Shown in pieces: positions 1 to 64,000 of a stretch of 64,000 nucleotides of DNA (position 1 is the stretch's first letter; each line of letters starts with the position of its first letter). Source of the stretch: Burkholderiales bacterium PBB6. GTDB taxonomy: Bacteria; Pseudomonadota; Gammaproteobacteria; Burkholderiales; Burkholderiaceae_C. The stretch covers positions 62,001 through 126,000 of the forward strand of contig NKIH01000002.1 in the NCBI GenBank assembly GCA_002255925.1, written 5' to 3'. Below the pieces are notes generated by a model. That model did no database searches and was not told the DNA's origin. It saw nothing but the letters and a program-made list of their open reading frames with translations. Position numbers and translations under genes: made by a program.

Positions 1-1
1 C

Positions 2-1564
2 ATGACCGCACCGCCTCGCCTGGCCCTGACCGGCATCACCAAGCAGTACCCGGCCGTGCGCGCCAACGACGCCGTGAACCTCACCGTGGCGCCGGGGCAG
101 ATCCATGCCGTGCTGGGTGAAAACGGCGCCGGCAAATCCACGCTGATGAAGATCATCTACGGCGCCACCAAGCCTGACGCCGGCGAGATGCTCTGGAACG
201 GCGAGCGGGTGCAGGTGGCCAGCCCGGCGCAGGCGCGCCAGCTGGGCATCAGCATGGTCTACCAACACTTCTCGCTGTTCGACACCCTCACCGCCGCCGA
301 AAACGTCTGGCTCGGCCTGGACAAATCATTGCCGCTGGCCGAGGTGACGCGCCGCATCACCGAAGTGGCCGAAGGCTACGGCCTGCCGGTGGACCCGCTC
401 CGCCCGGTGCACACGCTGAGCGTGGGCGAGCGCCAGCGCGTGGAGATCGTTCGCGCACTGCTGACCAAGCCGCAGCTGCTCATCCTGGATGAACCCACCT
501 CGGTGCTCACGCCGCAGGCGGTCGACAAGCTGTTCGTCACGCTGCGCCAGCTCAGCGCCGAAGGCTGCGCCATCCTCTACATCAGCCACAAGCTCGACGA
601 GATCCGGGCGCTGTGCCACCACTGCACCGTGCTGCGCGGCGGCCAGGTGACGGGCGAGGTGGACCCATCGAAGGAAAGCAACGCGAGCCTGTCTCGCCTG
701 ATGATCGGCGCCGAGCCGCCGGCCCTGGCGCAGCGCGCCGCCACCACCGGTGCCGTGGTGCTGGACGTGAAGCAGCTTGATCTGCCCCAGCAAGACCCGT
801 TTGGCGTGACGCTGAAGGGCATGAGTCTGCAGGTGCGCGCCGGTGAGATTGTTGGCGTGGCCGGTGTGTCGGGCAATGGGCAGCAGGAGCTGATGGCGGC
901 GCTGTCGGGTGAAGACCCGCGCGCCAAGGCCGGCAGCGTCACGCTGTTCGGCTCTGACATCGCCCAGGCCAGCCCGCGCAAGCGCCGTGCCCTGGGCCTG
1001 CACTTCGTGCCCGAAGAACGCCTGGGCCGCGGTGCCGTGCCCACCTTGTCACTGGCGCAGAACACCTTGCTCACCCGCACCGGCAATGTGGGCGCGGGCG
1101 GCTGGCTGAACCTGGCCGGCACGCGTGCGCTGGCGGCTGATCTGATTGACCGCTTCAAGGTCAAGGCGGGCGGGCCGGATGCGGCTGCGCGCAGCCTGTC
1201 GGGCGGCAATCTGCAGAAGTTCATCGTCGGTCGCGAGATTGACGCCAAGCCGAAGCTGCTCATCATTTCCCAGCCCACCTGGGGTGTGGACGTGGGCGCT
1301 GCGGCGCAAATCCGTGGCGAGCTGCTGAAGCTGCGCGACGCGGGCTGCGCGGTGCTGGTGGTCAGCGAAGAGCTGGATGAGTTGTTCGAGTTGAGCGACC
1401 GCCTGCTCGTGATTGCCCAGGGCCGGCTCTCGCCGAGCCTGCCCACGGCCGAGGCCACCGTCGAGAAGATCGGCGCGTGGATGTCGGGCCTGTGGGAAAC
1501 ACCGGCCACCTCCGTGCCGACCCCGAATGCTGTCACCGAGGGAGCCCCGCGTGCTGAAGCTTGA
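2..1564 (+). CDS. BMP-type nucleoside ABC importer, double ATPase subunit
   Basis: A 520-residue protein with two fused ATP-binding cassettes, as in ribose/nucleoside importers of the CUT2/BMP class (B. subtilis NupO/YufO type). The first cassette has Walker A GENGAGKST at 39-47, signature LSVGERQR near 139-146 and Walker B LLILDEPTS near 159. The second is degenerate: its Walker A position reads GVSGNGQQ and its Walker B IISQPTWGVDVG, but it keeps LSGGNLQK. This asymmetry is usual for the family and suggests one active site. It would sit on the cytoplasmic face and energise the two permeases encoded next. The ATG lies one base from the window edge, so a start further upstream cannot be excluded. 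The gene overlaps the next by 14 bases. Purine nucleosides are the likely substrate, inferred from family and neighbours. Confidence 0.9.
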   Translation: MTAPPRLALTGITKQYPAVRANDAVNLTVAPGQIHAVLGENGAGKSTLMKIIYGATKPDAGEMLWNGERVQVASPAQARQLGISMVYQHFSLFDTLTAAENVWLGLDKSLPLAEVTRRITEVAEGYGLPVDPLRPVHTLSVGERQRVEIVRALLTKPQLLILDEPTSVLTPQAVDKLFVTLRQLSAEGCAILYISHKLDEIRALCHHCTVLRGGQVTGEVDPSKESNASLSRLMIGAEPPALAQRAATTGAVVLDVKQLDLPQQDPFGVTLKGMSLQVRAGEIVGVAGVSGNGQQELMAALSGEDPRAKAGSVTLFGSDIAQASPRKRRALGLHFVPEERLGRGAVPTLSLAQNTLLTRTGNVGAGGWLNLAGTRALAADLIDRFKVKAGGPDAAARSLSGGNLQKFIVGREIDAKPKLLIISQPTWGVDVGAAAQIRGELLKLRDAGCAVLVVSEELDELFELSDRLLVIAQGRLSPSLPTAEATVEKIGAWMSGLWETPATSVPTPNAVTEGAPRAEA

Positions 1565-2627
1565 AACCCGTCCGCAGCCCTCGCAGGTGATGTCCATCGC
1601 CTCGCCGCTGCTGGCCTTGTTGATCACCGTGCTGATTGGCGTGGTGCTGTTCGTGGCGCTGGGCAAAGACCCCGTCAAGGGCCTGCAGGTGTTTTTCTAT
1701 GAGCCGGTGAAGAACGCCTACGCGCTGTCTGAGCTGAGCGTGAAGGCCGTGCCGCTGGTGCTGATTGCGCTGGGCCTGGCCGTGTGCTTCCGCTCGAACG
1801 TGTGGAACATCGGTGCCGAAGGCCAGTTCGTGGTCGGCGCGCTGGCGGCAGGCTGGGTGGCCATGCAGGCCGGGCCGGGCACGGGCCGCTGGATTGTGCT
1901 GGCCGTGCTGGTGGCCGGTGTGCTGGGCGGCATGGTGTGGGCGGGCATCGTGGCGCTGCTGCGTGACCGCTTCAGTGCCAGCGAAATTCTGGTCAGCCTG
2001 ATGATGGTGTACGTGGCTGATCAGTTGCTGGGCTACCTGGTTTACGGCCCCTGGAAAGACCCGAAGGGCTACAACTTTCCGCAGACCATCACGTTCGATG
2101 CGGTGACGAAGATTCCGCGCCTGATTGATGGCCTGCGCATGAATGCCGGCGTGTTCGTGGCGCTGCTGGGCGTGGCGGGCCTGTGGGCCTTCATGTTCCG
2201 CACCTACAAGGGCTTTGCGTTGCAGGTGGGCGGGCTGGCCCCGGCGGCTGCGCGCTATGCGGGCTTCTCGTCGCGCGCTTCGCTGTGGACGGCGCTGCTG
2301 GTGTCGGGTGGCATGGCCGGCCTGGCCGGTGCGCTGGAAGCCGCCGGCCCGCTGGGCCAGCTCACGCCGTATGTGCCGGTGGGCTATGGCTTCGCGGCCA
2401 TCATCGTGGCGTTCGTGGGCCGCCTGCATCCGGTGGGCATCGTGTTCTCGGCGGTGCTGATGAGCATGTTCTACATCGGTGGTGAACTGGCGCAATCGCG
2501 CCTGGGCCTTCCCAAGGCCTTGACCGGCGTGTTCCAGGGCCTGCTGCTGTTTGCGCTGCTGGCTTGCGACACCCTCATCCACTACCGAATCCGCCTGAGC
2601 TCGGGCAGCGCGAAGGGAGCCCGCTGA
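1551..2627 (+). CDS. BMP-type nucleoside ABC importer, permease 1
   Basis: A 358-residue integral membrane protein of the BPD_transp_2 permease family (NupP/YufP type). It has many hydrophobic segments beginning near residues 15-40 and the motif SNVWNIGAEGQF around residue 85, typical of these permeases. I chose the GTG at 1551 (VLKLETRPQ) because a GAGGGAG ribosome site lies just before it and it overlaps the ATPase stop; an upstream in-frame ATG would run far into the ATPase gene. Its TGA overlaps the ATG of the second permease. It is expected to form the translocation pore with that protein in the inner membrane. Confidence 0.9.
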   Translation: MLKLETRPQPSQVMSIASPLLALLITVLIGVVLFVALGKDPVKGLQVFFYEPVKNAYALSELSVKAVPLVLIALGLAVCFRSNVWNIGAEGQFVVGALAAGWVAMQAGPGTGRWIVLAVLVAGVLGGMVWAGIVALLRDRFSASEILVSLMMVYVADQLLGYLVYGPWKDPKGYNFPQTITFDAVTKIPRLIDGLRMNAGVFVALLGVAGLWAFMFRTYKGFALQVGGLAPAAARYAGFSSRASLWTALLVSGGMAGLAGALEAAGPLGQLTPYVPVGYGFAAIIVAFVGRLHPVGIVFSAVLMSMFYIGGELAQSRLGLPKALTGVFQGLLLFALLACDTLIHYRIRLSSGSAKGAR

Positions 2628-3547
2628 TGGACCAACTTGCCTTGCTGCTGGCAGCCACCCTGAACGCCGGCACCGTGCTGGCCATTGCGGGCCTGGGGCT
2701 GCTCATCAACGAACGCGCCGGCATCATCAACCTCGGCGCCGAGGGCCTGATGCTGGTGGCCGCCATCGCCGGCTTTGCCACCGCCGTGGGCACGGGCAGC
2801 GACGTGCTGGCCTTTGCCGCGGGTGCCGCCGCTGGCGCCGTGCTGGCTGCCGTGTTCGGCGTGCTGGTGATCTGGCTGAACACCAACCAGTACGCCACCG
2901 GCCTGGCGCTGAGCCTGTTTGGCACCGGCTTCTCGGCCTTCGTGGGCATTCGCTACACGCAAGAGCGCCTGGGCGACCGCATGAAGTTCGAGATCCCCGG
3001 CCTGGCGGACATTCCGCTCGTCGGCCCGGCACTGTTCAAGCAACACCCGCTGGTTTACGGCGCGATGCTGATGGCGCTGGCACTGGCCTGGTTCCTGTAC
3101 CGCTCACGCGCGGGCCTGGTGCTGCGCGCGGTGGGTGAATCGCCTGAATCGGCTCATGCGCTGGGCTACCCGGTGCGGCGCATTCGCCTGGCTGCCGTGG
3201 TGGCGGGCGGCGCGCTGTGCGGCGTGGCGGGCGCCTACCTGTCTGTGGTGTACACGCCGCTGTGGGTGGAGGGCATGGTGGCCGGCAAGGGCTGGATCGC
3301 CTTGGCGCTCACCACGTTTGCCACCTGGCGCCCGGCACGTGTATTGCTGGGTGCTTACCTGTTCGGGGGCGTGACGATGCTCCAGTTCCACCTGCAAGGT
3401 GAGGGCGTGGAAATTGCAAGCCAGTGGCTGACGATGTTGCCGTACGTGGCCACCATCGTGGTGCTGGTGCTGATTTCACGCAACCCCACCTGGATCCGCG
3501 TCAATATGCCGGCGTCGTTGGGCAAGCCCTTCTTCCCCGGCAGTTGA
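2627..3547 (+). CDS. BMP-type nucleoside ABC importer, permease 2
   Basis: A 306-residue multi-pass membrane protein, second BPD_transp_2 permease (NupQ/YufQ type). Near the N-terminus it has LGLLINERAGIINLGAEG, the characteristic permease motif, followed by repeated hydrophobic helices. The ATG at 2627 overlaps the previous stop as TGATG, indicating translational coupling. An in-frame ATG 63 bases upstream has no ribosome site and lies inside the preceding gene, so it was not used. A gap of about 100 bases then leads to the binding-protein gene. Confidence 0.9.
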   Translation: MDQLALLLAATLNAGTVLAIAGLGLLINERAGIINLGAEGLMLVAAIAGFATAVGTGSDVLAFAAGAAAGAVLAAVFGVLVIWLNTNQYATGLALSLFGTGFSAFVGIRYTQERLGDRMKFEIPGLADIPLVGPALFKQHPLVYGAMLMALALAWFLYRSRAGLVLRAVGESPESAHALGYPVRRIRLAAVVAGGALCGVAGAYLSVVYTPLWVEGMVAGKGWIALALTTFATWRPARVLLGAYLFGGVTMLQFHLQGEGVEIASQWLTMLPYVATIVVLVLISRNPTWIRVNMPASLGKPFFPGS

Positions 3548-3574
3548 TTCCCGTCTCCCCAGGGGTGCCGTGTT

Positions 3575-3591
3575 CGCACCATAATCGTGCG
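3575..3591. promoter_or_regulatory. NtrC-like inverted repeat before the binding-protein gene
   Basis: A perfect 5-base inverted repeat, CGCAC and GTGCG, is separated by 7 bases (CATAATC) in the 101-base gap before the BMP lipoprotein gene. The arrangement GCAC-N7-GTGC equals the core of the enterobacterial NtrC binding site. The spacer also contains a CATAAT resembling a sigma-70 -10 element. No convincing sigma-54 promoter was found beside it, so nitrogen control is only a hypothesis. Confidence 0.35.
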
Positions 3592-3648
3592 CGCTGGCGT
3601 GCCCCGCCTCAATAACTGACCTTCCCCTTTTTACCCACCGGAGAGCTC

Positions 3649-4818
3649 ATGAACGACAAATCGCTGTTCCAAAAACGTCGCCTGCTGAAACTGGCCGGCT
3701 GGACCACCCTGGCCGCCACCGCCGCCCTGGTGGGCTGCGGCAAGAAGGAAGAAGCTGCTGCCGCCCCGGCCGCTGCCTCCGAGCCCGCATCTGCTGCCGT
3801 GGCCAAGACCGAGCCGCTGAAGATCGCTTTTGCCTACGTCGGCCCGGTGGGCGACGGCGGCTGGACCTTCGCGCACGACAACGCCCGCAAGGCGCTGGAA
3901 AAGGAATTCGGCGACAAGATCGTCACCACCTTCGTCGAGAAGGTGCCTGAAGCCGCTGACGCCGAGCGCGTGTTCCGCGACATGATCGGCCAGGGCAACA
4001 AGCTGATCTTCGGCACCACGTTCGGCTACATGGAGCCGATGCTGAAGGTGGCCGCTGACTCCAAGGACATCAAGTTCGAACATGCCACCGGCTACAAGAC
4101 GGCCGAGAACATGCGCACCTACGACAGCCGCACCTACGAAGGTGCCTACATGGCTGGCGTGATCGCAGGCGCGATGACCAAGTCCAACACGCTGGGCGTG
4201 GTCGGCTCGATCCCAATTCCTGAAGTCATCCGCAACATCAACAGCTTCACCCTGGGCGCGCAAAGCGTGAACCCGAAGATCAAGACCAAGGTGGTCTGGG
4301 TCAACGAATGGTTCAACCCGCCCAAGGAAACCGAAGCCGCCACCGCCCTGATCAACGGCGGCGCTGACGTGCTGATGCAGAACACCGACTCGCCGGCCGT
4401 GCTGAAGACCGCCCAGGAAAAGGGCAAGCGCGCCTTCGGCTGGGACAGCGACATGACCGCCTACGGCCCGAAGGCCCACCTGGCTTCCGCCGTCATCAAC
4501 TGGGGCCCGTACTACATCAAGGCCACCAAGGACGCCCTGGAAGGCAAGTGGGCCACCGGCCAAAGCTGGTGGGGCGTGAAGGAAGGCGCCATCGACCTGG
4601 TTTCGATGGCCGACGACGTGCCCGCAGAAACCAAGGCCAAGGTTGAAGCCATCAAGGCCGGCCTGAAGGACGGCAGCTTCTCCATCTGGAAGGGCCCGAT
4701 CGTCGACAACGCCGGCAAGGAAGTGCTGGCCAAGGACGTGGTTGCTGACGACGCCTTCCTGGGCGGCGTGAAGTTCTACGTCAAGGGCGTTGAAGGCAAG
4801 GTGCCTGGCGACAAGTGA
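3649..4818 (+). CDS. BMP family substrate-binding lipoprotein
   Basis: A 389-residue lipoprotein of the Bmp/PnrA family, the binding component of purine nucleoside ABC importers. A basic N-terminus and hydrophobic stretch lead to the lipobox LVGC with the acylated Cys at residue 30, followed by an Ala/Glu-rich tether. The mature part begins with KIAFAYVGPVGDGGWT and later has ATGYKTAENM, both typical of the family. A GGAGAG ribosome site precedes the ATG. It closes the importer operon and is followed by a strong terminator. The ligand (adenosine, guanosine, inosine or a free base) cannot be read from the sequence. In Burkholderiales this family is usually found with purine catabolism genes, which fits the window. 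Confidence 0.92.
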   Translation: MNDKSLFQKRRLLKLAGWTTLAATAALVGCGKKEEAAAAPAAASEPASAAVAKTEPLKIAFAYVGPVGDGGWTFAHDNARKALEKEFGDKIVTTFVEKVPEAADAERVFRDMIGQGNKLIFGTTFGYMEPMLKVAADSKDIKFEHATGYKTAENMRTYDSRTYEGAYMAGVIAGAMTKSNTLGVVGSIPIPEVIRNINSFTLGAQSVNPKIKTKVVWVNEWFNPPKETEAATALINGGADVLMQNTDSPAVLKTAQEKGKRAFGWDSDMTAYGPKAHLASAVINWGPYYIKATKDALEGKWATGQSWWGVKEGAIDLVSMADDVPAETKAKVEAIKAGLKDGSFSIWKGPIVDNAGKEVLAKDVVADDAFLGGVKFYVKGVEGKVPGDK

Positions 4819-4853
4819 TGAGTGCTGATATCAGCTGAATAGGCTGATATGCG

Positions 4854-4890
4854 AAAAGCCACCGGCCGTAAGGTCAGGTGGCTTTTTTAT
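4854..4890 (+). terminator. Rho-independent terminator of the importer operon
   Basis: Perfect 10-base arms AAAAGCCACC (4854-4863) and GGTGGCTTTT (4877-4886) are separated by a 13-base loop and followed by a T-rich run, 36 bases after the lipoprotein stop codon. Confidence 0.9.
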
Positions 4891-5285
4891 TTTTTGGCGG
4901 CGACTGCAATTGCGGCTGTCGAAACGATAGTGTTCGAGGTTGAAAGAGCTGTTGACGGATTTGTTTGGTTTGCATCAAATATCACGCCGCCGCTGGCGAC
5001 TGCTATTCGCTGAAAACTATCACTGGATGGAGGTTCAGCCTGCGTATGGAAGAATCAAGCGAGGCGCGATATTGATGCCGGCCAGCAATTCCGTGTTGGG
5101 GCGGCAGATGTCGCTGTCTCGCTGTAGTGTTGATGCCGAGAGAAAAATTTGGCCATAATGCAAGCGACTTTTCTCGACACTGACGAGGCTTGCATGTAGT
5201 GCTTCGGCCACACCGAGCTCGGCAGGCCAGTCTAACGGTAACCACTCGTTTTCTACTTATCTCTCTGACGTCAGAGTCCATTCAG
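4891..5285. other. AT-richer intergenic stretch without a recognisable gene
   Basis: About 400 bases between the importer terminator and the next lipoprotein gene. Composition is visibly less GC-rich than the surroundings. An open frame of 72 codons (4940-5158) shows no recognisable domain and no ribosome site. I see no RNA gene here. A promoter for the following lipoprotein probably lies in the last 100 bases, but none is convincing. Confidence 0.5.
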
Positions 5286-5753
5286 ATGAAACGCCTTATC
5301 TCACTTTTTCTTGCTGTTCTTGTCGCCGCCTGCGCATCGACGGGCCCTCGGTATGAGAGACCGCTACCAGCTCCAGATGGTTATGCCACTGTTGTCTTTA
5401 TGCGAGAGCCCGGTCTGGCAGGCGCAGCCAGGCCACACAGCTACTATATCGACAAGACACTAGTCGCCAGGCTTTCTACTCGTGGTTACACTTTCGTTTA
5501 CGTCAAACCTGGCACCCGGGAGCTTCACTATGGAGGTACCCCGGAGTATCGAGGCTTGTTGATCACCGTCCAAGCCGTCGCGGGGGAAACCTATTATTTC
5601 AAGGAGGGTAGGAGCTTCGGTTCTATCATTCCTCTACCCGGCGTCACGTATGCCTCGCAAATTGACAAAGTCAACCTGTTAGGTCGGGATCAAGCCGAGA
5701 GCGAACTCACGACGTACGGCTATCAAAAGCCGGAGGTTCAGTCCGTAGATTAG
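5286..5753 (+). CDS. DUF2846-like small lipoprotein
   Basis: A 155-residue predicted lipoprotein. The signal peptide MKRLISLFLAVLVAAC ends in a lipobox with Cys16. The mature part resembles the DUF2846 family: YATVVFMREPG, a central YYIDKTLVARLSTRGY with a Gly after it, and VAGETYYF. That family is uncharacterised and membrane-associated. The upstream extension of the frame lacks a signal peptide, so the ATG at 5286 is preferred. Codon use is more AT-rich than in its neighbours and the gene lies in an AT-rich island with a tandem repeat, suggesting horizontal acquisition. No operon partner. Confidence 0.75.
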   Translation: MKRLISLFLAVLVAACASTGPRYERPLPAPDGYATVVFMREPGLAGAARPHSYYIDKTLVARLSTRGYTFVYVKPGTRELHYGGTPEYRGLLITVQAVAGETYYFKEGRSFGSIIPLPGVTYASQIDKVNLLGRDQAESELTTYGYQKPEVQSVD

Positions 5754-6275
5754 ACTTTGAAGACCGTGAACGGCTATCCGCTCAGGGAAAGGTTCCTTTT
5801 TGGGGCAGGCCAGCGGGTGGATCCTCACACGTTTTCAAGGGCCACCCCCATCAATTTACTGACTATGTCACAGCAATGACAATTTCAGGCGTCCGTCCAT
5901 TAGCACTCAATCGTCCGTCAATTAGCACTCAGGCGAATAGTCTATGGAACAGCCAGGGTAATTTCCGCACCCACTCTTGAGGCGGTCTATAAAGATTTCA
6001 GCCGTTTTAATTAGGGTCGCGTTCGCGAGCGCAATGATCGATAACCACTCGTCCGAGGAGCTGGGGTTTTTTTTGGTCCTGAGTGTGATTCGGCGTTTCC
6101 GATTATTAAAGCCATGGGAGTGCCAGGCCGTAAGAATGTGTGTCGAGGGAAAGTGGCGTTCAGTCCGACTGCCGTGGCGCTTTGGTGTCATAGGCCCCGG
6201 CTACCAACAGTGCCCTTTTGCTGATCAAACCAGCCAAAACTGCGCACTCCCTCCGTCCGTCCCCATCGCTGACCC
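5754..6275. other. AT-rich intergenic island, possible IS relic
   Basis: A 522-base region with no supportable gene. It holds a 22-base imperfect tandem repeat at 5890-5933 and a CCGTCCGTCC at 6253-6262. Open frames of about 90-100 codons exist on both strands (5977-6279 plus, 5922-6191 minus) but lack ribosome sites and recognisable domains. The segment 5800-5880, with GGTGGATCC and GGGCCACCCCCATC, looks like the non-coding end of an insertion element, but no transposase remains and this is not proven. Confidence 0.45.
5890..5933. repeat. 22-base imperfect tandem repeat, two copies
   Basis: Copies at 5890-5911 and 5912-5933 share the core CGTCCGTC, then C or A, then ATTAGCACTCA, and differ at three positions. 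Repeated terminal motifs of this sort occur at ends of some insertion sequences, but the short length and lack of a transposase leave the origin open. Confidence 0.75.
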
Positions 6276-6752
6276 ATGATCGCCACCCAACTCGGCACCC
6301 ACTTCTTCCAAGTCAGAGCCGCAGCCATCTTCATCTCCCAAGGCGCTGTGCTCCTGCACCGCCTGGAAGGCGATACCTTCTGGTCCTTGCCGGGCGGTCG
6401 TGTTGAGCCCGGCGAAGATGCTGCCACCACGGTGGTGCGCGAGATGCGCGAGGAGCTTGGGCAAAACGTGGTGTGCGGGCCGCTCAGCTACGTCGTAGAA
6501 AACTTCTTCACCGCGCGCGGCAAGCCGCATCACGAGATTGGCTTCTACTTCCAAGCCAGCTTCCTTGAGGATTCGCCCCTGCTCGACCCCGCCCGCACCC
6601 ACGCCGGTGTGGAGGGAGCCCGCGCGCTTGAGTTCAAGTGGTTCCCGCTCGACGACAGCCTTGCCAACCTGGATGTGCGCCCGTCGTTCCTGCGCACCTC
6701 GCTGCTGCAGCCACTGCCCCATTTCCGGCATGTGGTGCAGCGCGAGGGGTGA
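6276..6752 (+). CDS. Nudix hydrolase
   Basis: A 158-residue Nudix protein. The Nudix box runs over residues 41-63 with G41, E47, R55-E56, E59-E60 and G62, so the metal-binding glutamates are all present; the final position is Gln rather than a hydrophobic residue. The N-terminus has the usual strand pattern VRAAAIFISQGAVLLHR. These enzymes hydrolyse nucleoside diphosphates linked to another moiety; the substrate cannot be assigned here. Being a short single-domain protein it could be an ADP-ribose or (d)NTP pyrophosphatase. It stands alone between the AT-rich island and a small membrane protein gene. Confidence 0.88.
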   Translation: MIATQLGTHFFQVRAAAIFISQGAVLLHRLEGDTFWSLPGGRVEPGEDAATTVVREMREELGQNVVCGPLSYVVENFFTARGKPHHEIGFYFQASFLEDSPLLDPARTHAGVEGARALEFKWFPLDDSLANLDVRPSFLRTSLLQPLPHFRHVVQREG

Positions 6753-6872
6753 AGTTGCAGCGCGCCACCCCACGGGTGAGCTCCGGTGGGTCAGTCAGCT
6801 GCTGCACTCCCGGTGCACACTCACATCCTGCCCACCACCCCAGCCCCGCAGCCTGCGCCGCGTGGCCACCCC

Positions 6873-7283
6873 ATGCGCCCCTCCAACGCCTATTCCCGCT
6901 TCGCCAAGGTCACGGCGCAGTTGTGCGGTCGTCCACCGGCCTTCACCTTGGCGGTGGCGGTCATCGCGCTGTGGCTCATCACCGGCCCGCTGTTCCACTT
7001 CAGTGACACCTGGCAACTGGTCATCAACACCGGCACCACCATCGTCACGTTCCTGATGGTGTTCCTGATCCAGAACACGCAGAACCGCGACACCGAAGCC
7101 ATTCAGGTGAAGCTCGATGAGCTCATTCGCGCCACCCACGGCGCGCACAACGCGTTGATGGACCTGGAGGAGATGGAGCAGGACGCGCTGGACGCCTTCC
7201 GCGCCCGCTACGCCGCCCTGGCGGCTGCTGCCCGCTCAGAGTTGGTTCTGGGCCGGATCGACACCGATTCACCGGAGGCTTGA
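6873..7283 (+). CDS. Low-affinity iron permease family membrane protein
   Basis: A 136-residue protein of the small PF04120 (low-affinity iron permease) type. It has two hydrophobic helices (about residues 24-42 and 50-70) and, directly after them, the conserved FLIQNTQNRDTEAIQVKLDE, followed by a soluble helical tail. The ATG at 6873 (MRPSNAYSRF) is chosen because that is where family homology begins; an upstream ATG at 6786 adds a Pro-rich stretch. The stop overlaps the next start as TGATG. The family name rests on a fungal iron transporter; iron transport by these short bacterial members is doubtful. Confidence 0.8.
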   Translation: MRPSNAYSRFAKVTAQLCGRPPAFTLAVAVIALWLITGPLFHFSDTWQLVINTGTTIVTFLMVFLIQNTQNRDTEAIQVKLDELIRATHGAHNALMDLEEMEQDALDAFRARYAALAAAARSELVLGRIDTDSPEA

Positions 7284-8125
7284 TGAGCAACGTACACGCG
7301 CCACGTTCGGTGCGCCTGGTGGGCGCCACGCCCATTCAGCCCAGCCACCGCCTGAGCTGTCATTGCGGCGCGGTGGTGCTGCGCCTGAGCTTGCCTGAGG
7401 GCATTCAGGATGCGCGGCGCTGCGATTGCTCGATGTGCCGCCGCCGTGGGGCCATCGTGGCGTCGGTGCCGCTTGATGGCATCACGGTGGAGCAGGGTGC
7501 TGATGTGCTGCGTGAGTACCGCTTCAACACCCACACGGCGCGGCACTTTTTCTGCGGCGTGTGCGGCATCTACACCCACCACCAGCGCCGCTCCAACCCG
7601 CAGCAATATGGCTACAACGTGGGCTGTCTTGAGGGCGTGAATCCGTTCGAGCTGGGTGATGTGCCCACCAACGACGGCGTGCTGCACCCGGCTGATCGCC
7701 ACACGCCCTGGCTGCATGCGGCGCGGGCCGAGCTGGGTGTGGTGCCGCACGGGCCGGGCAGCTGCAACCCGCGCATCACCGCGTATCACCACGGCACCTC
7801 CATCCACGGCTATGACGACAAGTGCAACTGGTGCTCCACCTTCGTGCACTGGTGTCTGGGCCAGGCCGGCGTGCAGGGCACGGCCAGTGCGCTGGCCCGC
7901 TCATGGCTGGCATGGGGTGAGCCGCTGGAGGCGCCACGGCCCGGCTGCATCACGGTCCTGTGGCGTGAAGACCCGAACAGCTGGCAAGGCCATGTGGGCT
8001 TTTATGTGCGCCATGACGATGAACACGTCTGGCTGCTCGGCGGCAACCAGCAAGGCACCGTGCGCGAGTGGGCCTATCCGCTGAACACCGTGCTGGGCCA
8101 CCGCTGGCCCTCAGGCAGCGCCTGA
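7283..8125 (+). CDS. Fusion of a GFA/CENP-V domain and a TIGR02594 domain
   Basis: A 280-residue protein that joins two unrelated families. Residues 1 to about 125 form a GFA (glutathione-dependent formaldehyde-activating enzyme/CENP-V-like) zinc fold, with CHCGAV, CDCSMCRRRG and FFCGVCGIYTHH as cysteine ligands, ending at NDGVLHPADR. From about residue 128 the TIGR02594 family begins (PWLHAARAELGV, WCSTFVHWCLGQAG, SALARSWLAWG, GHVGFYV, LLGGNQ), a C40/CHAP-like cysteine peptidase or amidase family with a Cys in CNWCSTF and a His in GHVGF. There is essentially no linker. It is coupled to the upstream membrane protein gene (TGATG). No signal peptide is visible. Sequencing error is unlikely because both halves are intact in one frame. 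Confidence 0.85.
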   Translation: MSNVHAPRSVRLVGATPIQPSHRLSCHCGAVVLRLSLPEGIQDARRCDCSMCRRRGAIVASVPLDGITVEQGADVLREYRFNTHTARHFFCGVCGIYTHHQRRSNPQQYGYNVGCLEGVNPFELGDVPTNDGVLHPADRHTPWLHAARAELGVVPHGPGSCNPRITAYHHGTSIHGYDDKCNWCSTFVHWCLGQAGVQGTASALARSWLAWGEPLEAPRPGCITVLWREDPNSWQGHVGFYVRHDDEHVWLLGGNQQGTVREWAYPLNTVLGHRWPSGSA

Positions 8126-8237
8126 AGCGCCTTGCCCCTAAGGTGATGCCCTTGCTGGGCGCTGTCGGTGGGAACCTTCATCGGCCTTGGGGGCTCCATG
8201 GACAGTCTCCGCTTCGGCGCACCGTGCGCGTTTGCCC

Positions 8238-8933
8238 ATGCCTTTGATGCCACAGGTGGCTGCCGCACCTCGCCCAGCCTGGCCCGCTGCCAACGCCAAC
8301 ACCCACACCAGCCGCTGGCTGGCGCGCCTGGGGGCTGTGTTGGTGACCGTGCTTCTGCTGTCGCCGTTCTGGCTGGGCACGCTGACGCAGGTGGTGCTGG
8401 TGGGGGAGGCGGAGCCCGCCGTGATGGTGTGGCTGCAATTGGCAGCGGCTTTGCCTGTGGCGCCTGCCTCGCCAGCTGATGCTGACAAGCAGCCCGCGCC
8501 GGCACCGCCAACAGCCACGGCCGCACCTGCCAGCGCCAAACCAAAGCGTGCAAGCAGCGCCACGCCGGCAGCGCCGCAAGCCATCACCGCAGCCCCCGTG
8601 CCTGATGCGCCCCAAGCACCCAGTGCCAACACCGCCCCCATCACCACAGCCGCCGCCGCGCCGGCCGCCTCATCCGCCAGCGCGCCCCCACTGCGGCTGG
8701 ATGCCAGCGTGATCCGCGCTGCCAACCAGGCCAGCAAGAGCCGCTTCCAGCAGATGGCCGAGGCCAGCGGCGCCTACGCGGGCGATGCGCCCGTCACCGA
8801 GCGTGAAAAGCTGGAGGCGGGTGTCGCCCAGGCCGTCAAGCCGGGCTGCATGGCCGCGGGGGGCTCGTTGATCGCGATCTTCACCATCCCCATCGCCCTG
8901 GCCACTGACAAATGCCGGGGCTGGTCGAAGTAG
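8238..8933 (+). CDS. Hypothetical Pro/Ala-rich membrane protein
   Basis: About 231 residues, unrecognised. One clear hydrophobic segment (LARLGAVLVTVLLLSPFWLG) lies near the N-terminus, then a long low-complexity Ala/Pro/Thr region, then a conserved-looking C-terminal part (SVIRAANQASKSRFQQMAEA, and VKPGCMAAGGSLIAIF with two cysteines 20 residues apart). It may be a single-pass or inner-membrane-anchored periplasmic protein. The start is uncertain: ATGs at 8187, 8238 and 8247 are all in frame and none has a strong ribosome site. A minus-strand frame of 199 codons overlaps it, but its composition looks like a shadow. Confidence 0.55.
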   Translation: MPLMPQVAAAPRPAWPAANANTHTSRWLARLGAVLVTVLLLSPFWLGTLTQVVLVGEAEPAVMVWLQLAAALPVAPASPADADKQPAPAPPTATAAPASAKPKRASSATPAAPQAITAAPVPDAPQAPSANTAPITTAAAAPAASSASAPPLRLDASVIRAANQASKSRFQQMAEASGAYAGDAPVTEREKLEAGVAQAVKPGCMAAGGSLIAIFTIPIALATDKCRGWSK

Positions 8934-8999
8934 AGCGCCCGCACCGCAACGCCTGCACCACCGCCCCGCCGTGCGCCCGGCAGCAGGCAAAATACGGCC

Positions 9000-11053
<2,054 letters not shown>

Positions 11054-11068
11054 GCGGTTTCAACCAGC

Positions 11069-11107
11069 AAAACGCGGCGGGCTGCCTGTGAAGGCCGCCC
11101 GCCGTTT
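11069..11107. terminator. Bidirectional terminator between convergent genes
   Basis: Arms CGGCGGGC (11075-11082) and GCCCGCCG (11097-11104) form a perfect 8-base stem. A/T runs flank both sides, so it can serve the deaminase gene on the plus strand and the TonB receptor gene on the minus strand. Confidence 0.75.
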
Positions 11108-11112
11108 CAACG

Positions 11113-13365
11113 TCAGAACGTCGCCTTGAACTGCGCGCCCCACATGCGGGGCTCGTTGATGAAGGCGGTCAGGTTGTTGAAGTCGATGCCACCCGTGGCA
11201 CGAACCTGGTTGGTGATGTTGCGGCCATAGGCAGCCACTTCGTACTTGCCATTGCCCCAGATGTAGCCCACGCGCATGCCGCCCGTGGTGAGCGACTTGC
11301 CGGTGAATTCCACCGAGTCATACAGGAAGAAGTTGATCTTGCTGCGGTAGGTCCAGTCCGTGTAGACGTAGAGCTCGCCGTCGGCCGTGGGCATGCCGTA
11401 GCGCAGGTTCACGTTGGCCACCTGGCGCGGCGCCTGCGGCAGGCTGTTGCCGTCGATGTGGAAGGTGCCTGCGGTGGTGCCGGCCGGGTCGGTCACGGTG
11501 CACTGCGCGCAGCCGAAGACGGTCAGGTCGGGGTCCTTGATCTTCGTGAAGTTCAGGCTGCCGTTCAGGCCGAGCAACAGGTTGGGTGTCAGGTAGGCCT
11601 CGAGCGTGAACTCGGCGCCTTCACCGCTGGCCTTCTTGGCACTCACCAGGGTGGTGACGTTGCTGTTGCCACCCACGGCCGACAGCTGCTGGTTCTTCAC
11701 GTCGTAGTGGAAGAGGTTGGCCGTCATGCGGGCGCGGCGCTCGAACAGATCGGCCTTCACGCCCACTTCATACGAGGTGCTGGTTTCCGGGCCGGCGCTC
11801 GATTGCGGGCCGAAGGCCGAGGCCGGCTGGATGCTGGAGCCGCGCACACCGGTGGCCACGCGGGCATACAGGTTCACGTCCTTGTCGAGCTTCCAGGTGG
11901 CGGCCACGTCGCCGGTCACCTTGCCGTCGCTGGTGTCGGCGCTCAAGCCGTTGGTGGTGTTGAGCGAGGCATCAGGGTCGGTGCTCAGGCGCTTGGCGTC
12001 GTGGGTGTAACGCAGGCCGCCGCGCAGGGTCAGGTCCGGGCGCAGCGCGTAGTTCACCGAGCCGAACACGGCCCAGGCGTTGTTGCGCTGGTGGGTGTGG
12101 GTCACGCCGGTCAGGGCACCGCCACCGAGCGAGTCATAGCTGCTGCTGTCGATGGTGTACTTCTCGCGGAACAGGTAGACGCCGGCTTGCCAGCTCAATG
12201 GGCCGGTGATGGCCGACTCCGCGCGCAGCTCTTGCGTCCACTGGCTGTGGCCGCTCATGCCGTCAGCGGTTTCAGACGGGAAGGGGATCAGGCCCGGGCC
12301 GCCGCCGGTGGGCAGGAAGGCCGCGCCGTAGCCGCCGTCCACGTCACCGCGGCTGAAGGAGCGCACGGTTTCCAGACCGGTGATGCTGTGCAGCGTCACG
12401 CCGTCGAACTTCCAGGTCAGGTGCGCGTTGGCGCCCTTGGTGCGGATCTGCTGTTCGTTCTTGCCATCGAACTGCACCACCTTCGGATCGAAGCCGTCGA
12501 TGAAATCGTTCGTGCCGGCCTTCAGGATGTTGGCGCGGAACAGGCGGGCGCTGCCGTCCAGGTCACGGGCATGCACGTTGAACAGCGCGCTGAAGGCGGT
12601 GCCGGCGCCATACAGCAGCTGGGCGCGCACGGCGTTGTCGTCATAGCCTTCGAGGAACTTGGTCTGCAGGCCGGCGGGTGATGCATTGGTCACCCAGTTG
12701 TCGCGGTGCTGGGCCTGGGCCGACACGCGGGCTTGCCAGTCGGTGTTGATCGGCAGGTTGACGGCGCCTTCCAGGTTGATGGTGCCGTAGGTGCCGGCGC
12801 TGACGCTGGCATAGCCGCCGAAGGTCTTGCCCGGCTTCACCGATTCAAACTTCACCAGGCCTGCCGGCGTGTTGCGGCCGAACAGCGTGCCTTGCGGGCC
12901 GGCCAGCACTTCCACGGCGGCCGTGTCGAAGATCGGGAAGCCCTTGAGGACGGGGTTCTCCTGCACCACGTCGTCGAGGATGAGCGAGACGGGCTGCGAG
13001 GCGTTCAGGTGGAAGTCGGTGTTGCCGTAGCCGCGGATGTAGAAGCGCGGAAAGGCGCGGCCGAACGACGATTCGATGTTCAGGCTCGGCACGCGGCCGG
13101 CCAGCATGCGCAGGTCTTCGCCGCTGGCGTTCAGCACATCCAGCGCTTCGCCCTTCAGGCTGGACACGCTGATGGGCACGTCCTTGATGTTTTCAGTGCG
13201 GCGCTCGGCGGTCACCGTCACGGTGCTGAGCTTGCCGGCTTCAGTCGGTGCTGCTTCCTGGGCCTGGCTGAGTGCCGGCACCCAGGCCAGTGCCACGGCG
13301 AGTGGCAGGGCGCGAACGAGGGGGTGAGCGATGTCGCGCTGGGCGCGGCGAAGTGGTCGAGACAT
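11113..13365 (-). CDS. TonB-dependent outer-membrane receptor
   Basis: A 750-residue receptor. A signal peptide ends near ALSQAQ; the TonB box region STVTVTAERR follows, then the plug domain (VPISVSSLKGEALDVL, FYIRGYGN, EVLAGPQGTLFGRNTPAG) and a 22-stranded barrel that ends with a terminal Phe (QFKATF). It is closest in style to the Fe-siderophore/thiamin-type receptors with unknown ligand (FecA/CirA superfamily). The ATG at 13365 (MSRPLRRAQ) is preferred over an upstream ATG because the signal peptide starts there and GGGAAG precedes it. Location beside purine-handling secreted proteins on the same strand suggests uptake of a purine compound, which is inference. Confidence 0.88.
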   Translation of the reverse strand: MSRPLRRAQRDIAHPLVRALPLAVALAWVPALSQAQEAAPTEAGKLSTVTVTAERRTENIKDVPISVSSLKGEALDVLNASGEDLRMLAGRVPSLNIESSFGRAFPRFYIRGYGNTDFHLNASQPVSLILDDVVQENPVLKGFPIFDTAAVEVLAGPQGTLFGRNTPAGLVKFESVKPGKTFGGYASVSAGTYGTINLEGAVNLPINTDWQARVSAQAQHRDNWVTNASPAGLQTKFLEGYDDNAVRAQLLYGAGTAFSALFNVHARDLDGSARLFRANILKAGTNDFIDGFDPKVVQFDGKNEQQIRTKGANAHLTWKFDGVTLHSITGLETVRSFSRGDVDGGYGAAFLPTGGGPGLIPFPSETADGMSGHSQWTQELRAESAITGPLSWQAGVYLFREKYTIDSSSYDSLGGGALTGVTHTHQRNNAWAVFGSVNYALRPDLTLRGGLRYTHDAKRLSTDPDASLNTTNGLSADTSDGKVTGDVAATWKLDKDVNLYARVATGVRGSSIQPASAFGPQSSAGPETSTSYEVGVKADLFERRARMTANLFHYDVKNQQLSAVGGNSNVTTLVSAKKASGEGAEFTLEAYLTPNLLLGLNGSLNFTKIKDPDLTVFGCAQCTVTDPAGTTAGTFHIDGNSLPQAPRQVANVNLRYGMPTADGELYVYTDWTYRSKINFFLYDSVEFTGKSLTTGGMRVGYIWGNGKYEVAAYGRNITNQVRATGGIDFNNLTAFINEPRMWGAQFKATF

Positions 13366-13376
13366 GTGGGTCTTCC

Positions 13377-13402
13377 CTGTCAGTGAATGAATGCACTGAC
13401 AG
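13377..13402 (-). promoter_or_regulatory. Perfect 9-base inverted repeat next to the receptor ribosome site
   Basis: CTGTCAGTG (13377-13385) and CACTGACAG (13394-13402) are separated by 8 bases. On the receptor mRNA this hairpin would end directly before the GGGAAG ribosome site, 12 bases upstream of the start codon. The right arm also forms a 13-base palindrome, GCACTGACAGTGC. There is no T run, so it is not an ordinary terminator. An operator or a translational control hairpin is possible. Confidence 0.6.
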
Positions 13403-13449
13403 TGCAACCCGCATGCCCGGCTATCGCCGCGCTGCGGTGCGTTTCATGC

Positions 13450-14502
13450 TCAGGGAGCGGGCACGCCGTTGCGCCACTGCCCCCAGTTGGCAACGATGTC
13501 ACGCACCAGTGCACCACCAACGAGCACGAGGTTCTGCGTGGCGGGCATGAAGCCGCCGGTGGCGCCGGTGGTGGAGGCCGTCAATGACGCATGGGCCGTC
13601 TGCCCCGGATACGGCCGGTCGAAGTTCGATGCGGTGCGCAGCACGGCCAGGCGCTTCAGATCAGCTTTGCCGGCCGCGGCCGCACGCTCCAGCGCGTTGC
13701 GCGTGGCGTTGTCTTCCTGCTGGGTGGTGCAGTAGGTGCCCTGGTTGTCGGTCATCAGGCGGGTCCAGTCGCGGGCGTGCTGGCCCAGCTTGTGGCCGTG
13801 CCACCAGGTGTCGCCGCCGAGGGTGTCGCATTGCGTCACGCTGGGGGCGGCGCGGGCAGCGGCTTCCTTGTAGCGGGCGCGGTAGGCCTTGGCTTCGGGG
13901 CTGTCGTTCAGGCTGACGCCGCGCGTGACGGCCAGGGCCTTCTGCAGCAAGGCTTCATCCACCCGGGCCACTTCGGTGCGGTATTCCAGCTTGGGCTTTT
14001 CGCCCGGGCCCTTGGTGAGGATGCCGTAGTAGCCGGTGCGCCAGCCGGCGGGCATGTCGCGGGCGTCCAGCTCATGGGCAATGCCGCTGTCCACCAGCCA
14101 GCGGGCCCAGGTGGCGCTGCCGAGCGTGCCGCGTTGGGGGTCGATGCCGGCAATGCCAGCGATCAGCACATAGCTCTGGCGGAAGTCGAAGCGCGTATCC
14201 AGCAGCGTGGCCAGCGTGCTGGCTGCCGCATTGGCGTGGCCCATGCCGGTGGTCAGCAGGCACACGTCGTCGGTGTTGCAGCGCAGCGCCGGGTAGTCGG
14301 GCGACAGACCGGGCACGGTGATGCTCTCGTTCAGCGCGAAGGGCTTGATCCACGGCTCGGCTTCGGGGCCGAACATGCTGACGATCAGCACCTTGACGGG
14401 GCGAGGCGCTTCAGTGGCCGCATGGGCGTTGCCAGCGGCCAGCAGGCAGGTGGCCAGGGCCAGGGCGGTGCGGTGGGTGGTGGGGGTTGTTGGGTTGGGC
14501 AT
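13450..14502 (-). CDS. Periplasmic purine nucleoside permease (NUP) family protein
   Basis: A 350-residue exported protein of the NUP family (PF06516), named after Candida purine nucleoside permease. A signal peptide ends near AGNAHA. Family signatures are VLIVSMFGPEAEPW, LLTTGMGHANAAAS, IAGIAGIDPQRGTLG, ARDMPAGWRTGYY, TQQEDNA and LRTASNFDRPYPG. The fold resembles nucleoside phosphorylases, so binding or cleaving nucleosides in the periplasm is plausible. I start at 14502 (MPNPTTPT) because the signal peptide follows; an upstream extension is Ser/Pro-rich and not signal-like. It lies between the TonB receptor and the nucleosidase-like gene on the same strand. Confidence 0.88.
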   Translation of the reverse strand: MPNPTTPTTHRTALALATCLLAAGNAHAATEAPRPVKVLIVSMFGPEAEPWIKPFALNESITVPGLSPDYPALRCNTDDVCLLTTGMGHANAAASTLATLLDTRFDFRQSYVLIAGIAGIDPQRGTLGSATWARWLVDSGIAHELDARDMPAGWRTGYYGILTKGPGEKPKLEYRTEVARVDEALLQKALAVTRGVSLNDSPEAKAYRARYKEAAARAAPSVTQCDTLGGDTWWHGHKLGQHARDWTRLMTDNQGTYCTTQQEDNATRNALERAAAAGKADLKRLAVLRTASNFDRPYPGQTAHASLTASTTGATGGFMPATQNLVLVGGALVRDIVANWGQWRNGVPAP

Positions 14503-14576
14503 GAACGAGATGGAGGAAGGTGGGGGCAGGGCGCAACGGGCTGATGGGCTTGGCTCGGCGACGTGTTGGCACCGCA

Positions 14577-15734
14577 TCAGCGCCGCACCGCCGTGGCCGT
14601 GTCGCGCCAGGCGCGCAGGAAGCTCAGACACACCTCGGCTTCGTTGTGCTCGGCCAGGCCGCTGGTGAACAGCGCGCCCACGTCGGCATCAAAGGCTTCG
14701 GCGCCGGCCAGGTCACTCAAGCTGCGGAAGGCGATGTAGGGCACCTGGTTGGCATAGGCCACATGGGCCAGCGCCGCGGTTTCCATCTCGAAGGTCTGGG
14801 CCTGCAGGTGCTCGAACAGGTACTGGCGGTACTGCGGGTTGGCCAGAAACACCGTGGCCGAGACACCGCGGCCGCCCACATGCAGCTTGGGCGTCTGGCG
14901 CACACACTGGCGCTCATCCAGCGTGCCGTCCGTCTGGCGGGCCTTCGGGCCGCAGCGCTGCAAGGTGGGCTGCAGGGTGCGGGCGGTGGCCAGCATGGCG
15001 GTGTCCACGGGGTAGTCGAAGCGGAATTCACCGGCCGGTGCATTGGCGGCGTTCAGCACATGGTTCTCACGCATGAACAGGCCCGTGGGCACGCTGCTGC
15101 CGGCGTCGCCCTTCAGGCTGAAGGCGGGCACGTCGCGGCCGTCGGGCTTGGCGAAGTGCAGGCCCAGGCAGCTGCCGTCACCCGGCTTGCCGCAGGGCGC
15201 GGGCAGCTGGTTGTCGTGGCTCCAGTACACCTCCATCGGCATGGCCCAGCGGTCGGGCACGGTCACGTCGCCCACGTGGTGCGCCGGGTTCACGCCCCCG
15301 GCAATGCCGCTCATCACCAGGCGGCGAATGTGGAAGTGGTCAAGCAGCTGCTGCGTGGCCAGCGTGGCGTTCACCATGCTCACGCCGGAAAGCGTCACGG
15401 CCACGCGGTGGCCTTCCAGCACGCCGGTGCTGACGAGCTTGCCTTGAATGCGCCAGTTCTTGCGCTGCTTCAGCCGGGCCAGCAGCAGGTCCGCCTCGGC
15501 GCCAAAGGCCGAGACGATGCCGATGCGGGGCGTGCATTCGCTGAGGCAGCGCTTGTTGACGGTGGTGGCGGCAGTGTTGGCTTTTGCGGCGTTACCCGCT
15601 TCCGCAGGGGCCGCAGCCAGCATCAGCACCGCGCCGGCAGCGATCAAGGCGGCCGTCACATAACCCGGCCAGCGCGACGGGGCCGGGGCGCGCATGGGGC
15701 GGCGCCGTGAATGGGAGGTGGAATCAGATTGCAT
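14577..15734 (-). CDS. Exported purine-nucleosidase-like protein (PNP/UDP family)
   Basis: A 385-residue protein with an N-terminal membrane or signal segment (YVTAALIAAGAVLMLAAAP) and a PNP_UDP_1 domain of the MTA/SAH nucleosidase type. Visible motifs are PRIGIVSAFGAEADLLL, VMSGIAGGVNPAHHVGDV and, near the C-terminus, FEMETAALAHVAY with the purine-binding M-E-T and RSLSDLAG with the catalytic Asp. Cytoplasmic Pfs enzymes are about 230 residues; this one is enlarged by insertions with several cysteines and is exported. It probably hydrolyses or binds purine nucleosides outside the cytoplasm. It starts the three-gene minus-strand set with NUP and the TonB receptor. An alternative ATG lies at 15695. 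Confidence 0.82.
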   Translation of the reverse strand: MQSDSTSHSRRRPMRAPAPSRWPGYVTAALIAAGAVLMLAAAPAEAGNAAKANTAATTVNKRCLSECTPRIGIVSAFGAEADLLLARLKQRKNWRIQGKLVSTGVLEGHRVAVTLSGVSMVNATLATQQLLDHFHIRRLVMSGIAGGVNPAHHVGDVTVPDRWAMPMEVYWSHDNQLPAPCGKPGDGSCLGLHFAKPDGRDVPAFSLKGDAGSSVPTGLFMRENHVLNAANAPAGEFRFDYPVDTAMLATARTLQPTLQRCGPKARQTDGTLDERQCVRQTPKLHVGGRGVSATVFLANPQYRQYLFEHLQAQTFEMETAALAHVAYANQVPYIAFRSLSDLAGAEAFDADVGALFTSGLAEHNEAEVCLSFLRAWRDTATAVRR

Positions 15735-15764
15735 GCGACCAAGGCTAGCAAGGCCGATGCCCGA

Positions 15765-16112
15765 TCATGATGACAAAGGCTTGGGCTGGCTCTCGCGGAT
15801 GGCCAGGTGCAGCAGGCCGGTGATGCCCAGCACCACCAGCGTGCCCAGGCCCCACACCGCCCCGAGGATCCACACCAGCCAGCCCTGCAGGCTGCGCAGC
15901 AGGCCCTGCGACAGCTCGATGGCCCAGGCCAGCCACTCGTCCCAGCCGCCCAGCCACACGTCCAGCAAATCGCCCAGCTTGGTGTCGGCCATGCGCGTGT
16001 GCAGCTCGGCCACCCAGGCGGGGTCGATGCTGAGCAGGGCCCACAAACCCGCTGCCAGGGCAGACCAGAGCAGCAGGGCAATCGCAGTGACAATCCAGAG
16101 AGCGGCCATCAT
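15765..16112 (-). CDS. Small hypothetical membrane protein
   Basis: A 115-residue protein, not recognised. Two hydrophobic helices (MMAALWIVTAIALLLWSAL at the start and a segment around LVVLGITGLLHLA near the end) flank a region rich in Trp and Leu (VWLGGWDEWLAWAIEL), which may be amphipathic. Two adjacent ATGs at 16112 and 16109 are possible. It is transcribed away from yciH and ends 30 bases before the nucleosidase-like gene, so the two may be co-transcribed. The Trp-rich, two-helix layout is seen in uncharacterised Burkholderiales membrane proteins. Confidence 0.6.
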   Translation of the reverse strand: MMAALWIVTAIALLLWSALAAGLWALLSIDPAWVAELHTRMADTKLGDLLDVWLGGWDEWLAWAIELSQGLLRSLQGWLVWILGAVWGLGTLVVLGITGLLHLAIRESQPKPLSS

Positions 16113-16150
16113 GGGCCGCAAGCTTAGCCGCAGTCCCGGCACACTTGAAC

Positions 16151-16546
16151 ATGCCCTCACAACGAAACACTGGTTTGTCCGGCCTGGCGGGCCTCTCAAG
16201 CCTGGTTTATTCCACCGACAGCGGCCGCACCTGCCCCGATTGCCGGGCGCCGATCGCCGATTGCCAATGCAAGGCGCTGCAGGCCGCCGCCGCACGCGCG
16301 GCCGGTGACGGCGTGGTGCGCGTCTCCCGCGAGACCAAGGGCCGCGGCGGCAAGGCCGTGAGCGTGGTGCGCGGCGTGCCGCTGGACGACGCCGCCCTGG
16401 CCGCCCTGGCCAAGGAGCTGAAAACCGCCTGCGGCAGCGGCGGCACGGTGAAAGACGGCGTGATCGAGGTGCAAGGCGATCACGTCGCCTTGCTGCTGCA
16501 AAAACTCGCCGGCCGCGGCTGGACGATCAAGCGCTCCGGCGGCTGA
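16151..16546 (+). CDS. yciH: SUI1/eIF1-type translation factor YciH
   Basis: A 131-residue protein. The first part has a CPDCRAPIADCQC cysteine cluster, and the C-terminal 80 residues form the SUI1/eIF1 domain (VRVSRETKGRGGKAVSVV, DGVIEVQGDHVALL, LAGRGWTIKRSGG). Bacterial YciH is related to eukaryotic eIF1 and is thought to affect start-site fidelity. The Cys-rich N-terminus is common in beta-proteobacterial copies. ATG at 16151 is chosen over the TTG two codons upstream. It converges with the dpp operon; only 18 bases separate the two stops and a short GC palindrome lies there. Confidence 0.88.
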   Translation: MPSQRNTGLSGLAGLSSLVYSTDSGRTCPDCRAPIADCQCKALQAAAARAAGDGVVRVSRETKGRGGKAVSVVRGVPLDDAALAALAKELKTACGSGGTVKDGVIEVQGDHVALLLQKLAGRGWTIKRSGG

Positions 16547-16564
16547 AGCGCCGGGCGCTGTCCG

Positions 16565-17581
16565 TCAGCTGGTCACCGCGATGCAGGCCACCGCCTGCGG
16601 CCCGCGCTGCACCAGCTCGGGCGATTGCTCTGCACACGCCGGCATGGCCTGCGGGCAGCGGGTGCGGAAGGCGCAGCCGGTCGGCCGGTTGATGGGCGAG
16701 GGCAGCTCACCCTTCAGCAGGATGCGCGGGCGGCGCAGGGCCGGGTCCACCGTCGGCGTGGCCGAGAGCAGCGCCTGCGTGTAGGGGTGGCGCGGCTGGT
16801 CGAACACCGCATCACGCGGGCCCTGTTCCACGCAACGGCCCAGGTACATCACCATCACGTCGTCGGCCACATGGCGCACCACGCCCAGGTCGTGCGAGAT
16901 GAACACATAGGCCACGTTCAGCTCGGCTTGCAGATCCGCCAGCAGGTTCAGCACCTGCGCGCGGATCGACACATCCAGCGCCGACACCGGCTCATCCAGC
17001 ACCAGCACGCGCGGCTTGAGCATCAAGGCCCGTGCGATGGCGATGCGCTGGCGCTGCCCGCCCGAGAACATGTGCGGGTAACGCTCGAAGTGCTCCGGCC
17101 GCAGGCCGACGCGGGCCAGCATGGCGCGGGCCATGGCTTCGCGCTCCGCGTGGTCAGCGCCGATGCCGTTCACCAGCAGCGGCTCCATCAAGGCCTTGCC
17201 CACGGTTTGCCGCGGGTTGAGCGAGCCATACGGGTTCTGGAAGACGATCTGGATCTGCCGGCGCAGCGTGCGGCGGGCGACTTCATCGGCCGTGGCCACG
17301 TCGACGCCGTCGATCAGCAACTGGCCGTCGCTGGGCGTCTCGATCATCGTGAGCAGGCGCGCCAGCGTGGACTTGCCACAGCCGGATTCACCCACCACCG
17401 CCAGGGTGCGGCCGGCGGACACGTTGAACGACACGCCGTCAAGCGCCTTCACGGTGGCGCCGGCCTTGAACAGGCTGCGCGCCACGGCGTAGCGCCGCTG
17501 CAGGTTCACGGCCCGCAGCACGGGCTCGGCGGCATCGGGGGTGATCGGGTGGGTGTTGGGGTCGGTCACCACGGCGCTCAT
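16565..17581 (-). CDS. dppF: Dipeptide/oligopeptide ABC transporter ATPase (DppF type)
   Basis: A 338-residue ATPase with Walker A GESGCGKST, signature FSGGQRQR (Phe replaces the usual Leu), Walker B VLVLDEPVSALD and the C-terminal oligopeptide/dipeptide extension (HPYTQALL, GELPSPINRPTGCAFRTRCP) that in this family can bind an iron-sulphur cluster. The ATG at 17581 overlaps the DppD stop as ATGA; an upstream extension was rejected for that reason. It is the last gene of the dpp-like operon and would work with the DppD ATPase and the two permeases on uptake of peptides. Confidence 0.9.
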   Translation of the reverse strand: MSAVVTDPNTHPITPDAAEPVLRAVNLQRRYAVARSLFKAGATVKALDGVSFNVSAGRTLAVVGESGCGKSTLARLLTMIETPSDGQLLIDGVDVATADEVARRTLRRQIQIVFQNPYGSLNPRQTVGKALMEPLLVNGIGADHAEREAMARAMLARVGLRPEHFERYPHMFSGGQRQRIAIARALMLKPRVLVLDEPVSALDVSIRAQVLNLLADLQAELNVAYVFISHDLGVVRHVADDVMVMYLGRCVEQGPRDAVFDQPRHPYTQALLSATPTVDPALRRPRILLKGELPSPINRPTGCAFRTRCPQAMPACAEQSPELVQRGPQAVACIAVTS

Positions 17582-18573
17582 GCCGGCATCTCCATCAAGG
17601 GGGCCGCGCTGATGATCGGCGTGTGGCACAGGGCTTCACCCAGCGCGGGGCCGGCAGCCACCGGCACCTCGTTGTGGCACTTGGCCGTGGCCAGGTGGCA
17701 GCGCGGTGCAAACAGGCAGCCGGCGGGGCGGTCAAACTGGCCGGGCACCAGGCCGTCGATGGCCGTCAGGCGGCCGCCCACGGCGCGCTCCGGCAGGGCC
17801 GACAGCAGCGAGGCGGTGTAAGGGTGATGCGGCTGGCTGAACAGCGTGGCCGCGGCTTGCTGTTCCACCGCGCGGCCGGCGTACTGCACCACCACGCGGT
17901 CAGCGCATTCGGCCACCACGCCCAGGTCGTGGGTGATGAGCACCAGGGCCATGCCGGTATCGCGGCGCAGCGTCTGCAGCAGGTCCATGATCTGCGCCTG
18001 GATGGTCACATCCAGCGCAGTGGTGGGCTCGTCGGCAATCAGCAGGCGCGGCTTGCAGGCCAGCGCCATCGCGATCATCACGCGCTGGCTCATGCCGCCG
18101 GAAAGCTGGTGCGGGAAGGCCGAGACGCGCCGCACCGGGTCTGGAATGCCGACCAACTCCAGCAGTTCCACCACGCGGGCCTTGCGCTGCGCGCGGTCGA
18201 GCGTGGTGTGGGCGGCCAGCGCCTCGTTGATCTGCCAGCCCACGGTGAAGCAGGGGTTCAATGAGCTCATCGGCTCCTGGAACACCATCGCCACGTCTTT
18301 GCCGATGAGGGTGCGGCGTTGCTTGGCCGGCATGGTCAGCAGGTCCTGGCCGTCGAACATCATGCGCTTGGCGGTGATGGTGGCGGTCCAGGGCAGCAGG
18401 CCCATGATGGCCAGCATGGCCACCGACTTGCCGGAGCCCGATTCGCCGACGATGGCCAGCACTTCATTTGGCGCGACCTTCAGGTTCACGCCGTCCACGG
18501 CCTTGAAGCTGCCACCCCGGGTGGCGAAGCTCACACACAGGCCTTCGATGTCAAGCAAGGGAGTCGTGCTCAT
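17578..18573 (-). CDS. dppD: Dipeptide/oligopeptide ABC transporter ATPase (DppD type)
   Basis: A 331-residue ATPase with Walker A GESGSGKSV, signature LSGGMSQR, Walker B LLIADEPTTALD and the family C-terminal region (HPYTASLLSALPER, DRPAGCLFAPRCHLA). It pairs with the following ATPase gene, whose start it overlaps by 4 bases. Start at 18573 directly follows the permease stop. Substrates are inferred from family only; dipeptides, oligopeptides or related compounds such as 5-aminolevulinate are all possible. Confidence 0.9.
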   Translation of the reverse strand: MSTTPLLDIEGLCVSFATRGGSFKAVDGVNLKVAPNEVLAIVGESGSGKSVAMLAIMGLLPWTATITAKRMMFDGQDLLTMPAKQRRTLIGKDVAMVFQEPMSSLNPCFTVGWQINEALAAHTTLDRAQRKARVVELLELVGIPDPVRRVSAFPHQLSGGMSQRVMIAMALACKPRLLIADEPTTALDVTIQAQIMDLLQTLRRDTGMALVLITHDLGVVAECADRVVVQYAGRAVEQQAAATLFSQPHHPYTASLLSALPERAVGGRLTAIDGLVPGQFDRPAGCLFAPRCHLATAKCHNEVPVAAGPALGEALCHTPIISAAPLMEMPA

Positions 18574-18575
18574 GC

Positions 18576-19445
18576 TCAGGACCTCCGCATCTTCGGGTCA
18601 AGGGCATCACGCAGGCCGTCACCCGCCAGGTTGATGGCCACCACGGTGATCAGGATCGCCAGCCCGGGCATCGTCACCAGCCAGGGGTCAGAGCGGATGA
18701 ATTCGCGGGCGTCGGCCAGCATCGTGCCCCACTCGGCGGTGGGTGGCTGTGCGCCCAGGCCGAGGAAGCCCAGCGCAGCGGCTTCCAGAATGGCGTCCGA
18801 CACCCCGAGCGCGGCCTGCACGATCAGCGGGGCCAGGCAGTTCGGCAGCACCGTGAACATCATCAGGCGGAACTTGCCGACACCGGCCACGCGCGCGGCC
18901 GTCACGTAGTCCTTCTGCAGCTCGGTCAGGGCCGAGGCCCGCAGCAGCCGCACATACCGCGGCAGGTACACGATGGTCACCGCGATGATGGTGTTGGCCA
19001 GGCTCGGGCCAAGCACCGCCACCACCAGGATGGCCAGCACCAGGCTGGGCACGGCCATGATCAGGTCCATCACGCGGGTGATGGCCACATCAACGGCCGT
19101 GCCGAGCGAGGCACAGGCCAGGCCCAGCCCCACGCCGATGACAAACGACACGCTCATCACGGCGGTACCGATGAACAGCGAGATGCGGGCGCCGTGGATC
19201 AGGCGCGAAAGCATGTCGCGGCCCAGGCTGTCGGTGCCGAGCAGGAAGCGGCTGGAGCCACCCTCGGCCCAGGCCGGCGCCGCACGCACGGCGTCACGGA
19301 ACTGCTCGTTCGGCGAATACGGCGCGACCACGTCGGCGAAGATCGCCAGCAGCGCCACGATCACCAGCAGGGCCAAGCCAGCGACGGCGCCCTTGTTTTC
19401 CTTGAAGGCGGCCCAGAAGGCGCGCAGGGGATGCATTTCACCCAT
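18576..19445 (-). CDS. dppC: Dipeptide/oligopeptide ABC transporter permease (DppC type)
   Basis: A 289-residue inner-membrane permease. The N-terminal OppC_N element (FWAAFKENKGAVAGLALLVI) precedes a periplasmic loop with FLLGTDSLGRDMLSRLIHGAR, the DppC-type sequence, and the ABC coupling motif near GLGAQPPTAEWG. The ATG at 19445 overlaps the DppB gene by 8 bases; a second in-frame ATG lies at 19436. It forms the pore with DppB. Confidence 0.9.
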   Translation of the reverse strand: MGEMHPLRAFWAAFKENKGAVAGLALLVIVALLAIFADVVAPYSPNEQFRDAVRAAPAWAEGGSSRFLLGTDSLGRDMLSRLIHGARISLFIGTAVMSVSFVIGVGLGLACASLGTAVDVAITRVMDLIMAVPSLVLAILVVAVLGPSLANTIIAVTIVYLPRYVRLLRASALTELQKDYVTAARVAGVGKFRLMMFTVLPNCLAPLIVQAALGVSDAILEAAALGFLGLGAQPPTAEWGTMLADAREFIRSDPWLVTMPGLAILITVVAINLAGDGLRDALDPKMRRS

Positions 19446-20448
19446 GACGGATCCGCGGGTTGATCAGGCCGTAGGTGACATCGACCAGCAGGTTCACGAA
19501 CATCACCACCAGCGACACCAGCATCACGCCGCCTTGCAGGGCGGGGTAATCACGGCGCGAGATGGATTCGATCAGCCACTTGCCGATGCCCGGCCAGGAG
19601 AAGATGGTTTCGGTCAGCACGGCGCCCGCCATCAGGGCGCCCACCTGCAGGCCGATGACGGTGGCCACCGGAATCATCGCGTTGCGCAGCGCATGCAGGC
19701 CCACCACCCGCCAGGTCGACAGGCCCTTGGCGCGGGCGGTGCGCACATAGTCTTCGCTCAGCACTTCGAGCATCGCCGAGCGCGTCATGCGGGCAATCAC
19801 CGCCAGCGGCACGGTGCCCAGCACCACGGCCGGCAGCACCAGGTGGTGCAGGGCGTCGAGCACGGCGCCGGACTGGTCACTCAGCCACGCGTCTATCACC
19901 ATGAAACCGGTGACCGGCTCGAAGTAGAAATTGATCAGGTCGATGCGGCCCGACACCGGCGTCAGCCCCCAGCGCTCACCGACGAACATGATGAGCAGCA
20001 GGCCCCACCAGAAGATGGGCATGGAGTAGCCGGTCACGCTCAGGCCCATCAGCGTCTGGTCGAACAGCGTGCCGCGTCGGGCCGCTGCAATCGCGCCTGC
20101 GGGCAGGCCCACCAGCGCGGCAAACAGCATCGCGAAGAAGCTCAGCTCCAGCGTGGCCGGGAAGAGCGTGGCGAACTCGGTCAGCACCTTCTGGTTGGTG
20201 GCCAGCGAGGTGCCGAAATCGCCCTGCACCAGCTGGCCCGCGTAGTCGAGGAACTGTTTCCACACCGGCTGGTCCAGGCCCAGCTCATGGCGGAACTGCG
20301 CCAGCCGTTCGGGCGAAATGCCGCGCTCACCGACGCGCACCTCGACCGGGTCGCCCGGCACCATGCGGATCGCCACGAAGGTGACGAACATCAGGGCGAT
20401 GAAGGTGGGGATGGTCAGCGCCAGACGGCGCAACAGGAACAGGAACAT
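19438..20448 (-). CDS. dppB: Dipeptide/oligopeptide ABC transporter permease (DppB type)
   Basis: A 336-residue permease with about six membrane helices. It begins MFLFLLRRLALTIPTFIAL, has IRMVPGDPVEVRVGERG and the coupling region SEDYVRTARAKGLS. It overlaps DppC and follows the embedded lipoprotein gene by only 18 bases, so all are probably on one transcript from the dppA promoter. Confidence 0.9.
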   Translation of the reverse strand: MFLFLLRRLALTIPTFIALMFVTFVAIRMVPGDPVEVRVGERGISPERLAQFRHELGLDQPVWKQFLDYAGQLVQGDFGTSLATNQKVLTEFATLFPATLELSFFAMLFAALVGLPAGAIAAARRGTLFDQTLMGLSVTGYSMPIFWWGLLLIMFVGERWGLTPVSGRIDLINFYFEPVTGFMVIDAWLSDQSGAVLDALHHLVLPAVVLGTVPLAVIARMTRSAMLEVLSEDYVRTARAKGLSTWRVVGLHALRNAMIPVATVIGLQVGALMAGAVLTETIFSWPGIGKWLIESISRRDYPALQGGVMLVSLVVMFVNLLVDVTYGLINPRIRHG

Positions 20449-20466
20449 GGCAAGTGGCCCGTGTGA

Positions 20467-21615
20467 TTACCAGACGTCGCTGCGGTTGAGCAGGAACCAT
20501 TCACCCTTGGTGACCTGGTAGACGCTGACCACGCCGTAGCGCTGCTCGCCGTCGTCGGCAAAGCGCATGCTGCTCGTCACCGGCGCCAGCGGGTCGACCG
20601 ACTTGAGCGCCGTCACCAGCTTGGCACCTTCCACGCTGCGGGACTGGCGCACGGCCGCAGCCAGCACATAGACCGCGTCGTAGGCATAGTGGGCCGCGTA
20701 GATCGGCTCATGCTTGTGGGCGGTGCGGAAAGCGCCGAGGAAGTTCTTGCCGCCGTTGAATTCGCCTGCGGCCACGATGGGCGAGGTGGCGTAGATCTGG
20801 CCGATGGCTGGGTTGATCTTCAACAGGCCTTCGGTCTTGATGGTGTCGCCACCCACGATGCTGAGGTTGCGCACGCCGGCGGCCAGCAGCTGGTCGGTCA
20901 GGGCAATCACCTGGAAGTCGGCCAGCGTGGTGACGAGCACGGTGGCCTGGGCGGCCTTCATGTCGGCCACGAGCTTGGCGAACTGGGTGGTCTTGTCGTC
21001 GAGCGAGGCGCGCAGTTTCACGCTGCGGCCCTTGGCCTTGAGCTGCTCGGCAGCCGATTCAGCCAGGCCCTTGCCGTAAGGCGTATTGTCGTCGACCACG
21101 GCATACACCTGCTCGCCCGGCAGTTGCGCGGCGAACGAGCCCACGGCCTTCGATTGCAGCGCATCGCTGGCCACCAGGCGGAAGGTGGTGGGCAGGCCCA
21201 GGCGGGTGTATTCGGGCTTGGTGGAGATGGCCAGCTGCGGAATCATCTTGCTGGCGTAGATCGGTGCGGCCGCCATGCTGACGCCCGAGTTCAGGTGGCC
21301 GATGACCGCCACCACGCCGGCATCCACCAGCTTCTGGGCCGCGGCCTTGCCGGCTTCGGCATCGGCCTTGTCGTCTTCCGCCACGATCTCGAACTTGACC
21401 GTCTTGCCGTCGATCCGCAGGCCTTCGCGGTTGATGTCGTTCACCGCCATCTGCGCCCCATCGAGCATGTCTTGCCCCAGCGCCTTCAGCGGGCCGGACA
21501 GCGGCTGCGCCACACCGATCTTGATGACTTCAGGCACCGTGGGCTGGCAGGCAGACAACAAGGCAATGCCGCCGAGCAGGCAGCAGCGCACCAGAAAGCG
21601 CAATGGGTGGGTCAT
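20467..21615 (-). CDS. Branched-chain-amino-acid-type ABC binding lipoprotein
   Basis: A 382-residue periplasmic binding protein of the Leu/Ile/Val (LivJ/LivK, Peripla_BP_6) family. Lipobox LLSAC follows MTHPLRFLVRCCLLGGIA, and the mature part starts VIKIGVAQPLSGPLKALGQD with AVIGHLNSGVSMAAAPIY further on. The ATG at 21615 was chosen at the signal peptide. It sits between dppA and dppB, although a Liv-type binding protein normally serves LivHMGF, not Dpp permeases; no Liv permease is in the window. It may be a sensor-like ligand scavenger or an additional binding protein. The spacing to dppB (18 bases) supports co-transcription. Confidence 0.85.
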   Translation of the reverse strand: MTHPLRFLVRCCLLGGIALLSACQPTVPEVIKIGVAQPLSGPLKALGQDMLDGAQMAVNDINREGLRIDGKTVKFEIVAEDDKADAEAGKAAAQKLVDAGVVAVIGHLNSGVSMAAAPIYASKMIPQLAISTKPEYTRLGLPTTFRLVASDALQSKAVGSFAAQLPGEQVYAVVDDNTPYGKGLAESAAEQLKAKGRSVKLRASLDDKTTQFAKLVADMKAAQATVLVTTLADFQVIALTDQLLAAGVRNLSIVGGDTIKTEGLLKINPAIGQIYATSPIVAAGEFNGGKNFLGAFRTAHKHEPIYAAHYAYDAVYVLAAAVRQSRSVEGAKLVTALKSVDPLAPVTSSMRFADDGEQRYGVVSVYQVTKGEWFLLNRSDVW

Positions 21616-21715
21616 GGGGAACTGCAGATGATGTGAAAAAAATGGGCAACGCCGCCGTCGGCAGCAAGCCGCAGCGGCGGTCACCGGCCAGCCCGGGTGG
21701 GCCGGCCGCTCGCGA

Positions 21716-23320
21716 TCACTTCAAGGACACGCCGTTGAACTGGTGCGAGTTGAAGGGGCTTTGCTTGTAGCCGGTGACTTCCTGGCGCATCACTTCATAG
21801 ACCACCGAGTGGGCGATCTTGAAGTCCGGCGCTTCGTCACGCTCGATCAGCTGCATCTCCTCGTACAGCTTGGCGCGGGCCTTGTTGTCGGTGAGCGTGC
21901 GGGCGCTTTCAAGCTTCTCGTCGTAGGCCTTGTTGCACCACTTCGAGAGGTTCTGACCACCGGCACGGGCGGCGTCGCAGCCGTGCAGGAAGAAGAAATT
22001 GTCGGGGTCGCCGTTGTCGCCGTTCCAGCCCAGCATGCCGGTCTGGTGTTCACCTTGCTGCAGGCGCTTGCGGTACTCGCCCCACTCGAAGGTGACCAGC
22101 TTGGCGGTGACGCCGATCTTGGCCAGGTCGGCCTGCATCATCTCGGCGATGCGCTTGGCGTTCGGGTTGTACGGACGCTGCACCGGCATGTACCAGAGGT
22201 CGACCTCGATCGGCGTCTTCACGCCGGCTTTGGCCAGCAGGGCCTTGGCCTTTTCCGGATCATGCGGCCATTCGGCGACCTTGTCGTTGTAGCCCCACAG
22301 GGTCGGCGGAATCAGGTTCTTGGCGGCGGTGCCGGCGCCCAGGTACACGTCCTTCAGGATGGCCGCCTTGTCGATGGCCATGGTGAAGGCCTGGCGGACT
22401 TCCTTCTTGTCCATCGGGGCCTTCTGGGTGTTGAAGGCCCAGTAGGCGATGTTCAGGCCGGGCAGGTTGGTCACGCGCAGCGACTTGTCCTTCTGCATCT
22501 CGGGCAGATCGGCCGGGCGCGGGTAGCCGGTCAGGTGGCATTCGCCGGCCTTGAGCTTGGCGTAGCGGGCGGTGGCGTCTGGCGTGATGGCGAAGACCAG
22601 GTCATCCACCATTGCCTTTTCACCCCAGTAGGCCTTGTTGGCCTTGTAGCGGATGACGGCGTCCTTCTGGTAGGTGACAAAGCTGAACGGGCCCGTGCCC
22701 ACCGGGGCCTGGTCGAACTGGCCCTGCTTGCCGGCCTTGGCCAGTGCGTCGGCGTATTCGGCCGAGTGGATGGCGGCGAAGTCCATGGCCAGGTTCGGCA
22801 GCATGGTCACGTTCGGCTTCTTCAGCACGATGCGCACGGTGTAGGCGTCGACCTTTTCCACCGCTTCGAGGTCGTCCTTCAGGCCCATGTCGGCGAAGTA
22901 GTCGTACTTGCCGCCCGAGACCTTGGCGTAGGGGTGATCGGCCTTCCACTGGCGCTCGAAGCTGAACACCACGTCGTCGGCGTTGAAGTCGCGCGTCGGG
23001 GTGAAGTCTTTGATGGTGTGGAACTTCACGCCCTTGCGCAGCTTGAAGGTGTAGACCTTGCCGCCGGGCGCCACGGTCCAGCTTTCGGCCAGGCCGGGTT
23101 CGATCTGGGTGCTGCCGCGCACGAAGTGCGTCAGGCGGTCATACACCGGGCGGGCGGCATCAAAGCTGGTGCCGGTGGTGTTGAGGGCCGGGGTGAAGTT
23201 CTCGGGTGAGCCCTCGGAGCAATACACGAGGGTCTTCGCGCCGGCAGCGCCTGCGCACAGGGCGAGGGCGGCCAGGGCCAGTGCAGAGCGGTGAGTGGCT
23301 TTGGGCCAGGATGCAGTCAT
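21716..23320 (-). CDS. dppA: Dipeptide/peptide ABC transporter binding protein (DppA type)
   Basis: A 534-residue SBP_bac_5 protein. A signal peptide ends near GAAGA. The mature part has LVYCSEGSPENFTPAL, FTPTRDFNADDVVFSFER and GRRIVLKKPN-like elements typical of DppA; NYSPEGS-type start and WNGDNGDPDNFFFLHGC near the C-terminus also fit. A GGAGG ribosome site before the ATG at 23320 sets the start; an upstream extension is not signal-like. It is the first gene of the operon dppA, Liv-type lipoprotein, dppB, dppC, dppD, dppF. Confidence 0.9.
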   Translation of the reverse strand: MTASWPKATHRSALALAALALCAGAAGAKTLVYCSEGSPENFTPALNTTGTSFDAARPVYDRLTHFVRGSTQIEPGLAESWTVAPGGKVYTFKLRKGVKFHTIKDFTPTRDFNADDVVFSFERQWKADHPYAKVSGGKYDYFADMGLKDDLEAVEKVDAYTVRIVLKKPNVTMLPNLAMDFAAIHSAEYADALAKAGKQGQFDQAPVGTGPFSFVTYQKDAVIRYKANKAYWGEKAMVDDLVFAITPDATARYAKLKAGECHLTGYPRPADLPEMQKDKSLRVTNLPGLNIAYWAFNTQKAPMDKKEVRQAFTMAIDKAAILKDVYLGAGTAAKNLIPPTLWGYNDKVAEWPHDPEKAKALLAKAGVKTPIEVDLWYMPVQRPYNPNAKRIAEMMQADLAKIGVTAKLVTFEWGEYRKRLQQGEHQTGMLGWNGDNGDPDNFFFLHGCDAARAGGQNLSKWCNKAYDEKLESARTLTDNKARAKLYEEMQLIERDEAPDFKIAHSVVYEVMRQEVTGYKQSPFNSHQFNGVSLK

Positions 23321-23531
23321 CGGGTTCCTCCAGGACAGTTGTGCCGTCGAGTTCGGGTGCCAGGGTGCGGCAATGCCGCGCATCGTACGTCCGAAAATGC
23401 CCTGTCCCGGTGCAGGGCGACCTCGGGTTTCCAGCAGGTGCGCGGTCATCCAAAGTGCTCAGCAAGAACGGTGCCGCCGGGGTTGCGGCGGTGTTGCGGC
23501 GGTGTTGACGTGCGGGTTTTGCCCGGGGTGC

Positions 23532-24119
23532 CTACCAGCCCGACGGGGTGTGGAACGCCGGGTTCAGCAGCGCGCAGAGCTGGTGGTCACGCCAGGCGCC
23601 GTCGATGAAGAGGTAGTCGGGCGAGAGGCCGATGGGGCGAAAGCCCAGGCGCTGCAGCAAGGCGCCGCTGCGCGTGTTTTCCGGCCGGAAGGCGGCCTGG
23701 ACGCGGTGCAGGTTGATGCGGGGGCTGAAGGCCTCGGCCAGGGCGGCCACGAGGGCTTCGTGCATCAGGCCACGGCCCTGCCATTCGCGGTCGATGGCGT
23801 AGCCCAGCACCGCGCTGTGGAAGGCACCGCGCGACACCTGGCTGAAGTTCACCGTGCCGATGATCTGGTCGGGGGCATCCACCGGGCTGATCCACCAGCG
23901 AAAGCCCTGGCCTTCGCCAAAGGCTTTCAGCGCGGTGCGCAGGCGCTCAGTCTGCACGGCCTCGGTGTAGAAGCCGGGCGGGGTGGGTGGGTCCCAGCGG
24001 GCGAAGTGCGCCTGGTTGCGTTGCTGGAAATCAAGCAGCGCACCCGCCAGGCCGTCGTGGCCGGCCTGCAGCAGCAGGTGCGGGGTGTGCAGGGTCTTGC
24101 GGGCGGGGCTCAGGTCCAT
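23532..24119 (-). CDS. RimJ/RimL-type GNAT acetyltransferase
   Basis: A 195-residue GNAT protein of the RimJ/RimL group that acetylates N-terminal residues of ribosomal or other proteins. Acetyl-CoA motif YAIDREWQGRGLMHEAL lies near residues 106-122, followed by NLHRVQAAFRPENTRSGALL and LGFRPIGLSPDYL, the family hallmarks. It stands alone between the dpp operon and a divergent or tandem dioxygenase gene. The exact substrate is unknown; RimJ is the nearest family by layout. Confidence 0.85.
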   Translation of the reverse strand: MDLSPARKTLHTPHLLLQAGHDGLAGALLDFQQRNQAHFARWDPPTPPGFYTEAVQTERLRTALKAFGEGQGFRWWISPVDAPDQIIGTVNFSQVSRGAFHSAVLGYAIDREWQGRGLMHEALVAALAEAFSPRINLHRVQAAFRPENTRSGALLQRLGFRPIGLSPDYLFIDGAWRDHQLCALLNPAFHTPSGW

Positions 24120-24159
24120 GCGCTGAGCCTACCAAAACCGCCCGGTGCCGCAGGGCCTG

Positions 24160-25005
24160 TCAGGCCAGTGCGGCCTGCAACTCGGTTGCACCGGGGCCGA
24201 AGGCATATGCATCCATGCCGAGGTGGCCGTAGGTCACGCTCTCATGCAGGCGCAGGCCCGGGTGGCTCAACCCACCCGCACCGGCGGCCACGAAGAAGGG
24301 CAGCAGGTGCTCGTCGGTCGGGTGCATGTGCACGGCGTGCGGGGCCTGGGTGCGCCAGGTGGCGAGCTGGGCATGGTCGCCCGCCTCGGTGTGCTGCTGG
24401 AACCACTGGCGGAAGGCGGCGCTTTCCGGGTATTCGGGCTGGTCGATCTCGCCCCGGCCCGAGGCAAACAGCCGCAGGTTGTGGGTGATCGAGCCCGAAC
24501 CCAGGATCAGCACGCCTTCAGCGGCCAGTGGCGCCAGGGCCGCGCCCAGCGCCTGCAGGCGCTCAGGCGCCCAGCCCGGCGGCCAGGCCAGCGGCAGCAC
24601 GGGCACGTTGGCGCCCGGGAACATCGAGCGCAGCGGCGTCCAGATGCCGTGGTCCAGGCCGCCTTCGGGGCTCAGGTGGATGGGCAGGCCGGCGTCGCGC
24701 AGCAGGCCGGCCACGCGCTGGGCCAGCGCCGGGGCGCCGTCCACGTCGTAGCGCAGCTGGTAGAGCGCGTCAGGGAAGCCGCCGAAGTCATACACGGCCT
24801 CGTGGCGGGCGGCGCCCAGCAGCACCGGCTCACGGGTGAGCGAGTGGGCCGAGACGGCCAGGATGGCCTTGGGCGTGCCGAAGCGGGCCTGCAGGGCCGG
24901 GCCGAGGCGTTGCCAGAAGGCGCCCGCTGCCCCCGGCTCCAGCGCCGTCATGGGCGAGCCGTGAGAGACATAGAGCGGTGGAAAAGCGGTGTGGTGCGTG
25001 TTCAT
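24160..25005 (-). CDS. DODA-type extradiol ring-cleavage dioxygenase
   Basis: A 281-residue class III (LigB-like) dioxygenase of the YgiD/4,5-DOPA dioxygenase group. It shows LYVSHGSPMTALEPG, ILAVSAHSLTREPV, DFGGFPDALYQLRY, GLDHGIWTPLRSMFP and ILGSGSITHNLR, which supply the metal-binding histidines. E. coli YgiD cleaves L-DOPA and is a zinc enzyme; activity here is unproven. The ATG at 25005 begins at the family's usual N-terminus. It is divergent from the FtsX-like permease gene with a 105-base shared gap. Confidence 0.88.
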   Translation of the reverse strand: MNTHHTAFPPLYVSHGSPMTALEPGAAGAFWQRLGPALQARFGTPKAILAVSAHSLTREPVLLGAARHEAVYDFGGFPDALYQLRYDVDGAPALAQRVAGLLRDAGLPIHLSPEGGLDHGIWTPLRSMFPGANVPVLPLAWPPGWAPERLQALGAALAPLAAEGVLILGSGSITHNLRLFASGRGEIDQPEYPESAAFRQWFQQHTEAGDHAQLATWRTQAPHAVHMHPTDEHLLPFFVAAGAGGLSHPGLRLHESVTYGHLGMDAYAFGPGATELQAALA

Positions 25006-25110
25006 GACCTGTATTTCATCAGCGGGGCAGGGCGGCGTCGTTCGGATGTCTTGCATGCAGCATTCACCGTCGTCTGCGCCGTGTATCCGAAAGCGTGTAG
25101 CGTTGCAGAC

Positions 25111-27690
25111 ATGGCTTCTGCTTCACATCCCCCAGTTCCTGCCGCCGCCCCCCTGCAACCCTGGTCGGTCTGGCGGCTGGCGGCCTCCCAGACCTGGCTC
25201 GACTTCCGGGCCGGCGAATTGCGCCTGGTGCTGGTGGCGATCGTGCTGGCCGTCACCGCACTGACCGCGGTGGGCTTTTTTGCCGACCGGCTGCAAGGCG
25301 GGCTGACGCGCGACGCGGCCCAGCTGCTGGGCGGTGACCTGGTGGTGCAGAGCGACCACCCGGTGCCCGAGGTGTTCATCCAGCAGGCCCAGACGGCCGG
25401 CATGCAGACCAGCCTGACGGCGTCCTTCCCGAGCATGGCGCGGGCGCCCGATGAGCGCGGCGGCGCCGCCAAGCTGGTGGCTGTGAAATCGGTGGGTGCC
25501 AGTTACCCGCTGCGCGGGCAGCTGACGCTGCGCTCGGCCCCCACCGGCCCCGACGAAGCCGTGGCACTGCGCCCGGCTCGCGGCGAGGTGTTTGTCGACG
25601 TGGCCCTGCTGGACGCCCTGAGCCTGCGCATGGGCGACGAGCTGCTGCTGGGCGATGCCCGCCTGCGCGTAGCCCGCCTCATCGTGATCGAGCCCGACCG
25701 TGGCGCCGGCTTTCTCAGCTTCGCCCCCCGCGTGATGTTGAACGAGGCCGACCTGGCCGCCACCGGCCTGGTGCAGCCCGCCAGCCGCGTGAGTTACCGC
25801 CTGGCCGTGGCCGCACCCTTGGGCCGGGAAGCCGCAGTGAAGCCCCTGACCGAGTGGGCCCGCGCCGCCATCCGCACCGATGACCACCGCGGCATGCGCG
25901 TGGAATCGCTGGAAGCCGGCCGCCCCGAAATGCGCCAGACGTTGGACCGCGCGCAGAAGTTCCTGAACCTGGTGGCGCTGCTGGCGGCCTTGCTGGCGGC
26001 CGTGGCCGTGGCGATTGCCGCGCGTGATTTCGCCCAGCGGCATCTGGATGACTGCGCGATGTTGCGCGTGCTGGGCCTGTCGCAACGCCGCATCGCCACG
26101 GTGTTTCTGCTGGAATTTCTGCTGCTCGGGCTGCTGGCCAGCGTGGGCGGCGTGCTGGGCGGCCTGGCGCTGCACACCGTGTTCATCGAGCTGCTGGGCG
26201 CCTTTGTGCCCGCCTCGCTGCCGGCCCCCGGTTTGAAGCCCGCGCTGTACGGCCTGGCCACCGGCCTGACGCTGCTGCTGGGCTTTGGCCTGCCGCCGGT
26301 GCTGCAACTGGCCCGCGTGCCGCCGCTGCGCGTCATCCGCCGCGACTTGGGCCAGGTGCGCGCTGCTTCCTTGGGCGTGTGGCTGATGGGCGGCGTGGCC
26401 TTCGCGGCGCTGCTGCTGACGGTGGCGCAAGACCTGACGATGGGCTTGATCTCGGTCGGCGGTTTTGCGGCGGCCATTGCCGTGTTTGCCGCACTGGCCG
26501 CGCTGGTGGTCATGGCCTTGGGCCGCTGGATGCCCGAGAGCCGGGTGCCGAACTGGCTGGTGCTGGCCACGCGGCAGGTGGCGGCCCGCCCGGCGTTTGC
26601 GGTGCTGCAGGTGTCGTCGCTGGCGGTGGGCCTGATGGCGCTGGCGCTGCTGGTGCTGCTGCGCACCGACCTCATCAGCAGCTGGCGGCAGGCCACGCCG
26701 CCGGACGCACCGAACCGCTTCGTCATCAATGTGCAGCCCGACCAGGCAGCAGACTTCCGCGCCGCGCTGGCATCGGCCGGCGTAGCTGAAGGCTACGACT
26801 GGTTCCCGATGATCCGCGGCCGGCTCATCACCATCAACGGCGAGGCGGTGGGGCCGCGCTATGCCGATAACGAAGGCGCGCGCCGCAGCATCGACCGCGA
26901 ACTCAACCTCAGCCACAGCGCCGAGATGCCGGCTCACAACAGGCTGGTGGCGGGCGAGTGGGGCAGCGGTGATGCGCAGGGCCTGAGCATCGAGCAGGGC
27001 CTGGCCACCGCCCTCGGCGTGGCGCTGGGGGACGAGCTGGCGTTTGACATCGGCGGGCAGATCCACACCACGCGCATCACCAGCATCCGCAAGGTGGACT
27101 GGGGCTCGATGCGGGCCAACTTCTTCGTGCTGTACCCGGTGGCTGAGATGCCCACGCTGCCCGCCACCTTCCTGGCCGCCTACCGCGCACCGGTGGGTGA
27201 CGCGGGCTTCGACAACCGGCTCACCGCGAAATTCCCGAACATCACGAACGTGGATGTGTCGGCCTCGCTGGCGCAGGTGCAGGGCATCCTCGACCAGGTG
27301 GTGAAGGCGGTTGAAACGCTGTTCGCCTTCACGGTGGCGGCGGGCCTGGCGGTGCTGTTTGCGGCCGTCAGCGCCACCCGCGACACCCGGGCGCGTGACT
27401 ACGCCGTGATGCGCGCCTGCGGTGCAGGCAGCCGCCTGCTCTCACGCGTGCAGCAGGCCGAGTTGCTGGGCGTGGGCGCCCTGGCCGGCTTTCTGGCCAC
27501 CAGCGCGGCGATGGCCGTGGGCTGGGCGCTGGCGCGCTTTGTCTTCGAGTTCAGCTGGACCGCCGCCTGGTGGGTGCCGGTGGCGGGCACGCTGGCCGGC
27601 GCGTTGCTGGCGCTGGGGGCGGGCTGGTGGAGCCTGCGTGACGTGCTGCGCCGCCCGGTGATGGTGACGCTGCGGCAGGCGTCGCAGTAA
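25111..27690 (+). CDS. Large FtsX-like ABC permease (YbbP type)
   Basis: An 859-residue membrane protein with two FtsX domains. The first helix lies near residues 35-60 (LVLVAIVLAVTALTAVGFFA); a large periplasmic part follows, then four helices around residues 285-420, four more around 425-520, another periplasmic part and a final FtsX core near residues 730-850. It belongs to the MacB/YbbP class, usually paired with the ATPase YbbA and the thioesterase TesA. Neither partner is adjacent here. ATG at 25111 (MASASHPPV) was chosen; a far longer open frame runs antisense to the dioxygenase gene and is not real. A strong terminator follows. Confidence 0.88.
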   Translation: MASASHPPVPAAAPLQPWSVWRLAASQTWLDFRAGELRLVLVAIVLAVTALTAVGFFADRLQGGLTRDAAQLLGGDLVVQSDHPVPEVFIQQAQTAGMQTSLTASFPSMARAPDERGGAAKLVAVKSVGASYPLRGQLTLRSAPTGPDEAVALRPARGEVFVDVALLDALSLRMGDELLLGDARLRVARLIVIEPDRGAGFLSFAPRVMLNEADLAATGLVQPASRVSYRLAVAAPLGREAAVKPLTEWARAAIRTDDHRGMRVESLEAGRPEMRQTLDRAQKFLNLVALLAALLAAVAVAIAARDFAQRHLDDCAMLRVLGLSQRRIATVFLLEFLLLGLLASVGGVLGGLALHTVFIELLGAFVPASLPAPGLKPALYGLATGLTLLLGFGLPPVLQLARVPPLRVIRRDLGQVRAASLGVWLMGGVAFAALLLTVAQDLTMGLISVGGFAAAIAVFAALAALVVMALGRWMPESRVPNWLVLATRQVAARPAFAVLQVSSLAVGLMALALLVLLRTDLISSWRQATPPDAPNRFVINVQPDQAADFRAALASAGVAEGYDWFPMIRGRLITINGEAVGPRYADNEGARRSIDRELNLSHSAEMPAHNRLVAGEWGSGDAQGLSIEQGLATALGVALGDELAFDIGGQIHTTRITSIRKVDWGSMRANFFVLYPVAEMPTLPATFLAAYRAPVGDAGFDNRLTAKFPNITNVDVSASLAQVQGILDQVVKAVETLFAFTVAAGLAVLFAAVSATRDTRARDYAVMRACGAGSRLLSRVQQAELLGVGALAGFLATSAAMAVGWALARFVFEFSWTAAWWVPVAGTLAGALLALGAGWWSLRDVLRRPVMVTLRQASQ

Positions 27691-27721
27691 GCCGGACAGC
27701 CCGGGGCAACACCCCAAAAGC

Positions 27722-27755
27722 AAAAAGCCGCAGGCATCACACCTGCGGCTTTTTG
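27722..27755. terminator. Strong bidirectional terminator
   Basis: Perfect 13-base arms AAAAAGCCGCAGG (27722-27734) and CCTGCGGCTTTTT (27742-27754) form a hairpin with A and T runs on both sides. It lies between the convergent ybbP-like and cheW genes and can terminate both. Confidence 0.93.
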
Positions 27756-27772
27756 TTTGGGGGCGACTGGTG

Positions 27773-28318
27773 TCAGCTTTGGGCGCTGTCGATCAGGCCC
27801 ATGTCGGAGGCGCTCATCAGGGCCTGGATGTCCATCAGGATCAGCATGCGCTCACCCACGTTGGCAATGCCGGTGATGAACGACATGTCGACCTGGGCGT
27901 TCATCGCCGGGGCCGGCTTGACGGTGTCGCTGTTCAGCTCCAGCACGTCCGACACCGCGTCCACCACGGCGCCCACCACCCGGCCCTTGATGTTCAGCAC
28001 GATGACGACGGTGAAGTCGTTGAATTCGGCGGTGTCGCAGTTCAGCTTCACCCGCAGGTCGATGATCGGCACGATCACGCCGCGCAGGTTCACCACGCCC
28101 TTGAGGAAGTCGGGCGAATTCGCGATGCGGGTCGGCTGCTCATAAGAGCGGATTTCCTGCACGCGCAGGATGTCGATGCCGTATTCCTCGCCGCCGAGGC
28201 GGAAGGTCAGAAATTCACCGTGGCTGGTGGCAGCGGCAGCGGCGCGCTTCTTGGCGCCCTGCATGGCGCGTTCGGCTTCGTGGCGGGCCACTTGGCTGGC
28301 TTCGGTCATCATGTCCAT
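27773..28318 (-). CDS. cheW: Chemotaxis coupling protein CheW
   Basis: A 181-residue CheW-like protein; the CheW domain begins near residue 35 (FLTFRLGGEEYGIDILRVQEI) and contains GVVNLRGVIVPIIDLR, the receptor- and CheA-binding core. A 33-residue N-terminal extension rich in Ala/Lys precedes it. CheW bridges receptors to CheA in the polar arrays. An AGGA site precedes ATG 28318; a second Met is at codon 4. It is the last gene of a ten-gene chemotaxis run and ends just before the bidirectional terminator. Confidence 0.92.
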   Translation of the reverse strand: MDMMTEASQVARHEAERAMQGAKKRAAAAATSHGEFLTFRLGGEEYGIDILRVQEIRSYEQPTRIANSPDFLKGVVNLRGVIVPIIDLRVKLNCDTAEFNDFTVVIVLNIKGRVVGAVVDAVSDVLELNSDTVKPAPAMNAQVDMSFITGIANVGERMLILMDIQALMSASDMGLIDSAQS

Positions 28319-28368
28319 GGCGGTTTCCTGAGGGTGAAGGTGGGCAATATCGTGCCGGGTTGAACGGG

Positions 28369-29844
28369 TTATCGGCTCAAAGCCAGGGGGCTTGAGCGGT
28401 CTGTGTCAGTTTGTCGATGGTGGCTGTGCAGGCGGAAGGTGCTGACCACGCCATTCAGGCGCGAGGCCTGGTCGTTGAGGCTCTCCGCGGCGGCGGCGCT
28501 CTGCTCCACCAGCGCGGCGTTCTGCTGCGTCATCTGGTCAAGCTCGTTCACTGCGTCATGGAGGTCGCCGATACCCTGGCTCTGGCTGGCCGTGTCGGCC
28601 GTGATCTCGCGGATCATCTGCGACACGCGCTGCACCGATTGCACGATTTCCGTCATCGTGGTGCTGGCGTCCGCCACCTGGCGGGCACCGCTGTCCACCT
28701 TCTCGACGGAGGCATTGATCAGGGTCTTGATCTCGCGCGCGGCTTCGGCCGAGCGGCCGGCCAGCGTGCGCACCTCACCCGCGACCACGGCAAAGCCGCG
28801 GCCTTGCTCGCCCGCTCGGGCGGCTTCCACGGCGGCGTTCAAGGCCAGGATATTGGTCTGGAAGGCAATGCCGTCGATCACGCCGATGATGTCGCTGATC
28901 TTGCGGGAGCTGGCGTTGATGGCGTCCATCGTCGACATCACCTGCGACATCGCATCACCGCCGCGCTGGGCCACGGAGGACGCGCTGCTGGCGAGCTGGT
29001 CGGCCTGCACGGCCGAGCTGGCGCTGTGGTGCATCGTGCCCGACAGCTCCTGCATGCCCGAGGCGGTGCGCTGCAGATTGCTGGCGGCGCGTTCGGTGCG
29101 CTGGCTCAGGTCGAGGTTGCCGGCAGAGACTTCACGGCTGGCCACATGGATCGAATCGACCGATTCCTGCACCTGGCCGACGATCTGGCGCAGCCCGTCG
29201 CGCATGGCCACCACCGAGCGCATCACGTCACCGATCTCGTCGGGGCGGTTGGTGTCGAGGGCCACCGTCAAATCGCCTTCGCCCACACGGCGTGCGGCTT
29301 CAGCCAATTCACCCAGCGGGCGGCAGATGGTGCGCACCTGGAACGAGGCAATGATGGCCAGCACGATGGCCACGATGCCCATCACGCCCGACACGCCCCA
29401 CACCGTGCGCATGCGCTCGGCGCTGGTCTTTTCATGCAGCTGGGCGGCCTTGGCTTCTTCGTTCTTCACCAGCGCGGTCACGGCGGTGCGCTGTGCGGCC
29501 ACGGCGGCGGCGGTCTTCAGCGGGTCGGCCAGCTGGGCCAGCAGTTGGCGCTCTTCGCTGGAATCGACCAGCTTGCCCATGCGCTCATGCAGCTCCTTCA
29601 TGCCGGCGGCGCCCTGGGCCAGCTCCGGATGGTCCGGGTTGGCGGCCAGGCGCAGGGCCTGGGCTTCCAGCTGGCCTTGCCACTGGTAGGCCACGGCCAG
29701 GCGGGTTTGCTGGTCACGCTGCGCAGCACCGGCCACTTCGATCAGGCCCTTGGTGCGCACGGCGGCAGCGCCGGCCATCACGGCCATCATCGTGATCAGG
29801 ATCAGGGTCGGCGTCCAGAGCCGACCGGCGAGTCTGAGGTTCAT
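28369..29844 (-). CDS. Methyl-accepting chemotaxis receptor, no docking tail
   Basis: A 491-residue receptor. One hydrophobic segment lies at 10-28 and another near 150-170; between them is a helical periplasmic region (four-helix-bundle type, no Cache fold seen). HAMP follows ([18 protein letters not shown]) and then the signalling domain with tip [17 protein letters not shown] near residue 325. The protein ends in a His/Ser-rich tail without the WETF pentapeptide, so methylation would rely on help from tailed receptors. It is the last receptor in the array before cheW. Confidence 0.93.
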
Positions 29845-29915
29845 GGGGGGTGTCTCCGGCTGCGGTGCAGTCTTCGTGGTTTCAGGGGGTTCGCGGGCCA
29901 GCCAGGGTCAGCGCG

Positions 29916-31490
29916 TCAATGGGTCAGCAGTGGGGCGTCATGGCTCGACAGCCGGAAGGTGGCCACCACCTCCGCCAGTTGGCGCGCCTGTTGTTTGAGG
30001 CTCTCGGCAGCTGCAGCCGACTCTTCCACCAGCGCGGCGTTCTGCTGCGTCATCTGGTCGAGCTGGCTCACGGCCACGCCCACTTCGCCGATGCCCTTGC
30101 TCTGCTCGGTGGTGGCGGTGGAGATCTCCTGGATGATGTCGTCCACCCGGCGCACCGAGCTGACGATGTCGCTCATCGTGGTGCCGGCTTCGGCCACCTG
30201 CCGGGTGCCGCTTTCCACCTGTTCGACGCTGGCGCCGATCAGGCTCTTGATTTCGCGGGCGGCCTCGGCCGAGCGTTGCGCCAGGCTGCGCACCTCGCCG
30301 GCCACCACGGCAAAGCCGCGGCCTTGCTCACCGGCGCGGGCGGCTTCAACGGCCGCGTTCAGGGCCAGGATGTTGGTCTGGAAGGCAATGCCGTCGATCA
30401 CGCCGGTGATGTCGGCAATCTTGCGCGACGCGGTGTTGATGGCATCCATCGTCTGCACGACCTGCGTCACGGCCTGGCCACCGCGCTGGGCCACGGCCGT
30501 GGCCGAGGCGGCCATCTGGCTGGCCTGCGCGGCGGAGTCAGCGCTGTGGCGCACGGTGCCCGTCAGCTCTTCCATCGAGGCAGCGGTTTGCTGCAGGTTG
30601 CTGGCCGTGTGTTCGGTGCGCTGGCTCAGGTCGAGGTTGCCGGTGGCCACCTCGTCGCTGGCGGTGCGGATGCTGTCGGCGCTGTTGCGCACCTGGCTCA
30701 CCACCTCGCGCAGCGCGCTTTGCATCTCATTCAGGCGATCGACGAAGCGCGACACCTCGTCGCGCCCGGTGTTCGGCACGGCCTCTGACAGGTCGCCCTT
30801 GGCGATGCGGCCTGCGGCGGCACTGGCGTCGTCCAGCGGCCGGGCGATCGACTTGACGATGGCCCAGTTCAGTGCCGAGAAGGCGATCAGCATGGTCGAC
30901 ACCGCGATCAGCCGAAACAGCGACTGGGCGGCCTCGTGGCTCTTGGCCTCGGCCTGCTCAGCGGCCATGGTCTCGCGGGTGTTGCCCAGCCAGGTGGCGA
31001 AGCCCGCGCGGGTCTTTTCAAGCTCGGGCCAGTTGCGGCTGGCGTAGGCAAAGCCGGCGCTGGCGTCCATCTTGGCGTCCACCACCTGTTGCAGCACGGG
31101 GGCCACTTCCTTGGCGTAGGTGTCGAAGCCGGCCATGCCCTCGGCCATCACGCCCTGGCGCACGTCCTCGCTCAGGTTGGCTTGCAGCAGGGCGCGCAGC
31201 TTGGTGGTTTCCTTGGTCCAGGCGGCCAGGTGGTCGCCGGCTTCCACCGCGTTGTTGGCGGTCAGCAGCACCGATTGCTCCAGCCGCTGCACGCGCTCCA
31301 GCGCACTGCTCAGCTCACTGCTTTCGGCGGACAGGGCCGTCTGCTTGGCCAGCAAGGCCTCGCCGCGGGCCTGACTGGACTTGAAGGCGACAGCCGCCCA
31401 TACGCCGAGTGCGATGACCAGGATGCTGAGCACCAGCATGCTGCCCAGCAGACGCTGTCGAATACTGAAATTGCGCAGGAAAGAGTTCAT
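29916..31490 (-). CDS. Methyl-accepting chemotaxis receptor, no docking tail
   Basis: A 524-residue receptor with helices at about 16-36 and 190-212, a helical periplasmic domain between them, HAMP ([18 protein letters not shown]) and an MCP signalling domain ending [10 protein letters not shown]. There is no WETF tail. The conserved hairpin tip and the CheW-binding region are intact. Its periplasmic half differs from the neighbours and gives no ligand clue. Spacing to the next receptor gene is 71 bases. Confidence 0.93.
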
Positions 31491-31527
31491 GGTGTGAGGG
31501 CCTGAATACTGCTTGGAGAAGGGCCGG

Positions 31528-33303
31528 TCAGAACGTTTCCCAGTCGGCGTCAGCGGCCGCAGAGGTCACGGGAGAGGGGGCGGGTGAAGGGGTGGGCCTG
31601 GGCGCGGTGGCACTTGCGGCCTTGGCGGTTTGCTGGCTGGCAAGCTGGCGCAGTGCGACGGGTTTGGGCGGTGCCACGGCGGCGGTGCCAGACGACACCG
31701 GTCGGTGCGCTGCGGCCGACGTGGACGCCACCTTGCGCGGGCTGGCCGAGCTGACCGGTGCGGTGTCGTCGCCAAAACGGAAACGACTCACCACTTCGCC
31801 CAGTCGCTGCGCCTGGTCCTTCAGGCTTTCAGCCGCGGCGGCGCTTTGTTCCACCAGCGCGGCGTTCTGCTGCGTCATCTGGTCGAGGTGGCCGACGGCG
31901 CTGTTGACCTGGCCGATGCCCTGGCTCTGCTCATTCGCCGAGACGGTGATCTCGTTGATGATGTGGGTCACGCGCTCGACCGAGCTGACGATCTCGTTCA
32001 TCGTGGCGCCGGCCTCGCTCACCTGGCGGGCGCCGTTGTCGACCTTTTCAACCGACACGTTGATGAGGGTCTTGATTTCGCGGGCAGCAGCGGCCGACCG
32101 GCCCGCCAGGCTGCGCACTTCGCCCGCCACCACGGCGAAACCGCGGCCCTGCTCACCGGCACGCGCGGCTTCCACCGCGGCGTTCAGGGCGAGGATGTTG
32201 GTCTGGAAAGCGATGCCATCGATGACGCTGATGATGTCGCTGATGCGGCGCGAGGCGAGGTTGATCTCGTCCATCGTCGTCACCACCTGGCCGACGGCGG
32301 CACCACCGCGCTGGGCCACTTCCGAGGCCGTGCGGGCCAGGGTGTTGGCTTCGGTGGCAGCCTGGGCGCTGAGGCGCACGGTGGCGGTCAGCTCTTCCAT
32401 CGAGCTGGCGGTTTGCTGCAGGCTGCTGGCAGCCTGCTCGGTGCGGCTGCTCAGGTCCTGGTTGCCGCTGGCGATCTCGTTGCCGGCGTCACCGATGGTG
32501 CGGGCCACCTGGCGCACGGTGCCGAGCGAGTCGCCCAGCTGCGTCACCATGTGGGCGATGGAGCGTTGCAGTGCGCCGATCTCGTCGTCGCGGTCCTGCT
32601 GCACCGTCACTGCCAGATTGCCCTTCGCCACTTCGGCGGCCACATCGGTGGCGGCCCGCAGGTCGGTCATCATCTTGCGCTGCAGCACGGCCGCCACGGC
32701 CACGGCCACGGCGGTCATCAGCAGACTCACCAGGCCCAGCACGATGCCGGTCTGGTGGTTGCGGCGGGCTGAATCGGTGCTGGCAGCGCGTGAGGCGGTC
32801 TCGATGTTGTCCACCAGGCCGTTCAGCGTCAGGCCGGCGGTGTTGAAGGCGGCGTTGGCGCCCTGCATGGCCGCGACACCGGTGTTCGGATCGACCGAGG
32901 ACAGGTCCAGCGCCTCGTCCGCGTTCTTGATGTAGGTCTTCAGGTGCTGGCTGAGCTCGCCGGCCTTCTGCTGCAGGGCGTCGCCATGCTCACCGCCGTC
33001 GACGACGCCGGCCACCACGCGCTGGATGCCGTCGCCTTGCTTGGCGAGGTCGGCGCGGGCGGCCTTGATCGCTGCATCATCCATCGAGCCCACCAGCGTG
33101 ATGGTGCGGTAGACGAAGGCATGCATCTGGCCCATCTGGGCCTGCACGCTGGTGATGGTGCGCAGCTGGTCAATGTCGGTGCCGTGGGTGGCGGCCGTCT
33201 GGCTGGCCTCGCGGTCCATGAAGGCCATGTTGATGCCCCCGCCGCTGAGGGCCACCAAGGCGATGGCCACCGGCGGCAGCAGCAACTTGGTCGAGAGCTT
33301 CAT
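31528..33303 (-). CDS. Methyl-accepting chemotaxis receptor with DWETF tail
   Basis: A 591-residue receptor. The periplasmic helical region lies between hydrophobic segments near 10-28 and 187-209. HAMP and signalling domains follow; after the signalling helices comes a Pro/Ala/Ser-rich linker of roughly 75 residues and a C-terminal ADWETF. The last five residues match the tethering pentapeptide of E. coli Tar/Tsr (NWETF) that docks CheR and CheB. An AGGAG ribosome site lies just before the ATG. Confidence 0.94.
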
Positions 33304-33347
33304 CGAGAACTCCTGGAGATCGGGTGGGTGTGGGCGGCGTATGGGAA

Positions 33348-33809
33348 TTACTTGTAGATGCCGCCACAGACGACCGTGTCGTCCAGCTTCTCGCAGTACA
33401 TGGCCTTGGGCTCGACCTTCTTGTTCTCCGGGTTGGTGAACTTGTAGTCTTGCCAGAACGAAGCCTTGGTCTTGGCCATGTCCACGCGCTCACGCACGAA
33501 GGCCTTGCCGTCCACGTCCTTCAAGTCGATCAGGTTCTTGCCCACCATCTTCTCGTTGGCACCGTGGGCATGCACCACGCCGTCCAGGCCGTACACCACG
33601 AGGTACAGGTCTTCGTGGCGGAACTGGCCGGTCTTGCTGGTGATTTCGGCGTAGCCCTTGTCCTTGCCGTTGGCCTTGATGAAGGCCACGCCCTTTTTCA
33701 CCATGCCCGTGGCGTCGGCCTCGGTGGCACCACCGGCGGCGGCCATCAGGGCGGGGCTGGCGGCCAGCAGGCAGCTGGTCAGCAGGGTCAGTCGGATCAT
33801 TGAGCGCAT
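33348..33809 (-). CDS. Secreted stand-alone Cache-domain protein
   Basis: A 153-residue protein with a signal peptide (cleavage near ALMA) and a single Cache-like domain ([64 protein letters not shown]). No membrane anchor follows, so it should be free in the periplasm. Two cysteines near the C-terminus (MYCEK and VVCGG) could form a disulphide. It lies between two receptor genes in the chemotaxis run, with an AGGAG site before ATG 33809. A possible role is to bind a ligand and present it to receptors; this is inference. Confidence 0.82.
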
Positions 33810-33864
33810 GGGGAACTCCTGGTCGAAAAGGGGGTGTCGACGGTCAACAGAGGCAGGCAGACGA

Positions 33865-35673
33865 TCAGAAGGTTTCCCAGTCGTCGTCACTGTGGGCAGC
33901 CACCGCCGGTTTGGCGCTGGCCACGTTGGTCAGGGTGGGCACGGAGGCGGGTGGGCGCGGAGCCGGGGAGGCCGCTGGTGCCTTCGGGCTGGCAGCTGCG
34001 GCGGGGGCGCTCTTGGCGGGTGCGCTTGCCTTGCCTGCCGGGGCGGGCGACGCAAAGCGTGCAGCAGCCGGGGTGTGTGCCGGGGCCGCGCTGGCCATCG
34101 GTGCACGGTCATCCAGACGGAAGCGGGCCACCAGCGCGTTCAGGCGCTGGGCCTGGTCCTTCAGGCTTTCAGCCGCAGCGGCACTTTGTTCCACCAGCGC
34201 GGCGTTCTGCTGCGTCATCTGGTCGAGGTGGTTCACGGCGCTGTTGACCTGGCCGATGCCGGTGCTTTGCTCCGAGGCCGACACGGTGATGGCGCCGACG
34301 ATGTCCGTCACACGCTGCACCGAATCCACGATCTCGTTCATCGTCTGGCCGGCGTCCTGCACCAGGCGCGTGCCGTTGTCGACGCGTTCGACCGAGGCGT
34401 TGATCAGGGTCTTGATTTCGCGGGCAGCCTCGGCCGACCGGCCCGCCAGGCTGCGCACCTCGCCGGCCACCACGGCAAAGCCGCGGCCTTGTTCACCGGC
34501 GCGGGCGGCTTCCACCGCGGCATTCAAGGCCAGGATGTTGGTCTGGAAGGCGATGCCGTCGATCACGCTGATGATGTCGCCGATCTTGCGCGACGCGTGG
34601 TTGATCTGATCCATCGTGGTGACCACCTGGGCCACCACTTCGCCGCCGCGGCGGGCCACATCGGAGGCTGACGTGGCCAGGCCCGAGGCCTGCTGGGCCG
34701 ACTGGGCGCTTTCGCGCACCGTGCCGGTCAACTCTTCCATCGAGCTGGCGGTTTCTTCCAGGCTGCTGGCGGCCTGTTCGGTGCGGCTGCTCAAGTCCTG
34801 GTTGCCCGAGGCCACTTCGTTCGAGGCCACATGGATGCTTTCGGAGGCGCGGCGCACTTCGCCCACCAGGCCAGCCAGTGAGCCCTGCATGCGCGACAGC
34901 GCGTTCAGCAGGTCGGCGGTTTCGTCCTTGCCTTCGACATCGATCTTGTGAGTCAGGTCGCCTTCGGCAATCGCCAGTGCCACGGCACGGGCCTGCTCGA
35001 TCGGTGCGGTGATGGAGTGCGAGTTCAACAGCGTCAGAGGAATCACCACCAGCATCACCAGGGCCAGCACACCCACGAAGGCGTAGCTGGTCTGCTTCAT
35101 CTGGGCGTTGAATGCGGCCTGGGTCTCGGTCGCTTCACTGTCGACGATGTCCGCGATCTTGCCGACATTGGTCTCCACCGTTTGCACATGCTCCTTGGCA
35201 CGCTGCAGCATCTTGTCTGCGCCGCGGGCGTTGTCGTAGGCGCCGTCCTGGATGCTGGCCAGCACCTTCTCGGTGTCGGTCTTGTAGGCGGCCAGGGCCT
35301 TGAGCGAGTCGCGGGCGATCGGGTTGTCTTCGTCTTCCTCGCCTTCGAGCAGGCCGTTCAGCGCCGCCTCGGTGCGGCCGATGGCGGCGTTCCAGCTCTC
35401 GCGGTGCTTGAGCACGGCCACGCCGTCCTCGTAGTTGATGACCATGTCCTTCTCGTGGCGTCGCACCTCGCCCAGGCCTTCACGGATGGCCCCGACGTTG
35501 TGGATCTCCTTGATCGAGTGCGACATGAAGTTCTCGTTCAGCGTCTGCATGTGCCGGCCACCGAACATGGCGGTCAGGCCCACCAGGCCAAACAGACCGA
35601 GCACCATCAGGATGGCGCCTTGCATGCGCAGCCTGATCGAGAATTGACGCATTGACTTCGTCGTGAAGCTCAT
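33865..35673 (-). CDS. Methyl-accepting chemotaxis receptor with DWETF tail
   Basis: A 602-residue receptor. First helix near 15-35 (MQGAILMVLGLFGLVGLTAM), periplasmic helical domain with GGRHMQTLNENFM, second helix near 192-213, HAMP (APIEQARAVALAIAEGDL) and signalling domain with the standard tip. A long Ala/Pro-rich linker of about 80 residues leads to DDDWETF. The periplasmic part resembles the four-helix 4HB_MCP class. It follows the 583-residue receptor by 46 bases. Confidence 0.94.
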   Translation of the reverse strand: MSFTTKSMRQFSIRLRMQGAILMVLGLFGLVGLTAMFGGRHMQTLNENFMSHSIKEIHNVGAIREGLGEVRRHEKDMVINYEDGVAVLKHRESWNAAIGRTEAALNGLLEGEEDEDNPIARDSLKALAAYKTDTEKVLASIQDGAYDNARGADKMLQRAKEHVQTVETNVGKIADIVDSEATETQAAFNAQMKQTSYAFVGVLALVMLVVIPLTLLNSHSITAPIEQARAVALAIAEGDLTHKIDVEGKDETADLLNALSRMQGSLAGLVGEVRRASESIHVASNEVASGNQDLSSRTEQAASSLEETASSMEELTGTVRESAQSAQQASGLATSASDVARRGGEVVAQVVTTMDQINHASRKIGDIISVIDGIAFQTNILALNAAVEAARAGEQGRGFAVVAGEVRSLAGRSAEAAREIKTLINASVERVDNGTRLVQDAGQTMNEIVDSVQRVTDIVGAITVSASEQSTGIGQVNSAVNHLDQMTQQNAALVEQSAAAAESLKDQAQRLNALVARFRLDDRAPMASAAPAHTPAAARFASPAPAGKASAPAKSAPAAAASPKAPAASPAPRPPASVPTLTNVASAKPAVAAHSDDDWETF

Positions 35674-35719
35674 GAAAGGCGCTCCCTGCGGCCTGACGGG
35701 TCGTCAGCCGTGGTTGGAA

Positions 35720-37471
35720 TCAGAAGGTTTCCCAGTCGTTGTCGCTGCCGGCGGTTTCCGCCATGGCTGGACGCGGTGCCGGGGCAGGGGCCGGCCTGGC
35801 GGCTGCAGCCGGACGCGGGCTGGCGGCAGGCTTGGGTGCTGCGGGCTTGGCCAAGGCGGGGGCCGAGACCTTGCCATGTGTTTGGGCACGTCGTGCAGGC
35901 GATGGGCTGACCGGGCTGCCGGCCGGGCCGCTGCCCAGCTCGAAGCGGCTCACCACCTGCGCGAGGCGTTGGGCCTGGTCCTTCAGGCTTTCGGCGGCGG
36001 CGGCGCTTTCTTCCACCAGCGCGGCGTTCTGCTGCGTCATCTGGTCGAGGTGCGTGACCGCGCCATTGACCTGGGCGATGCCGTCGCTCTGCTCGGCCGC
36101 TGCCGCAGTGATTTCGCCAATGATGTCGGAGACGCGCTGCACGCTGCCCACGATGTCGGTCATTGACTGGCCGGCCGTTTCCACCAGGCGTGAGCCCGAC
36201 TCCACCTGCTCGACGCTGGCGCCGATCAGGGTCTTGATTTCACGGGCCGCCGAGGCGCTGCGCTGGGCCAGGCTGCGCACTTCGGCAGCCACCACGGCAA
36301 AGCCGCGGCCTTGTTCGCCGGCGCGGGCGGCTTCCACCGCGGCGTTCAGCGCCAGGATGTTCGTCTGGAAGGCGATGCCGTCGATCACGCCGATGATGTC
36401 GGCGATCTTGCGGCTGGCCGTGGCGATGCCTTCCATGTTGCTCACCACCTCACCCACCACCTCACCCCCCTTGCGGGCGGCTTCGGCAGCGGTGGCTGCG
36501 AGCTGGTTGGCGGTGCGGGCCGAGTCGGCGGTCTGGCGCACCGTGCCGGTGAGCTGCTCCATCGACGAAGCCGCTTCTTGCAGGTTCGAGGCGGTTTGTT
36601 CGGTACGTGCGCTCAGGTCTTGCGAGCCGATCGCGATCTCGCTGCTGGCGGTGGTGATGCCGTCAGTTGATGAGCGGATGCCCGACACCATGCCATGCAG
36701 GTTGTCGCGCATCTTCAGCATGGCGCGTTGCAGCTGGCCAATTTCGTCATCGCGGCTCACCCGTACGTCCGTCGACAGATCACCTTCGGCGATGTGCTGG
36801 GCGGTTTGAATCACGCGGTGCATGGGCACGGTGATCGAGCGCGTCAGCGACCAGGCAATGAACGCACCCAGCGCAATGGCCAGGGCGGCACTGGCGATCA
36901 GCAGCTTGCGCGTGGTCTCCAGCATGGTGTGGCCGGTGGTGACGAGGCTGGCAGCTTCGTTCTCCAGGATCGTCGACAGCTTTTCCATCGCCGCCATGTA
37001 GGCCTGGGCGGCGGGCATCATCTCGGTGTCCACACGGGCCGTCACCGAAGCGTCCTGCTCCTTGAGGCCCTTGAAGATCGCTGCGCGGATGTCGACGTAG
37101 GTCTTGCGTGCCGCGCCGATCTTCGCGAGTTGTTCGCGCTCGGCGTCGTTCAGCTCGGTGGATTCCAGGTCCTTCTGCAGCGCCGAGATGCGGGCACTGG
37201 TTTCCTTGATCAGCGGGTCCACATGGGCTTGCAGGTCGGCGTTGCCGCCGGACTTGGCAATGGCCAGCGCCCGCGCCAGGTTGACCTGGGTCTGGCCACT
37301 CCACTGCTCGGCCAGCGCGGCCTGGTGTTCGCTCGCTTCCACCTCGGCATGCAGGCGGTCCACCTCATGCAACCGGATGAAGGCGGCCACGCTCATCAGG
37401 CCCATCAGCCCCAGCACGGAGCCGAAGCCGATGGCGAGTCGCTTGCCTACAGGAATGTCTTTGAATGCCAT
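35720..37471 (-). CDS. Methyl-accepting chemotaxis receptor with DWETF tail
   Basis: A 583-residue receptor and the first one after cheA. Hydrophobic helices near 12-32 and 190-210 bracket a helical periplasmic domain. HAMP ([18 protein letters not shown]), methylation helices and tip are standard, and an Ala/Pro-rich linker ends in NDWETF. Being the first receptor downstream of cheA it may be the most strongly expressed of the array, though this is not shown by the sequence. Confidence 0.94.
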
Positions 37472-37525
37472 GGGGAGTACTGCTTCAGGAGAGAGTGGGG
37501 CGGTGCATGGGGTGGCGGCTGGGGT

Positions 37526-39670
37526 TCAATGACGCGTGCGGCGCACCAGCGTGCCGATGTCGAGAATCAGGGCCACGCGGCCGTCGCCCATGATGGTGGC
37601 GCCCGACACGTCGTTGACCTTGCGGTAGTTGGCTTCGAGGTTCTTCACCACCACCTGTTGCTGGCCGAGCAGCTCGTCCACCAGCAGGGCGACGCGGCCA
37701 CCTTCGGCCTCGACCACGACCATGATGTTGGAGGACTTCTCGAAGTCGAATCGCGGCACCTGGAAGACCTTTTCCAGGTCGATCACCGGCATGAATTCGT
37801 CGCGCACTTCCACCACGCGGCCCGAGCCGCCGATGGTCTTGACCATCTCCGGCGAGATCTGGAAGGACTCGACCACCGACGACAGCGGGAGGATGTAGAC
37901 CTCGTCGCCCACGCCGATGCTCATGCCGTCCATGATGGCCAGCGTCAGCGGCAGGCGCACCCGCACGCTCATGCCGTAGCCTTCGGCCGAATCGATTTCA
38001 ACCGTGCCGCCGAGCGAGGTGATGTTCTTCTTCACCACGTCCATGCCCACGCCTCGGCCCGACACGTCGGTCACGGCGTCAGCGGTGGAGAAGCCCGGCG
38101 CGAAGATCAGGCCGTAGACCTCCTGGTCGGTCATGGTGTCAGGCGCGTCGATGCCGCGCTCGCGGGCCTTCGACAGCAGCTTGCCGCGGTTCAGGCCGCG
38201 GCCGTCGTCACGCACCTCGATCACGATGGAGCCACCCTGGTGCGATGCCACCAGCGTGACGGTGCCGTGCTCCGGCTTGCCCTTGGCCAGACGATCAGAC
38301 GGCTGCTCGATGCCGTGGTCGCAGGAGTTGCGCACCAGGTGGGTCAGCGGGTCGGTGATCTTTTCCACCAGGCCCTTGTCCAGCTCGGTCGCTTCGCCCT
38401 GGGTCACCAGCTCGACGCGCTTGCCCAGCTTGGCGGCCAGGTCGCGCAGCATCCGCGGGAAGCGGTTGAACACCATCGACATCGGAATCATCCGGATCGA
38501 CATGACCGCTTCCTGCAGGTCACGGGTGTTGCGTTCCAGATCGGCCAGGCCAGACAGCAGTTGCTGGTTGATCTGGGCGTCCACGCTGCGGCTGTTCTGC
38601 GCCAGCATGGCTTGGGTAATGACGAGCTCGCCGACCAGGTTGATCAGCTGGTCAACCTTTTCCACCGACACGCGCAAGGTGCTGGAATCCAGGCCCTGGG
38701 TGGCGGCCTTCTCGACCTTCGGTGCAGCCTTCGGAGCCACCGGTGCAGCCACGACGGCCACCGGTTCCGGTGCTGCATCGATCACGACCGGTGCCACAGC
38801 GGCGCCTTCGGTCGGCAGGCCGGGTGCGTCTTCAAAGAAGCCGTACCCCAGGTCCTTGGCTTCGGCGGCCGATTCGACAGGGGCGCCCGGTGCATCGTGG
38901 TGGAAGCCATAGCCCGGGCCGAGCGGCGCCAGCTTCATCTGTTCGCGCGCCACATGGAAGGTGAACAGGTCGAGCAGGTCGTTGTCGCTCGACGCCGTCA
39001 CGATCTTGAAGCGACGCATGCCGTCGGCCGACTTGCCCGCGTCCAGCGGTTCGATCGTGCCGAGGTTGGTGATTTCCTGGAACAGCTCGGCCAGGCTGTC
39101 GGCCTGCTCCGGGCGCTCCAGCGGGCCCACCGTCAGCTCCAGCAGGCGGGTGCCAGCGGGCAGGGCCGGGGCGGCGGCCGGGGCGGGTGCGGCTGCCTTG
39201 GCAGACGGCGCACCGGCGCTGGCGGGCGCAGCGGCCACGGGCGGCGGGGCACCTTCGGCCAGGGCACGGATGTGCGCCACCAGCTCGGAGGTGTCGAGGG
39301 CCGCACCGCCGGAGCCCTGGTGGCGGGCCAGCAGGCTCTTCAGCGCATCGCCGGCGCTCAGCAGCACGTCCACCATCGCGGAGGTGGGCTGCAGTTCGTG
39401 GCGGCGCAGCTTGTCGAGCAGTGTTTCCATCTGGTGCGTCAGCTCGGCCACATCGGAAAAACCGAAGGTGGCTGCACCGCCCTTGACCGAGTGCGCGCAA
39501 CGGAAGATGGCGTTCAGCTCCTCGTCGTCGGCAGCTTCGATGTCCAGCTCGAGCAGCTTCTGCTCCATCTGTTCGAGGTTCTCGCCAGCTTCTTCAAAGA
39601 AGACCTGGTAGAACTGGCTCAGATCGATGCCGTCACCGACGTTGCTGTTGTTTTGCGTCGTTTCGCCCAT
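37526..39670 (-). CDS. cheA: Chemotaxis histidine kinase CheA
   Basis: A 714-residue CheA. The Hpt domain carries the phospho-accepting H60 in RCAHSVKGGAATFG. After Pro/Ala-rich linkers and a P2-like region comes dimerisation (STLRVSVEKVDQLINLVGEL), the ATPase (N-box LVRNSCDHGIE, G1 VRDDGRGLN, G2 VSGRGVGMDVV) and a C-terminal CheW-like regulatory domain. All kinase motifs are intact. It donates phosphate to the two CheY proteins in the window and takes part in arrays with CheW and receptors. It lies 58 bases after cheY and 54 before the first receptor gene. Confidence 0.96.
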   Translation of the reverse strand: MGETTQNNSNVGDGIDLSQFYQVFFEEAGENLEQMEQKLLELDIEAADDEELNAIFRCAHSVKGGAATFGFSDVAELTHQMETLLDKLRRHELQPTSAMVDVLLSAGDALKSLLARHQGSGGAALDTSELVAHIRALAEGAPPPVAAAPASAGAPSAKAAAPAPAAAPALPAGTRLLELTVGPLERPEQADSLAELFQEITNLGTIEPLDAGKSADGMRRFKIVTASSDNDLLDLFTFHVAREQMKLAPLGPGYGFHHDAPGAPVESAAEAKDLGYGFFEDAPGLPTEGAAVAPVVIDAAPEPVAVVAAPVAPKAAPKVEKAATQGLDSSTLRVSVEKVDQLINLVGELVITQAMLAQNSRSVDAQINQQLLSGLADLERNTRDLQEAVMSIRMIPMSMVFNRFPRMLRDLAAKLGKRVELVTQGEATELDKGLVEKITDPLTHLVRNSCDHGIEQPSDRLAKGKPEHGTVTLVASHQGGSIVIEVRDDGRGLNRGKLLSKARERGIDAPDTMTDQEVYGLIFAPGFSTADAVTDVSGRGVGMDVVKKNITSLGGTVEIDSAEGYGMSVRVRLPLTLAIMDGMSIGVGDEVYILPLSSVVESFQISPEMVKTIGGSGRVVEVRDEFMPVIDLEKVFQVPRFDFEKSSNIMVVVEAEGGRVALLVDELLGQQQVVVKNLEANYRKVNDVSGATIMGDGRVALILDIGTLVRRTRH

Positions 39671-39728
39671 GTCTGTGAACTCCTGATTCGTTGCGGTCGG
39701 TGCCGGAAAAGTCGGTGCGCCAGCGGGA

Positions 39729-40091
39729 TCAGCGGATGACCTTGCCGATCACTTCGATCAGCTTGGCCGGGTCGAACGGCTTGACGAGCCAGCCGGTGGC
39801 ACCGGCGGCGCGGCCGGCCTGCTTCATCTGGTCGCTGGACTCGGTGGTCAGGATCAGGATCGGCGTGGCCTTGAACTTGGGGTTCTCGCGCAGCTTCTTG
39901 GTCAGGCTGATGCCGTCCATGCGGGGCATGTTCTGGTCGGTCAGCACCAGGTTGAAGTCACGCTGGTTGGCCTTCTCCCAGGCGTCTTGCCCGTCGACGG
40001 CTTCAACCACGTTGAAGCCGGCGTTCTTGAGAGTGAAGGCGACCATTTGGCGCATCGAGGGCGAATCGTCAACGGCGAGGATCGAGTGCAT
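39729..40091 (-). CDS. cheY: CheY-type response regulator linked to cheA
   Basis: A 120-residue single receiver domain. Acidic pocket D8-D9, phosphorylation site D52 in TDQNMPRMDG, T82 or T83 in ILTTES and K104 in VKPF are all present. The layout is that of CheY proteins from cheA operons; a role in motor control or as a phosphate sink cannot be told apart. The ATG at 40091 follows a GGAG site; a longer frame upstream overlaps the cheZ-like gene and is not used. Confidence 0.92.
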   Translation of the reverse strand: MHSILAVDDSPSMRQMVAFTLKNAGFNVVEAVDGQDAWEKANQRDFNLVLTDQNMPRMDGISLTKKLRENPKFKATPILILTTESSDQMKQAGRAAGATGWLVKPFDPAKLIEVIGKVIR

Positions 40092-40143
40092 TGCTTTGCT
40101 CCGGAAATCTGGGGGGGGCGGGGTGTTTGAGACTGGGCGGGAC

Positions 40144-40608
40144 TTAGAACAGGTCGATGGACCCTGCGTCCATTTCGTCCTGGGTAACGGGGTTCGGACG
40201 GCCGGGGCCTTCCTCGACGATGGCGCTGCCGTCGTCGTCCTCGTCACCCATGGCGTCACGGGCGATGCGATCCACGCAGTTGCGAAGGCGCTTCTGGGTG
40301 TGGGTGATCAGCTGGGTCGCCATGTCGTGGAACTGCAGGGCCGTGATGGCACCGGCGAGTTTCTGCATGGCGTCATGCATGGCGCCGTCATCGGCGGCGG
40401 CCACGCTGGCCGCTGTCCTCAGCACCTCGTTGAGCTGGTGGCTGGCACCATAGAAGTGGCCGGACAGCGTTTCGCTGGCGTCATCCAGAAGACGCTGGAG
40501 GCGTTCCAGATCGTGGCCGGCCACCATGAGGTGATCTTGCAGATCAGCCGCCATCAGCAGTGGCAGTTGGCCGCCAGGGTCCGGCACATTCGCGTCGGTA
40601 GTGGGCAT
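40144..40608 (-). CDS. CheZ-like phosphatase-type protein
   Basis: A 154-residue helical protein at the head of the cheA operon. Its core, LQFHDMATQLITHTQKRL, places Asp95 and Gln99 four apart, the same D-x3-Q spacing as the CheZ catalytic pair. The C-terminus is acidic and ends GSIDLF, possibly a CheY-binding peptide. Full CheZ homology is weaker than for the two cheZ genes near motB, so a different role (for example a CheX-like or modulator protein) is possible. A sigma-28-like promoter lies upstream. Confidence 0.65.
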   Translation of the reverse strand: MPTTDANVPDPGGQLPLLMAADLQDHLMVAGHDLERLQRLLDDASETLSGHFYGASHQLNEVLRTAASVAAADDGAMHDAMQKLAGAITALQFHDMATQLITHTQKRLRNCVDRIARDAMGDEDDDGSAIVEEGPGRPNPVTQDEMDAGSIDLF

Positions 40609-40714
40609 CGTTGCTCCAAGGCACAAGTGTTTGTCCCTTCCCGAGGCCCGACCAGAACTGCTGCCAGCCCTGATACGACCCATCGCGGACGATCCGCGGG
40701 AAGTTGTCAGGGAT

Positions 40715-40742
40715 TTTTCGGCACGAAGGCGCCCTTAGTTGA
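40715..40742 (-). promoter_or_regulatory. Sigma-28-like promoter before the cheA operon
   Basis: Read on the minus strand, TCAA is followed 16 bases later by GCCGAAAA, which matches the flagellar sigma-28 -10 consensus GCCGATAA in 7 of 8 bases. It lies about 107 bases upstream of the cheZ-like start. The -35 half is a poor match. Confidence 0.4.
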
Positions 40743-40824
40743 CCCGATCATGGCGGGATTTCGGGCCTATTTCCTGTTTCAGGGGGGCTGTGAGGCCGGG
40801 TCGGGCTCGGCGATACTCAAACGC

Positions 40825-41967
40825 ATGAAAGCCCTGTCTGCCGATCGCGTGCTGCGCGTGCTCCACCTTGAAGATTCGGAGCTGGACCATGAGCTCGCGA
40901 TGGCCCATCTGCGCCGCAGCGGCATGCAGATCGACACCCGGCGCGTGGACACCGAAGGGGAGTTCCGTGCGGCGCTGGACGAAGACTGGGACCTGATCGT
41001 GTCCGATTTCAATGTGCCGGGCTTCTCTGGCCTGCGCGCCCTCGACATCGTGCGCGGTGGCGGCCTGCAGCTGCCCTTCGTGCTGGTGTCAGGTGAAATT
41101 GGCGAGGACGTGGCCGTGCAGGCCATGCGCGACGGCGCCAGCGACTACCTGCTCAAGGGCAACCTGGCGCGCCTGGCGCCGGCGGTGCAGCACGCCATCG
41201 AGGCCCATGACAGCCTGCGCGCCCGGCAACAGGCCGACCGCGAGCTGGCGGCGTCGCGCCAGCGCTTGTCAGAGCTTGCGCAGCACTTGCAGACCAGCGT
41301 CGAGATGGAGCGCACGGCCATCGCCCGCGAAATTCATGACGACGTCGGCGGCTCCTTGTCGGCCGTCAAGTTCGATCTGGCCTGGATGGGCCGCCAGCCC
41401 GGCATCTCGCCCGAGCTGCGCTTGCGCATTGAAAGTGCCGCCGAAACCGTGACGCATGCCCTGGAAGCCAGCCAGCGCATCATGCACAACCTGCGCCCGG
41501 CCATCCTCGATCAAGGCCTGGTGGCCGCGCTGCAGTGGATGACCAACCGCTTCGAGCGCCGCACCGGCATCGCCTGCTCCTTCCGCACCAGCCACGACAG
41601 CCCGCAGCTGCCGGCCGGTGTGCCGCTGGTGGCCTACCGGGCCGCGCAGGAGGCGCTCACCAACATCAGCAAGCACGCCCAGGCCACGCGGGTGGGCATT
41701 GATCTTTCGCTGGCGCAGGGGGTGCTTTCGCTGGAGGTGAGTGACAACGGCGTGGGCCTGTGTGACGCCGATCTGGCCAAGGCACGCAGCTTCGGCATCC
41801 GCGGGCTGCATGAGCGCGCGTCCACCGTGGGCGGCTGGGTTGACCTTTCCAGCGCGCCCACCGGCACGACCCTGATACTCTCCATCCCCTTGGATCCTGC
41901 TGCCGGCTTGTCGATGGACGATGACGCCGATTCGCCGCACGATCCTTCTGCTTGGGGAAATCTATGA
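40825..41967 (+). CDS. Hybrid receiver-histidine kinase (NarX/DegS-type)
   Basis: A 380-residue cytoplasmic protein. An N-terminal receiver domain (D61 in IVSDFNVPGFSG, K111) is followed by a coiled coil and a HisKA_3 kinase with H171 in REIHDDVGGSLSA, then HATPase (EALTNISKHAQA, SDNGVGL, FGIRGLHERA). No membrane helix is seen. It would phosphorylate the partner NarL-type regulator, whose start overlaps its stop as ATGA. A longer reading frame begins far upstream antisense to the chemotaxis genes and was not used. This pair is embedded in the chemotaxis block but its targets are unknown. Confidence 0.92.
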   Translation: MKALSADRVLRVLHLEDSELDHELAMAHLRRSGMQIDTRRVDTEGEFRAALDEDWDLIVSDFNVPGFSGLRALDIVRGGGLQLPFVLVSGEIGEDVAVQAMRDGASDYLLKGNLARLAPAVQHAIEAHDSLRARQQADRELAASRQRLSELAQHLQTSVEMERTAIAREIHDDVGGSLSAVKFDLAWMGRQPGISPELRLRIESAAETVTHALEASQRIMHNLRPAILDQGLVAALQWMTNRFERRTGIACSFRTSHDSPQLPAGVPLVAYRAAQEALTNISKHAQATRVGIDLSLAQGVLSLEVSDNGVGLCDADLAKARSFGIRGLHERASTVGGWVDLSSAPTGTTLILSIPLDPAAGLSMDDDADSPHDPSAWGNL

Positions 41968-42599
41968 CTCGGGTCATCATCTGTGACGACCACGCCCTGA
42001 TCCGTCGGGGCATCCGCGACACGCTGTCCGACGCCGCCGACATCGAGGTGATCGGTGAAGCTGCCGATTACGGCGAGCTGCGCACGCTGCTGCGCGCCCA
42101 GGTGCCCGATGTGCTGGTGCTCGACATCAACATGCCCGGCCGCAGCGGCCTGGACGTGCTGCATGTGCTGAAGGACGAAGGCTCGCCGGTGAAGGTGCTG
42201 GTCGTCAGCATGTACCCGGAAGACCAGTACGCCATCCGCGCCCTGCGGGCCGGCGCCTTCGGTTACGTGAACAAGGGCGGTGACCCGCAGCTGCTGGTGC
42301 AGGCGGTGCGCACGGTGGCTCAGGGCCGCAAGTACGTCACGCCCGAGATTGCGCAGATGCTGGTCGAAAGCCTGACCACGCCCGAGGTGGAGAACCCGCA
42401 CGAGAAGCTCTCTGACCGTGAGTTGCAGACGCTGGTGATGATCGCCTCAGGCAAGCGCCTGTCAGACATCGCCACCGAGCTGACGCTGTCGCCGAAGACG
42501 GTGAGCGTCTACCGCGCCCGTGTGCTGGAAAAGCTCAGCCTGGCCAACAACTCCGAGCTCACCGTCTACGCCATCCGCAGCGGCTTGGTGGGCGAGTGA
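41964..42599 (+). CDS. NarL/LuxR-type response regulator
   Basis: A 211-residue regulator: receiver domain with D9-D10, phosphorylation site D54 in LVLDINMPGRSG and K104; C-terminal LuxR helix-turn-helix near residues 148-208 (LSDRELQTLVMIASGKRLSD, LSPKTVSVYRARVLEKL). It overlaps the kinase stop by 4 bases, so the two are one operon. Targets are unknown; the neighbouring motility genes are natural candidates. Confidence 0.93.
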   Translation: MTRVIICDDHALIRRGIRDTLSDAADIEVIGEAADYGELRTLLRAQVPDVLVLDINMPGRSGLDVLHVLKDEGSPVKVLVVSMYPEDQYAIRALRAGAFGYVNKGGDPQLLVQAVRTVAQGRKYVTPEIAQMLVESLTTPEVENPHEKLSDRELQTLVMIASGKRLSDIATELTLSPKTVSVYRARVLEKLSLANNSELTVYAIRSGLVGE

Positions 42600-42623
42600 G
42601 GCGCTGCAGAATCACTGCCTGAC

Positions 42624-43364
42624 TCATCGCCTCAAAAAAGGCGCCCGGTACAACCACACCGGCTTGCCTTCCACGTTGTTCAAGGTGGCCTGAGGCAGCA
42701 GCTCCAGCGCCTCAAATTCCAGACTGACCAGCCAGGCCCCGGGCGGAAGTTCGACAGCGGCCTTGGCCACCGCGCGCGGCATGCTCTCAGGCCGCTGGAA
42801 CAGATACACCAGGTTCTGTGTTGACCAATCGGCCGCCCAGATGTCGGCCCGCTGCACCCGGGCAAACCGGCAGCGCAGGCGGCAGGCCAGCGTCAAGGGC
42901 CAGCTCCATTCCCAGCCTGTGAGCTGCCCGTCAGGGAACTCGCCGTGCAATTCCACCAGCCCGGCACCCAGGCCGCAGCCGGCATCGGCGATGTGGGCAG
43001 TGGGCGGCAGGCCGGTGGCCTTGGCCAGGCCCAGCAGCGCCCAGGAAGGGGTGGGAAACAGCGGTGCGTCGCGCCAGCTGCCGAGCGGGTACAGGGCCAG
43101 CAGCGCGGCCAGTGGCAGCAGCCACACCCAGGCGGGCAGGGCGGTGCCCAGCAGCAGCACGCTCAGCGGAAACCCCGCCAGGATCACGCCGCTGCGCCAG
43201 CGGCTCTGGCCGCGGCTTCGGGCGCGCAGGGCCACGGCGGCCGCACAACCCAGTGCCGCCACGAAGGCCAGCCAGCCCGGCAGCCCCAGGCCCAGCAAGA
43301 GCAGGAAGGCGAGCCAGGAGGTGGCCCAGGTGAGCAGCGCGGGGAGAGGCCAGAACAAAGTCAT
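42624..43364 (-). CDS. Membrane-anchored SAM methyltransferase-like protein
   Basis: A 246-residue protein. Residues 1 to about 95 hold three to four hydrophobic helices (WATSWLAFLLLLGLGLPG; VILAGFPLSVLLLGTALPA). The C-terminal part begins with a class I SAM-binding motif, IADAGCGLGAGLVEL near residue 126, then WEWSWPLTLACRLR and ADIWAADW. The substrate is unknown. The gene is alone on the minus strand between the NarL-type regulator and the cheZ genes, preceded by a hairpin. Confidence 0.75.
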   Translation of the reverse strand: MTLFWPLPALLTWATSWLAFLLLLGLGLPGWLAFVAALGCAAAVALRARSRGQSRWRSGVILAGFPLSVLLLGTALPAWVWLLPLAALLALYPLGSWRDAPLFPTPSWALLGLAKATGLPPTAHIADAGCGLGAGLVELHGEFPDGQLTGWEWSWPLTLACRLRCRFARVQRADIWAADWSTQNLVYLFQRPESMPRAVAKAAVELPPGAWLVSLEFEALELLPQATLNNVEGKPVWLYRAPFLRR

Positions 43365-43379
43365 GGCGCAGATTGTGAC

Positions 43380-43402
43380 AAGGCCCGCACGGGGCGGGCC
43401 TT
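43380..43402 (-). terminator. Hairpin between cheZ and the methyltransferase gene
   Basis: Perfect 9-base arms AAGGCCCGC (43380-43388) and GCGGGCCTT (43394-43402) with a 5-base loop. It lies about 70 bases after the cheZ stop, but no long T run follows on the minus strand, so efficiency is uncertain. Confidence 0.5.
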
Positions 43403-43472
43403 GATAAGCGGGGCAGATGCCGGACTGAACGCCGGATTGCCGGTCTTGGCGACAGCAGCCGCAACCGCGGCG

Positions 43473-44060
43473 CTAGAACCCCATCGACGCCAGCAGGTCG
43501 TCGACGTCGTCCTGCTGCATGGCGCGGTCGGGCACCTGCACGCCCTTGAGCTCTTCGGTCTGGCCGGTGGCCTGGGCCGGTGCGACTTCGGGCAAGGCGC
43601 CGTCGTCGAGCACGTGCCGCAGTTCTTCCTCGGCGCGCCACAGAATGGCCATCACCTTGTTGATGACCTGTCCGGACAAGTCCTGGAAGTCCTGGGCCAT
43701 CATCACTTCGGTCAACACGCTGTTCTGCTTGTCTGCGAAGGTGGCGGCGCGCGTCGCGAACTCGGCGCACATGCGCATCAGCACACGGGCGCGGGCAGCG
43801 TCGAAGTCGGGGGAGTCGGCCAGGCGCGTCATGGCGTCGGCGATCTCCTGGCCACGGCTGCGCACTTCGTCGCAGGCGGGCTTGGCATCGTCGATCAGGG
43901 CCAACACGCGGTTGGCTGCCTTTTCGGTCATCTTGCCGACGTACTCGAGCCGTTCACAGGCATCGGGCATTTCGCGCACGACATGACGCAGCTCAGGTTT
44001 TACCCAACTGCTGGGCAAAGCCTTGGCTTCAATGGTGGAAGGTTCCGGATCGGCAAACAT
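43473..44060 (-). CDS. cheZ: CheY-P phosphatase CheZ, copy 1
   Basis: A 195-residue CheZ. The catalytic helix MMAQDFQDLSGQVINKVM gives D127 and Q131, matching D143 and Q147 of E. coli CheZ. The C-terminus DDVDDLLASMGF is the CheY-binding peptide. A long helical hairpin precedes it. It removes phosphate from CheY-P to end motor signals. The 119-residue unknown gene lies between it and the second cheZ. Length is close to the 214 of E. coli. Confidence 0.93.
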   Translation of the reverse strand: MFADPEPSTIEAKALPSSWVKPELRHVVREMPDACERLEYVGKMTEKAANRVLALIDDAKPACDEVRSRGQEIADAMTRLADSPDFDAARARVLMRMCAEFATRAATFADKQNSVLTEVMMAQDFQDLSGQVINKVMAILWRAEEELRHVLDDGALPEVAPAQATGQTEELKGVQVPDRAMQQDDVDDLLASMGF

Positions 44061-44105
44061 GCTGGGCCTGTGGGTTCGATCGGGTTGAAGGCATTGAAGG
44101 CGGGG

Positions 44106-44465
44106 TCAGTCCGGACGGAGGAAGGGCATGGCGGAGGCCTTGCGTTCGCCGCTCTTGCGGGTGCGCAGAACCGAATCGAAGCCTGAGCGGCCGCCATTCC
44201 ACAAACCGTTGAACAAACTGACCACGTCCTCCTGACTGAAGCTGCGCAAGTCCGGCCTGAACTGTTGCACCGCGGCAGCGAGTCGCTCCCGGGGCACGCC
44301 CTGGTGGGTGGCCACCACCGTCAGCAGGGTACTGAACAGGTCGGGGTTGCTCAGGCAGATCATGCGGATGCGTTGCAGGCAGGTCACCGGGTCACCGTGC
44401 TGGTTGGGCAGCAGCCATTGCAGGCTGGTATCCAGGTCAGCGTTGGTGTCTGTTGCAACCGGCAT
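44106..44465 (-). CDS. Hypothetical protein between two cheZ genes
   Basis: A 119-residue protein that I do not recognise. The sequence is mixed helical with TLLTVVATHQGVPRERLAAAVQQF in the middle and a basic Arg/Lys-rich C-terminus (SVLRTRKSGERKAS). No signal peptide, membrane helix or known motif is visible. The ATG at 44465 is the first after the upstream cheZ stop; a longer frame overlaps that gene. The position between two cheZ genes (22 and 45 bases apart) implies co-transcription and perhaps a link to CheY/CheZ control. Confidence 0.55.
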   Translation of the reverse strand: MPVATDTNADLDTSLQWLLPNQHGDPVTCLQRIRMICLSNPDLFSTLLTVVATHQGVPRERLAAAVQQFRPDLRSFSQEDVVSLFNGLWNGGRSGFDSVLRTRKSGERKASAMPFLRPD

Positions 44466-44487
44466 GACGACAGTGTCCTGTAGGTCC

Positions 44488-45126
44488 TCAGAAACCCAGG
44501 CTGGCCAACAAGTCGTCGACCTCGCCCTGGTTGCTGACCACGTCGGTGCGACCTTCGGCATTCACCACCGGGCCTTGCAGCACGGAGGACTCGACCTTGT
44601 CGCGTTGCTCCGGAGGAATCACCTGCACCAGCAGCTTCACCAGGCTATCTTCCAGATCATTCGCCAGGGTCACCACCTTGGCCACCACCTGGCCGGTGAG
44701 GTCGTGGAAGTCCTGGGCCATCATGATGTCGGTCAGGTGGTTGTCGATGCGGGCGGTGGATTGCTCCACGTCCTGCACGAAGTTCATCACCTTGCCGGAT
44801 GCCACGGCGCGCACCGGGTCAGCCACCAGGGCTGCGGCCAGCTCACGGGTGGCGTTGCTGATGTGCTGGTGGTCGGCCTTGGCCGAGTCCACCGAGTTCA
44901 GCACCTTGTTGGCGGCGTCGGCCGTCTTGGTGGCGATGTAGTTCAGGCGGCTGCGTGCGTCGGGCAGGCCGTCGGCAGCGTTCTGCAGCTTGGGCATCAC
45001 GCCGAGCTGTTGCATGGTGTCGTGCAACAGGCGCGTGATGCTGCCCAGTTGCTGGAACACTTCCGGTGCCACCATCAGCGGTTCTGACGGCGTCAGGGTC
45101 GACAGGTCTTCCATTTTCATGGCCAT
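44488..45126 (-). CDS. cheZ: CheY-P phosphatase CheZ, copy 2
   Basis: A 212-residue CheZ with the catalytic helix MMAQDFHDLTGQVVAKVV (D142 and Q146) and the C-terminal CheY-binding end GEVDDLLASLGF. It matches E. coli CheZ in length and layout. A GGGAG site precedes the ATG at 45126, which gives MAMKMEDLS; Met codons 3 and 5 are alternatives. It follows the motAB-linked cheY by 16 bases, so this CheZ is likely the main partner of that CheY. Confidence 0.93.
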   Translation of the reverse strand: MAMKMEDLSTLTPSEPLMVAPEVFQQLGSITRLLHDTMQQLGVMPKLQNAADGLPDARSRLNYIATKTADAANKVLNSVDSAKADHQHISNATRELAAALVADPVRAVASGKVMNFVQDVEQSTARIDNHLTDIMMAQDFHDLTGQVVAKVVTLANDLEDSLVKLLVQVIPPEQRDKVESSVLQGPVVNAEGRTDVVSNQGEVDDLLASLGF

Positions 45127-45142
45127 TGCTCCCTGGTTCGCG

Positions 45143-45541
45143 TCACGCCGTGGCGGACAGCTTTTGCATGATCTTCTGGACTTTTTCTTCCAGGGTGGCC
45201 TTGGTGAAAGGCTTGACGATGTAGCCGGCAGCACCGCTCTGGGCGGCCAGCACGATGTCTTCCTTGCGGGCCTCGGCCGTCACCATCAGCACCGGCAGGT
45301 GCTTCAGCGTGTCGTCGGCCTTGATGGCCTTGAGCAAATCAAAGCCGTTCATGTTCGGCATGTTGATGTCGCTGACGACGAAGTCGAACTTCGCGCCTTT
45401 CAACATGTTCAGCGCGACTTGGCCGTCTTCGGCCTCCTCGCAGTTGTTGCAGCCCATCTCCTTGAGCAGGCCACGCACGATGCGCCGCATGGTGGAGAAG
45501 TCGTCAACGACAAGAAATTTCAGGTCACTAGGGTTGCTCAT
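45143..45541 (-). CDS. cheY: Chemotaxis response regulator CheY (E. coli-type)
   Basis: A 132-residue receiver domain nearly colinear with E. coli CheY: D13-D14, phospho-site D58 in [11 protein letters not shown]88, and K110 in [12 protein letters not shown], each offset by one. [20 protein letters not shown] and FDLLKAIK are near identical to the enterobacterial protein, so this is the likely motor-binding CheY. A GAGG site precedes the start. It stands between motB and cheZ. Confidence 0.95.
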
Positions 45542-45567
45542 GGCTGTCCTCGGAAGGTCTTGAGGCG

Positions 45568-46503
45568 TTATCGGACGCTGGTGGGGGAAGTTGAGGGGGA
45601 CGGGGTGTCGGTCACGTCCTCGATCGTGTCGGGTGCCGTGCGAAATACACGGTCTTCGGCTTCACGGTTCATCACGATGATGCTGATGCGCCGGTTGCTG
45701 GGGTGGGTCGGGTCTTCCTTGTTGAAGGGCTGGCTGAAGGCCAGACCCTGCACCCGCAGCATGCGGTTTTCGGCCAGGCCGCCCAGCATCAGCTCGCGCC
45801 TGGAGGCGTTCGCGCGGTCGGCCGACAGCTCCCAGTTGCTGTAACCGCGGTCGCCCCCCGGAAACGGTTGCGCGTCGGTGTGGCCCTCCAGCGTGAGCAG
45901 GTTGGGCACCTCGGCCAAGACCTCGCCGATGGTCTGCAGCAGGTCGCGCATATAGGGTTTCACCACCGCGCTGCCCGAGTCGAACATCGGTCGGTTCTTG
46001 TCGTCGACGATCTGGATGCGCAGGCCGTCGCGGGTCATGTCGAGCCGCAGCTGCGAGCTCATCGCCTTGAGCTTTTCCGACGCACCGAGCTTCTCCTCGA
46101 TGGTGCCTTTGAGCTCCTGCAGCCGCGAGGCCTCGGCCCGGCGCTGCTCGGCTTTCAAGGCCGCCAGATTCAGGGTGCGGGGCGGGGCTTCCACATCGCC
46201 GTGCTTGACCTGGCCACCGCTGCGGGTGAGGTCTTCACCACCGCCCTTGATGACCGAGGAGGCATCACCGGCGCCTGAGCCGCCCTGCATCGCAATCTTC
46301 AGCGGCGAGCCGAAATAGTCGGCGATGCCCTTCTTGTCGCCCTCGGTGGTCGAGCCCAGCAGCCACATCAGCAGGAAGAAGGCCATCATGGCCGTCACGA
46401 AGTCGGCGTACGCGATCTTCCACGCGCCGCCGTGGGCGCCATGGCCACCCTTCTTGATCTTCTTGACGATGATCGGTTGGAGCTTTTTTGCGTCGCCTGC
46501 CAC
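45568..46503 (-). CDS. motB: Flagellar stator protein MotB
   Basis: A 311-residue stator subunit with GTG start behind an AGGAG site. The single membrane helix after [19 protein letters not shown] carries the proton-conducting D34; the periplasmic OmpA-type peptidoglycan-binding domain has [10 protein letters not shown] near residue 210 and RANASRREL after it. It forms the stator with MotA. The gene follows motA by 14 bases. Confidence 0.95.
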
Positions 46504-46517
46504 GTCTGCGCTCCTGC

Positions 46518-47375
46518 TTACTTCTTCTTCACGTGGGCTTCGAGCTCGGCGAAGGTCGGACGCTCGGTGGAATACAGCACCTTGCGGCCGAACTCAATGG
46601 CGACCTGCGGCGCGTAGCCCTGCATCGAGGCCAGCAGCGTGGTCTTGATGCACTGCAGCTCCTTGCCGTCTTCGTCGATCTTCTGCTCCAGCAGGCCGGC
46701 CAGCGGTTCGGCAAAGCCGTAGGCCAGCAGAATGCCCAGGAAGGTACCCACCAGGGCCGAGCCGATCATGCCGCCCAGCACGGCAGGGGGCTGGCCCACC
46801 GAGCCCATGGTGTTCACCACACCCAGCACGGCGGCCACGATGCCGAAGGCGGGCAGGGCGCCGGCCAGTCGGGCAATGGCGGCGGCGGCGCCGTGGGCCT
46901 CGTGGTGGTGGGTTTCGAGTTCGGTGTCCATCAGCGACTCGATCTCGTGGGCGTTCAGGTTGCCCGAGACCATCATGCGCAGGTAGTCGGTGACAAATTC
47001 GGTGACGTGGTGGTCGTTGCCCACCACCGGGAACTTCTGGAACAGCGCCGAGCTGTGCGGATCCTCGACGTCCTTTTCAATCGACATCAGGCCTTCCTTG
47101 CGCGCCTTCTGCAGGATTTCATACAGCAGGGCGAGCAGGTCCATGGCGCGGGCCTTGGAGTACTTGCTGCCCTTGAAGCAGGCGCCCAGGCCCTTCATCG
47201 TGGCCTTCAGCACCTTGGGCTGGTTGTTGGCCACCATGGCGCCGATGGCGCCACCGAAGATGGTGAGCATTTCGAACGGCAGGGCGTGCAGGATCACGGC
47301 GATATTGCCGCCGTGGGCGATGTACACGCCGAAGATGCAACCGATGGCAAGCAGCCAGCCGATGATGACAAACAT
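46518..47375 (-). CDS. motA: Flagellar stator protein MotA
   Basis: A 285-residue inner-membrane protein of about four helices. It starts MFVIIGWLLAIGCIFGVYIA and has the large cytoplasmic loop with RKEGLMSIEKDVEDP and the helices LPAFGIVAAVLGVVNTMG and LVGTFLGILLAYGFAEPL. It works with MotB as the proton-driven stator. The start codon lacks a clear ribosome site. A sigma-28-like promoter lies about 70 bases upstream. Confidence 0.95.
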   Translation of the reverse strand: MFVIIGWLLAIGCIFGVYIAHGGNIAVILHALPFEMLTIFGGAIGAMVANNQPKVLKATMKGLGACFKGSKYSKARAMDLLALLYEILQKARKEGLMSIEKDVEDPHSSALFQKFPVVGNDHHVTEFVTDYLRMMVSGNLNAHEIESLMDTELETHHHEAHGAAAAIARLAGALPAFGIVAAVLGVVNTMGSVGQPPAVLGGMIGSALVGTFLGILLAYGFAEPLAGLLEQKIDEDGKELQCIKTTLLASMQGYAPQVAIEFGRKVLYSTERPTFAELEAHVKKK

Positions 47376-47445
47376 GGTGAGGAGTTCCAGCTAACGGTTG
47401 GGGTGCGGCACAAGCAAAACCGAACTGCACGAGCCCTTGTTGGGC

Positions 47446-47473
47446 ATATCGGTGCACTTTGACGCGGTCTTGA
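47446..47473 (-). promoter_or_regulatory. Sigma-28-like promoter of motA
   Basis: Read on the minus strand, TCAA is followed 16 bases later by ACCGATAT, a 6 of 8 match to the sigma-28 -10 consensus. The same TCAA-N16 spacing occurs at the second candidate before the cheA operon. It lies 71 bases before the motA start. Weak alone, but consistent. Confidence 0.4.
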
Positions 47474-47549
47474 GTGGTTTGGTCGCCGGAAAAGCGGGGC
47501 GCTCACCGGTTTGCCGTTGCTGGACGGCGGCGACTGCGGAGTGCAGCGC

Positions 47550-47586
47550 CAGAAAGAAAAAAGGCGGACTCTCGCAAGAGCCCGCC
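47550..47586 (-). terminator. Terminator after flhDC
   Basis: On the minus strand GGCGGGCTCT pairs with AGAGTCCGCC (47563-47572 and 47577-47586 in window coordinates, one G-T wobble), followed by a T-rich run. It lies about 150 bases after the flhC stop and closes the flhDC operon before motA. Confidence 0.85.
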
Positions 47587-47733
47587 TGAAAGCACAGGGG
47601 TGTGCTAGGAGGAGACAAGCATGAACAAAAAACTCGAAATCCGGAGATCTCAACAGGTTGTCGGCCCGTTCAACCCCGGCTTGAGAGGGTAGATGCCCCC
47701 TCCAGCCCAAAGTTCAACGGTCAGCCAAAAAAA

Positions 47734-48321
47734 TCACAGGGCTTCGGCCAGGCCGGTGGTGCCCACCAGGCGTTCAGCCGCATTCGGCAGTTGCAGGGCG
47801 CCAGCTTGGCGGCCCTTGCCAGCGCGTGCCGGCGGGTTGCACAGGCCGCACACGAAGTGGCGGGCCATTTCATGCGGGTGGGTCACGTAGTGGCCACTGC
47901 ACTTGGTGCACTTGGTCATGGTCAGCATGCCGTTGTCCACGAACTTCACCAGACGCCAGGCGCGGGTCACCGACAGCATCGGCTCCAGGCCCTGCTCAGC
48001 GGTCTGCTCCAGGTAGAGCTGGTAGGCCTTGATGACGGTGTCGATTTCCTCGAGCTCCGACGTCTTGTTCAGGTACTCGTGGATGTTCAGGAACAGGCTG
48101 GCATGGATGTTCGGCTGCCACGTCATGAACCAGTCGGTAGAGAACGGCAGCTGGCCTTTGGAGGGGCTGCGGCCGGAGACTTCCTTGTACAGGCGCAGCA
48201 GGCGCTCATACGACAGATCGGTCTCCGATTCCAGCACTTGCAAGCGGGCGCCCAGCTGAATCAGCGTCACGGCGCGTTCGATCTGGCGGGCTTCGGTCAG
48301 GATGCTCTTGGTGCGGGCCAT
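47734..48321 (-). CDS. flhC: Flagellar master regulator subunit FlhC
   Basis: A 195-residue FlhC. The zinc cysteines C138, C141, C158 and C161 match E. coli C137, C140, C157 and C160 with a one-residue offset. The N-terminal half has RAVTLIQLGARLQVLESETDL. With FlhD it forms the FlhD4C2 activator of flagellar class II genes. A GGAG site precedes the start. It follows flhD by 63 bases. Confidence 0.95.
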   Translation of the reverse strand: MARTKSILTEARQIERAVTLIQLGARLQVLESETDLSYERLLRLYKEVSGRSPSKGQLPFSTDWFMTWQPNIHASLFLNIHEYLNKTSELEEIDTVIKAYQLYLEQTAEQGLEPMLSVTRAWRLVKFVDNGMLTMTKCTKCSGHYVTHPHEMARHFVCGLCNPPARAGKGRQAGALQLPNAAERLVGTTGLAEAL

Positions 48322-48384
48322 GGTGTTCTCTCCGTCCTGTTTCTATGTGTGGTGGCTGGTGTCTGAAGCGGTCTGACCGGCGGG

Positions 48385-48708
48385 TCAGGCGGCTTCTTGA
48401 TGGCGGCCGGCCATCAGGATGGAAGCGTGCAGTCGCGAGACGCTGTCGTTGGCCGAGGACTTGCCGTGGCTGGTCAGCAGGCCCCAGACCAGGTCGTCGT
48501 CCATGCGGAAGCGGCAGAGCAGGGTATTGCCGGTGGCGATCTTCATCATCTGCGCCGGGGTCAGCGTGTTCAGCAGGTTCGCGGTTTCTTCCGAGACGCC
48601 CAGGCGGAACAGGGCTTGTTCGCGGTCAACGCGGATGAGGCTCTGGGCCAGCATCAGGTAGGAGAGGTTGGCTTCGCGGATCTCGGCGAGGATTTGGGTG
48701 GTTTCCAT
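48385..48708 (-). CDS. flhD: Flagellar master regulator subunit FlhD
   Basis: A 107-residue FlhD, slightly shorter than the 119 of E. coli. It keeps the helices around ILAEIREANLSYLMLAQSLI and C65, which in E. coli forms the inter-subunit disulphide. An AGGAG site lies before the ATG. It is the first gene of the flhDC operon. The 265-base upstream region contains repeated TGTCAG elements and separates it from the divergent glycan genes. Confidence 0.95.
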   Translation of the reverse strand: METTQILAEIREANLSYLMLAQSLIRVDREQALFRLGVSEETANLLNTLTPAQMMKIATGNTLLCRFRMDDDLVWGLLTSHGKSSANDSVSRLHASILMAGRHQEAA

Positions 48709-48814
48709 GGTGCTTCTCCTGGGGTGTGATTCGGTGTTGGCGTGAGATGAACTTTAAGGATCTGAACTGGGCAGCAACATCGGTTTACTTCTCAAGCTTG
48801 AGTCCCTTGTTTTC

Positions 48815-48857
48815 TGTCAGCCGTGTCAGACAAATTCCTACACGGCGTGTCAGGCAA
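48815..48857. promoter_or_regulatory. TGTCAG repeats upstream of flhD
   Basis: A 12-base repeat, CGTGTCAG then A or G then CAA, occurs at 48822-48833 and 48846-48857 (24 bases apart). A third TGTCAG is at 48815. CCGTGT (48821) and ACACGG (48840) also make an inverted repeat. The cluster lies in the control region shared by flhD and the divergent TagF-like gene and may be a regulator binding site. Confidence 0.5.
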
Positions 48858-48973
48858 GCTGGTGTCATCGCTGCTTTACCGGGCGTCAGCAGGGCACTTG
48901 AGCGCCTGACAGTGCGAACAGGCAGGCCACGTGGCTGCTTTTCAGGGGTTGGGTGTGCGGCTGCTTTGCGACC

Positions 48974-50464
48974 ATGGCAAGACGCAAAAAAGCCCCGGCT
49001 GTACCCACAGCGCCCGACGCCGCCATGAACCTTCAAGACGCTCCCGTGCTGGACACCGCCCCCGACCTGACGCTGCTCTCCGAGCGCCTGGACGCGGTGG
49101 AAGCCTTTGGCGGCCAGATGAGCCAGGCCATTGAAAGCCTGGTGGACGCCGTGGTGGGTCTGCAAACCCAGGTGAACCCGGAAGACGAGACCGACGCCGC
49201 TGGCCTGGCCGCACTCACCGCCCGCGTCGCGGCGCTGGAGCAGCAAAGCCGACTGGCCGCCGCCTGCACTGATCTCGCCACCACCTCGCGCTTCCATCAA
49301 AAAACCCGCAGCGTGGTGTTCGTGGGCACCAGCTACTTCGGCTGCAACGTCAAATACGCCTGGCTGGCGTTCCGGGCCCAGGCCCGCGCCGCCGGCATCC
49401 AGACCTGGTTCCTGCCGCAAACCGCCCAGCAAGTTGAAGCGGTTACCGGCCTGGACGAAGCCTGCTTTCCGCTCAAGGCCTCTGACTGGGGGCCTGAGCA
49501 CATCACGGCGGCGCTGAGCGCGGCGGTGGTGGTGACCTGCGACCACCTGCTCAACCCAAACCCCTATGCCGCGTCGCTGCTGGCCGGCGCGCGCCATGTG
49601 CAGCTCTGGCACGGCATCTCCATCAAGGAGATCGGCCTGCGCAACCTGGCGCCGCTCAAAAACATGACGCCGCAGTTCGCCCGCGTGCTGGCCACCTGTG
49701 GCCCGTTCACCCGCATGGTGGGCACCTCGGGCAGCCAGGAGGGCGAGTTCCGCCGCTGGTTCGGCTTCGAGCGCTACGCGCCCATCGGCTACCCGCGCAA
49801 CGACGTGCTGCTGCGCGAGCCTGATGCCGCCGACTTGCTGAACGTGGACATGGTGGTGCTGGCAGAAGCCCGCGCCGCCCGCGCCGCCGGCCGCCGGGTG
49901 GTGCTGTATGCGCCCACCTTCCGCAATGCCAAGCGCGGCAGCTGGATCATCGAGGCCGGCCTGGAAACCCTGGCCGCGCAGTTGGCCCGCCGCGGTGACG
50001 TGCTCATCATCAACATGCACCCGGTGGAGTCGCCGATGATTCCGCAGCTGGTGCAGGCGCTGCCCACGGCACGTTTTGTCACGCCGCGCACAGACATTTA
50101 CCCGCTGTTGCGTGAAGCCAGCGTGCTGATCACCGATTACTCGTCGGTGATGTTCGACTACCTGCTGCTCGACCGGCCCGTTCTGCTGTTCCGACCCGAT
50201 CACCAGGACTACATCACCAAGTCGCGCCAGCTGTTCGACGACAAGCTCGAGGCCAAGCCGGGCCCGCTGGCCAGCGATGTGGCCGGCCTTTTGAGCCTGC
50301 TCAAGCCGTATGACGCGCACGGCCCCGAATTTGCCCCGAACCGGGCTGCGCTGCGCGGCCGGCTGTTTGACCACGTCGACGGCGGTGCCGGCGAACGCTT
50401 TGCCAGCCTGTTGCTGGAAGAGCTGGACCTGGCGCTGGACAGCGCCCAAGGAGAGTGCCCATGA
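48974..50464 (+). CDS. CDP-glycerol glycerophosphotransferase-like protein (TagF/TagB type)
   Basis: A 496-residue protein. Residues 1-95 are a helical, charged extension (LSERLDAVEAFGGQMSQAIE) likely to form a coiled coil. The catalytic part has LWHGISIKEIGLRN, INMHPVE and ITDYSSVMFDYLLLDRPVLLF, motifs of the Glyphos_transf family that moves glycerol phosphate or ribitol phosphate units from CDP-linked donors. Gram-negative homologues decorate surface glycans. ATG 48974 is preferred; ATG 49025 is possible. It overlaps the cytidylyltransferase start as ATGA. Confidence 0.85.
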   Translation: MARRKKAPAVPTAPDAAMNLQDAPVLDTAPDLTLLSERLDAVEAFGGQMSQAIESLVDAVVGLQTQVNPEDETDAAGLAALTARVAALEQQSRLAAACTDLATTSRFHQKTRSVVFVGTSYFGCNVKYAWLAFRAQARAAGIQTWFLPQTAQQVEAVTGLDEACFPLKASDWGPEHITAALSAAVVVTCDHLLNPNPYAASLLAGARHVQLWHGISIKEIGLRNLAPLKNMTPQFARVLATCGPFTRMVGTSGSQEGEFRRWFGFERYAPIGYPRNDVLLREPDAADLLNVDMVVLAEARAARAAGRRVVLYAPTFRNAKRGSWIIEAGLETLAAQLARRGDVLIINMHPVESPMIPQLVQALPTARFVTPRTDIYPLLREASVLITDYSSVMFDYLLLDRPVLLFRPDHQDYITKSRQLFDDKLEAKPGPLASDVAGLLSLLKPYDAHGPEFAPNRAALRGRLFDHVDGGAGERFASLLLEELDLALDSAQGECP

Positions 50465-50940
50465 ACTTGCCCCTGCCTGCCCACCTGCTCGCCCGTCCGG
50501 CCCTGGGTGCCGCGCCCCGCCTGCCCACCGAGCACCGCAGCGTGGCGCTGACCTACGGCACCTACGACCTGTTCCACATCGGCCATGTGCGCCTGTTCGA
50601 GCGCATCCGCCAGCGCTACGACCGGCTGATCGTGGCCGTCTCCACCGACGAGTTCAATGCCATCAAGGGCAAGCAGTCGGTGGTGCCATTTGAAGACCGC
50701 GTGGCGATGGTCAAGGCCTGCCGCTACGTCGACGAAGTCATCGCCGAAGAAGCCTGGAACCAGAAGCCCCGCGACATCCGCGCCTTCGGCGTGGACGCGC
50801 TGGTGATGGGCAGCGACTGGACCGACCGCTTCAACGAGTTCAAGACCCTGTGCGACGTGGTCTACCTGCCGCGCACGGAAGGGGTGTCCACCACCGAGCT
50901 GAAGGCTGACGTGCTGGCGCGCGTCCAGGCCTTGGGCTGA
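50461..50940 (+). CDS. Glycerol-3-phosphate cytidylyltransferase-like (TagD type)
   Basis: A 159-residue nucleotidyltransferase with TYGTYDLFHIGH (the HxGH-like site, here HIGH) and RTEGVSTTELK near the C-terminus, the TagD/GCT signature. TagD makes CDP-glycerol from CTP and glycerol-3-phosphate. It starts within the stop of the TagF-like gene, so the two form one unit that makes and transfers glycerophosphate. An N-terminal extension of about 25 residues precedes the domain. Confidence 0.88.
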   Translation: MNLPLPAHLLARPALGAAPRLPTEHRSVALTYGTYDLFHIGHVRLFERIRQRYDRLIVAVSTDEFNAIKGKQSVVPFEDRVAMVKACRYVDEVIAEEAWNQKPRDIRAFGVDALVMGSDWTDRFNEFKTLCDVVYLPRTEGVSTTELKADVLARVQALG

Positions 50941-50948
50941 GACGAACA

Positions 50949-50966
50949 GGGCGCAAAAAGGCGCCC
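50949..50966 (+). terminator. Weak hairpin after the TagD-like gene
   Basis: Perfect 6-base arms GGGCGC and GCGCCC with a 6-base loop lie just after the stop codon. There is no T run, so termination is doubtful. Confidence 0.3.
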
Positions 50967-51025
50967 CTAAACCGGTGATATTCGTGCTTTAGTTCCGCAG
51001 CCCGTCGGCCACACTGGATTGACAG
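50965..51025. repeat. Conserved leader element, copy 1 (before pseB)
   Basis: About 60 bases ending 22 bases before the pseB start. Identical blocks GTGCTTTAGTTCC (50984-50996), TCGGCCACACTGG (51005-51017) and TTGACAG (51019-51025) recur with the same spacing before pseF. A degenerate sigma-28-like promoter or a binding site is possible. Confidence 0.75.
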
Positions 51026-51047
51026 ACGATCCAACAGGGCCACGCAA

Positions 51048-52076
51048 ATGCTGAACGACAAATCCGTTTTGATCACCGGGGGCACCGGCTCCTTTGGCAA
51101 GGCTTTTGTCAAGACGGTGCTGGCCCGCTACCCGGGCGTCCGCCGCCTGGTGGTGTTCTCGCGGGACGAACTCAAGCAGTTCGAGATGCAGCAGCAGTTC
51201 CCCGAACAGCGCTACCGCGCGATGCGCTACTTCATCGGCGATGTGCGGGACGCTGACCGCCTGCGCCGCGCGATGGAAGGCATCGACATCGTCGTGCACG
51301 CCGCCGCCCTGAAGCAGGTGCCTGCCGCCGAGTACAACCCCTTCGAGTGCATCAAGACCAACGTGCTGGGTGCGCAGAACGTGATCGAGGCCTGCCTCGA
51401 CAGCCAGGTGCGCCGCGTGGTGGCCCTGTCCACCGACAAGGCCGCCGCGCCAGTCAACCTGTACGGCGCCACCAAGCTGTGCTCCGACAAGTTGTTCGTC
51501 GCCGCCAACAACATCCGCGGCACACGTGACCTGCGCCTGTCGGTGGTGCGCTACGGCAATGTCATGGGCAGCCGCGGCTCGGTGATTCCGTTTTTCCTGG
51601 AACGCCGCCCGGACGGCGTGCTGCCCATCACCGACCCCACGATGACCCGTTTCAACATCTCGCTGCAAGAAGGCGTGGACATGGTGCTGTGGGCACTGGG
51701 TCATGCCTGGGGTGGTGAGGTGCTGGTGCCGAAGATCCCGTCGTACCGCATCACCGACGTGGCCACCGCCATTGGCCCGGATTGCGAGCAGCGCATCGTC
51801 GGCGTGCGCCCCGGTGAAAAGATCCACGAGGAAATGATCACCGCCAGCGACAGCCTGAACACGGTGGACATCGGCCGCTACTACGCCATCCTGCCCACCG
51901 GTGGCTCTTTCAGCCGCGACGACTACCTGGCGCACTACAACGCCAAGCCGGTGCCCGTGGGCTTCACCTACGACAGCGGCTCGAACCCCGACTTCCTGGA
52001 CGTGCCGCAGCTGCGTGACCTGATCGAGACCCATGTGGACGGCATCTCGATGGTTGAGCGCCGCCGCCCGACCTGA
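51048..52076 (+). CDS. pseB: UDP-GlcNAc 4,6-dehydratase (inverting) PseB
   Basis: A 342-residue short-chain dehydrogenase-like enzyme, first step of pseudaminic acid synthesis. NAD-binding GGTGSFG at 11-17, RDELKQ at 40-45, STDKAA near 129 and the active-site Y139-x3-K143 in YGATK are present. It removes water from UDP-GlcNAc with C5 inversion. It heads the Pse operon behind the conserved leader element; pseC follows after 32 bases. Confidence 0.95.
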   Translation: MLNDKSVLITGGTGSFGKAFVKTVLARYPGVRRLVVFSRDELKQFEMQQQFPEQRYRAMRYFIGDVRDADRLRRAMEGIDIVVHAAALKQVPAAEYNPFECIKTNVLGAQNVIEACLDSQVRRVVALSTDKAAAPVNLYGATKLCSDKLFVAANNIRGTRDLRLSVVRYGNVMGSRGSVIPFFLERRPDGVLPITDPTMTRFNISLQEGVDMVLWALGHAWGGEVLVPKIPSYRITDVATAIGPDCEQRIVGVRPGEKIHEEMITASDSLNTVDIGRYYAILPTGGSFSRDDYLAHYNAKPVPVGFTYDSGSNPDFLDVPQLRDLIETHVDGISMVERRRPT

Positions 52077-52108
52077 GCCTGCTTTCCACCTTTCAAACCG
52101 GTCCGCGC

Positions 52109-53263
52109 GTGATTCCCTACAGCTGCCAGCAGATCACCGAAGACGACATTGCCGCCGTCACGGCGGTGCTGCGTTCTGAATATCTGACCCAGGGCCCTGT
52201 GCTGCCGGCCTTTGAAGCCGCCTTTGCCGCCCGCCACGGCGTGGCCCATGCGGTGGCGGTGAGCAATGCCACCGTCGGCTTGCACCTGGCCTGCCTGGCG
52301 CTGGGCGTAGGCCCGGGCAGTGTGGTGTGGACCTCGCCGAACAGCTTTGTGGCGTCAGCCAACTGCGCGCTGTATTGCGGCGCCGAGGTTGGCTTTGTGG
52401 ACATGGACCCCGCCACCCGCAACCTGAGCGTGGCGGCACTGCGTATCAAGCTGGCCAGCGCGCGTGCGCAAGGCTGCTTGCCCGATGTGTTGATTCCGGT
52501 GGACTTTGGTGGCCTGCCCGCAGAGCTGCGCGAGATGCGCGCCTTGGCGAACGAGTACGGCTTCAAGATTCTGGAAGACGCCTCGCACGCCACGGGTGCC
52601 AGCTACCTGGGCCAGCCTGTGGGCGCCGCCTGGGCGGATGCCACCGTGTTCAGCTTCCATGCCGTCAAGGTCATCACCACCGCCGAGGGCGGCATGGTGA
52701 CGACACAAGACCCCGCCCTGGCGCAGCGTCTGCAAGCCCTGCGCTCACACGGACTGACCCGCGACGCCGCGCAGATGCATCACGCGCCCGAAGGCCCGTG
52801 GGTCTATGAGCAGCACAGCCTGGGCTTCAATGCCCGGATGACCGAATTGCAGGCCGCGCTGGGCCACTCGCAGTTGGGACGCCTGGATGCGATGCAGGCG
52901 CGCCGCGCCGAGCTGGCCGCGCGTTACGGCCGCTTGCTGGCCGACTTGCCCCTGGGCCTGCCGGTGGAGCCCGAAGGCTGCCGCAGCGCCTGGCACCTGT
53001 ACCCGGTCACGCTGGAAGCCGGCACGGCGCCGCGCGCGCAGGTGTTCCAGGCGATGCGGGCCGCAGACATCGGCGTGAACGTGCACTACATCCCCATCCA
53101 CACCCAGCCGTTTTATGCGGCGCGGGGCTTTGCGCCGGGCGACTTCCCCGAGGCCGAGCGCTACTACGCGCGGGCCATTTCGCTGCCGCTGCACCCGTCG
53201 CTCACCGACGCACAGCAAGACCAGGTCGTGGCCGTGCTGCGCCAGGCGCTGTTCGCGGGCTGA
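52109..53263 (+). CDS. pseC: UDP-4-amino-4,6-dideoxy-altrosamine aminotransferase PseC
   Basis: A 384-residue DegT/DnrJ-type PLP aminotransferase. PLP-binding K187 lies in SFHAVKVITTAEGG and D157 in LEDASHATGA. Motifs PFEAAFAARHGV-like entry and ARMTELQAALG fit PseC. It converts the 4-keto product of PseB to the 4-amino sugar. The start is GTG at 52109, with no strong ribosome site. An 18-base gap leads to the GT80-like gene. Confidence 0.93.
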   Translation: MIPYSCQQITEDDIAAVTAVLRSEYLTQGPVLPAFEAAFAARHGVAHAVAVSNATVGLHLACLALGVGPGSVVWTSPNSFVASANCALYCGAEVGFVDMDPATRNLSVAALRIKLASARAQGCLPDVLIPVDFGGLPAELREMRALANEYGFKILEDASHATGASYLGQPVGAAWADATVFSFHAVKVITTAEGGMVTTQDPALAQRLQALRSHGLTRDAAQMHHAPEGPWVYEQHSLGFNARMTELQAALGHSQLGRLDAMQARRAELAARYGRLLADLPLGLPVEPEGCRSAWHLYPVTLEAGTAPRAQVFQAMRAADIGVNVHYIPIHTQPFYAARGFAPGDFPEAERYYARAISLPLHPSLTDAQQDQVVAVLRQALFAG

Positions 53264-53281
53264 CCGCACGAGGCCTTCGCC

Positions 53282-54430
53282 ATGCCTGCCCGGCTGCTCA
53301 AGCTCTACATCGATTCCACGTCGCTGCCGCTGGTGCACCAGATGGCGGACTTCGTGCGCTGCGCTGACGACCCGGGCATCACCAAGCTCATCACCTGGCT
53401 GCGCCTGCCCCTGAGCGAAGCGCAGCTGGCTGGCACCGGCGCGCTGTACCTGCCGCAGATGGCGGCCATCAGCTCGGCCTTCGTGGGCCAGGTGTGCAAC
53501 CTGGTCAAGCAGGGCCACCGCGACATCGAGATTCACTCCAACCAATTCCACGCCTGGCGCGGTGTGGCGCCGCTGCTGCAGGCGCTGGCCCCGGTGCTGC
53601 GCAGTGGCGCTGTGCGGGTGCGCCTGCACTTGTATGACGACGGCTCGGTGGGGCCGCTGCAACGCGACGAGCTGGCCCGCTGGCCTGACCTGTCGAGCGC
53701 GCTGGCCGTGGCCGCGCGTGAGCTGGAAGCCCATCTCTTCAGCCGCCAGCCCCTGAGCTGGACGCTGCCCCACAGCCACGCGTGGCCGCTGGTGCTGCCC
53801 ACCACCTTCCACTGGCTGCACCCCAAGGCGCTGCTGCGCACGCCCGAGGGCGCAGCGCTGTGCGCGCTGCTGGACCAGCACATTCAACCGATGGTGTTTG
53901 ATGGCCTGCCCGACCTGACCCAGGCGCAGAGCGACCATTACCTCGCGCTGTTTGGCCTGACCCCGGAGGTGGCTGACACCCTGGTGCCGCTGGCCGGCGC
54001 CGCAGATGCCGTGCTGTTCACCGGCACCGGCGCCTGGGACAAGGCCTGGAACCTGCGCCTGCGCGACAGCCAGCTGCGTGCCATCGCCACGCTGCACCAG
54101 CACCACTGCTTCGACGGCCTGCGGGCGATTGGCTACAAGGGCCACCCGGCCAACTGCGACCACGATGCGGCCATTCAGGCGGCACTTGGCGACGATGTGA
54201 TCGCCTTGCCGCAGCGGGTGCCGCTGGAGGTGCTGCTGATGGCCGGCCTGTTGCCGCAGCGCGTGGCCGGCGTGTTGAGCACTTTTCACCTGACGATGCC
54301 GGCTGCCATGATCGACGCCGTGCTGTGCCAGGCCGGCCCGCCTCCCGGGGGCACCAGCGCCCCGCTGGTGCAGTGGCTCATCGACAACCAACTGGTGGCG
54401 CCCGAGCAGATGCTGGCGCTGCTGGACTGA
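53282..54430 (+). CDS. GT80-family glycosyltransferase (sialyltransferase-like)
   Basis: A 382-residue protein that aligns by eye with the GT80 sialyltransferase PmST1 of Pasteurella along its whole length. It starts LLKLYIDSTSLPLVHQMADF, as PmST1 starts with LYLDPASLPALNQLMDF. Functional blocks are YDDGS at 118-122 (the general-base Asp region), GTGAW near 248, YKGHP with H288, PLEVLLMAGLLP with E316 and VLSTFHL with S333-T334 (CMP-phosphate binding in PmST1). GT80 enzymes use CMP-activated nine-carbon acids. Embedded between pseC and pseF, it probably uses CMP-pseudaminic acid; no Maf-type transferase is in the window. Identity of acceptor is unknown. Confidence 0.82.
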   Translation: MPARLLKLYIDSTSLPLVHQMADFVRCADDPGITKLITWLRLPLSEAQLAGTGALYLPQMAAISSAFVGQVCNLVKQGHRDIEIHSNQFHAWRGVAPLLQALAPVLRSGAVRVRLHLYDDGSVGPLQRDELARWPDLSSALAVAARELEAHLFSRQPLSWTLPHSHAWPLVLPTTFHWLHPKALLRTPEGAALCALLDQHIQPMVFDGLPDLTQAQSDHYLALFGLTPEVADTLVPLAGAADAVLFTGTGAWDKAWNLRLRDSQLRAIATLHQHHCFDGLRAIGYKGHPANCDHDAAIQAALGDDVIALPQRVPLEVLLMAGLLPQRVAGVLSTFHLTMPAAMIDAVLCQAGPPPGGTSAPLVQWLIDNQLVAPEQMLALLD

Positions 54431-54451
54431 CCCCTTTCGCGGAAAGACACC

Positions 54452-55507
54452 ATGCCTGCCTACAACGATTTGCGCGCCGTGTGCGCGGCCATGCACCAGG
54501 CGCCTGAGCTGTACCGGCCGGCGGTGTTCTGGGATGCAGCCTCGGCCACCATCGTGACCGAGCTGGAGACCGAAGGCATCGAACGCTTCCGCAGCTTGTC
54601 GACGCCGCTGAGCTACTTCGTGCCGACCTGGGGCGTGCCCGTCAGCGGTTTCACGGCCGAGCAGGTGCAGGCCCTGACCGACGGCCTGCAAGGCGACTTC
54701 CCCAATGCCAAGAAGGCCCATCTGGCGCTGGCGCAGTTTTTGTCGGGCGAGATGGCGGCCCAGGCCGACTACCGCGTGCTCAAGGCCGCGGACGACCCCA
54801 CGCGCCTGCCGCACCTGCACACCTTCACCGAAAGCGAGGTGGGCACGCCGGTGGGCCAGATGAGCTTCGAGGGCCGGCGCTTCAGCCGCTCGTCGATGAA
54901 CTACCTGCTGGGCATGGCCCTGTTGAAAAAGCACCTCGGCGCTGAGCTGCCCCGCGTGGTGCTGGAAGTGGGCGGCGGTTTCGGCACGCTGGGTGAGTTG
55001 CTGGCGGCGAGCGGCATGCCGGGCTGGCAATACATCGATGTCGACATTCCGCCGACCAGCTTCGTGGCCGAGTGGTATTTGCGCCAGGTGCTGGGTGAGG
55101 CCAACGTCACCGGCTGGGCGCAGACCCATGCGGAAAGCGCGTTGCCAGTGAGCAGCCTGCCGCAGGCCGCGGTGCTGGCGGCCTGGCAGATCGAGCAGCT
55201 GCAAGGCCAGGTCGATCTGTTCGTCAACTTCATTTCCTTCCAGGAAATGGAGCCGCACATCGTGCGCAACTACCTGGCCCAGGCCGAGCGCCTGCAGGCT
55301 CGCTGGGTGCTGCTGCGCAACCTGCGTGAAGGCAAGCCCAAGCGCGTGCCCGGCCAGCAGCACGGCGTGGATACCCCGGTGCTCGGCGATGACTACATCA
55401 CCATGCTGCCCGGCTATGAGTTGATCGAGCGCAGCACGCTGCCCTTCGGCTACAAGACGGTCGACGGCTTCCACTCGGAAATGCTGCTGCTCAAGCGGCG
55501 CGACTAG
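54452..55507 (+). CDS. Putative sugar O-methyltransferase (TIGR04371-like)
   Basis: A 351-residue protein with a SAM-binding motif VVLEVGGGFGTLGELL near residue 170, FNYLLGMALLKKHL-type lead-in (NYLLGMALLKKHLG) and YIDVDIPPTSFVAEWYLRQV, as in putative sugar O-methyltransferases of glycan clusters. N-terminal 130 residues are of unclear function. It lies 21 bases after the GT80-like gene and could modify pseudaminic acid or the acceptor glycan. The substrate is unknown. Confidence 0.75.
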   Translation: MPAYNDLRAVCAAMHQAPELYRPAVFWDAASATIVTELETEGIERFRSLSTPLSYFVPTWGVPVSGFTAEQVQALTDGLQGDFPNAKKAHLALAQFLSGEMAAQADYRVLKAADDPTRLPHLHTFTESEVGTPVGQMSFEGRRFSRSSMNYLLGMALLKKHLGAELPRVVLEVGGGFGTLGELLAASGMPGWQYIDVDIPPTSFVAEWYLRQVLGEANVTGWAQTHAESALPVSSLPQAAVLAAWQIEQLQGQVDLFVNFISFQEMEPHIVRNYLAQAERLQARWVLLRNLREGKPKRVPGQQHGVDTPVLGDDYITMLPGYELIERSTLPFGYKTVDGFHSEMLLLKRRD

Positions 55508-55521
55508 GCGCGATAAGCGGC

Positions 55522-55582
55522 CCTGAACCTGCCGATTTTTGTGCTTTAGTTCCTGGGTTTCTCGGCCACACTGGCTTGACAG
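55522..55582. repeat. Conserved leader element, copy 2 (before pseF)
   Basis: Second copy of the element found before pseB, in the 156-base gap before pseF. Shared blocks are GTGCTTTAGTTCC (55541-55553), TCGGCCACACTGG (55562-55574) and TTGACAG (55576-55582). It suggests a second promoter or regulator site inside the Pse cluster. Confidence 0.75.
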
Positions 55583-55663
55583 GGCGCTGTGCCATCCACG
55601 CGCGCGCCCGTCAAAACGCCAGAGGCCCGCGATGTGTCAAACCCCCGTTGATTCGAGCGCCGC

Positions 55664-56368
55664 ATGAAGATCGCGCTCATTCCCGCGCGTGGCGGCAGCA
55701 AGCGCATTCCGCGCAAGAACATCCTGCCGTTCTGCGGCCGGCCTATGCTGGCCTGGGTGGTGGACGCTGCCCAGCGCAGCGGCTGCTTCGACCGCATCGT
55801 GGTGTCCACCGACGACCCCGAAGTGGCCGAGCTGGCCGTGCGCTGCGGCGCCGAGGTGCCGTTCATCCGGCCTGCCAGCCTGGCCGATGACCACACCGGC
55901 GTGATCGCGGTCATCCGCCATGCCGTGAACATCTTGCTGCCACAGCCCGGCCCGGACGATTGGGTGTGCAACCTGCTGGCCACGGCGGCCTTCCTGCATC
56001 CGGCTGATTTGCAGGCCGCATGGGCGCAGCTTGGCCAGCGGCCCGAGGCTGATTTCGCCTTGTCGGTGGCGGCCTTCCGCGCTCCCATCCAGCGCGCGCT
56101 GCGGCTCGATGCCGAGCAGCGGGTGTCGATGTTCGACCCCGAGCAATTTCCCAAGCGCTCGCAAGACCTGGAGCCGGCCTTCCATGACGCCGGCCAGTTT
56201 TGCTGGGGCCGTGCGCAGGCCTGGCTGACGGTGAGCAATGTATTCACGCCTGCCTGCCTGGCCGTGCGCCTGCCCGACCACCGCGTGCAAGACATCGACA
56301 CGCCCGAAGACTGGGTGCGTGCCGAGTGGCTCTTCAAGGCGATGCAGGCAGCCGGGGAGGGCGCATGA
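55664..56368 (+). CDS. pseF: Pseudaminic acid cytidylyltransferase PseF
   Basis: A 234-residue CMP-sugar synthetase. The N-terminal IALIPARGGSKRIPRKN is the CTP-binding loop of the CMP-NeuAc synthetase family; VVSTDDPEVAELA and the later VQDIDTPEDW fit PseF. It activates pseudaminic acid to CMP-Pse, the donor for a transferase. It overlaps pseG as ATGA. Confidence 0.94.
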   Translation: MKIALIPARGGSKRIPRKNILPFCGRPMLAWVVDAAQRSGCFDRIVVSTDDPEVAELAVRCGAEVPFIRPASLADDHTGVIAVIRHAVNILLPQPGPDDWVCNLLATAAFLHPADLQAAWAQLGQRPEADFALSVAAFRAPIQRALRLDAEQRVSMFDPEQFPKRSQDLEPAFHDAGQFCWGRAQAWLTVSNVFTPACLAVRLPDHRVQDIDTPEDWVRAEWLFKAMQAAGEGA

Positions 56369-57459
56369 GCCTGGGCACTGCCCACACACCGCTGCCGAAC
56401 ACCGCGCCGGTGCTGCTCATCCGCGCCGATGCGTCGCAGCAGATGGGCTCGGGCCATGTGATGCGCTGCCTGGCGCTGGCCGAAGCCTGGGCGGCACGCG
56501 GGCACGCGGTGCACTTCATCTGCCGGCCCTTGCTCGGGAATTTGACGGGCGAGTTGCAGCAGCGCGGCTGGCCGGTGCACAGCCTGCCCCTGCCTGAGCT
56601 TGAGCCCACCTGGAGCGTGGCCGACCAGGACGCCGATGCAGCAGCCACCGCAGCCTTCGTTGCCCAACTCGCGAGCGCATCACACGCCAGCTGGCTGCTG
56701 GTCGACCACTACCAACTGGATGCCCGCTGGCACGCCCGCGTGGCACAACCCGGCCTGCACATCGCGGTGCTCGATGACCTGGCCAACCGCCCGCTGCAGG
56801 CCGATGTGCTGATCGACCAGAACGCGCTGCCCCACCTGCATCATCGCTACCCGGCGCTCACCCCGCCGCACTGCGTGCACCTGCTCGGCGCCGGCTACAC
56901 GCTGCTGCGCCGGGACGTTCAGGCTGCCGCCCACCGGCGTGCCACCGGCACCACGAGCACCGTGCCCATCTTTCTGGGCGGGGCCGATACCGAGCGCTGG
57001 ACCGAAGCCGTGCTGGCCCAGTGGGTGCGGCAACCGGCCCGCGCTGACCTGCATGCCCATGTGCTGTGCGGCGCGATGAACCCGCATTGGCGCGACGTGG
57101 CGGCGGCCTGCGAGGCGGCACACGTCGAGTTTTCAATGGCGGTGCGCGGCCTCGATGACGTGATGGCGGGGTCGCGGGCCGCCATCGTCGCCTGCGGCAT
57201 GCTGGCCGTGGAGCTGCAGGCGCTGGAGGTGCCAAGCCTGTTGGTGCCACTCTCCAGCATCCAGCGTGCGGTGGCCCATGACTTTGCGCAACGCGGCCGC
57301 GCCGTGGTGCTGGAAACATCGGGGCTGCAACAGCCCCACACCTTTGACCAAGCCTGGGCCGCCACCCTGGCCCTGAACCACCACAGCACCGGCCGCGCCT
57401 TCATGGCGCTGGACGGCGCGCAGCGGGTGGTGGACACACTTCTGGAGATCGCCGCATGA
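56365..57459 (+). CDS. pseG: UDP-2,4-diacetamido-trideoxy-altropyranose hydrolase PseG
   Basis: A 364-residue GT-B-like hydrolase. The N-terminal SQQMGSGHVMRCLALAEAW holds H31, equivalent to the catalytic His of Campylobacter PseG; VDHYQLDARW and GGADTERW follow. It removes UDP from the diacetamido sugar. ATG 56365 overlaps pseF by 4 bases; the open frame extends upstream antisense but that part is not real. It overlaps the next gene also by 4 bases. Confidence 0.92.
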   Translation: MSLGTAHTPLPNTAPVLLIRADASQQMGSGHVMRCLALAEAWAARGHAVHFICRPLLGNLTGELQQRGWPVHSLPLPELEPTWSVADQDADAAATAAFVAQLASASHASWLLVDHYQLDARWHARVAQPGLHIAVLDDLANRPLQADVLIDQNALPHLHHRYPALTPPHCVHLLGAGYTLLRRDVQAAAHRRATGTTSTVPIFLGGADTERWTEAVLAQWVRQPARADLHAHVLCGAMNPHWRDVAAACEAAHVEFSMAVRGLDDVMAGSRAAIVACGMLAVELQALEVPSLLVPLSSIQRAVAHDFAQRGRAVVLETSGLQQPHTFDQAWAATLALNHHSTGRAFMALDGAQRVVDTLLEIAA

Positions 57460-58121
57460 GCACCGCGTTGAATGAGCCGTCGAACCAGACCTTGATCGAA
57501 CACTACCGCTCGCTGCTGAACAGCCATGGCGATACCTTCGAGGCCGCGCAGTATTCATCCCGCGCCTCGCAGGAAGCCCGCTACGACATCCTCGTGCAGG
57601 TGGCCGATCTGCAAGGCGCCCGGGTGATGGACTTCGGCTGCGGCACCGGTCACCTCGCCACCTACCTGAAAGAGCGGGGGGTCGACTGCCAGTACACCGG
57701 CATCGACATCGTCGAAGACTTCTTCCCCTATGCCCGCGCCAAGCACCCGGACCACCGTTTCGGCCGCTGGGAAGACTTCGAGGGCGAGCGCTTCGACTAC
57801 ATCTTCGTCAGCGGCGTCTTCAACAACCGCATGCCCGACAACGAGGCGTTTTTCACCAACACCGTGAAGCGGCTGTTCGAGCGTTGCGACGGCGCCTTGA
57901 GCTTCAATGCCATGAGCACCTGGGTGGATTTCCAGGACCCCGGCCTCTGGTACATCGCCCCTGAAAAGGTGTTTGCGTTTTTGAAGACGCTGACGCCCTA
58001 CATCACGCTGCGCAACGACTACGTGGTCAAGCGCATGCCCGTGCCGTTCGAGTTCGCCGCCTACGCCTACCGGGCGCCCCTGGTGGCTGGCCCGGAGGAG
58101 ACCGAGGAGCCCGCAGCATGA
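57456..58121 (+). CDS. Class I SAM methyltransferase
   Basis: A 221-residue methyltransferase with VMDFGCGTGHLATYL (SAM motif I) near residue 58 and GIDIVEDFF. FDYIFVSGVFNNR is motif post-II. The N-terminus EHYRSLLNSHGDTFEAAQ is found in small glycan-cluster methyltransferases. It overlaps pseG and the FAD gene by 4 bases each, so it is translated in one chain with pseF-pseG-pseI. Substrate unknown; a Pse derivative is likely. Confidence 0.78.
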   Translation: MSTALNEPSNQTLIEHYRSLLNSHGDTFEAAQYSSRASQEARYDILVQVADLQGARVMDFGCGTGHLATYLKERGVDCQYTGIDIVEDFFPYARAKHPDHRFGRWEDFEGERFDYIFVSGVFNNRMPDNEAFFTNTVKRLFERCDGALSFNAMSTWVDFQDPGLWYIAPEKVFAFLKTLTPYITLRNDYVVKRMPVPFEFAAYAYRAPLVAGPEETEEPAA

Positions 58122-59365
58122 ACATCGCCGTGGTGGGAGGGGGCTTCAGCGGCGCGATGACGGCGCTGGCACTGGCACGCCAGGGCCACGGCGTGACGAT
58201 TTATGAAGCCGGCACCGAGCTGGGCGGCATCGTGCGCGACGTGCACCTGCCGCACGGCCGCTTCCTGCGTGGCTGCCACTACATGAACCTGGCGCCGAGT
58301 TTCCAGGCCCTGTGGCCGCACATCGACGACCTGGCGCTGACCCGCTTTGACCACCACTACGGCTCCTGGAACAACCTGTTCGGCCCGGTGATGGTGCACC
58401 ATGATTTTGCGCAGCCCGTGGTGCCCGGCCCGCTGGGTGACGGTGCCGCCACCGGTGACACCACCGCCCTGTGGGCCGGCTCGGTGGCCGACTACCTCGC
58501 CCTGCACGAACCCCGCGTGGGCCGCGTGCTCACCACCTGGGCCGAGCGCGTGGGCGACGTGAACAGCCTGGCGGCCATCAACGCCATTCCGCTGCAACTC
58601 AGCCGCGTTTTTTACCCCGACGACCTGGCGGCCGTGCGCGCCGCCAAGCAGGCTGATGCGCTGCTCGACAGCACCCTGGGTGTGCCCCGCAGCCTGTTCG
58701 AGCCACCCTTGCCGGTGCAGGGCGGCGCCTTGCCCACCCACGGCTTTGATGACTACATGCGCTGTCTGCAAGCCACGCTCGATCGCCTCGGTGTGCGCAC
58801 CGTGCTGAACGCGCCGGTGAAGCCTGTGCGGCAGGCCGATGACCGCTGCGGCCTGAGCCTGCGCGGTGAGGCGGTGGCGGCCGATTGGGTGGTGTGGTGC
58901 GCCAACCCCACGCCACTGCTGCAGGTGCTGACTGGCGACCGGCTGGAATCTCCCGCCACCCGCTGCGTGTACCTGTACGCCACGGTGGACGGCGCCTTGC
59001 CCGAGCAGCCGCTGTACTACCAGGCCTTTGGCCATGACCACCCGGTGATGCGCCTGTTCAGCTACGAGCTGGACGGCCGCAAGCTGACCATCGAAGCGCT
59101 GGACGAGGGCTGGACACCGGCGCAACTGGTGGCCGTCACCGAACAGATCCTGCGTGACCTCGGCTGGCCCGTGCGCATCACCCATGCTGAAGTGCAGCCC
59201 GAGAAGCGCTATGCGCTGGTCTCGCAGCACGACCTGACCTGCATGACCCGCTTCGCCCGCAAGGCCGCCAAGCTGGGTGTGGTGACGGGCGGCTGGCAGC
59301 ACTACGGCCGCGACCGCCGCTTCGGCGACATCCTCGACCAGCTGACCCAGGTGGGGGTGTTGTGA
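58118..59365 (+). CDS. FAD-dependent oxidoreductase of the UGM/amine-oxidase-like class
   Basis: A 415-residue flavoprotein with an N-terminal Rossmann dinucleotide motif IAVVGGGFSGAMTALALARQG and YEAGTELGGIV, followed by RFLRGCHYMNL (resembling UDP-galactopyranose mutase or NAD(P)-binding amine-oxidase-like enzymes). The middle has LFEPPLPVQGGALPTHGFDD. Related proteins occur in glycan clusters, but the reaction is unknown: ring contraction, oxidation or isomerisation of a sugar are possible. It overlaps its neighbours by 4 bases at both ends. Confidence 0.65.
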   Translation: MNIAVVGGGFSGAMTALALARQGHGVTIYEAGTELGGIVRDVHLPHGRFLRGCHYMNLAPSFQALWPHIDDLALTRFDHHYGSWNNLFGPVMVHHDFAQPVVPGPLGDGAATGDTTALWAGSVADYLALHEPRVGRVLTTWAERVGDVNSLAAINAIPLQLSRVFYPDDLAAVRAAKQADALLDSTLGVPRSLFEPPLPVQGGALPTHGFDDYMRCLQATLDRLGVRTVLNAPVKPVRQADDRCGLSLRGEAVAADWVVWCANPTPLLQVLTGDRLESPATRCVYLYATVDGALPEQPLYYQAFGHDHPVMRLFSYELDGRKLTIEALDEGWTPAQLVAVTEQILRDLGWPVRITHAEVQPEKRYALVSQHDLTCMTRFARKAAKLGVVTGGWQHYGRDRRFGDILDQLTQVGVL

Positions 59366-60063
59366 GCACCTGCGTCGTGATGCAGCCCACCTACCTGCCG
59401 TGGTCGGGCTACTTCAACCTGATGGCGCAGGCCGATGTGTTCGTGCTGCTGGACGACGTGCAGTACAACCGCACCAGTTGGCAGACGCGCAACCGCATCC
59501 TCGTGCAGGGTGAAGAGCAACTGCTGACCGTGCCCGTGCTGGCCGGTCATCTGGATACCCGCATCGAGGCCGTGCGGCTGGCGCCTGGCCCGTGGCCGCG
59601 CAAGCACCTGGCCTCGCTGACGGCGGCTTATGCCAAGGCGCCGCATGGGCCTGAACTGCTGGCGCTGCTGGCGCCGCTGTACGAAACCGCTGGCGAAGTG
59701 ACGCACCTGGTCGACTGGAACCAGCAGCTTATCAGCACCCTTGCCACCGCGCTGGGCCTGCACACGCCGCTGGTGCGCGCCTCCACGCTGGGCTGCGGCG
59801 GCGAGCGTTCGGCCCATGTGCTGGCCCTCTGCGATGCGCTGGGCTGTGACGACTACCTCTCGCCCGTGGGCTCGGCCGACTACCTGGCGGAGGACAACTT
59901 TGCCGCCAACGGGCGGGTGTCGCTGCGCTTTCAGGCCTACCGGCCCGCGCCCTACGCGCAGCGCAAGGCACCGGCCTTCGTGTCTCACCTGTCGGTGGTC
60001 GATGTGATCGCCCACCAGGGCCTTGAATTTGCCCGGCATTACGTGAAAGAGTCAGCGCCATGA
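59362..60063 (+). CDS. WbqC family protein
   Basis: A 233-residue member of the WbqC family, found in O-antigen and flagellar glycan loci. It starts VVMQPTYLPWSGYFNLMAQ, has DDVQYNRTSWQTRNRI and SPVGSADYLAEDNF, the family hallmarks. The biochemical role of the family is not settled. The GTG at 59362 overlaps the upstream stop. Its coupling with pseI suggests a function in the same pathway, perhaps an unidentified step such as acyl transfer. Confidence 0.85.
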   Translation: MSTCVVMQPTYLPWSGYFNLMAQADVFVLLDDVQYNRTSWQTRNRILVQGEEQLLTVPVLAGHLDTRIEAVRLAPGPWPRKHLASLTAAYAKAPHGPELLALLAPLYETAGEVTHLVDWNQQLISTLATALGLHTPLVRASTLGCGGERSAHVLALCDALGCDDYLSPVGSADYLAEDNFAANGRVSLRFQAYRPAPYAQRKAPAFVSHLSVVDVIAHQGLEFARHYVKESAP

Positions 60064-61121
60064 ACACCGCCAACCCGAGCATCACCATCCAGGGCCGCCA
60101 CATCGGCCTGGACCACCCGCCCTACGTGATCGCGGAGATGTCGGCCAACCACAACGGCAGCCTGGAGCGCGCCTTCAGCATCCTGGCCGAGGCCAAGGCG
60201 GCGGGCGCAGACGCGGTGAAGATCCAGTCGTACACCGCCGACACCATCACGCTGGACTGCGACAACGAAGACTTCATGATCCGCGGCGGTTTGTGGGACG
60301 GCCGCCGCCTGCATGAGCTCTACCGCGAAGCCGAAATGCCCTGGGCCTGGCACCGCCCGCTGTTCGAGCGCGCCCGCGAACTGGGCCTGACGATCTTCAG
60401 CTCACCGTTCGACCATTCGGCGGTGGACCTGCTGGCCTCGCTCGACGCGCCGGCCTACAAGATCGCCTCGTTTGAGGCCATCGACATTCCGCTGATCCAG
60501 TACGTGGCGTCGGTGGGCAAGCCGATGATCATTTCCACCGGCATGGCCAGCCAGCAGGAAATCGACGAGGCGGTGGACGCCGCCCTCGGTGCCGGCTGCA
60601 CGCAGCTGGCGGTGCTGCGCTGCGTGAGCGGCTACCCCGCACCGGCGGCCGATTACGACCTGCGCACGATTCTGGACATGCGCGAGCGCTACGGCCTGGT
60701 CACCGGCCTGTCTGACCACACGCTCGACAACACCACGGCGATTGCCAGCGTGGCGCTCGGGGCTTCGATCATCGAAAAGCACTTCACGCTCGACCGCCAG
60801 GGTGGTGGGCCGGACGACACCTTCTCGCTCGAGCCGCCTGAGCTCGCCGCCTTGTGCAGCAGCGCCCGCGTGGCCTGGAGCGCACTGGGCCAGGTGCGTT
60901 ACGGCCCGGCGCCGAGTGAGCGCAGCAACGTGAAGTTCCGGCGCTCGATCTATTTCGTCAAAGACCTGGCCGAGGGCGAGCTCATCACCCCCGATGCGAT
61001 CCGCGTGGTGCGCCCGGGCTTCGGCGCCTTGCCCAAGCATTTCAACGCCATGATCGGCCGCCGCGTGGCGCGTGCCGTGGCCCGCAACACGCCGGCGGCG
61101 CTGGAACTGCTGGCGCCTTGA
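60060..61121 (+). CDS. pseI: Pseudaminic acid synthase PseI
   Basis: A 353-residue NeuB-type synthase that condenses 2,4-diacetamido-2,4,6-trideoxy-L-altrose with phosphoenolpyruvate. VIAEMSANHNGSLERA and KIQSYTADTITLD are the N-terminal active-site motifs; ISTGMASQQEIDEAV, CVSGYPAP and LSDHTLDNTTAI follow, and a C-terminal SAF domain (SIYFVKDLAEGELITPD) ends the protein. It overlaps wbqC by 4 bases and is the last gene of the cluster before convergent glycosyltransferase genes. Confidence 0.95.
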   Translation: MNTANPSITIQGRHIGLDHPPYVIAEMSANHNGSLERAFSILAEAKAAGADAVKIQSYTADTITLDCDNEDFMIRGGLWDGRRLHELYREAEMPWAWHRPLFERARELGLTIFSSPFDHSAVDLLASLDAPAYKIASFEAIDIPLIQYVASVGKPMIISTGMASQQEIDEAVDAALGAGCTQLAVLRCVSGYPAPAADYDLRTILDMRERYGLVTGLSDHTLDNTTAIASVALGASIIEKHFTLDRQGGGPDDTFSLEPPELAALCSSARVAWSALGQVRYGPAPSERSNVKFRRSIYFVKDLAEGELITPDAIRVVRPGFGALPKHFNAMIGRRVARAVARNTPAALELLAP

Positions 61122-61135
61122 GCGGGCGCCAAGTT

Positions 61136-61160
61136 TGGAAACGCGTTGGGAAACGCGTTT
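61136..61160. repeat. Palindromic direct repeat between convergent genes
   Basis: Two near-identical 12-base units carrying AAACGCGTT lie in tandem. AAACGCG (61139-61145) and CGCGTTT (61154-61160) could pair as a hairpin with an 8-base loop. It may end transcription of pseI and the GT41 gene; no T run follows. Confidence 0.4.
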
Positions 61161-61240
61161 GTGAACGAGTCGGGAACCGGGGTGGCAGGTTCAGCTGCCG
61201 CCCGGTCAGCGCGTCAGGCTGACGCTGCCGCGGCCCCTGG

Positions 61241-63148
61241 CTACCTTGATGCCAGCAACGCCGTCGGTGCCTCACCCGCCTGCTCGCGCTCGAACATGCG
61301 CACCAGCATCGCTTCAAAGTCGCGGGTGTAGCGGGCCGAGTCGAACAGCGGCAGCTCCAGGCGGTGCTGCTCCAGGTACTCGCTCAGGCCGCTGAGTGTC
61401 TCTGGCTCGTTCGCCAGCGCGGTGGCCAGGGCCACGTAGCTGTCTTCATCGCCCGCCGCCAGGTCAGGCAAGCCGCAGGCCGTGACCAGGCTGGCCGCCA
61501 CGCGGGAGGCGTAGGTGGCGCCCGGCACGGTGAGCACCGGCACGCCGGCCCACAGGGCCTCGCTGGCGGTGGTGTGGGCGTTGCAGGGCCAGGTGTCGAG
61601 GAACAGATCGGCCTGGCGCAGCCGGGCGATGTGGTCGTTCATCTGCTTGGTGCCGGCCCAGAAGATGCGCTCGGGTGGCACGCCACGGGCGACCAGCTCG
61701 CGGTTCAGGTTGGCCTTGGCGGTGGGGTTCCAGGCCAGCAGCCACAGCACGGCGGTGGGCGCGCCGGCCATCACGCGGGCCCACAGGTCCAGCATGTGCG
61801 GCGAGATCTTGTAGGTCTGGTTGAAGCAGCACAGCACCACCGCGTCTTCGGGCAGGCCGAGTGATGCGCGGCTGGGCGCCGGGGGCAGGGCCCGGTGGCG
61901 GTCATTCGGCTGGTAGCTGTGTGGCATCTGGGCGATGCACTCGGTGTAGTGGCCGGCGTGCTCGATGGGGGTGACCACCGGGTCGCCGACGATGTAGTCG
62001 AGGAAGTCAGCGCCGCTGGTGGCCGGGTAGCCCAGAAACGCCACCTGCACCGGGGCCGGTCGGAAGGCCAGCAGATCGAAGCGGCTGTTGCGGGTGTGGC
62101 CCTTGAGGTCGACGGCGATGTCGATGTCGAGTTCGCGCATGCGCCGGGCAATGGCTTCGCTCGTCAGGTGCGTCACGTCGTGGAACTGCTCGCAGGCGGC
62201 GCGCACACGGGTGCCGGTGGCCGAGCTGTCGTCGCCGTTGTGGGAGAAGAGATGCACCTCGAAGCGGCTGGTGTCGCGCTGTTCCAGCATCTGGGTCATC
62301 AGCACAGCGGTGGCGTGGTGGTGGAAGTCGCCTGACAGGTAAGCCACGCGGATCGGGCCGGGCTGGCGCGCGCCGCGCTTGTCGAAGGGCTTGATGTGGC
62401 GGGTGAGCTGGCGCGTGCGCAGCTCGCCAATCCGGCGCTGTTGGGCCGGCGAGGCGTCCACCGCCAGCAGGGCGAAGGGCGAGAGCTGCTCGCCGGTGCT
62501 GGTGTCGGCGCTGTCGAGCGCGGCCAGCAGTTGCACCGTGTCGTCCTCGATCTGGCTCCATTCGCAGCACTGGCGGCCTTCATGCACCAGCAGCGACAGC
62601 GCCAGCGCGCGCACCGAGCCGGTGTCCAGCAGCGATGCAGTGCGGAAGCACTCCACCGACTCCTTGGCCATGTTCATGTCCTTGAAGATCAGGCCGAGGC
62701 GGTAATGCACCATCGGCGCGTCCATCTTGATGGACAGCGCGGCGAAGCTGGCCTGGATGGCGTCATTGAAGCGCTTGCACTGGAACAGCGCGGTGGCGTG
62801 CAGGTCATGCCAGGCGAAATCCCGCGGGGCTTCGGCGTCCTGCTCGTCCAGCACCTGGGCGGCTTCGGCATGCCGGTTCATCTTCATCAGGCATTCGGCC
62901 AGCAGGCGCCGCGCCATGTCGTCTTTCGGGGCCATGCGCACGGCGCGCTGGGCGTGGTCGATGGCCCGCTCGGGGTAGCCGGCCTTGGCCAGCGCACCAG
63001 CCAGCTGCAGCCACAGCCGCGGGTTGCCGGGGTGCAGGCTGGCGGCTTGCTCAAACTCGGTGCAGGCCTGCAGCCAGTGGCGGGCCTGCAGGGCCTTCTT
63101 GCCGGCTTGCAGGTGGCGCTCGGCGCGCTGGAGGGTGGCATTGCTCAT
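61241..63148 (-). CDS. TPR-GT41 glycosyltransferase (SPINDLY/OGT-like)
   Basis: A 635-residue cytoplasmic protein. The N-terminal 200 residues are TPR helices (AERHLQAGKKALQARHWLQA, RAIDHAQRAVRMAPKD). The C-terminal half is a GT41 catalytic domain: SGDFHHHATAVLM with the likely catalytic His, FRPAPVQVAFLGYPATSG, CFNQTYKISPHMLDLWARV with the conserved Lys and SEALWAGVPVLTVPG. GT41 enzymes in bacteria glycosylate proteins; flagellin is a good candidate here. It overlaps the upstream GT2 gene as ATGA. Confidence 0.88.
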   Translation of the reverse strand: MSNATLQRAERHLQAGKKALQARHWLQACTEFEQAASLHPGNPRLWLQLAGALAKAGYPERAIDHAQRAVRMAPKDDMARRLLAECLMKMNRHAEAAQVLDEQDAEAPRDFAWHDLHATALFQCKRFNDAIQASFAALSIKMDAPMVHYRLGLIFKDMNMAKESVECFRTASLLDTGSVRALALSLLVHEGRQCCEWSQIEDDTVQLLAALDSADTSTGEQLSPFALLAVDASPAQQRRIGELRTRQLTRHIKPFDKRGARQPGPIRVAYLSGDFHHHATAVLMTQMLEQRDTSRFEVHLFSHNGDDSSATGTRVRAACEQFHDVTHLTSEAIARRMRELDIDIAVDLKGHTRNSRFDLLAFRPAPVQVAFLGYPATSGADFLDYIVGDPVVTPIEHAGHYTECIAQMPHSYQPNDRHRALPPAPSRASLGLPEDAVVLCCFNQTYKISPHMLDLWARVMAGAPTAVLWLLAWNPTAKANLNRELVARGVPPERIFWAGTKQMNDHIARLRQADLFLDTWPCNAHTTASEALWAGVPVLTVPGATYASRVAASLVTACGLPDLAAGDEDSYVALATALANEPETLSGLSEYLEQHRLELPLFDSARYTRDFEAMLVRMFEREQAGEAPTALLASR

Positions 63149-64000
63149 GGCGTGGGGCTCAGTTCAGGGTGCGCCGGGGCGCTGTCATTCAGGCAGGCGC
63201 TCAGCAGCGCCAGGTTTTGTTCGGCGAGGTGGCTGCCGCGGCCGGCCACGGCGCCTTCCAGTTCAGGCCGCTCGCCGATCAGCAGGCAGCGCTGCCAGGC
63301 TTCTTCGATCATCGGCAGCAGATCAGTAGCACGGGCGGGCTCGTCAGCGGCCCAGTCCAGCAGCAGGTCGCCCAGGGCGAAGAAAAAGTCGGGCGACTGG
63401 GACCAGCGCTGCAGCTGCCGCTCGGCGCGGCACAGGCCTTCTGCATGGCGGCCGCAGCGCTTGAGCGCATGCAGGCTGCGCACGTCCAGGTCATGCAGCC
63501 AGGCGGGCAGGGCGGCGGTCGGGGCGTCCGGGTCGGGGTCGAGCAGGGCTTCGGCGCGGCGGAAGCAGTGCAGGGCGTCGGTGTAGCGCTCGTACACGTC
63601 GTGGTCCTTGCCAAGCTGGTACCAGAGGTAGGCGTCGTGCGGATCGTCCTTCAGCGCGGCCTGCAGCAGCGCGGTGTTGCGGCCGGCCTTGGCCTGCAGC
63701 GCCTGCTGGCGGTAGCCCTCGTGGCTGATGCGCACCGGCAGCCGCACCACGGGCAGCTGGTGCTGCGGTTGTTCATGCACCCGGCCGGCATAGCGCACGT
63801 GGCCGGGCAGCACCCGGCTGATCCAGCTGGGTGAGGTGGCCACCGCGCCGCCCTGGTCGTAGCTGCTGTCCACCCGCACGCAGCCGACGTGGTCGGGGGC
63901 GGTGTGGCGCAGCGCGGCAATGGCGGGGCCGCCGTCGGTCAGGCGCTCGTCGGCGTCCAGCACCAGGTGCCAGTCGGCGCCGGCCAGCGCCAGGGCGGCA
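63145..64000 (-). CDS. GT2-type glycosyltransferase with TPR tail (partial)
   Basis: The window edge cuts the 5-prime end. The visible part begins in the GT2 fold just before DWHLVLDADERL, where the DxD-like metal site lies, and continues to VRISHEGYR. A helical C-terminus with TPR-like repeats (AYLWYQLGKDHDVYERYTDA) follows, ending TP. It is the first visible gene of the minus-strand pair with the GT41 protein, overlapping it by 4 bases. The GTG at 63963 is not its start. Confidence 0.8.
   Translation of the reverse strand, partial: AALALAGADWHLVLDADERLTDGGPAIAALRHTAPDHVGCVRVDSSYDQGGAVATSPSWISRVLPGHVRYAGRVHEQPQHQLPVVRLPVRISHEGYRQQALQAKAGRNTALLQAALKDDPHDAYLWYQLGKDHDVYERYTDALHCFRRAEALLDPDPDAPTAALPAWLHDLDVRSLHALKRCGRHAEGLCRAERQLQRWSQSPDFFFALGDLLLDWAADEPARATDLLPMIEEAWQRCLLIGERPELEGAVAGRGSHLAEQNLALLSACLNDSAPAHPELSPTP

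Follow-up and report, generated by a model that had tools for sequence, protein, structure and literature searches.

A glycosyltransferase gene of family GT80, with its catalytic positions kept, is present in a pseudaminic acid (Pse) operon inside a flagellar locus of Burkholderiales bacterium PBB6. The window analysed here is a stretch of 64,000 nucleotides of contig NKIH01000002.1. Judged from its sequence and its neighbours, this GT80 is the best candidate for the Pse transferase of this genome. It probably transfers Pse, or a derivative of Pse, from the predicted donor CMP-Pse onto the predicted acceptor, the flagellin glycan. The genes of the cassette and those that flank it are listed in Table 1.

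Table 1. Genes in and around the Pse cassette of the window, with the matches on which they are named
Gene	Position	Strand	Basis and remarks
flhC + flhD-like gene	47734..48708	-	FlhC PF05280 E 4.7e-85; left edge of slot
PF04464 glycerophosphotransferase-like gene	48953..50464	+	PF04464 E 1.7e-45
TagD-like cytidylyltransferase	50455..50940	+	PF01467 E 2.6e-24; TIGR01518 138 bits, below cut-off 165.4
pseB	51048..52076	+	TIGR03589 515.4 bits, cut-off 407.75
pseC	52109..53263	+	TIGR03588 506.7 bits, cut-off 423.5
GT80 (PF11477) glycosyltransferase, candidate CMP-pseudaminate transferase	53282..54430	+	382 aa, ATG start
putative sugar O-methyltransferase	54452..55507	+	TIGR04371 E 1.2e-74, 251.3 bits, cut-off 44
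pseF, CMP-pseudaminate synthetase	55664..56368	+	TIGR03584 297.2 bits, cut-off 205.7
pseG	56365..57459	+	TIGR03590 208.4 bits, cut-off 153.55
SAM methyltransferase-like gene	57456..58121	+	PF08242 E 1.4e-10
FAD/NAD(P)-binding oxidoreductase-like gene	58118..59365	+	PF01266 E 2.3e-11, PF13450 E 1.5e-10
WbqC-like gene	59362..60063	+	PF08889 E 3.5e-61
pseI	60060..61121	+	TIGR03586 479.7 bits, cut-off 340.25
TPR + GT41 protein	61241..63148	-	PF13844 E 1.8e-85 plus TPR
GT2 protein	63145..64000, runs 230 bases past window	-	PF00535 E 6.2e-15 (whole protein)

The GT80 protein

The initial annotation of this DNA had likened the protein to GT80 block by block, and all five blocks were found, with YDDGS at residue 118, GTGAW at 248, KGHP at 286, PLEVLLMAGLLP at 314 and VLSTFHL at 331. 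The Pfam profile search agrees with this assignment, PF11477 spanning residues 6–348 at 97.5 bits, well above the cut-off of 25 (E 1.1e-27). It is the sole Pfam match of the ORF up to E 1, no TPR family being among them, and there are zero NCBIfam matches up to E 0.1. The best solved chain in the PDB sequence search is PM0188 (PmST1), at E 3.7e-21. Fifteen of the 16 PDB sequences up to E 10 are named sialyltransferase or PM0188 (E 3.7e-21 to 1e-14), and the other is an antibody chain (E 1.1). A chance or mis-framed ORF is ruled out by the PF11477 and PDB chain matches, which are far beyond chance. Because homology to the solved chains covers residues 5–348, a GT-B fold is implied. A structure model from a three-row alignment (the window protein with L019 and L020) had an AlphaFold mean pLDDT of 46.6 and a pTM of 0.45, and its pocket is uninterpretable.

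The likeness to PmST1 and to other GT80 sialyltransferases lies in the Pfam family and in the CMP-binding and catalytic positions; the window protein and the PmST1 stretch share about 23% identity. The Asp and His catalytic positions have not been lost, D141 of PmST1 aligning with D120 and H311 with H288. In the same alignment W270 corresponds to W252, K309 to K286, E338 to E316 and S355 to S333, and S356 is replaced by T334. We take D141, in the YDDGS block, to be the general-base Asp of PmST1, and E338 and W270 to be the ribose Glu and the acceptor-side Trp. The CMP phosphate is presumably held by the His of KGHP (H311) and the Ser pair (S355/S356). The Ser-Thr that replaces the Ser-Ser pair is found in the window GT80 and in that of genome G1330. 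The Trp equivalent to W270 is present, among the 10 other aligned proteins, only in the two Pasteurellaceae rows, L019 and L020.

At the sugar-side positions P34, N85, M144 and R313 of PmST1, the window GT80 has S, S, V and A. The changes at N85, M144 and R313 weigh little, since these positions vary among the Pasteurellaceae rows as well. At the P34 position there is S in the window and in G1319, P in L019, L020, four rows from legionaminic-type loci and the G1494 fusion protein, F in G1330 and G in G1397. Of the sugar-side positions compared, only this one follows the genomic partner, with G1330 (F) departing.

The Pse cassette and the flagellar slot

PseB, PseC, PseF, PseG and PseI, five of five, score above the NCBIfam equivalog cut-offs. 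The GT80 gene is 18 bases from pseC upstream and 21 bases from the O-methyltransferase gene downstream. It had been placed between pseC and pseF in the initial annotation; pseC is directly upstream, as described, and pseF is the second gene downstream, the O-methyltransferase gene (TIGR04371) being the first. From pseF to pseI each gene overlaps the next by 4 bases if the pseG start is taken to be the ATG at 56365, a longer mechanical ORF beginning at 56200. On the 5' side of the cassette the PF04464 gene overlaps the TagD-like gene, which would function in CDP-glycerol synthesis. The GC content of the GT80 gene (0.696; GC3 0.898) is similar to that of the neighbouring genes, and base composition gives no sign of its recent import.

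Among the 12 cassette genes, no PseH N-acetyltransferase was recognised with Pfam and NCBIfam profiles. The WbqC-like protein may stand in for PseH, perhaps as an N-acyltransferase. A WbqC-like gene is also present, together with an aminotransferase like PseC, in the flagellar cassettes of two genus-mates (L044 8200-8844 and L098 6017-6649). No flippase or polymerase was found among the same 12 genes.

The flhD-like gene is named by its position beside flhC, not by profile. Beyond the GT2 gene, outside the window, are three flagellin ORFs, of which the first is about 0.5 kb past the window edge and was checked against Pfam (PF00669 E 9.3e-45, first ORF only). Because these flagellin genes sit just past the window, the flagellar setting is stronger than the window alone shows.

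All 14 genus-mates with an flhC match were compared by searching the cassette-facing side of flhDC with the window proteins. GT80 and PseF are present in none of these 14 stretches beside flhDC. GT41 is present in 10, and four of those 10 genomes (G619, G621, G622 and G076) have no PseI-profile match. The stretches without GT41 are L044 and L045, seen over the full 20 kb, and L100 and L099, where 2.8 and 6.8 kb of contig remain past flhD. The full frame of flhDC, other genes, GT41, GT2, three fliC and fliD is visible in six of the 14; L047 has GT41, and the 6.8 kb that remain of it showed neither GT2 nor fliC. GT41 is a general component of this slot and the cassette varies, therefore GT41 is not Pse-specific.

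From flhD to GT41, L041-L051 and L098 form an exchangeable slot in which the glycan and methyltransferase genes differ between genomes. Relatives of the PF04464 protein adjoin flhD in genus-mates G617 and G626. PF04464 and/or TagD-like genes are seen in flagellar loci at 48953-50940 of the window, L049 1667-4813, L100 1137-2450 and L065 11485-11952, a recurrence that suggests glycerol phosphate on flagella. In two genus-mates the slot contains a distant PseI-like gene (L041 8799-12132 and L051 11577-12452). The one in L041 is beside an ORF that resembles a TPP enzyme by eye, a pairing like that of Shewanella sfmA/sfmB. In Clostridium, similar flagellar hypervariable regions are described, and GT2-TPR proteins are proposed as flagellin glycosyltransferases, in the available text of one report (PMC13317340).

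GT80 relatives and their genomic partners

GT80 is rare: samples of 250 genomes from the family, 369 from the class and 399 from the order, which overlap, each contained one genome with a GT80, that of PBB6 itself. In the phylum sample it was found in 4 of 398, three of them above the cut-off, and 7 of 295 members of the family of G1319 have a match. Of 313 stretches matched by a two-pattern contig scan, two encode a GT80 relative, and both of these are from Pasteurellaceae. Searches of plasmids, phages and viral contigs with the window GT80 protein found nothing at E 1e-3, and a DNA search of E. coli genomes with the GT80 of G1628 found no match. A GT80-like protein annotated as hypothetical (WP_017817635.1) is encoded at L097 11899-13113, on the Vibrio harveyi conjugative plasmid pvh5 (NZ_CP150472.1). 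It is 27% identical to the GT80 of L020 (Bisgaard Taxon 45), and no NulO gene is named among the 31 annotated features shown around it.

The initial annotation had proposed a survey for GT80 genes beside pse genes. The shared cassette of the window is one such case and the only one seen, G1319 keeping the two apart. The gene for its 388-aa GT80 lies about 6 kb away from flgA, beyond which are flgE and flgI. PseB, C, F, G and I, all above cut-off, are encoded elsewhere in that genome than the GT80, in a locus that is O-antigen-like by eye and that has a PF05159 gene of its own nearby; PF05159 we take to be the family of KpsS. The other PF02348 matches of G1319 are KdsB and a GlmU-like ORF below cut-off. 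In the GT80 of G1319, W270, G310 and S355 of PmST1 are replaced by F, A and T.

A second group, in G1628, G1449, G1557 and G1551, consists of 560-aa proteins that begin with a GT80 part and are encoded among legionaminic-type genes. In G1628 the LegC, NeuC, NeuB and NeuD models are above cut-off, and the PseF model falls slightly short of its own (195.9 vs 205.7 bits). The legionaminic type of the other three was assigned from like ORFs, apart from two profile-scanned G1551 proteins, the remainder of the G1551 set being on a separate contig. A divergent flagellin gene adjoins the GT80 gene in G1628, G1557 and G1551; the G1449 contig ends there. The best model for the G1628 flagellin is lateral flagellin LafA, below cut-off. 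All four of these genomes have a Maf-family gene, which in G1551, G1628 and G1557 is on the same contig as the GT80 gene and about 20 kb from it. Because they carry Maf, the GT80 in these genomes may not prime flagellin and may add a second sugar.

GT80-GT9 fusions of about 700 aa are encoded near flagellar genes in G1494 (L065 8268-10403) and G1397 (L066 8758-10827), genomes in which KdsB is the only PF02348 (CTP_transf_3) member. The G1494 fusion keeps DDG and KGHP and has lost the Ser pair; in the G1397 fusion both DDG and HP are gone. The ORF that follows GT80 in each of the two Pasteurellaceae loci resembles a CMP-nonulosonate synthetase. Up to E 1e-20, the only NCBIfam match of these ORFs is PseF, far short of its cut-off at 138 and 134.6 bits, and we read them as probable NeuA. 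A similar synthetase-like protein is encoded in G1330 (134 bits). The motifs are kept, with small changes, in those GT80 rows whose genomes encode a nonulosonate synthetase, and are altered in the two rows whose genomes do not, although the numbers are small.

The window GT80 and that of G1319 are 26% identical and have no supported grouping in a tree of 12 rows. Since both are long branches at an open fork, no common descent is claimed for the Pse-linked GT80s. Other Pse clusters are near transferases of other families, a PF07388 polysialyltransferase-like protein in G625 (L016 10212-11240) and the PF05159 Capsule_synth protein of G1319 (L095 14356-15822).

Donor, acceptor and comparison with known systems

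Which donor is available to this enzyme? The PBB6 genome is 99.98% complete and has one GT80, one PseI-profile match and two PF02348 members, kdsB (TIGR00466 280.4 bits, cut-off 155.2) and pseF. As these are the only members, a CMP-Neu5Ac or CMP-Leg synthetase is judged absent, and CMP-Kdo and CMP-Pse are therefore the sole predicted home-made donors of the CMP-sugar class. A NeuA-type synthetase, expected with a GT80 sialyltransferase in the strict sense, is not among the PF02348 members of this genome, and for this reason a sialyltransferase with home-made CMP-Neu5Ac was rejected. The Pse operon and the flagellar setting also set it apart from GT80 sialyltransferases. There are zero PF01973 matches in the whole genome, which extends the observation in the initial annotation that no Maf-type flagellin transferase is seen; the PF01973 profile does detect bacterial members in other genomes. 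The domain pfam01973 is named Maf_flag10 (PMC11339370, in the text available).

GT80 enzymes are inverting, and the mechanism of PmST1 is of this kind. In the sequence of events that we propose, PseB, C, G, I and F, with WbqC putatively in place of PseH, would produce CMP-Pse. The TPR-GT41 and GT2 neighbours probably start the flagellin glycan, and GT80 would add Pse to that sugar. D120 would activate the acceptor hydroxyl for its attack on CMP-Pse, with H288 and S333/T334 holding the phosphate. CMP would be released with inversion, and Pse would be added in the cytoplasm before flagellin is exported. GT80 would thus fill the role that Maf plays elsewhere, and the O-methyltransferase may decorate the Pse-bearing glycan. 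The linkage and the order of these steps are our predictions from the gene content. A sugar on flagellin is the likeliest acceptor because GT80s use sugar acceptors, the cassette has no flippase or polymerase, and the slot is flagellar. Direct transfer of Pse to Ser/Thr is a less likely form.

Could the acceptor be LPS or another surface glycan, rather than flagellin? The sugar acceptors of GT80 enzymes (PMC10795189) would suit this, as would the Aeromonas caviae model, in which Lst puts Pse on LPS and Maf serves flagellin (PMC3426422; partial texts in both cases). We consider it unlikely, if deserving of some weight, since the cassette is inside a flagellar locus, at the place where six of the 14 genus-mates visibly hold other genes between flhDC and GT41-GT2-fliC. 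The donor might instead be CMP-Kdo, with Kdo added to a flagellar or surface glycan. KdsB is encoded in the genome, and KdsB is the sole PF02348 member in the genomes of the two GT80-GT9 fusions encoded near flagellar genes. The initial annotation had stated that some relatives use CMP-Kdo; the available text of PMC12887879 bears this out for other families only, the (K/R)XHP motif being common to GT80 and the Kdo families GT99 and GT107. That the GT80 gene is within a Pse operon, and that both KdsB-only genomes (G1494 and G1397) have altered GT80 motifs, make a Kdo donor quite improbable. We know of no GT80 with Kdo activity.

Other proteins of the slot might attach Pse, leaving GT80 a side role. 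The TPR-GT41 protein could transfer Pse to flagellin as the Caulobacter TPR protein FlmG does. FlmG (TPR + GT-B) sufficed to glycosylate flagellin in E. coli that makes Pse, and its host is without Maf, according to the available text of PMC7591256; the window protein likewise combines TPR with a GT domain and is encoded near fliC. This is rather improbable given the distribution of GT41, present in 10 of 14 genus-mate stretches and in four of those 10 genomes without a PseI-profile match, and given that the Pse cassette has a GT80 of its own. We regard it as highly improbable that the PF04464 protein is the Pse transferase and GT80 secondary. Such a role would recall Tannerella forsythia, in which Pse and Leg transferases are backed by knock-out (PMC6388019, in part) and are described as TagB-domain proteins (PMC7439481, in part). 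The PF04464 gene, however, overlaps the TagD-like gene, and the slot of G617 has relatives of both (61% for PF04464 and 74% for TagD) with no pse genes there, PseI being elsewhere in that genome. A 63% relative is also found beside flhD in G626, a genome that is 80% complete and has no PseI-profile match.

Transfer of Pse from CMP-Pse by the GT80 remains our preferred reading, and it can be set beside several known systems. Maf flagellin transferases have the job proposed here, that of putting NulO onto flagellin, and differ in belonging to PF01973. FlmG is like the proposed enzyme in transferring Pse independently of Maf, and its TPR + GT architecture resembles the window GT41 protein (PMC7591256, text available in part); unlike FlmG, the window GT80 matches no TPR family, and the window GT41 is not tied to Pse. 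Acinetobacter KpsS1 (GT118) also uses a Pse donor but is a retaining enzyme of another family (PMC12887879, in part). T. forsythia GtfS is a transferase for a Pse derivative with D/E-D/E-G and HP motifs; it differs in being a TagB-domain protein of S-layer glycosylation (PMC6388019, in part).

The closest parallel in gene setting is in Enterobacterales. PM0188-type genes are reported in variable region 1 of the flag-2 locus in 35 Citrobacter strains (PMC6993521, in the text available). As in the window, GT80 is there part of a flagellar locus whose glycan genes are exchangeable, and TagB and TagD are reported as well (PMC6993521). That paper takes the family name to suggest neuraminic acid, and the word pseudaminic does not occur in it; in contrast, the partners of GT80 in the genomes described here are legionaminic-type genes and, in the window, Pse genes. 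As legionaminic-type genes adjoin GT80 in the examined genomes, Leg-type sugars are favoured for these genomes. Transfer of Pse by promiscuous sialyltransferases is reported in the title of Flack et al. 2020 (cited in PMC9875253), so that use of Pse by a sialyltransferase-type enzyme has a precedent, one that by its title is biocatalytic and in vitro. Given this title and the Citrobacter genes, GT80 action on CMP-Pse, called an unusual donor specificity in the initial annotation, appears less so. In the open-licence PMC literature searched, as far as its text was available, no description of a natural GT80 pseudaminyltransferase was found.

To our knowledge, few enzymes that attach Pse are known. 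A paper of 2023 reportedly concerns, by its title, the reprogramming of a flagellin sialyltransferase. Information on legionaminyltransferases is called very limited in the available text of PMC11356810, which describes use of CMP-Leg by PmST1 and, less efficiently, by a Photobacterium enzyme, both of them GT80 (PMC10795189, in part). The stereochemistry of Pse is inverted at C5, C7 and C8. Gonococcal Lst accepted CMP-Leg and not CMP-Pse, and did not incorporate Pse (PMC4668040, in the text available).

A wider reading is possible, somewhat short of probable. GT80 may be a family of nonulosonic-acid transferases in which the natural donor tracks the genomic partner: a Neu5Ac-type sugar in Pasteurellaceae, a Leg-type sugar in the lateral-flagella loci of enteric bacteria, and Pse in the window and G1319. 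The GT80s of flagellar loci might then be a second, Maf-independent route, and the window GT80 would naturally take the opposite stereochemistry of Pse. If the window protein is a natural CMP-Pse GT80, it would allow the residues that set donor choice to be mapped one by one in a fold that has been studied well, and would offer a possible tool to make Pse glycans. It would also be a candidate answer to how Pse is delivered on flagella that are without Maf.
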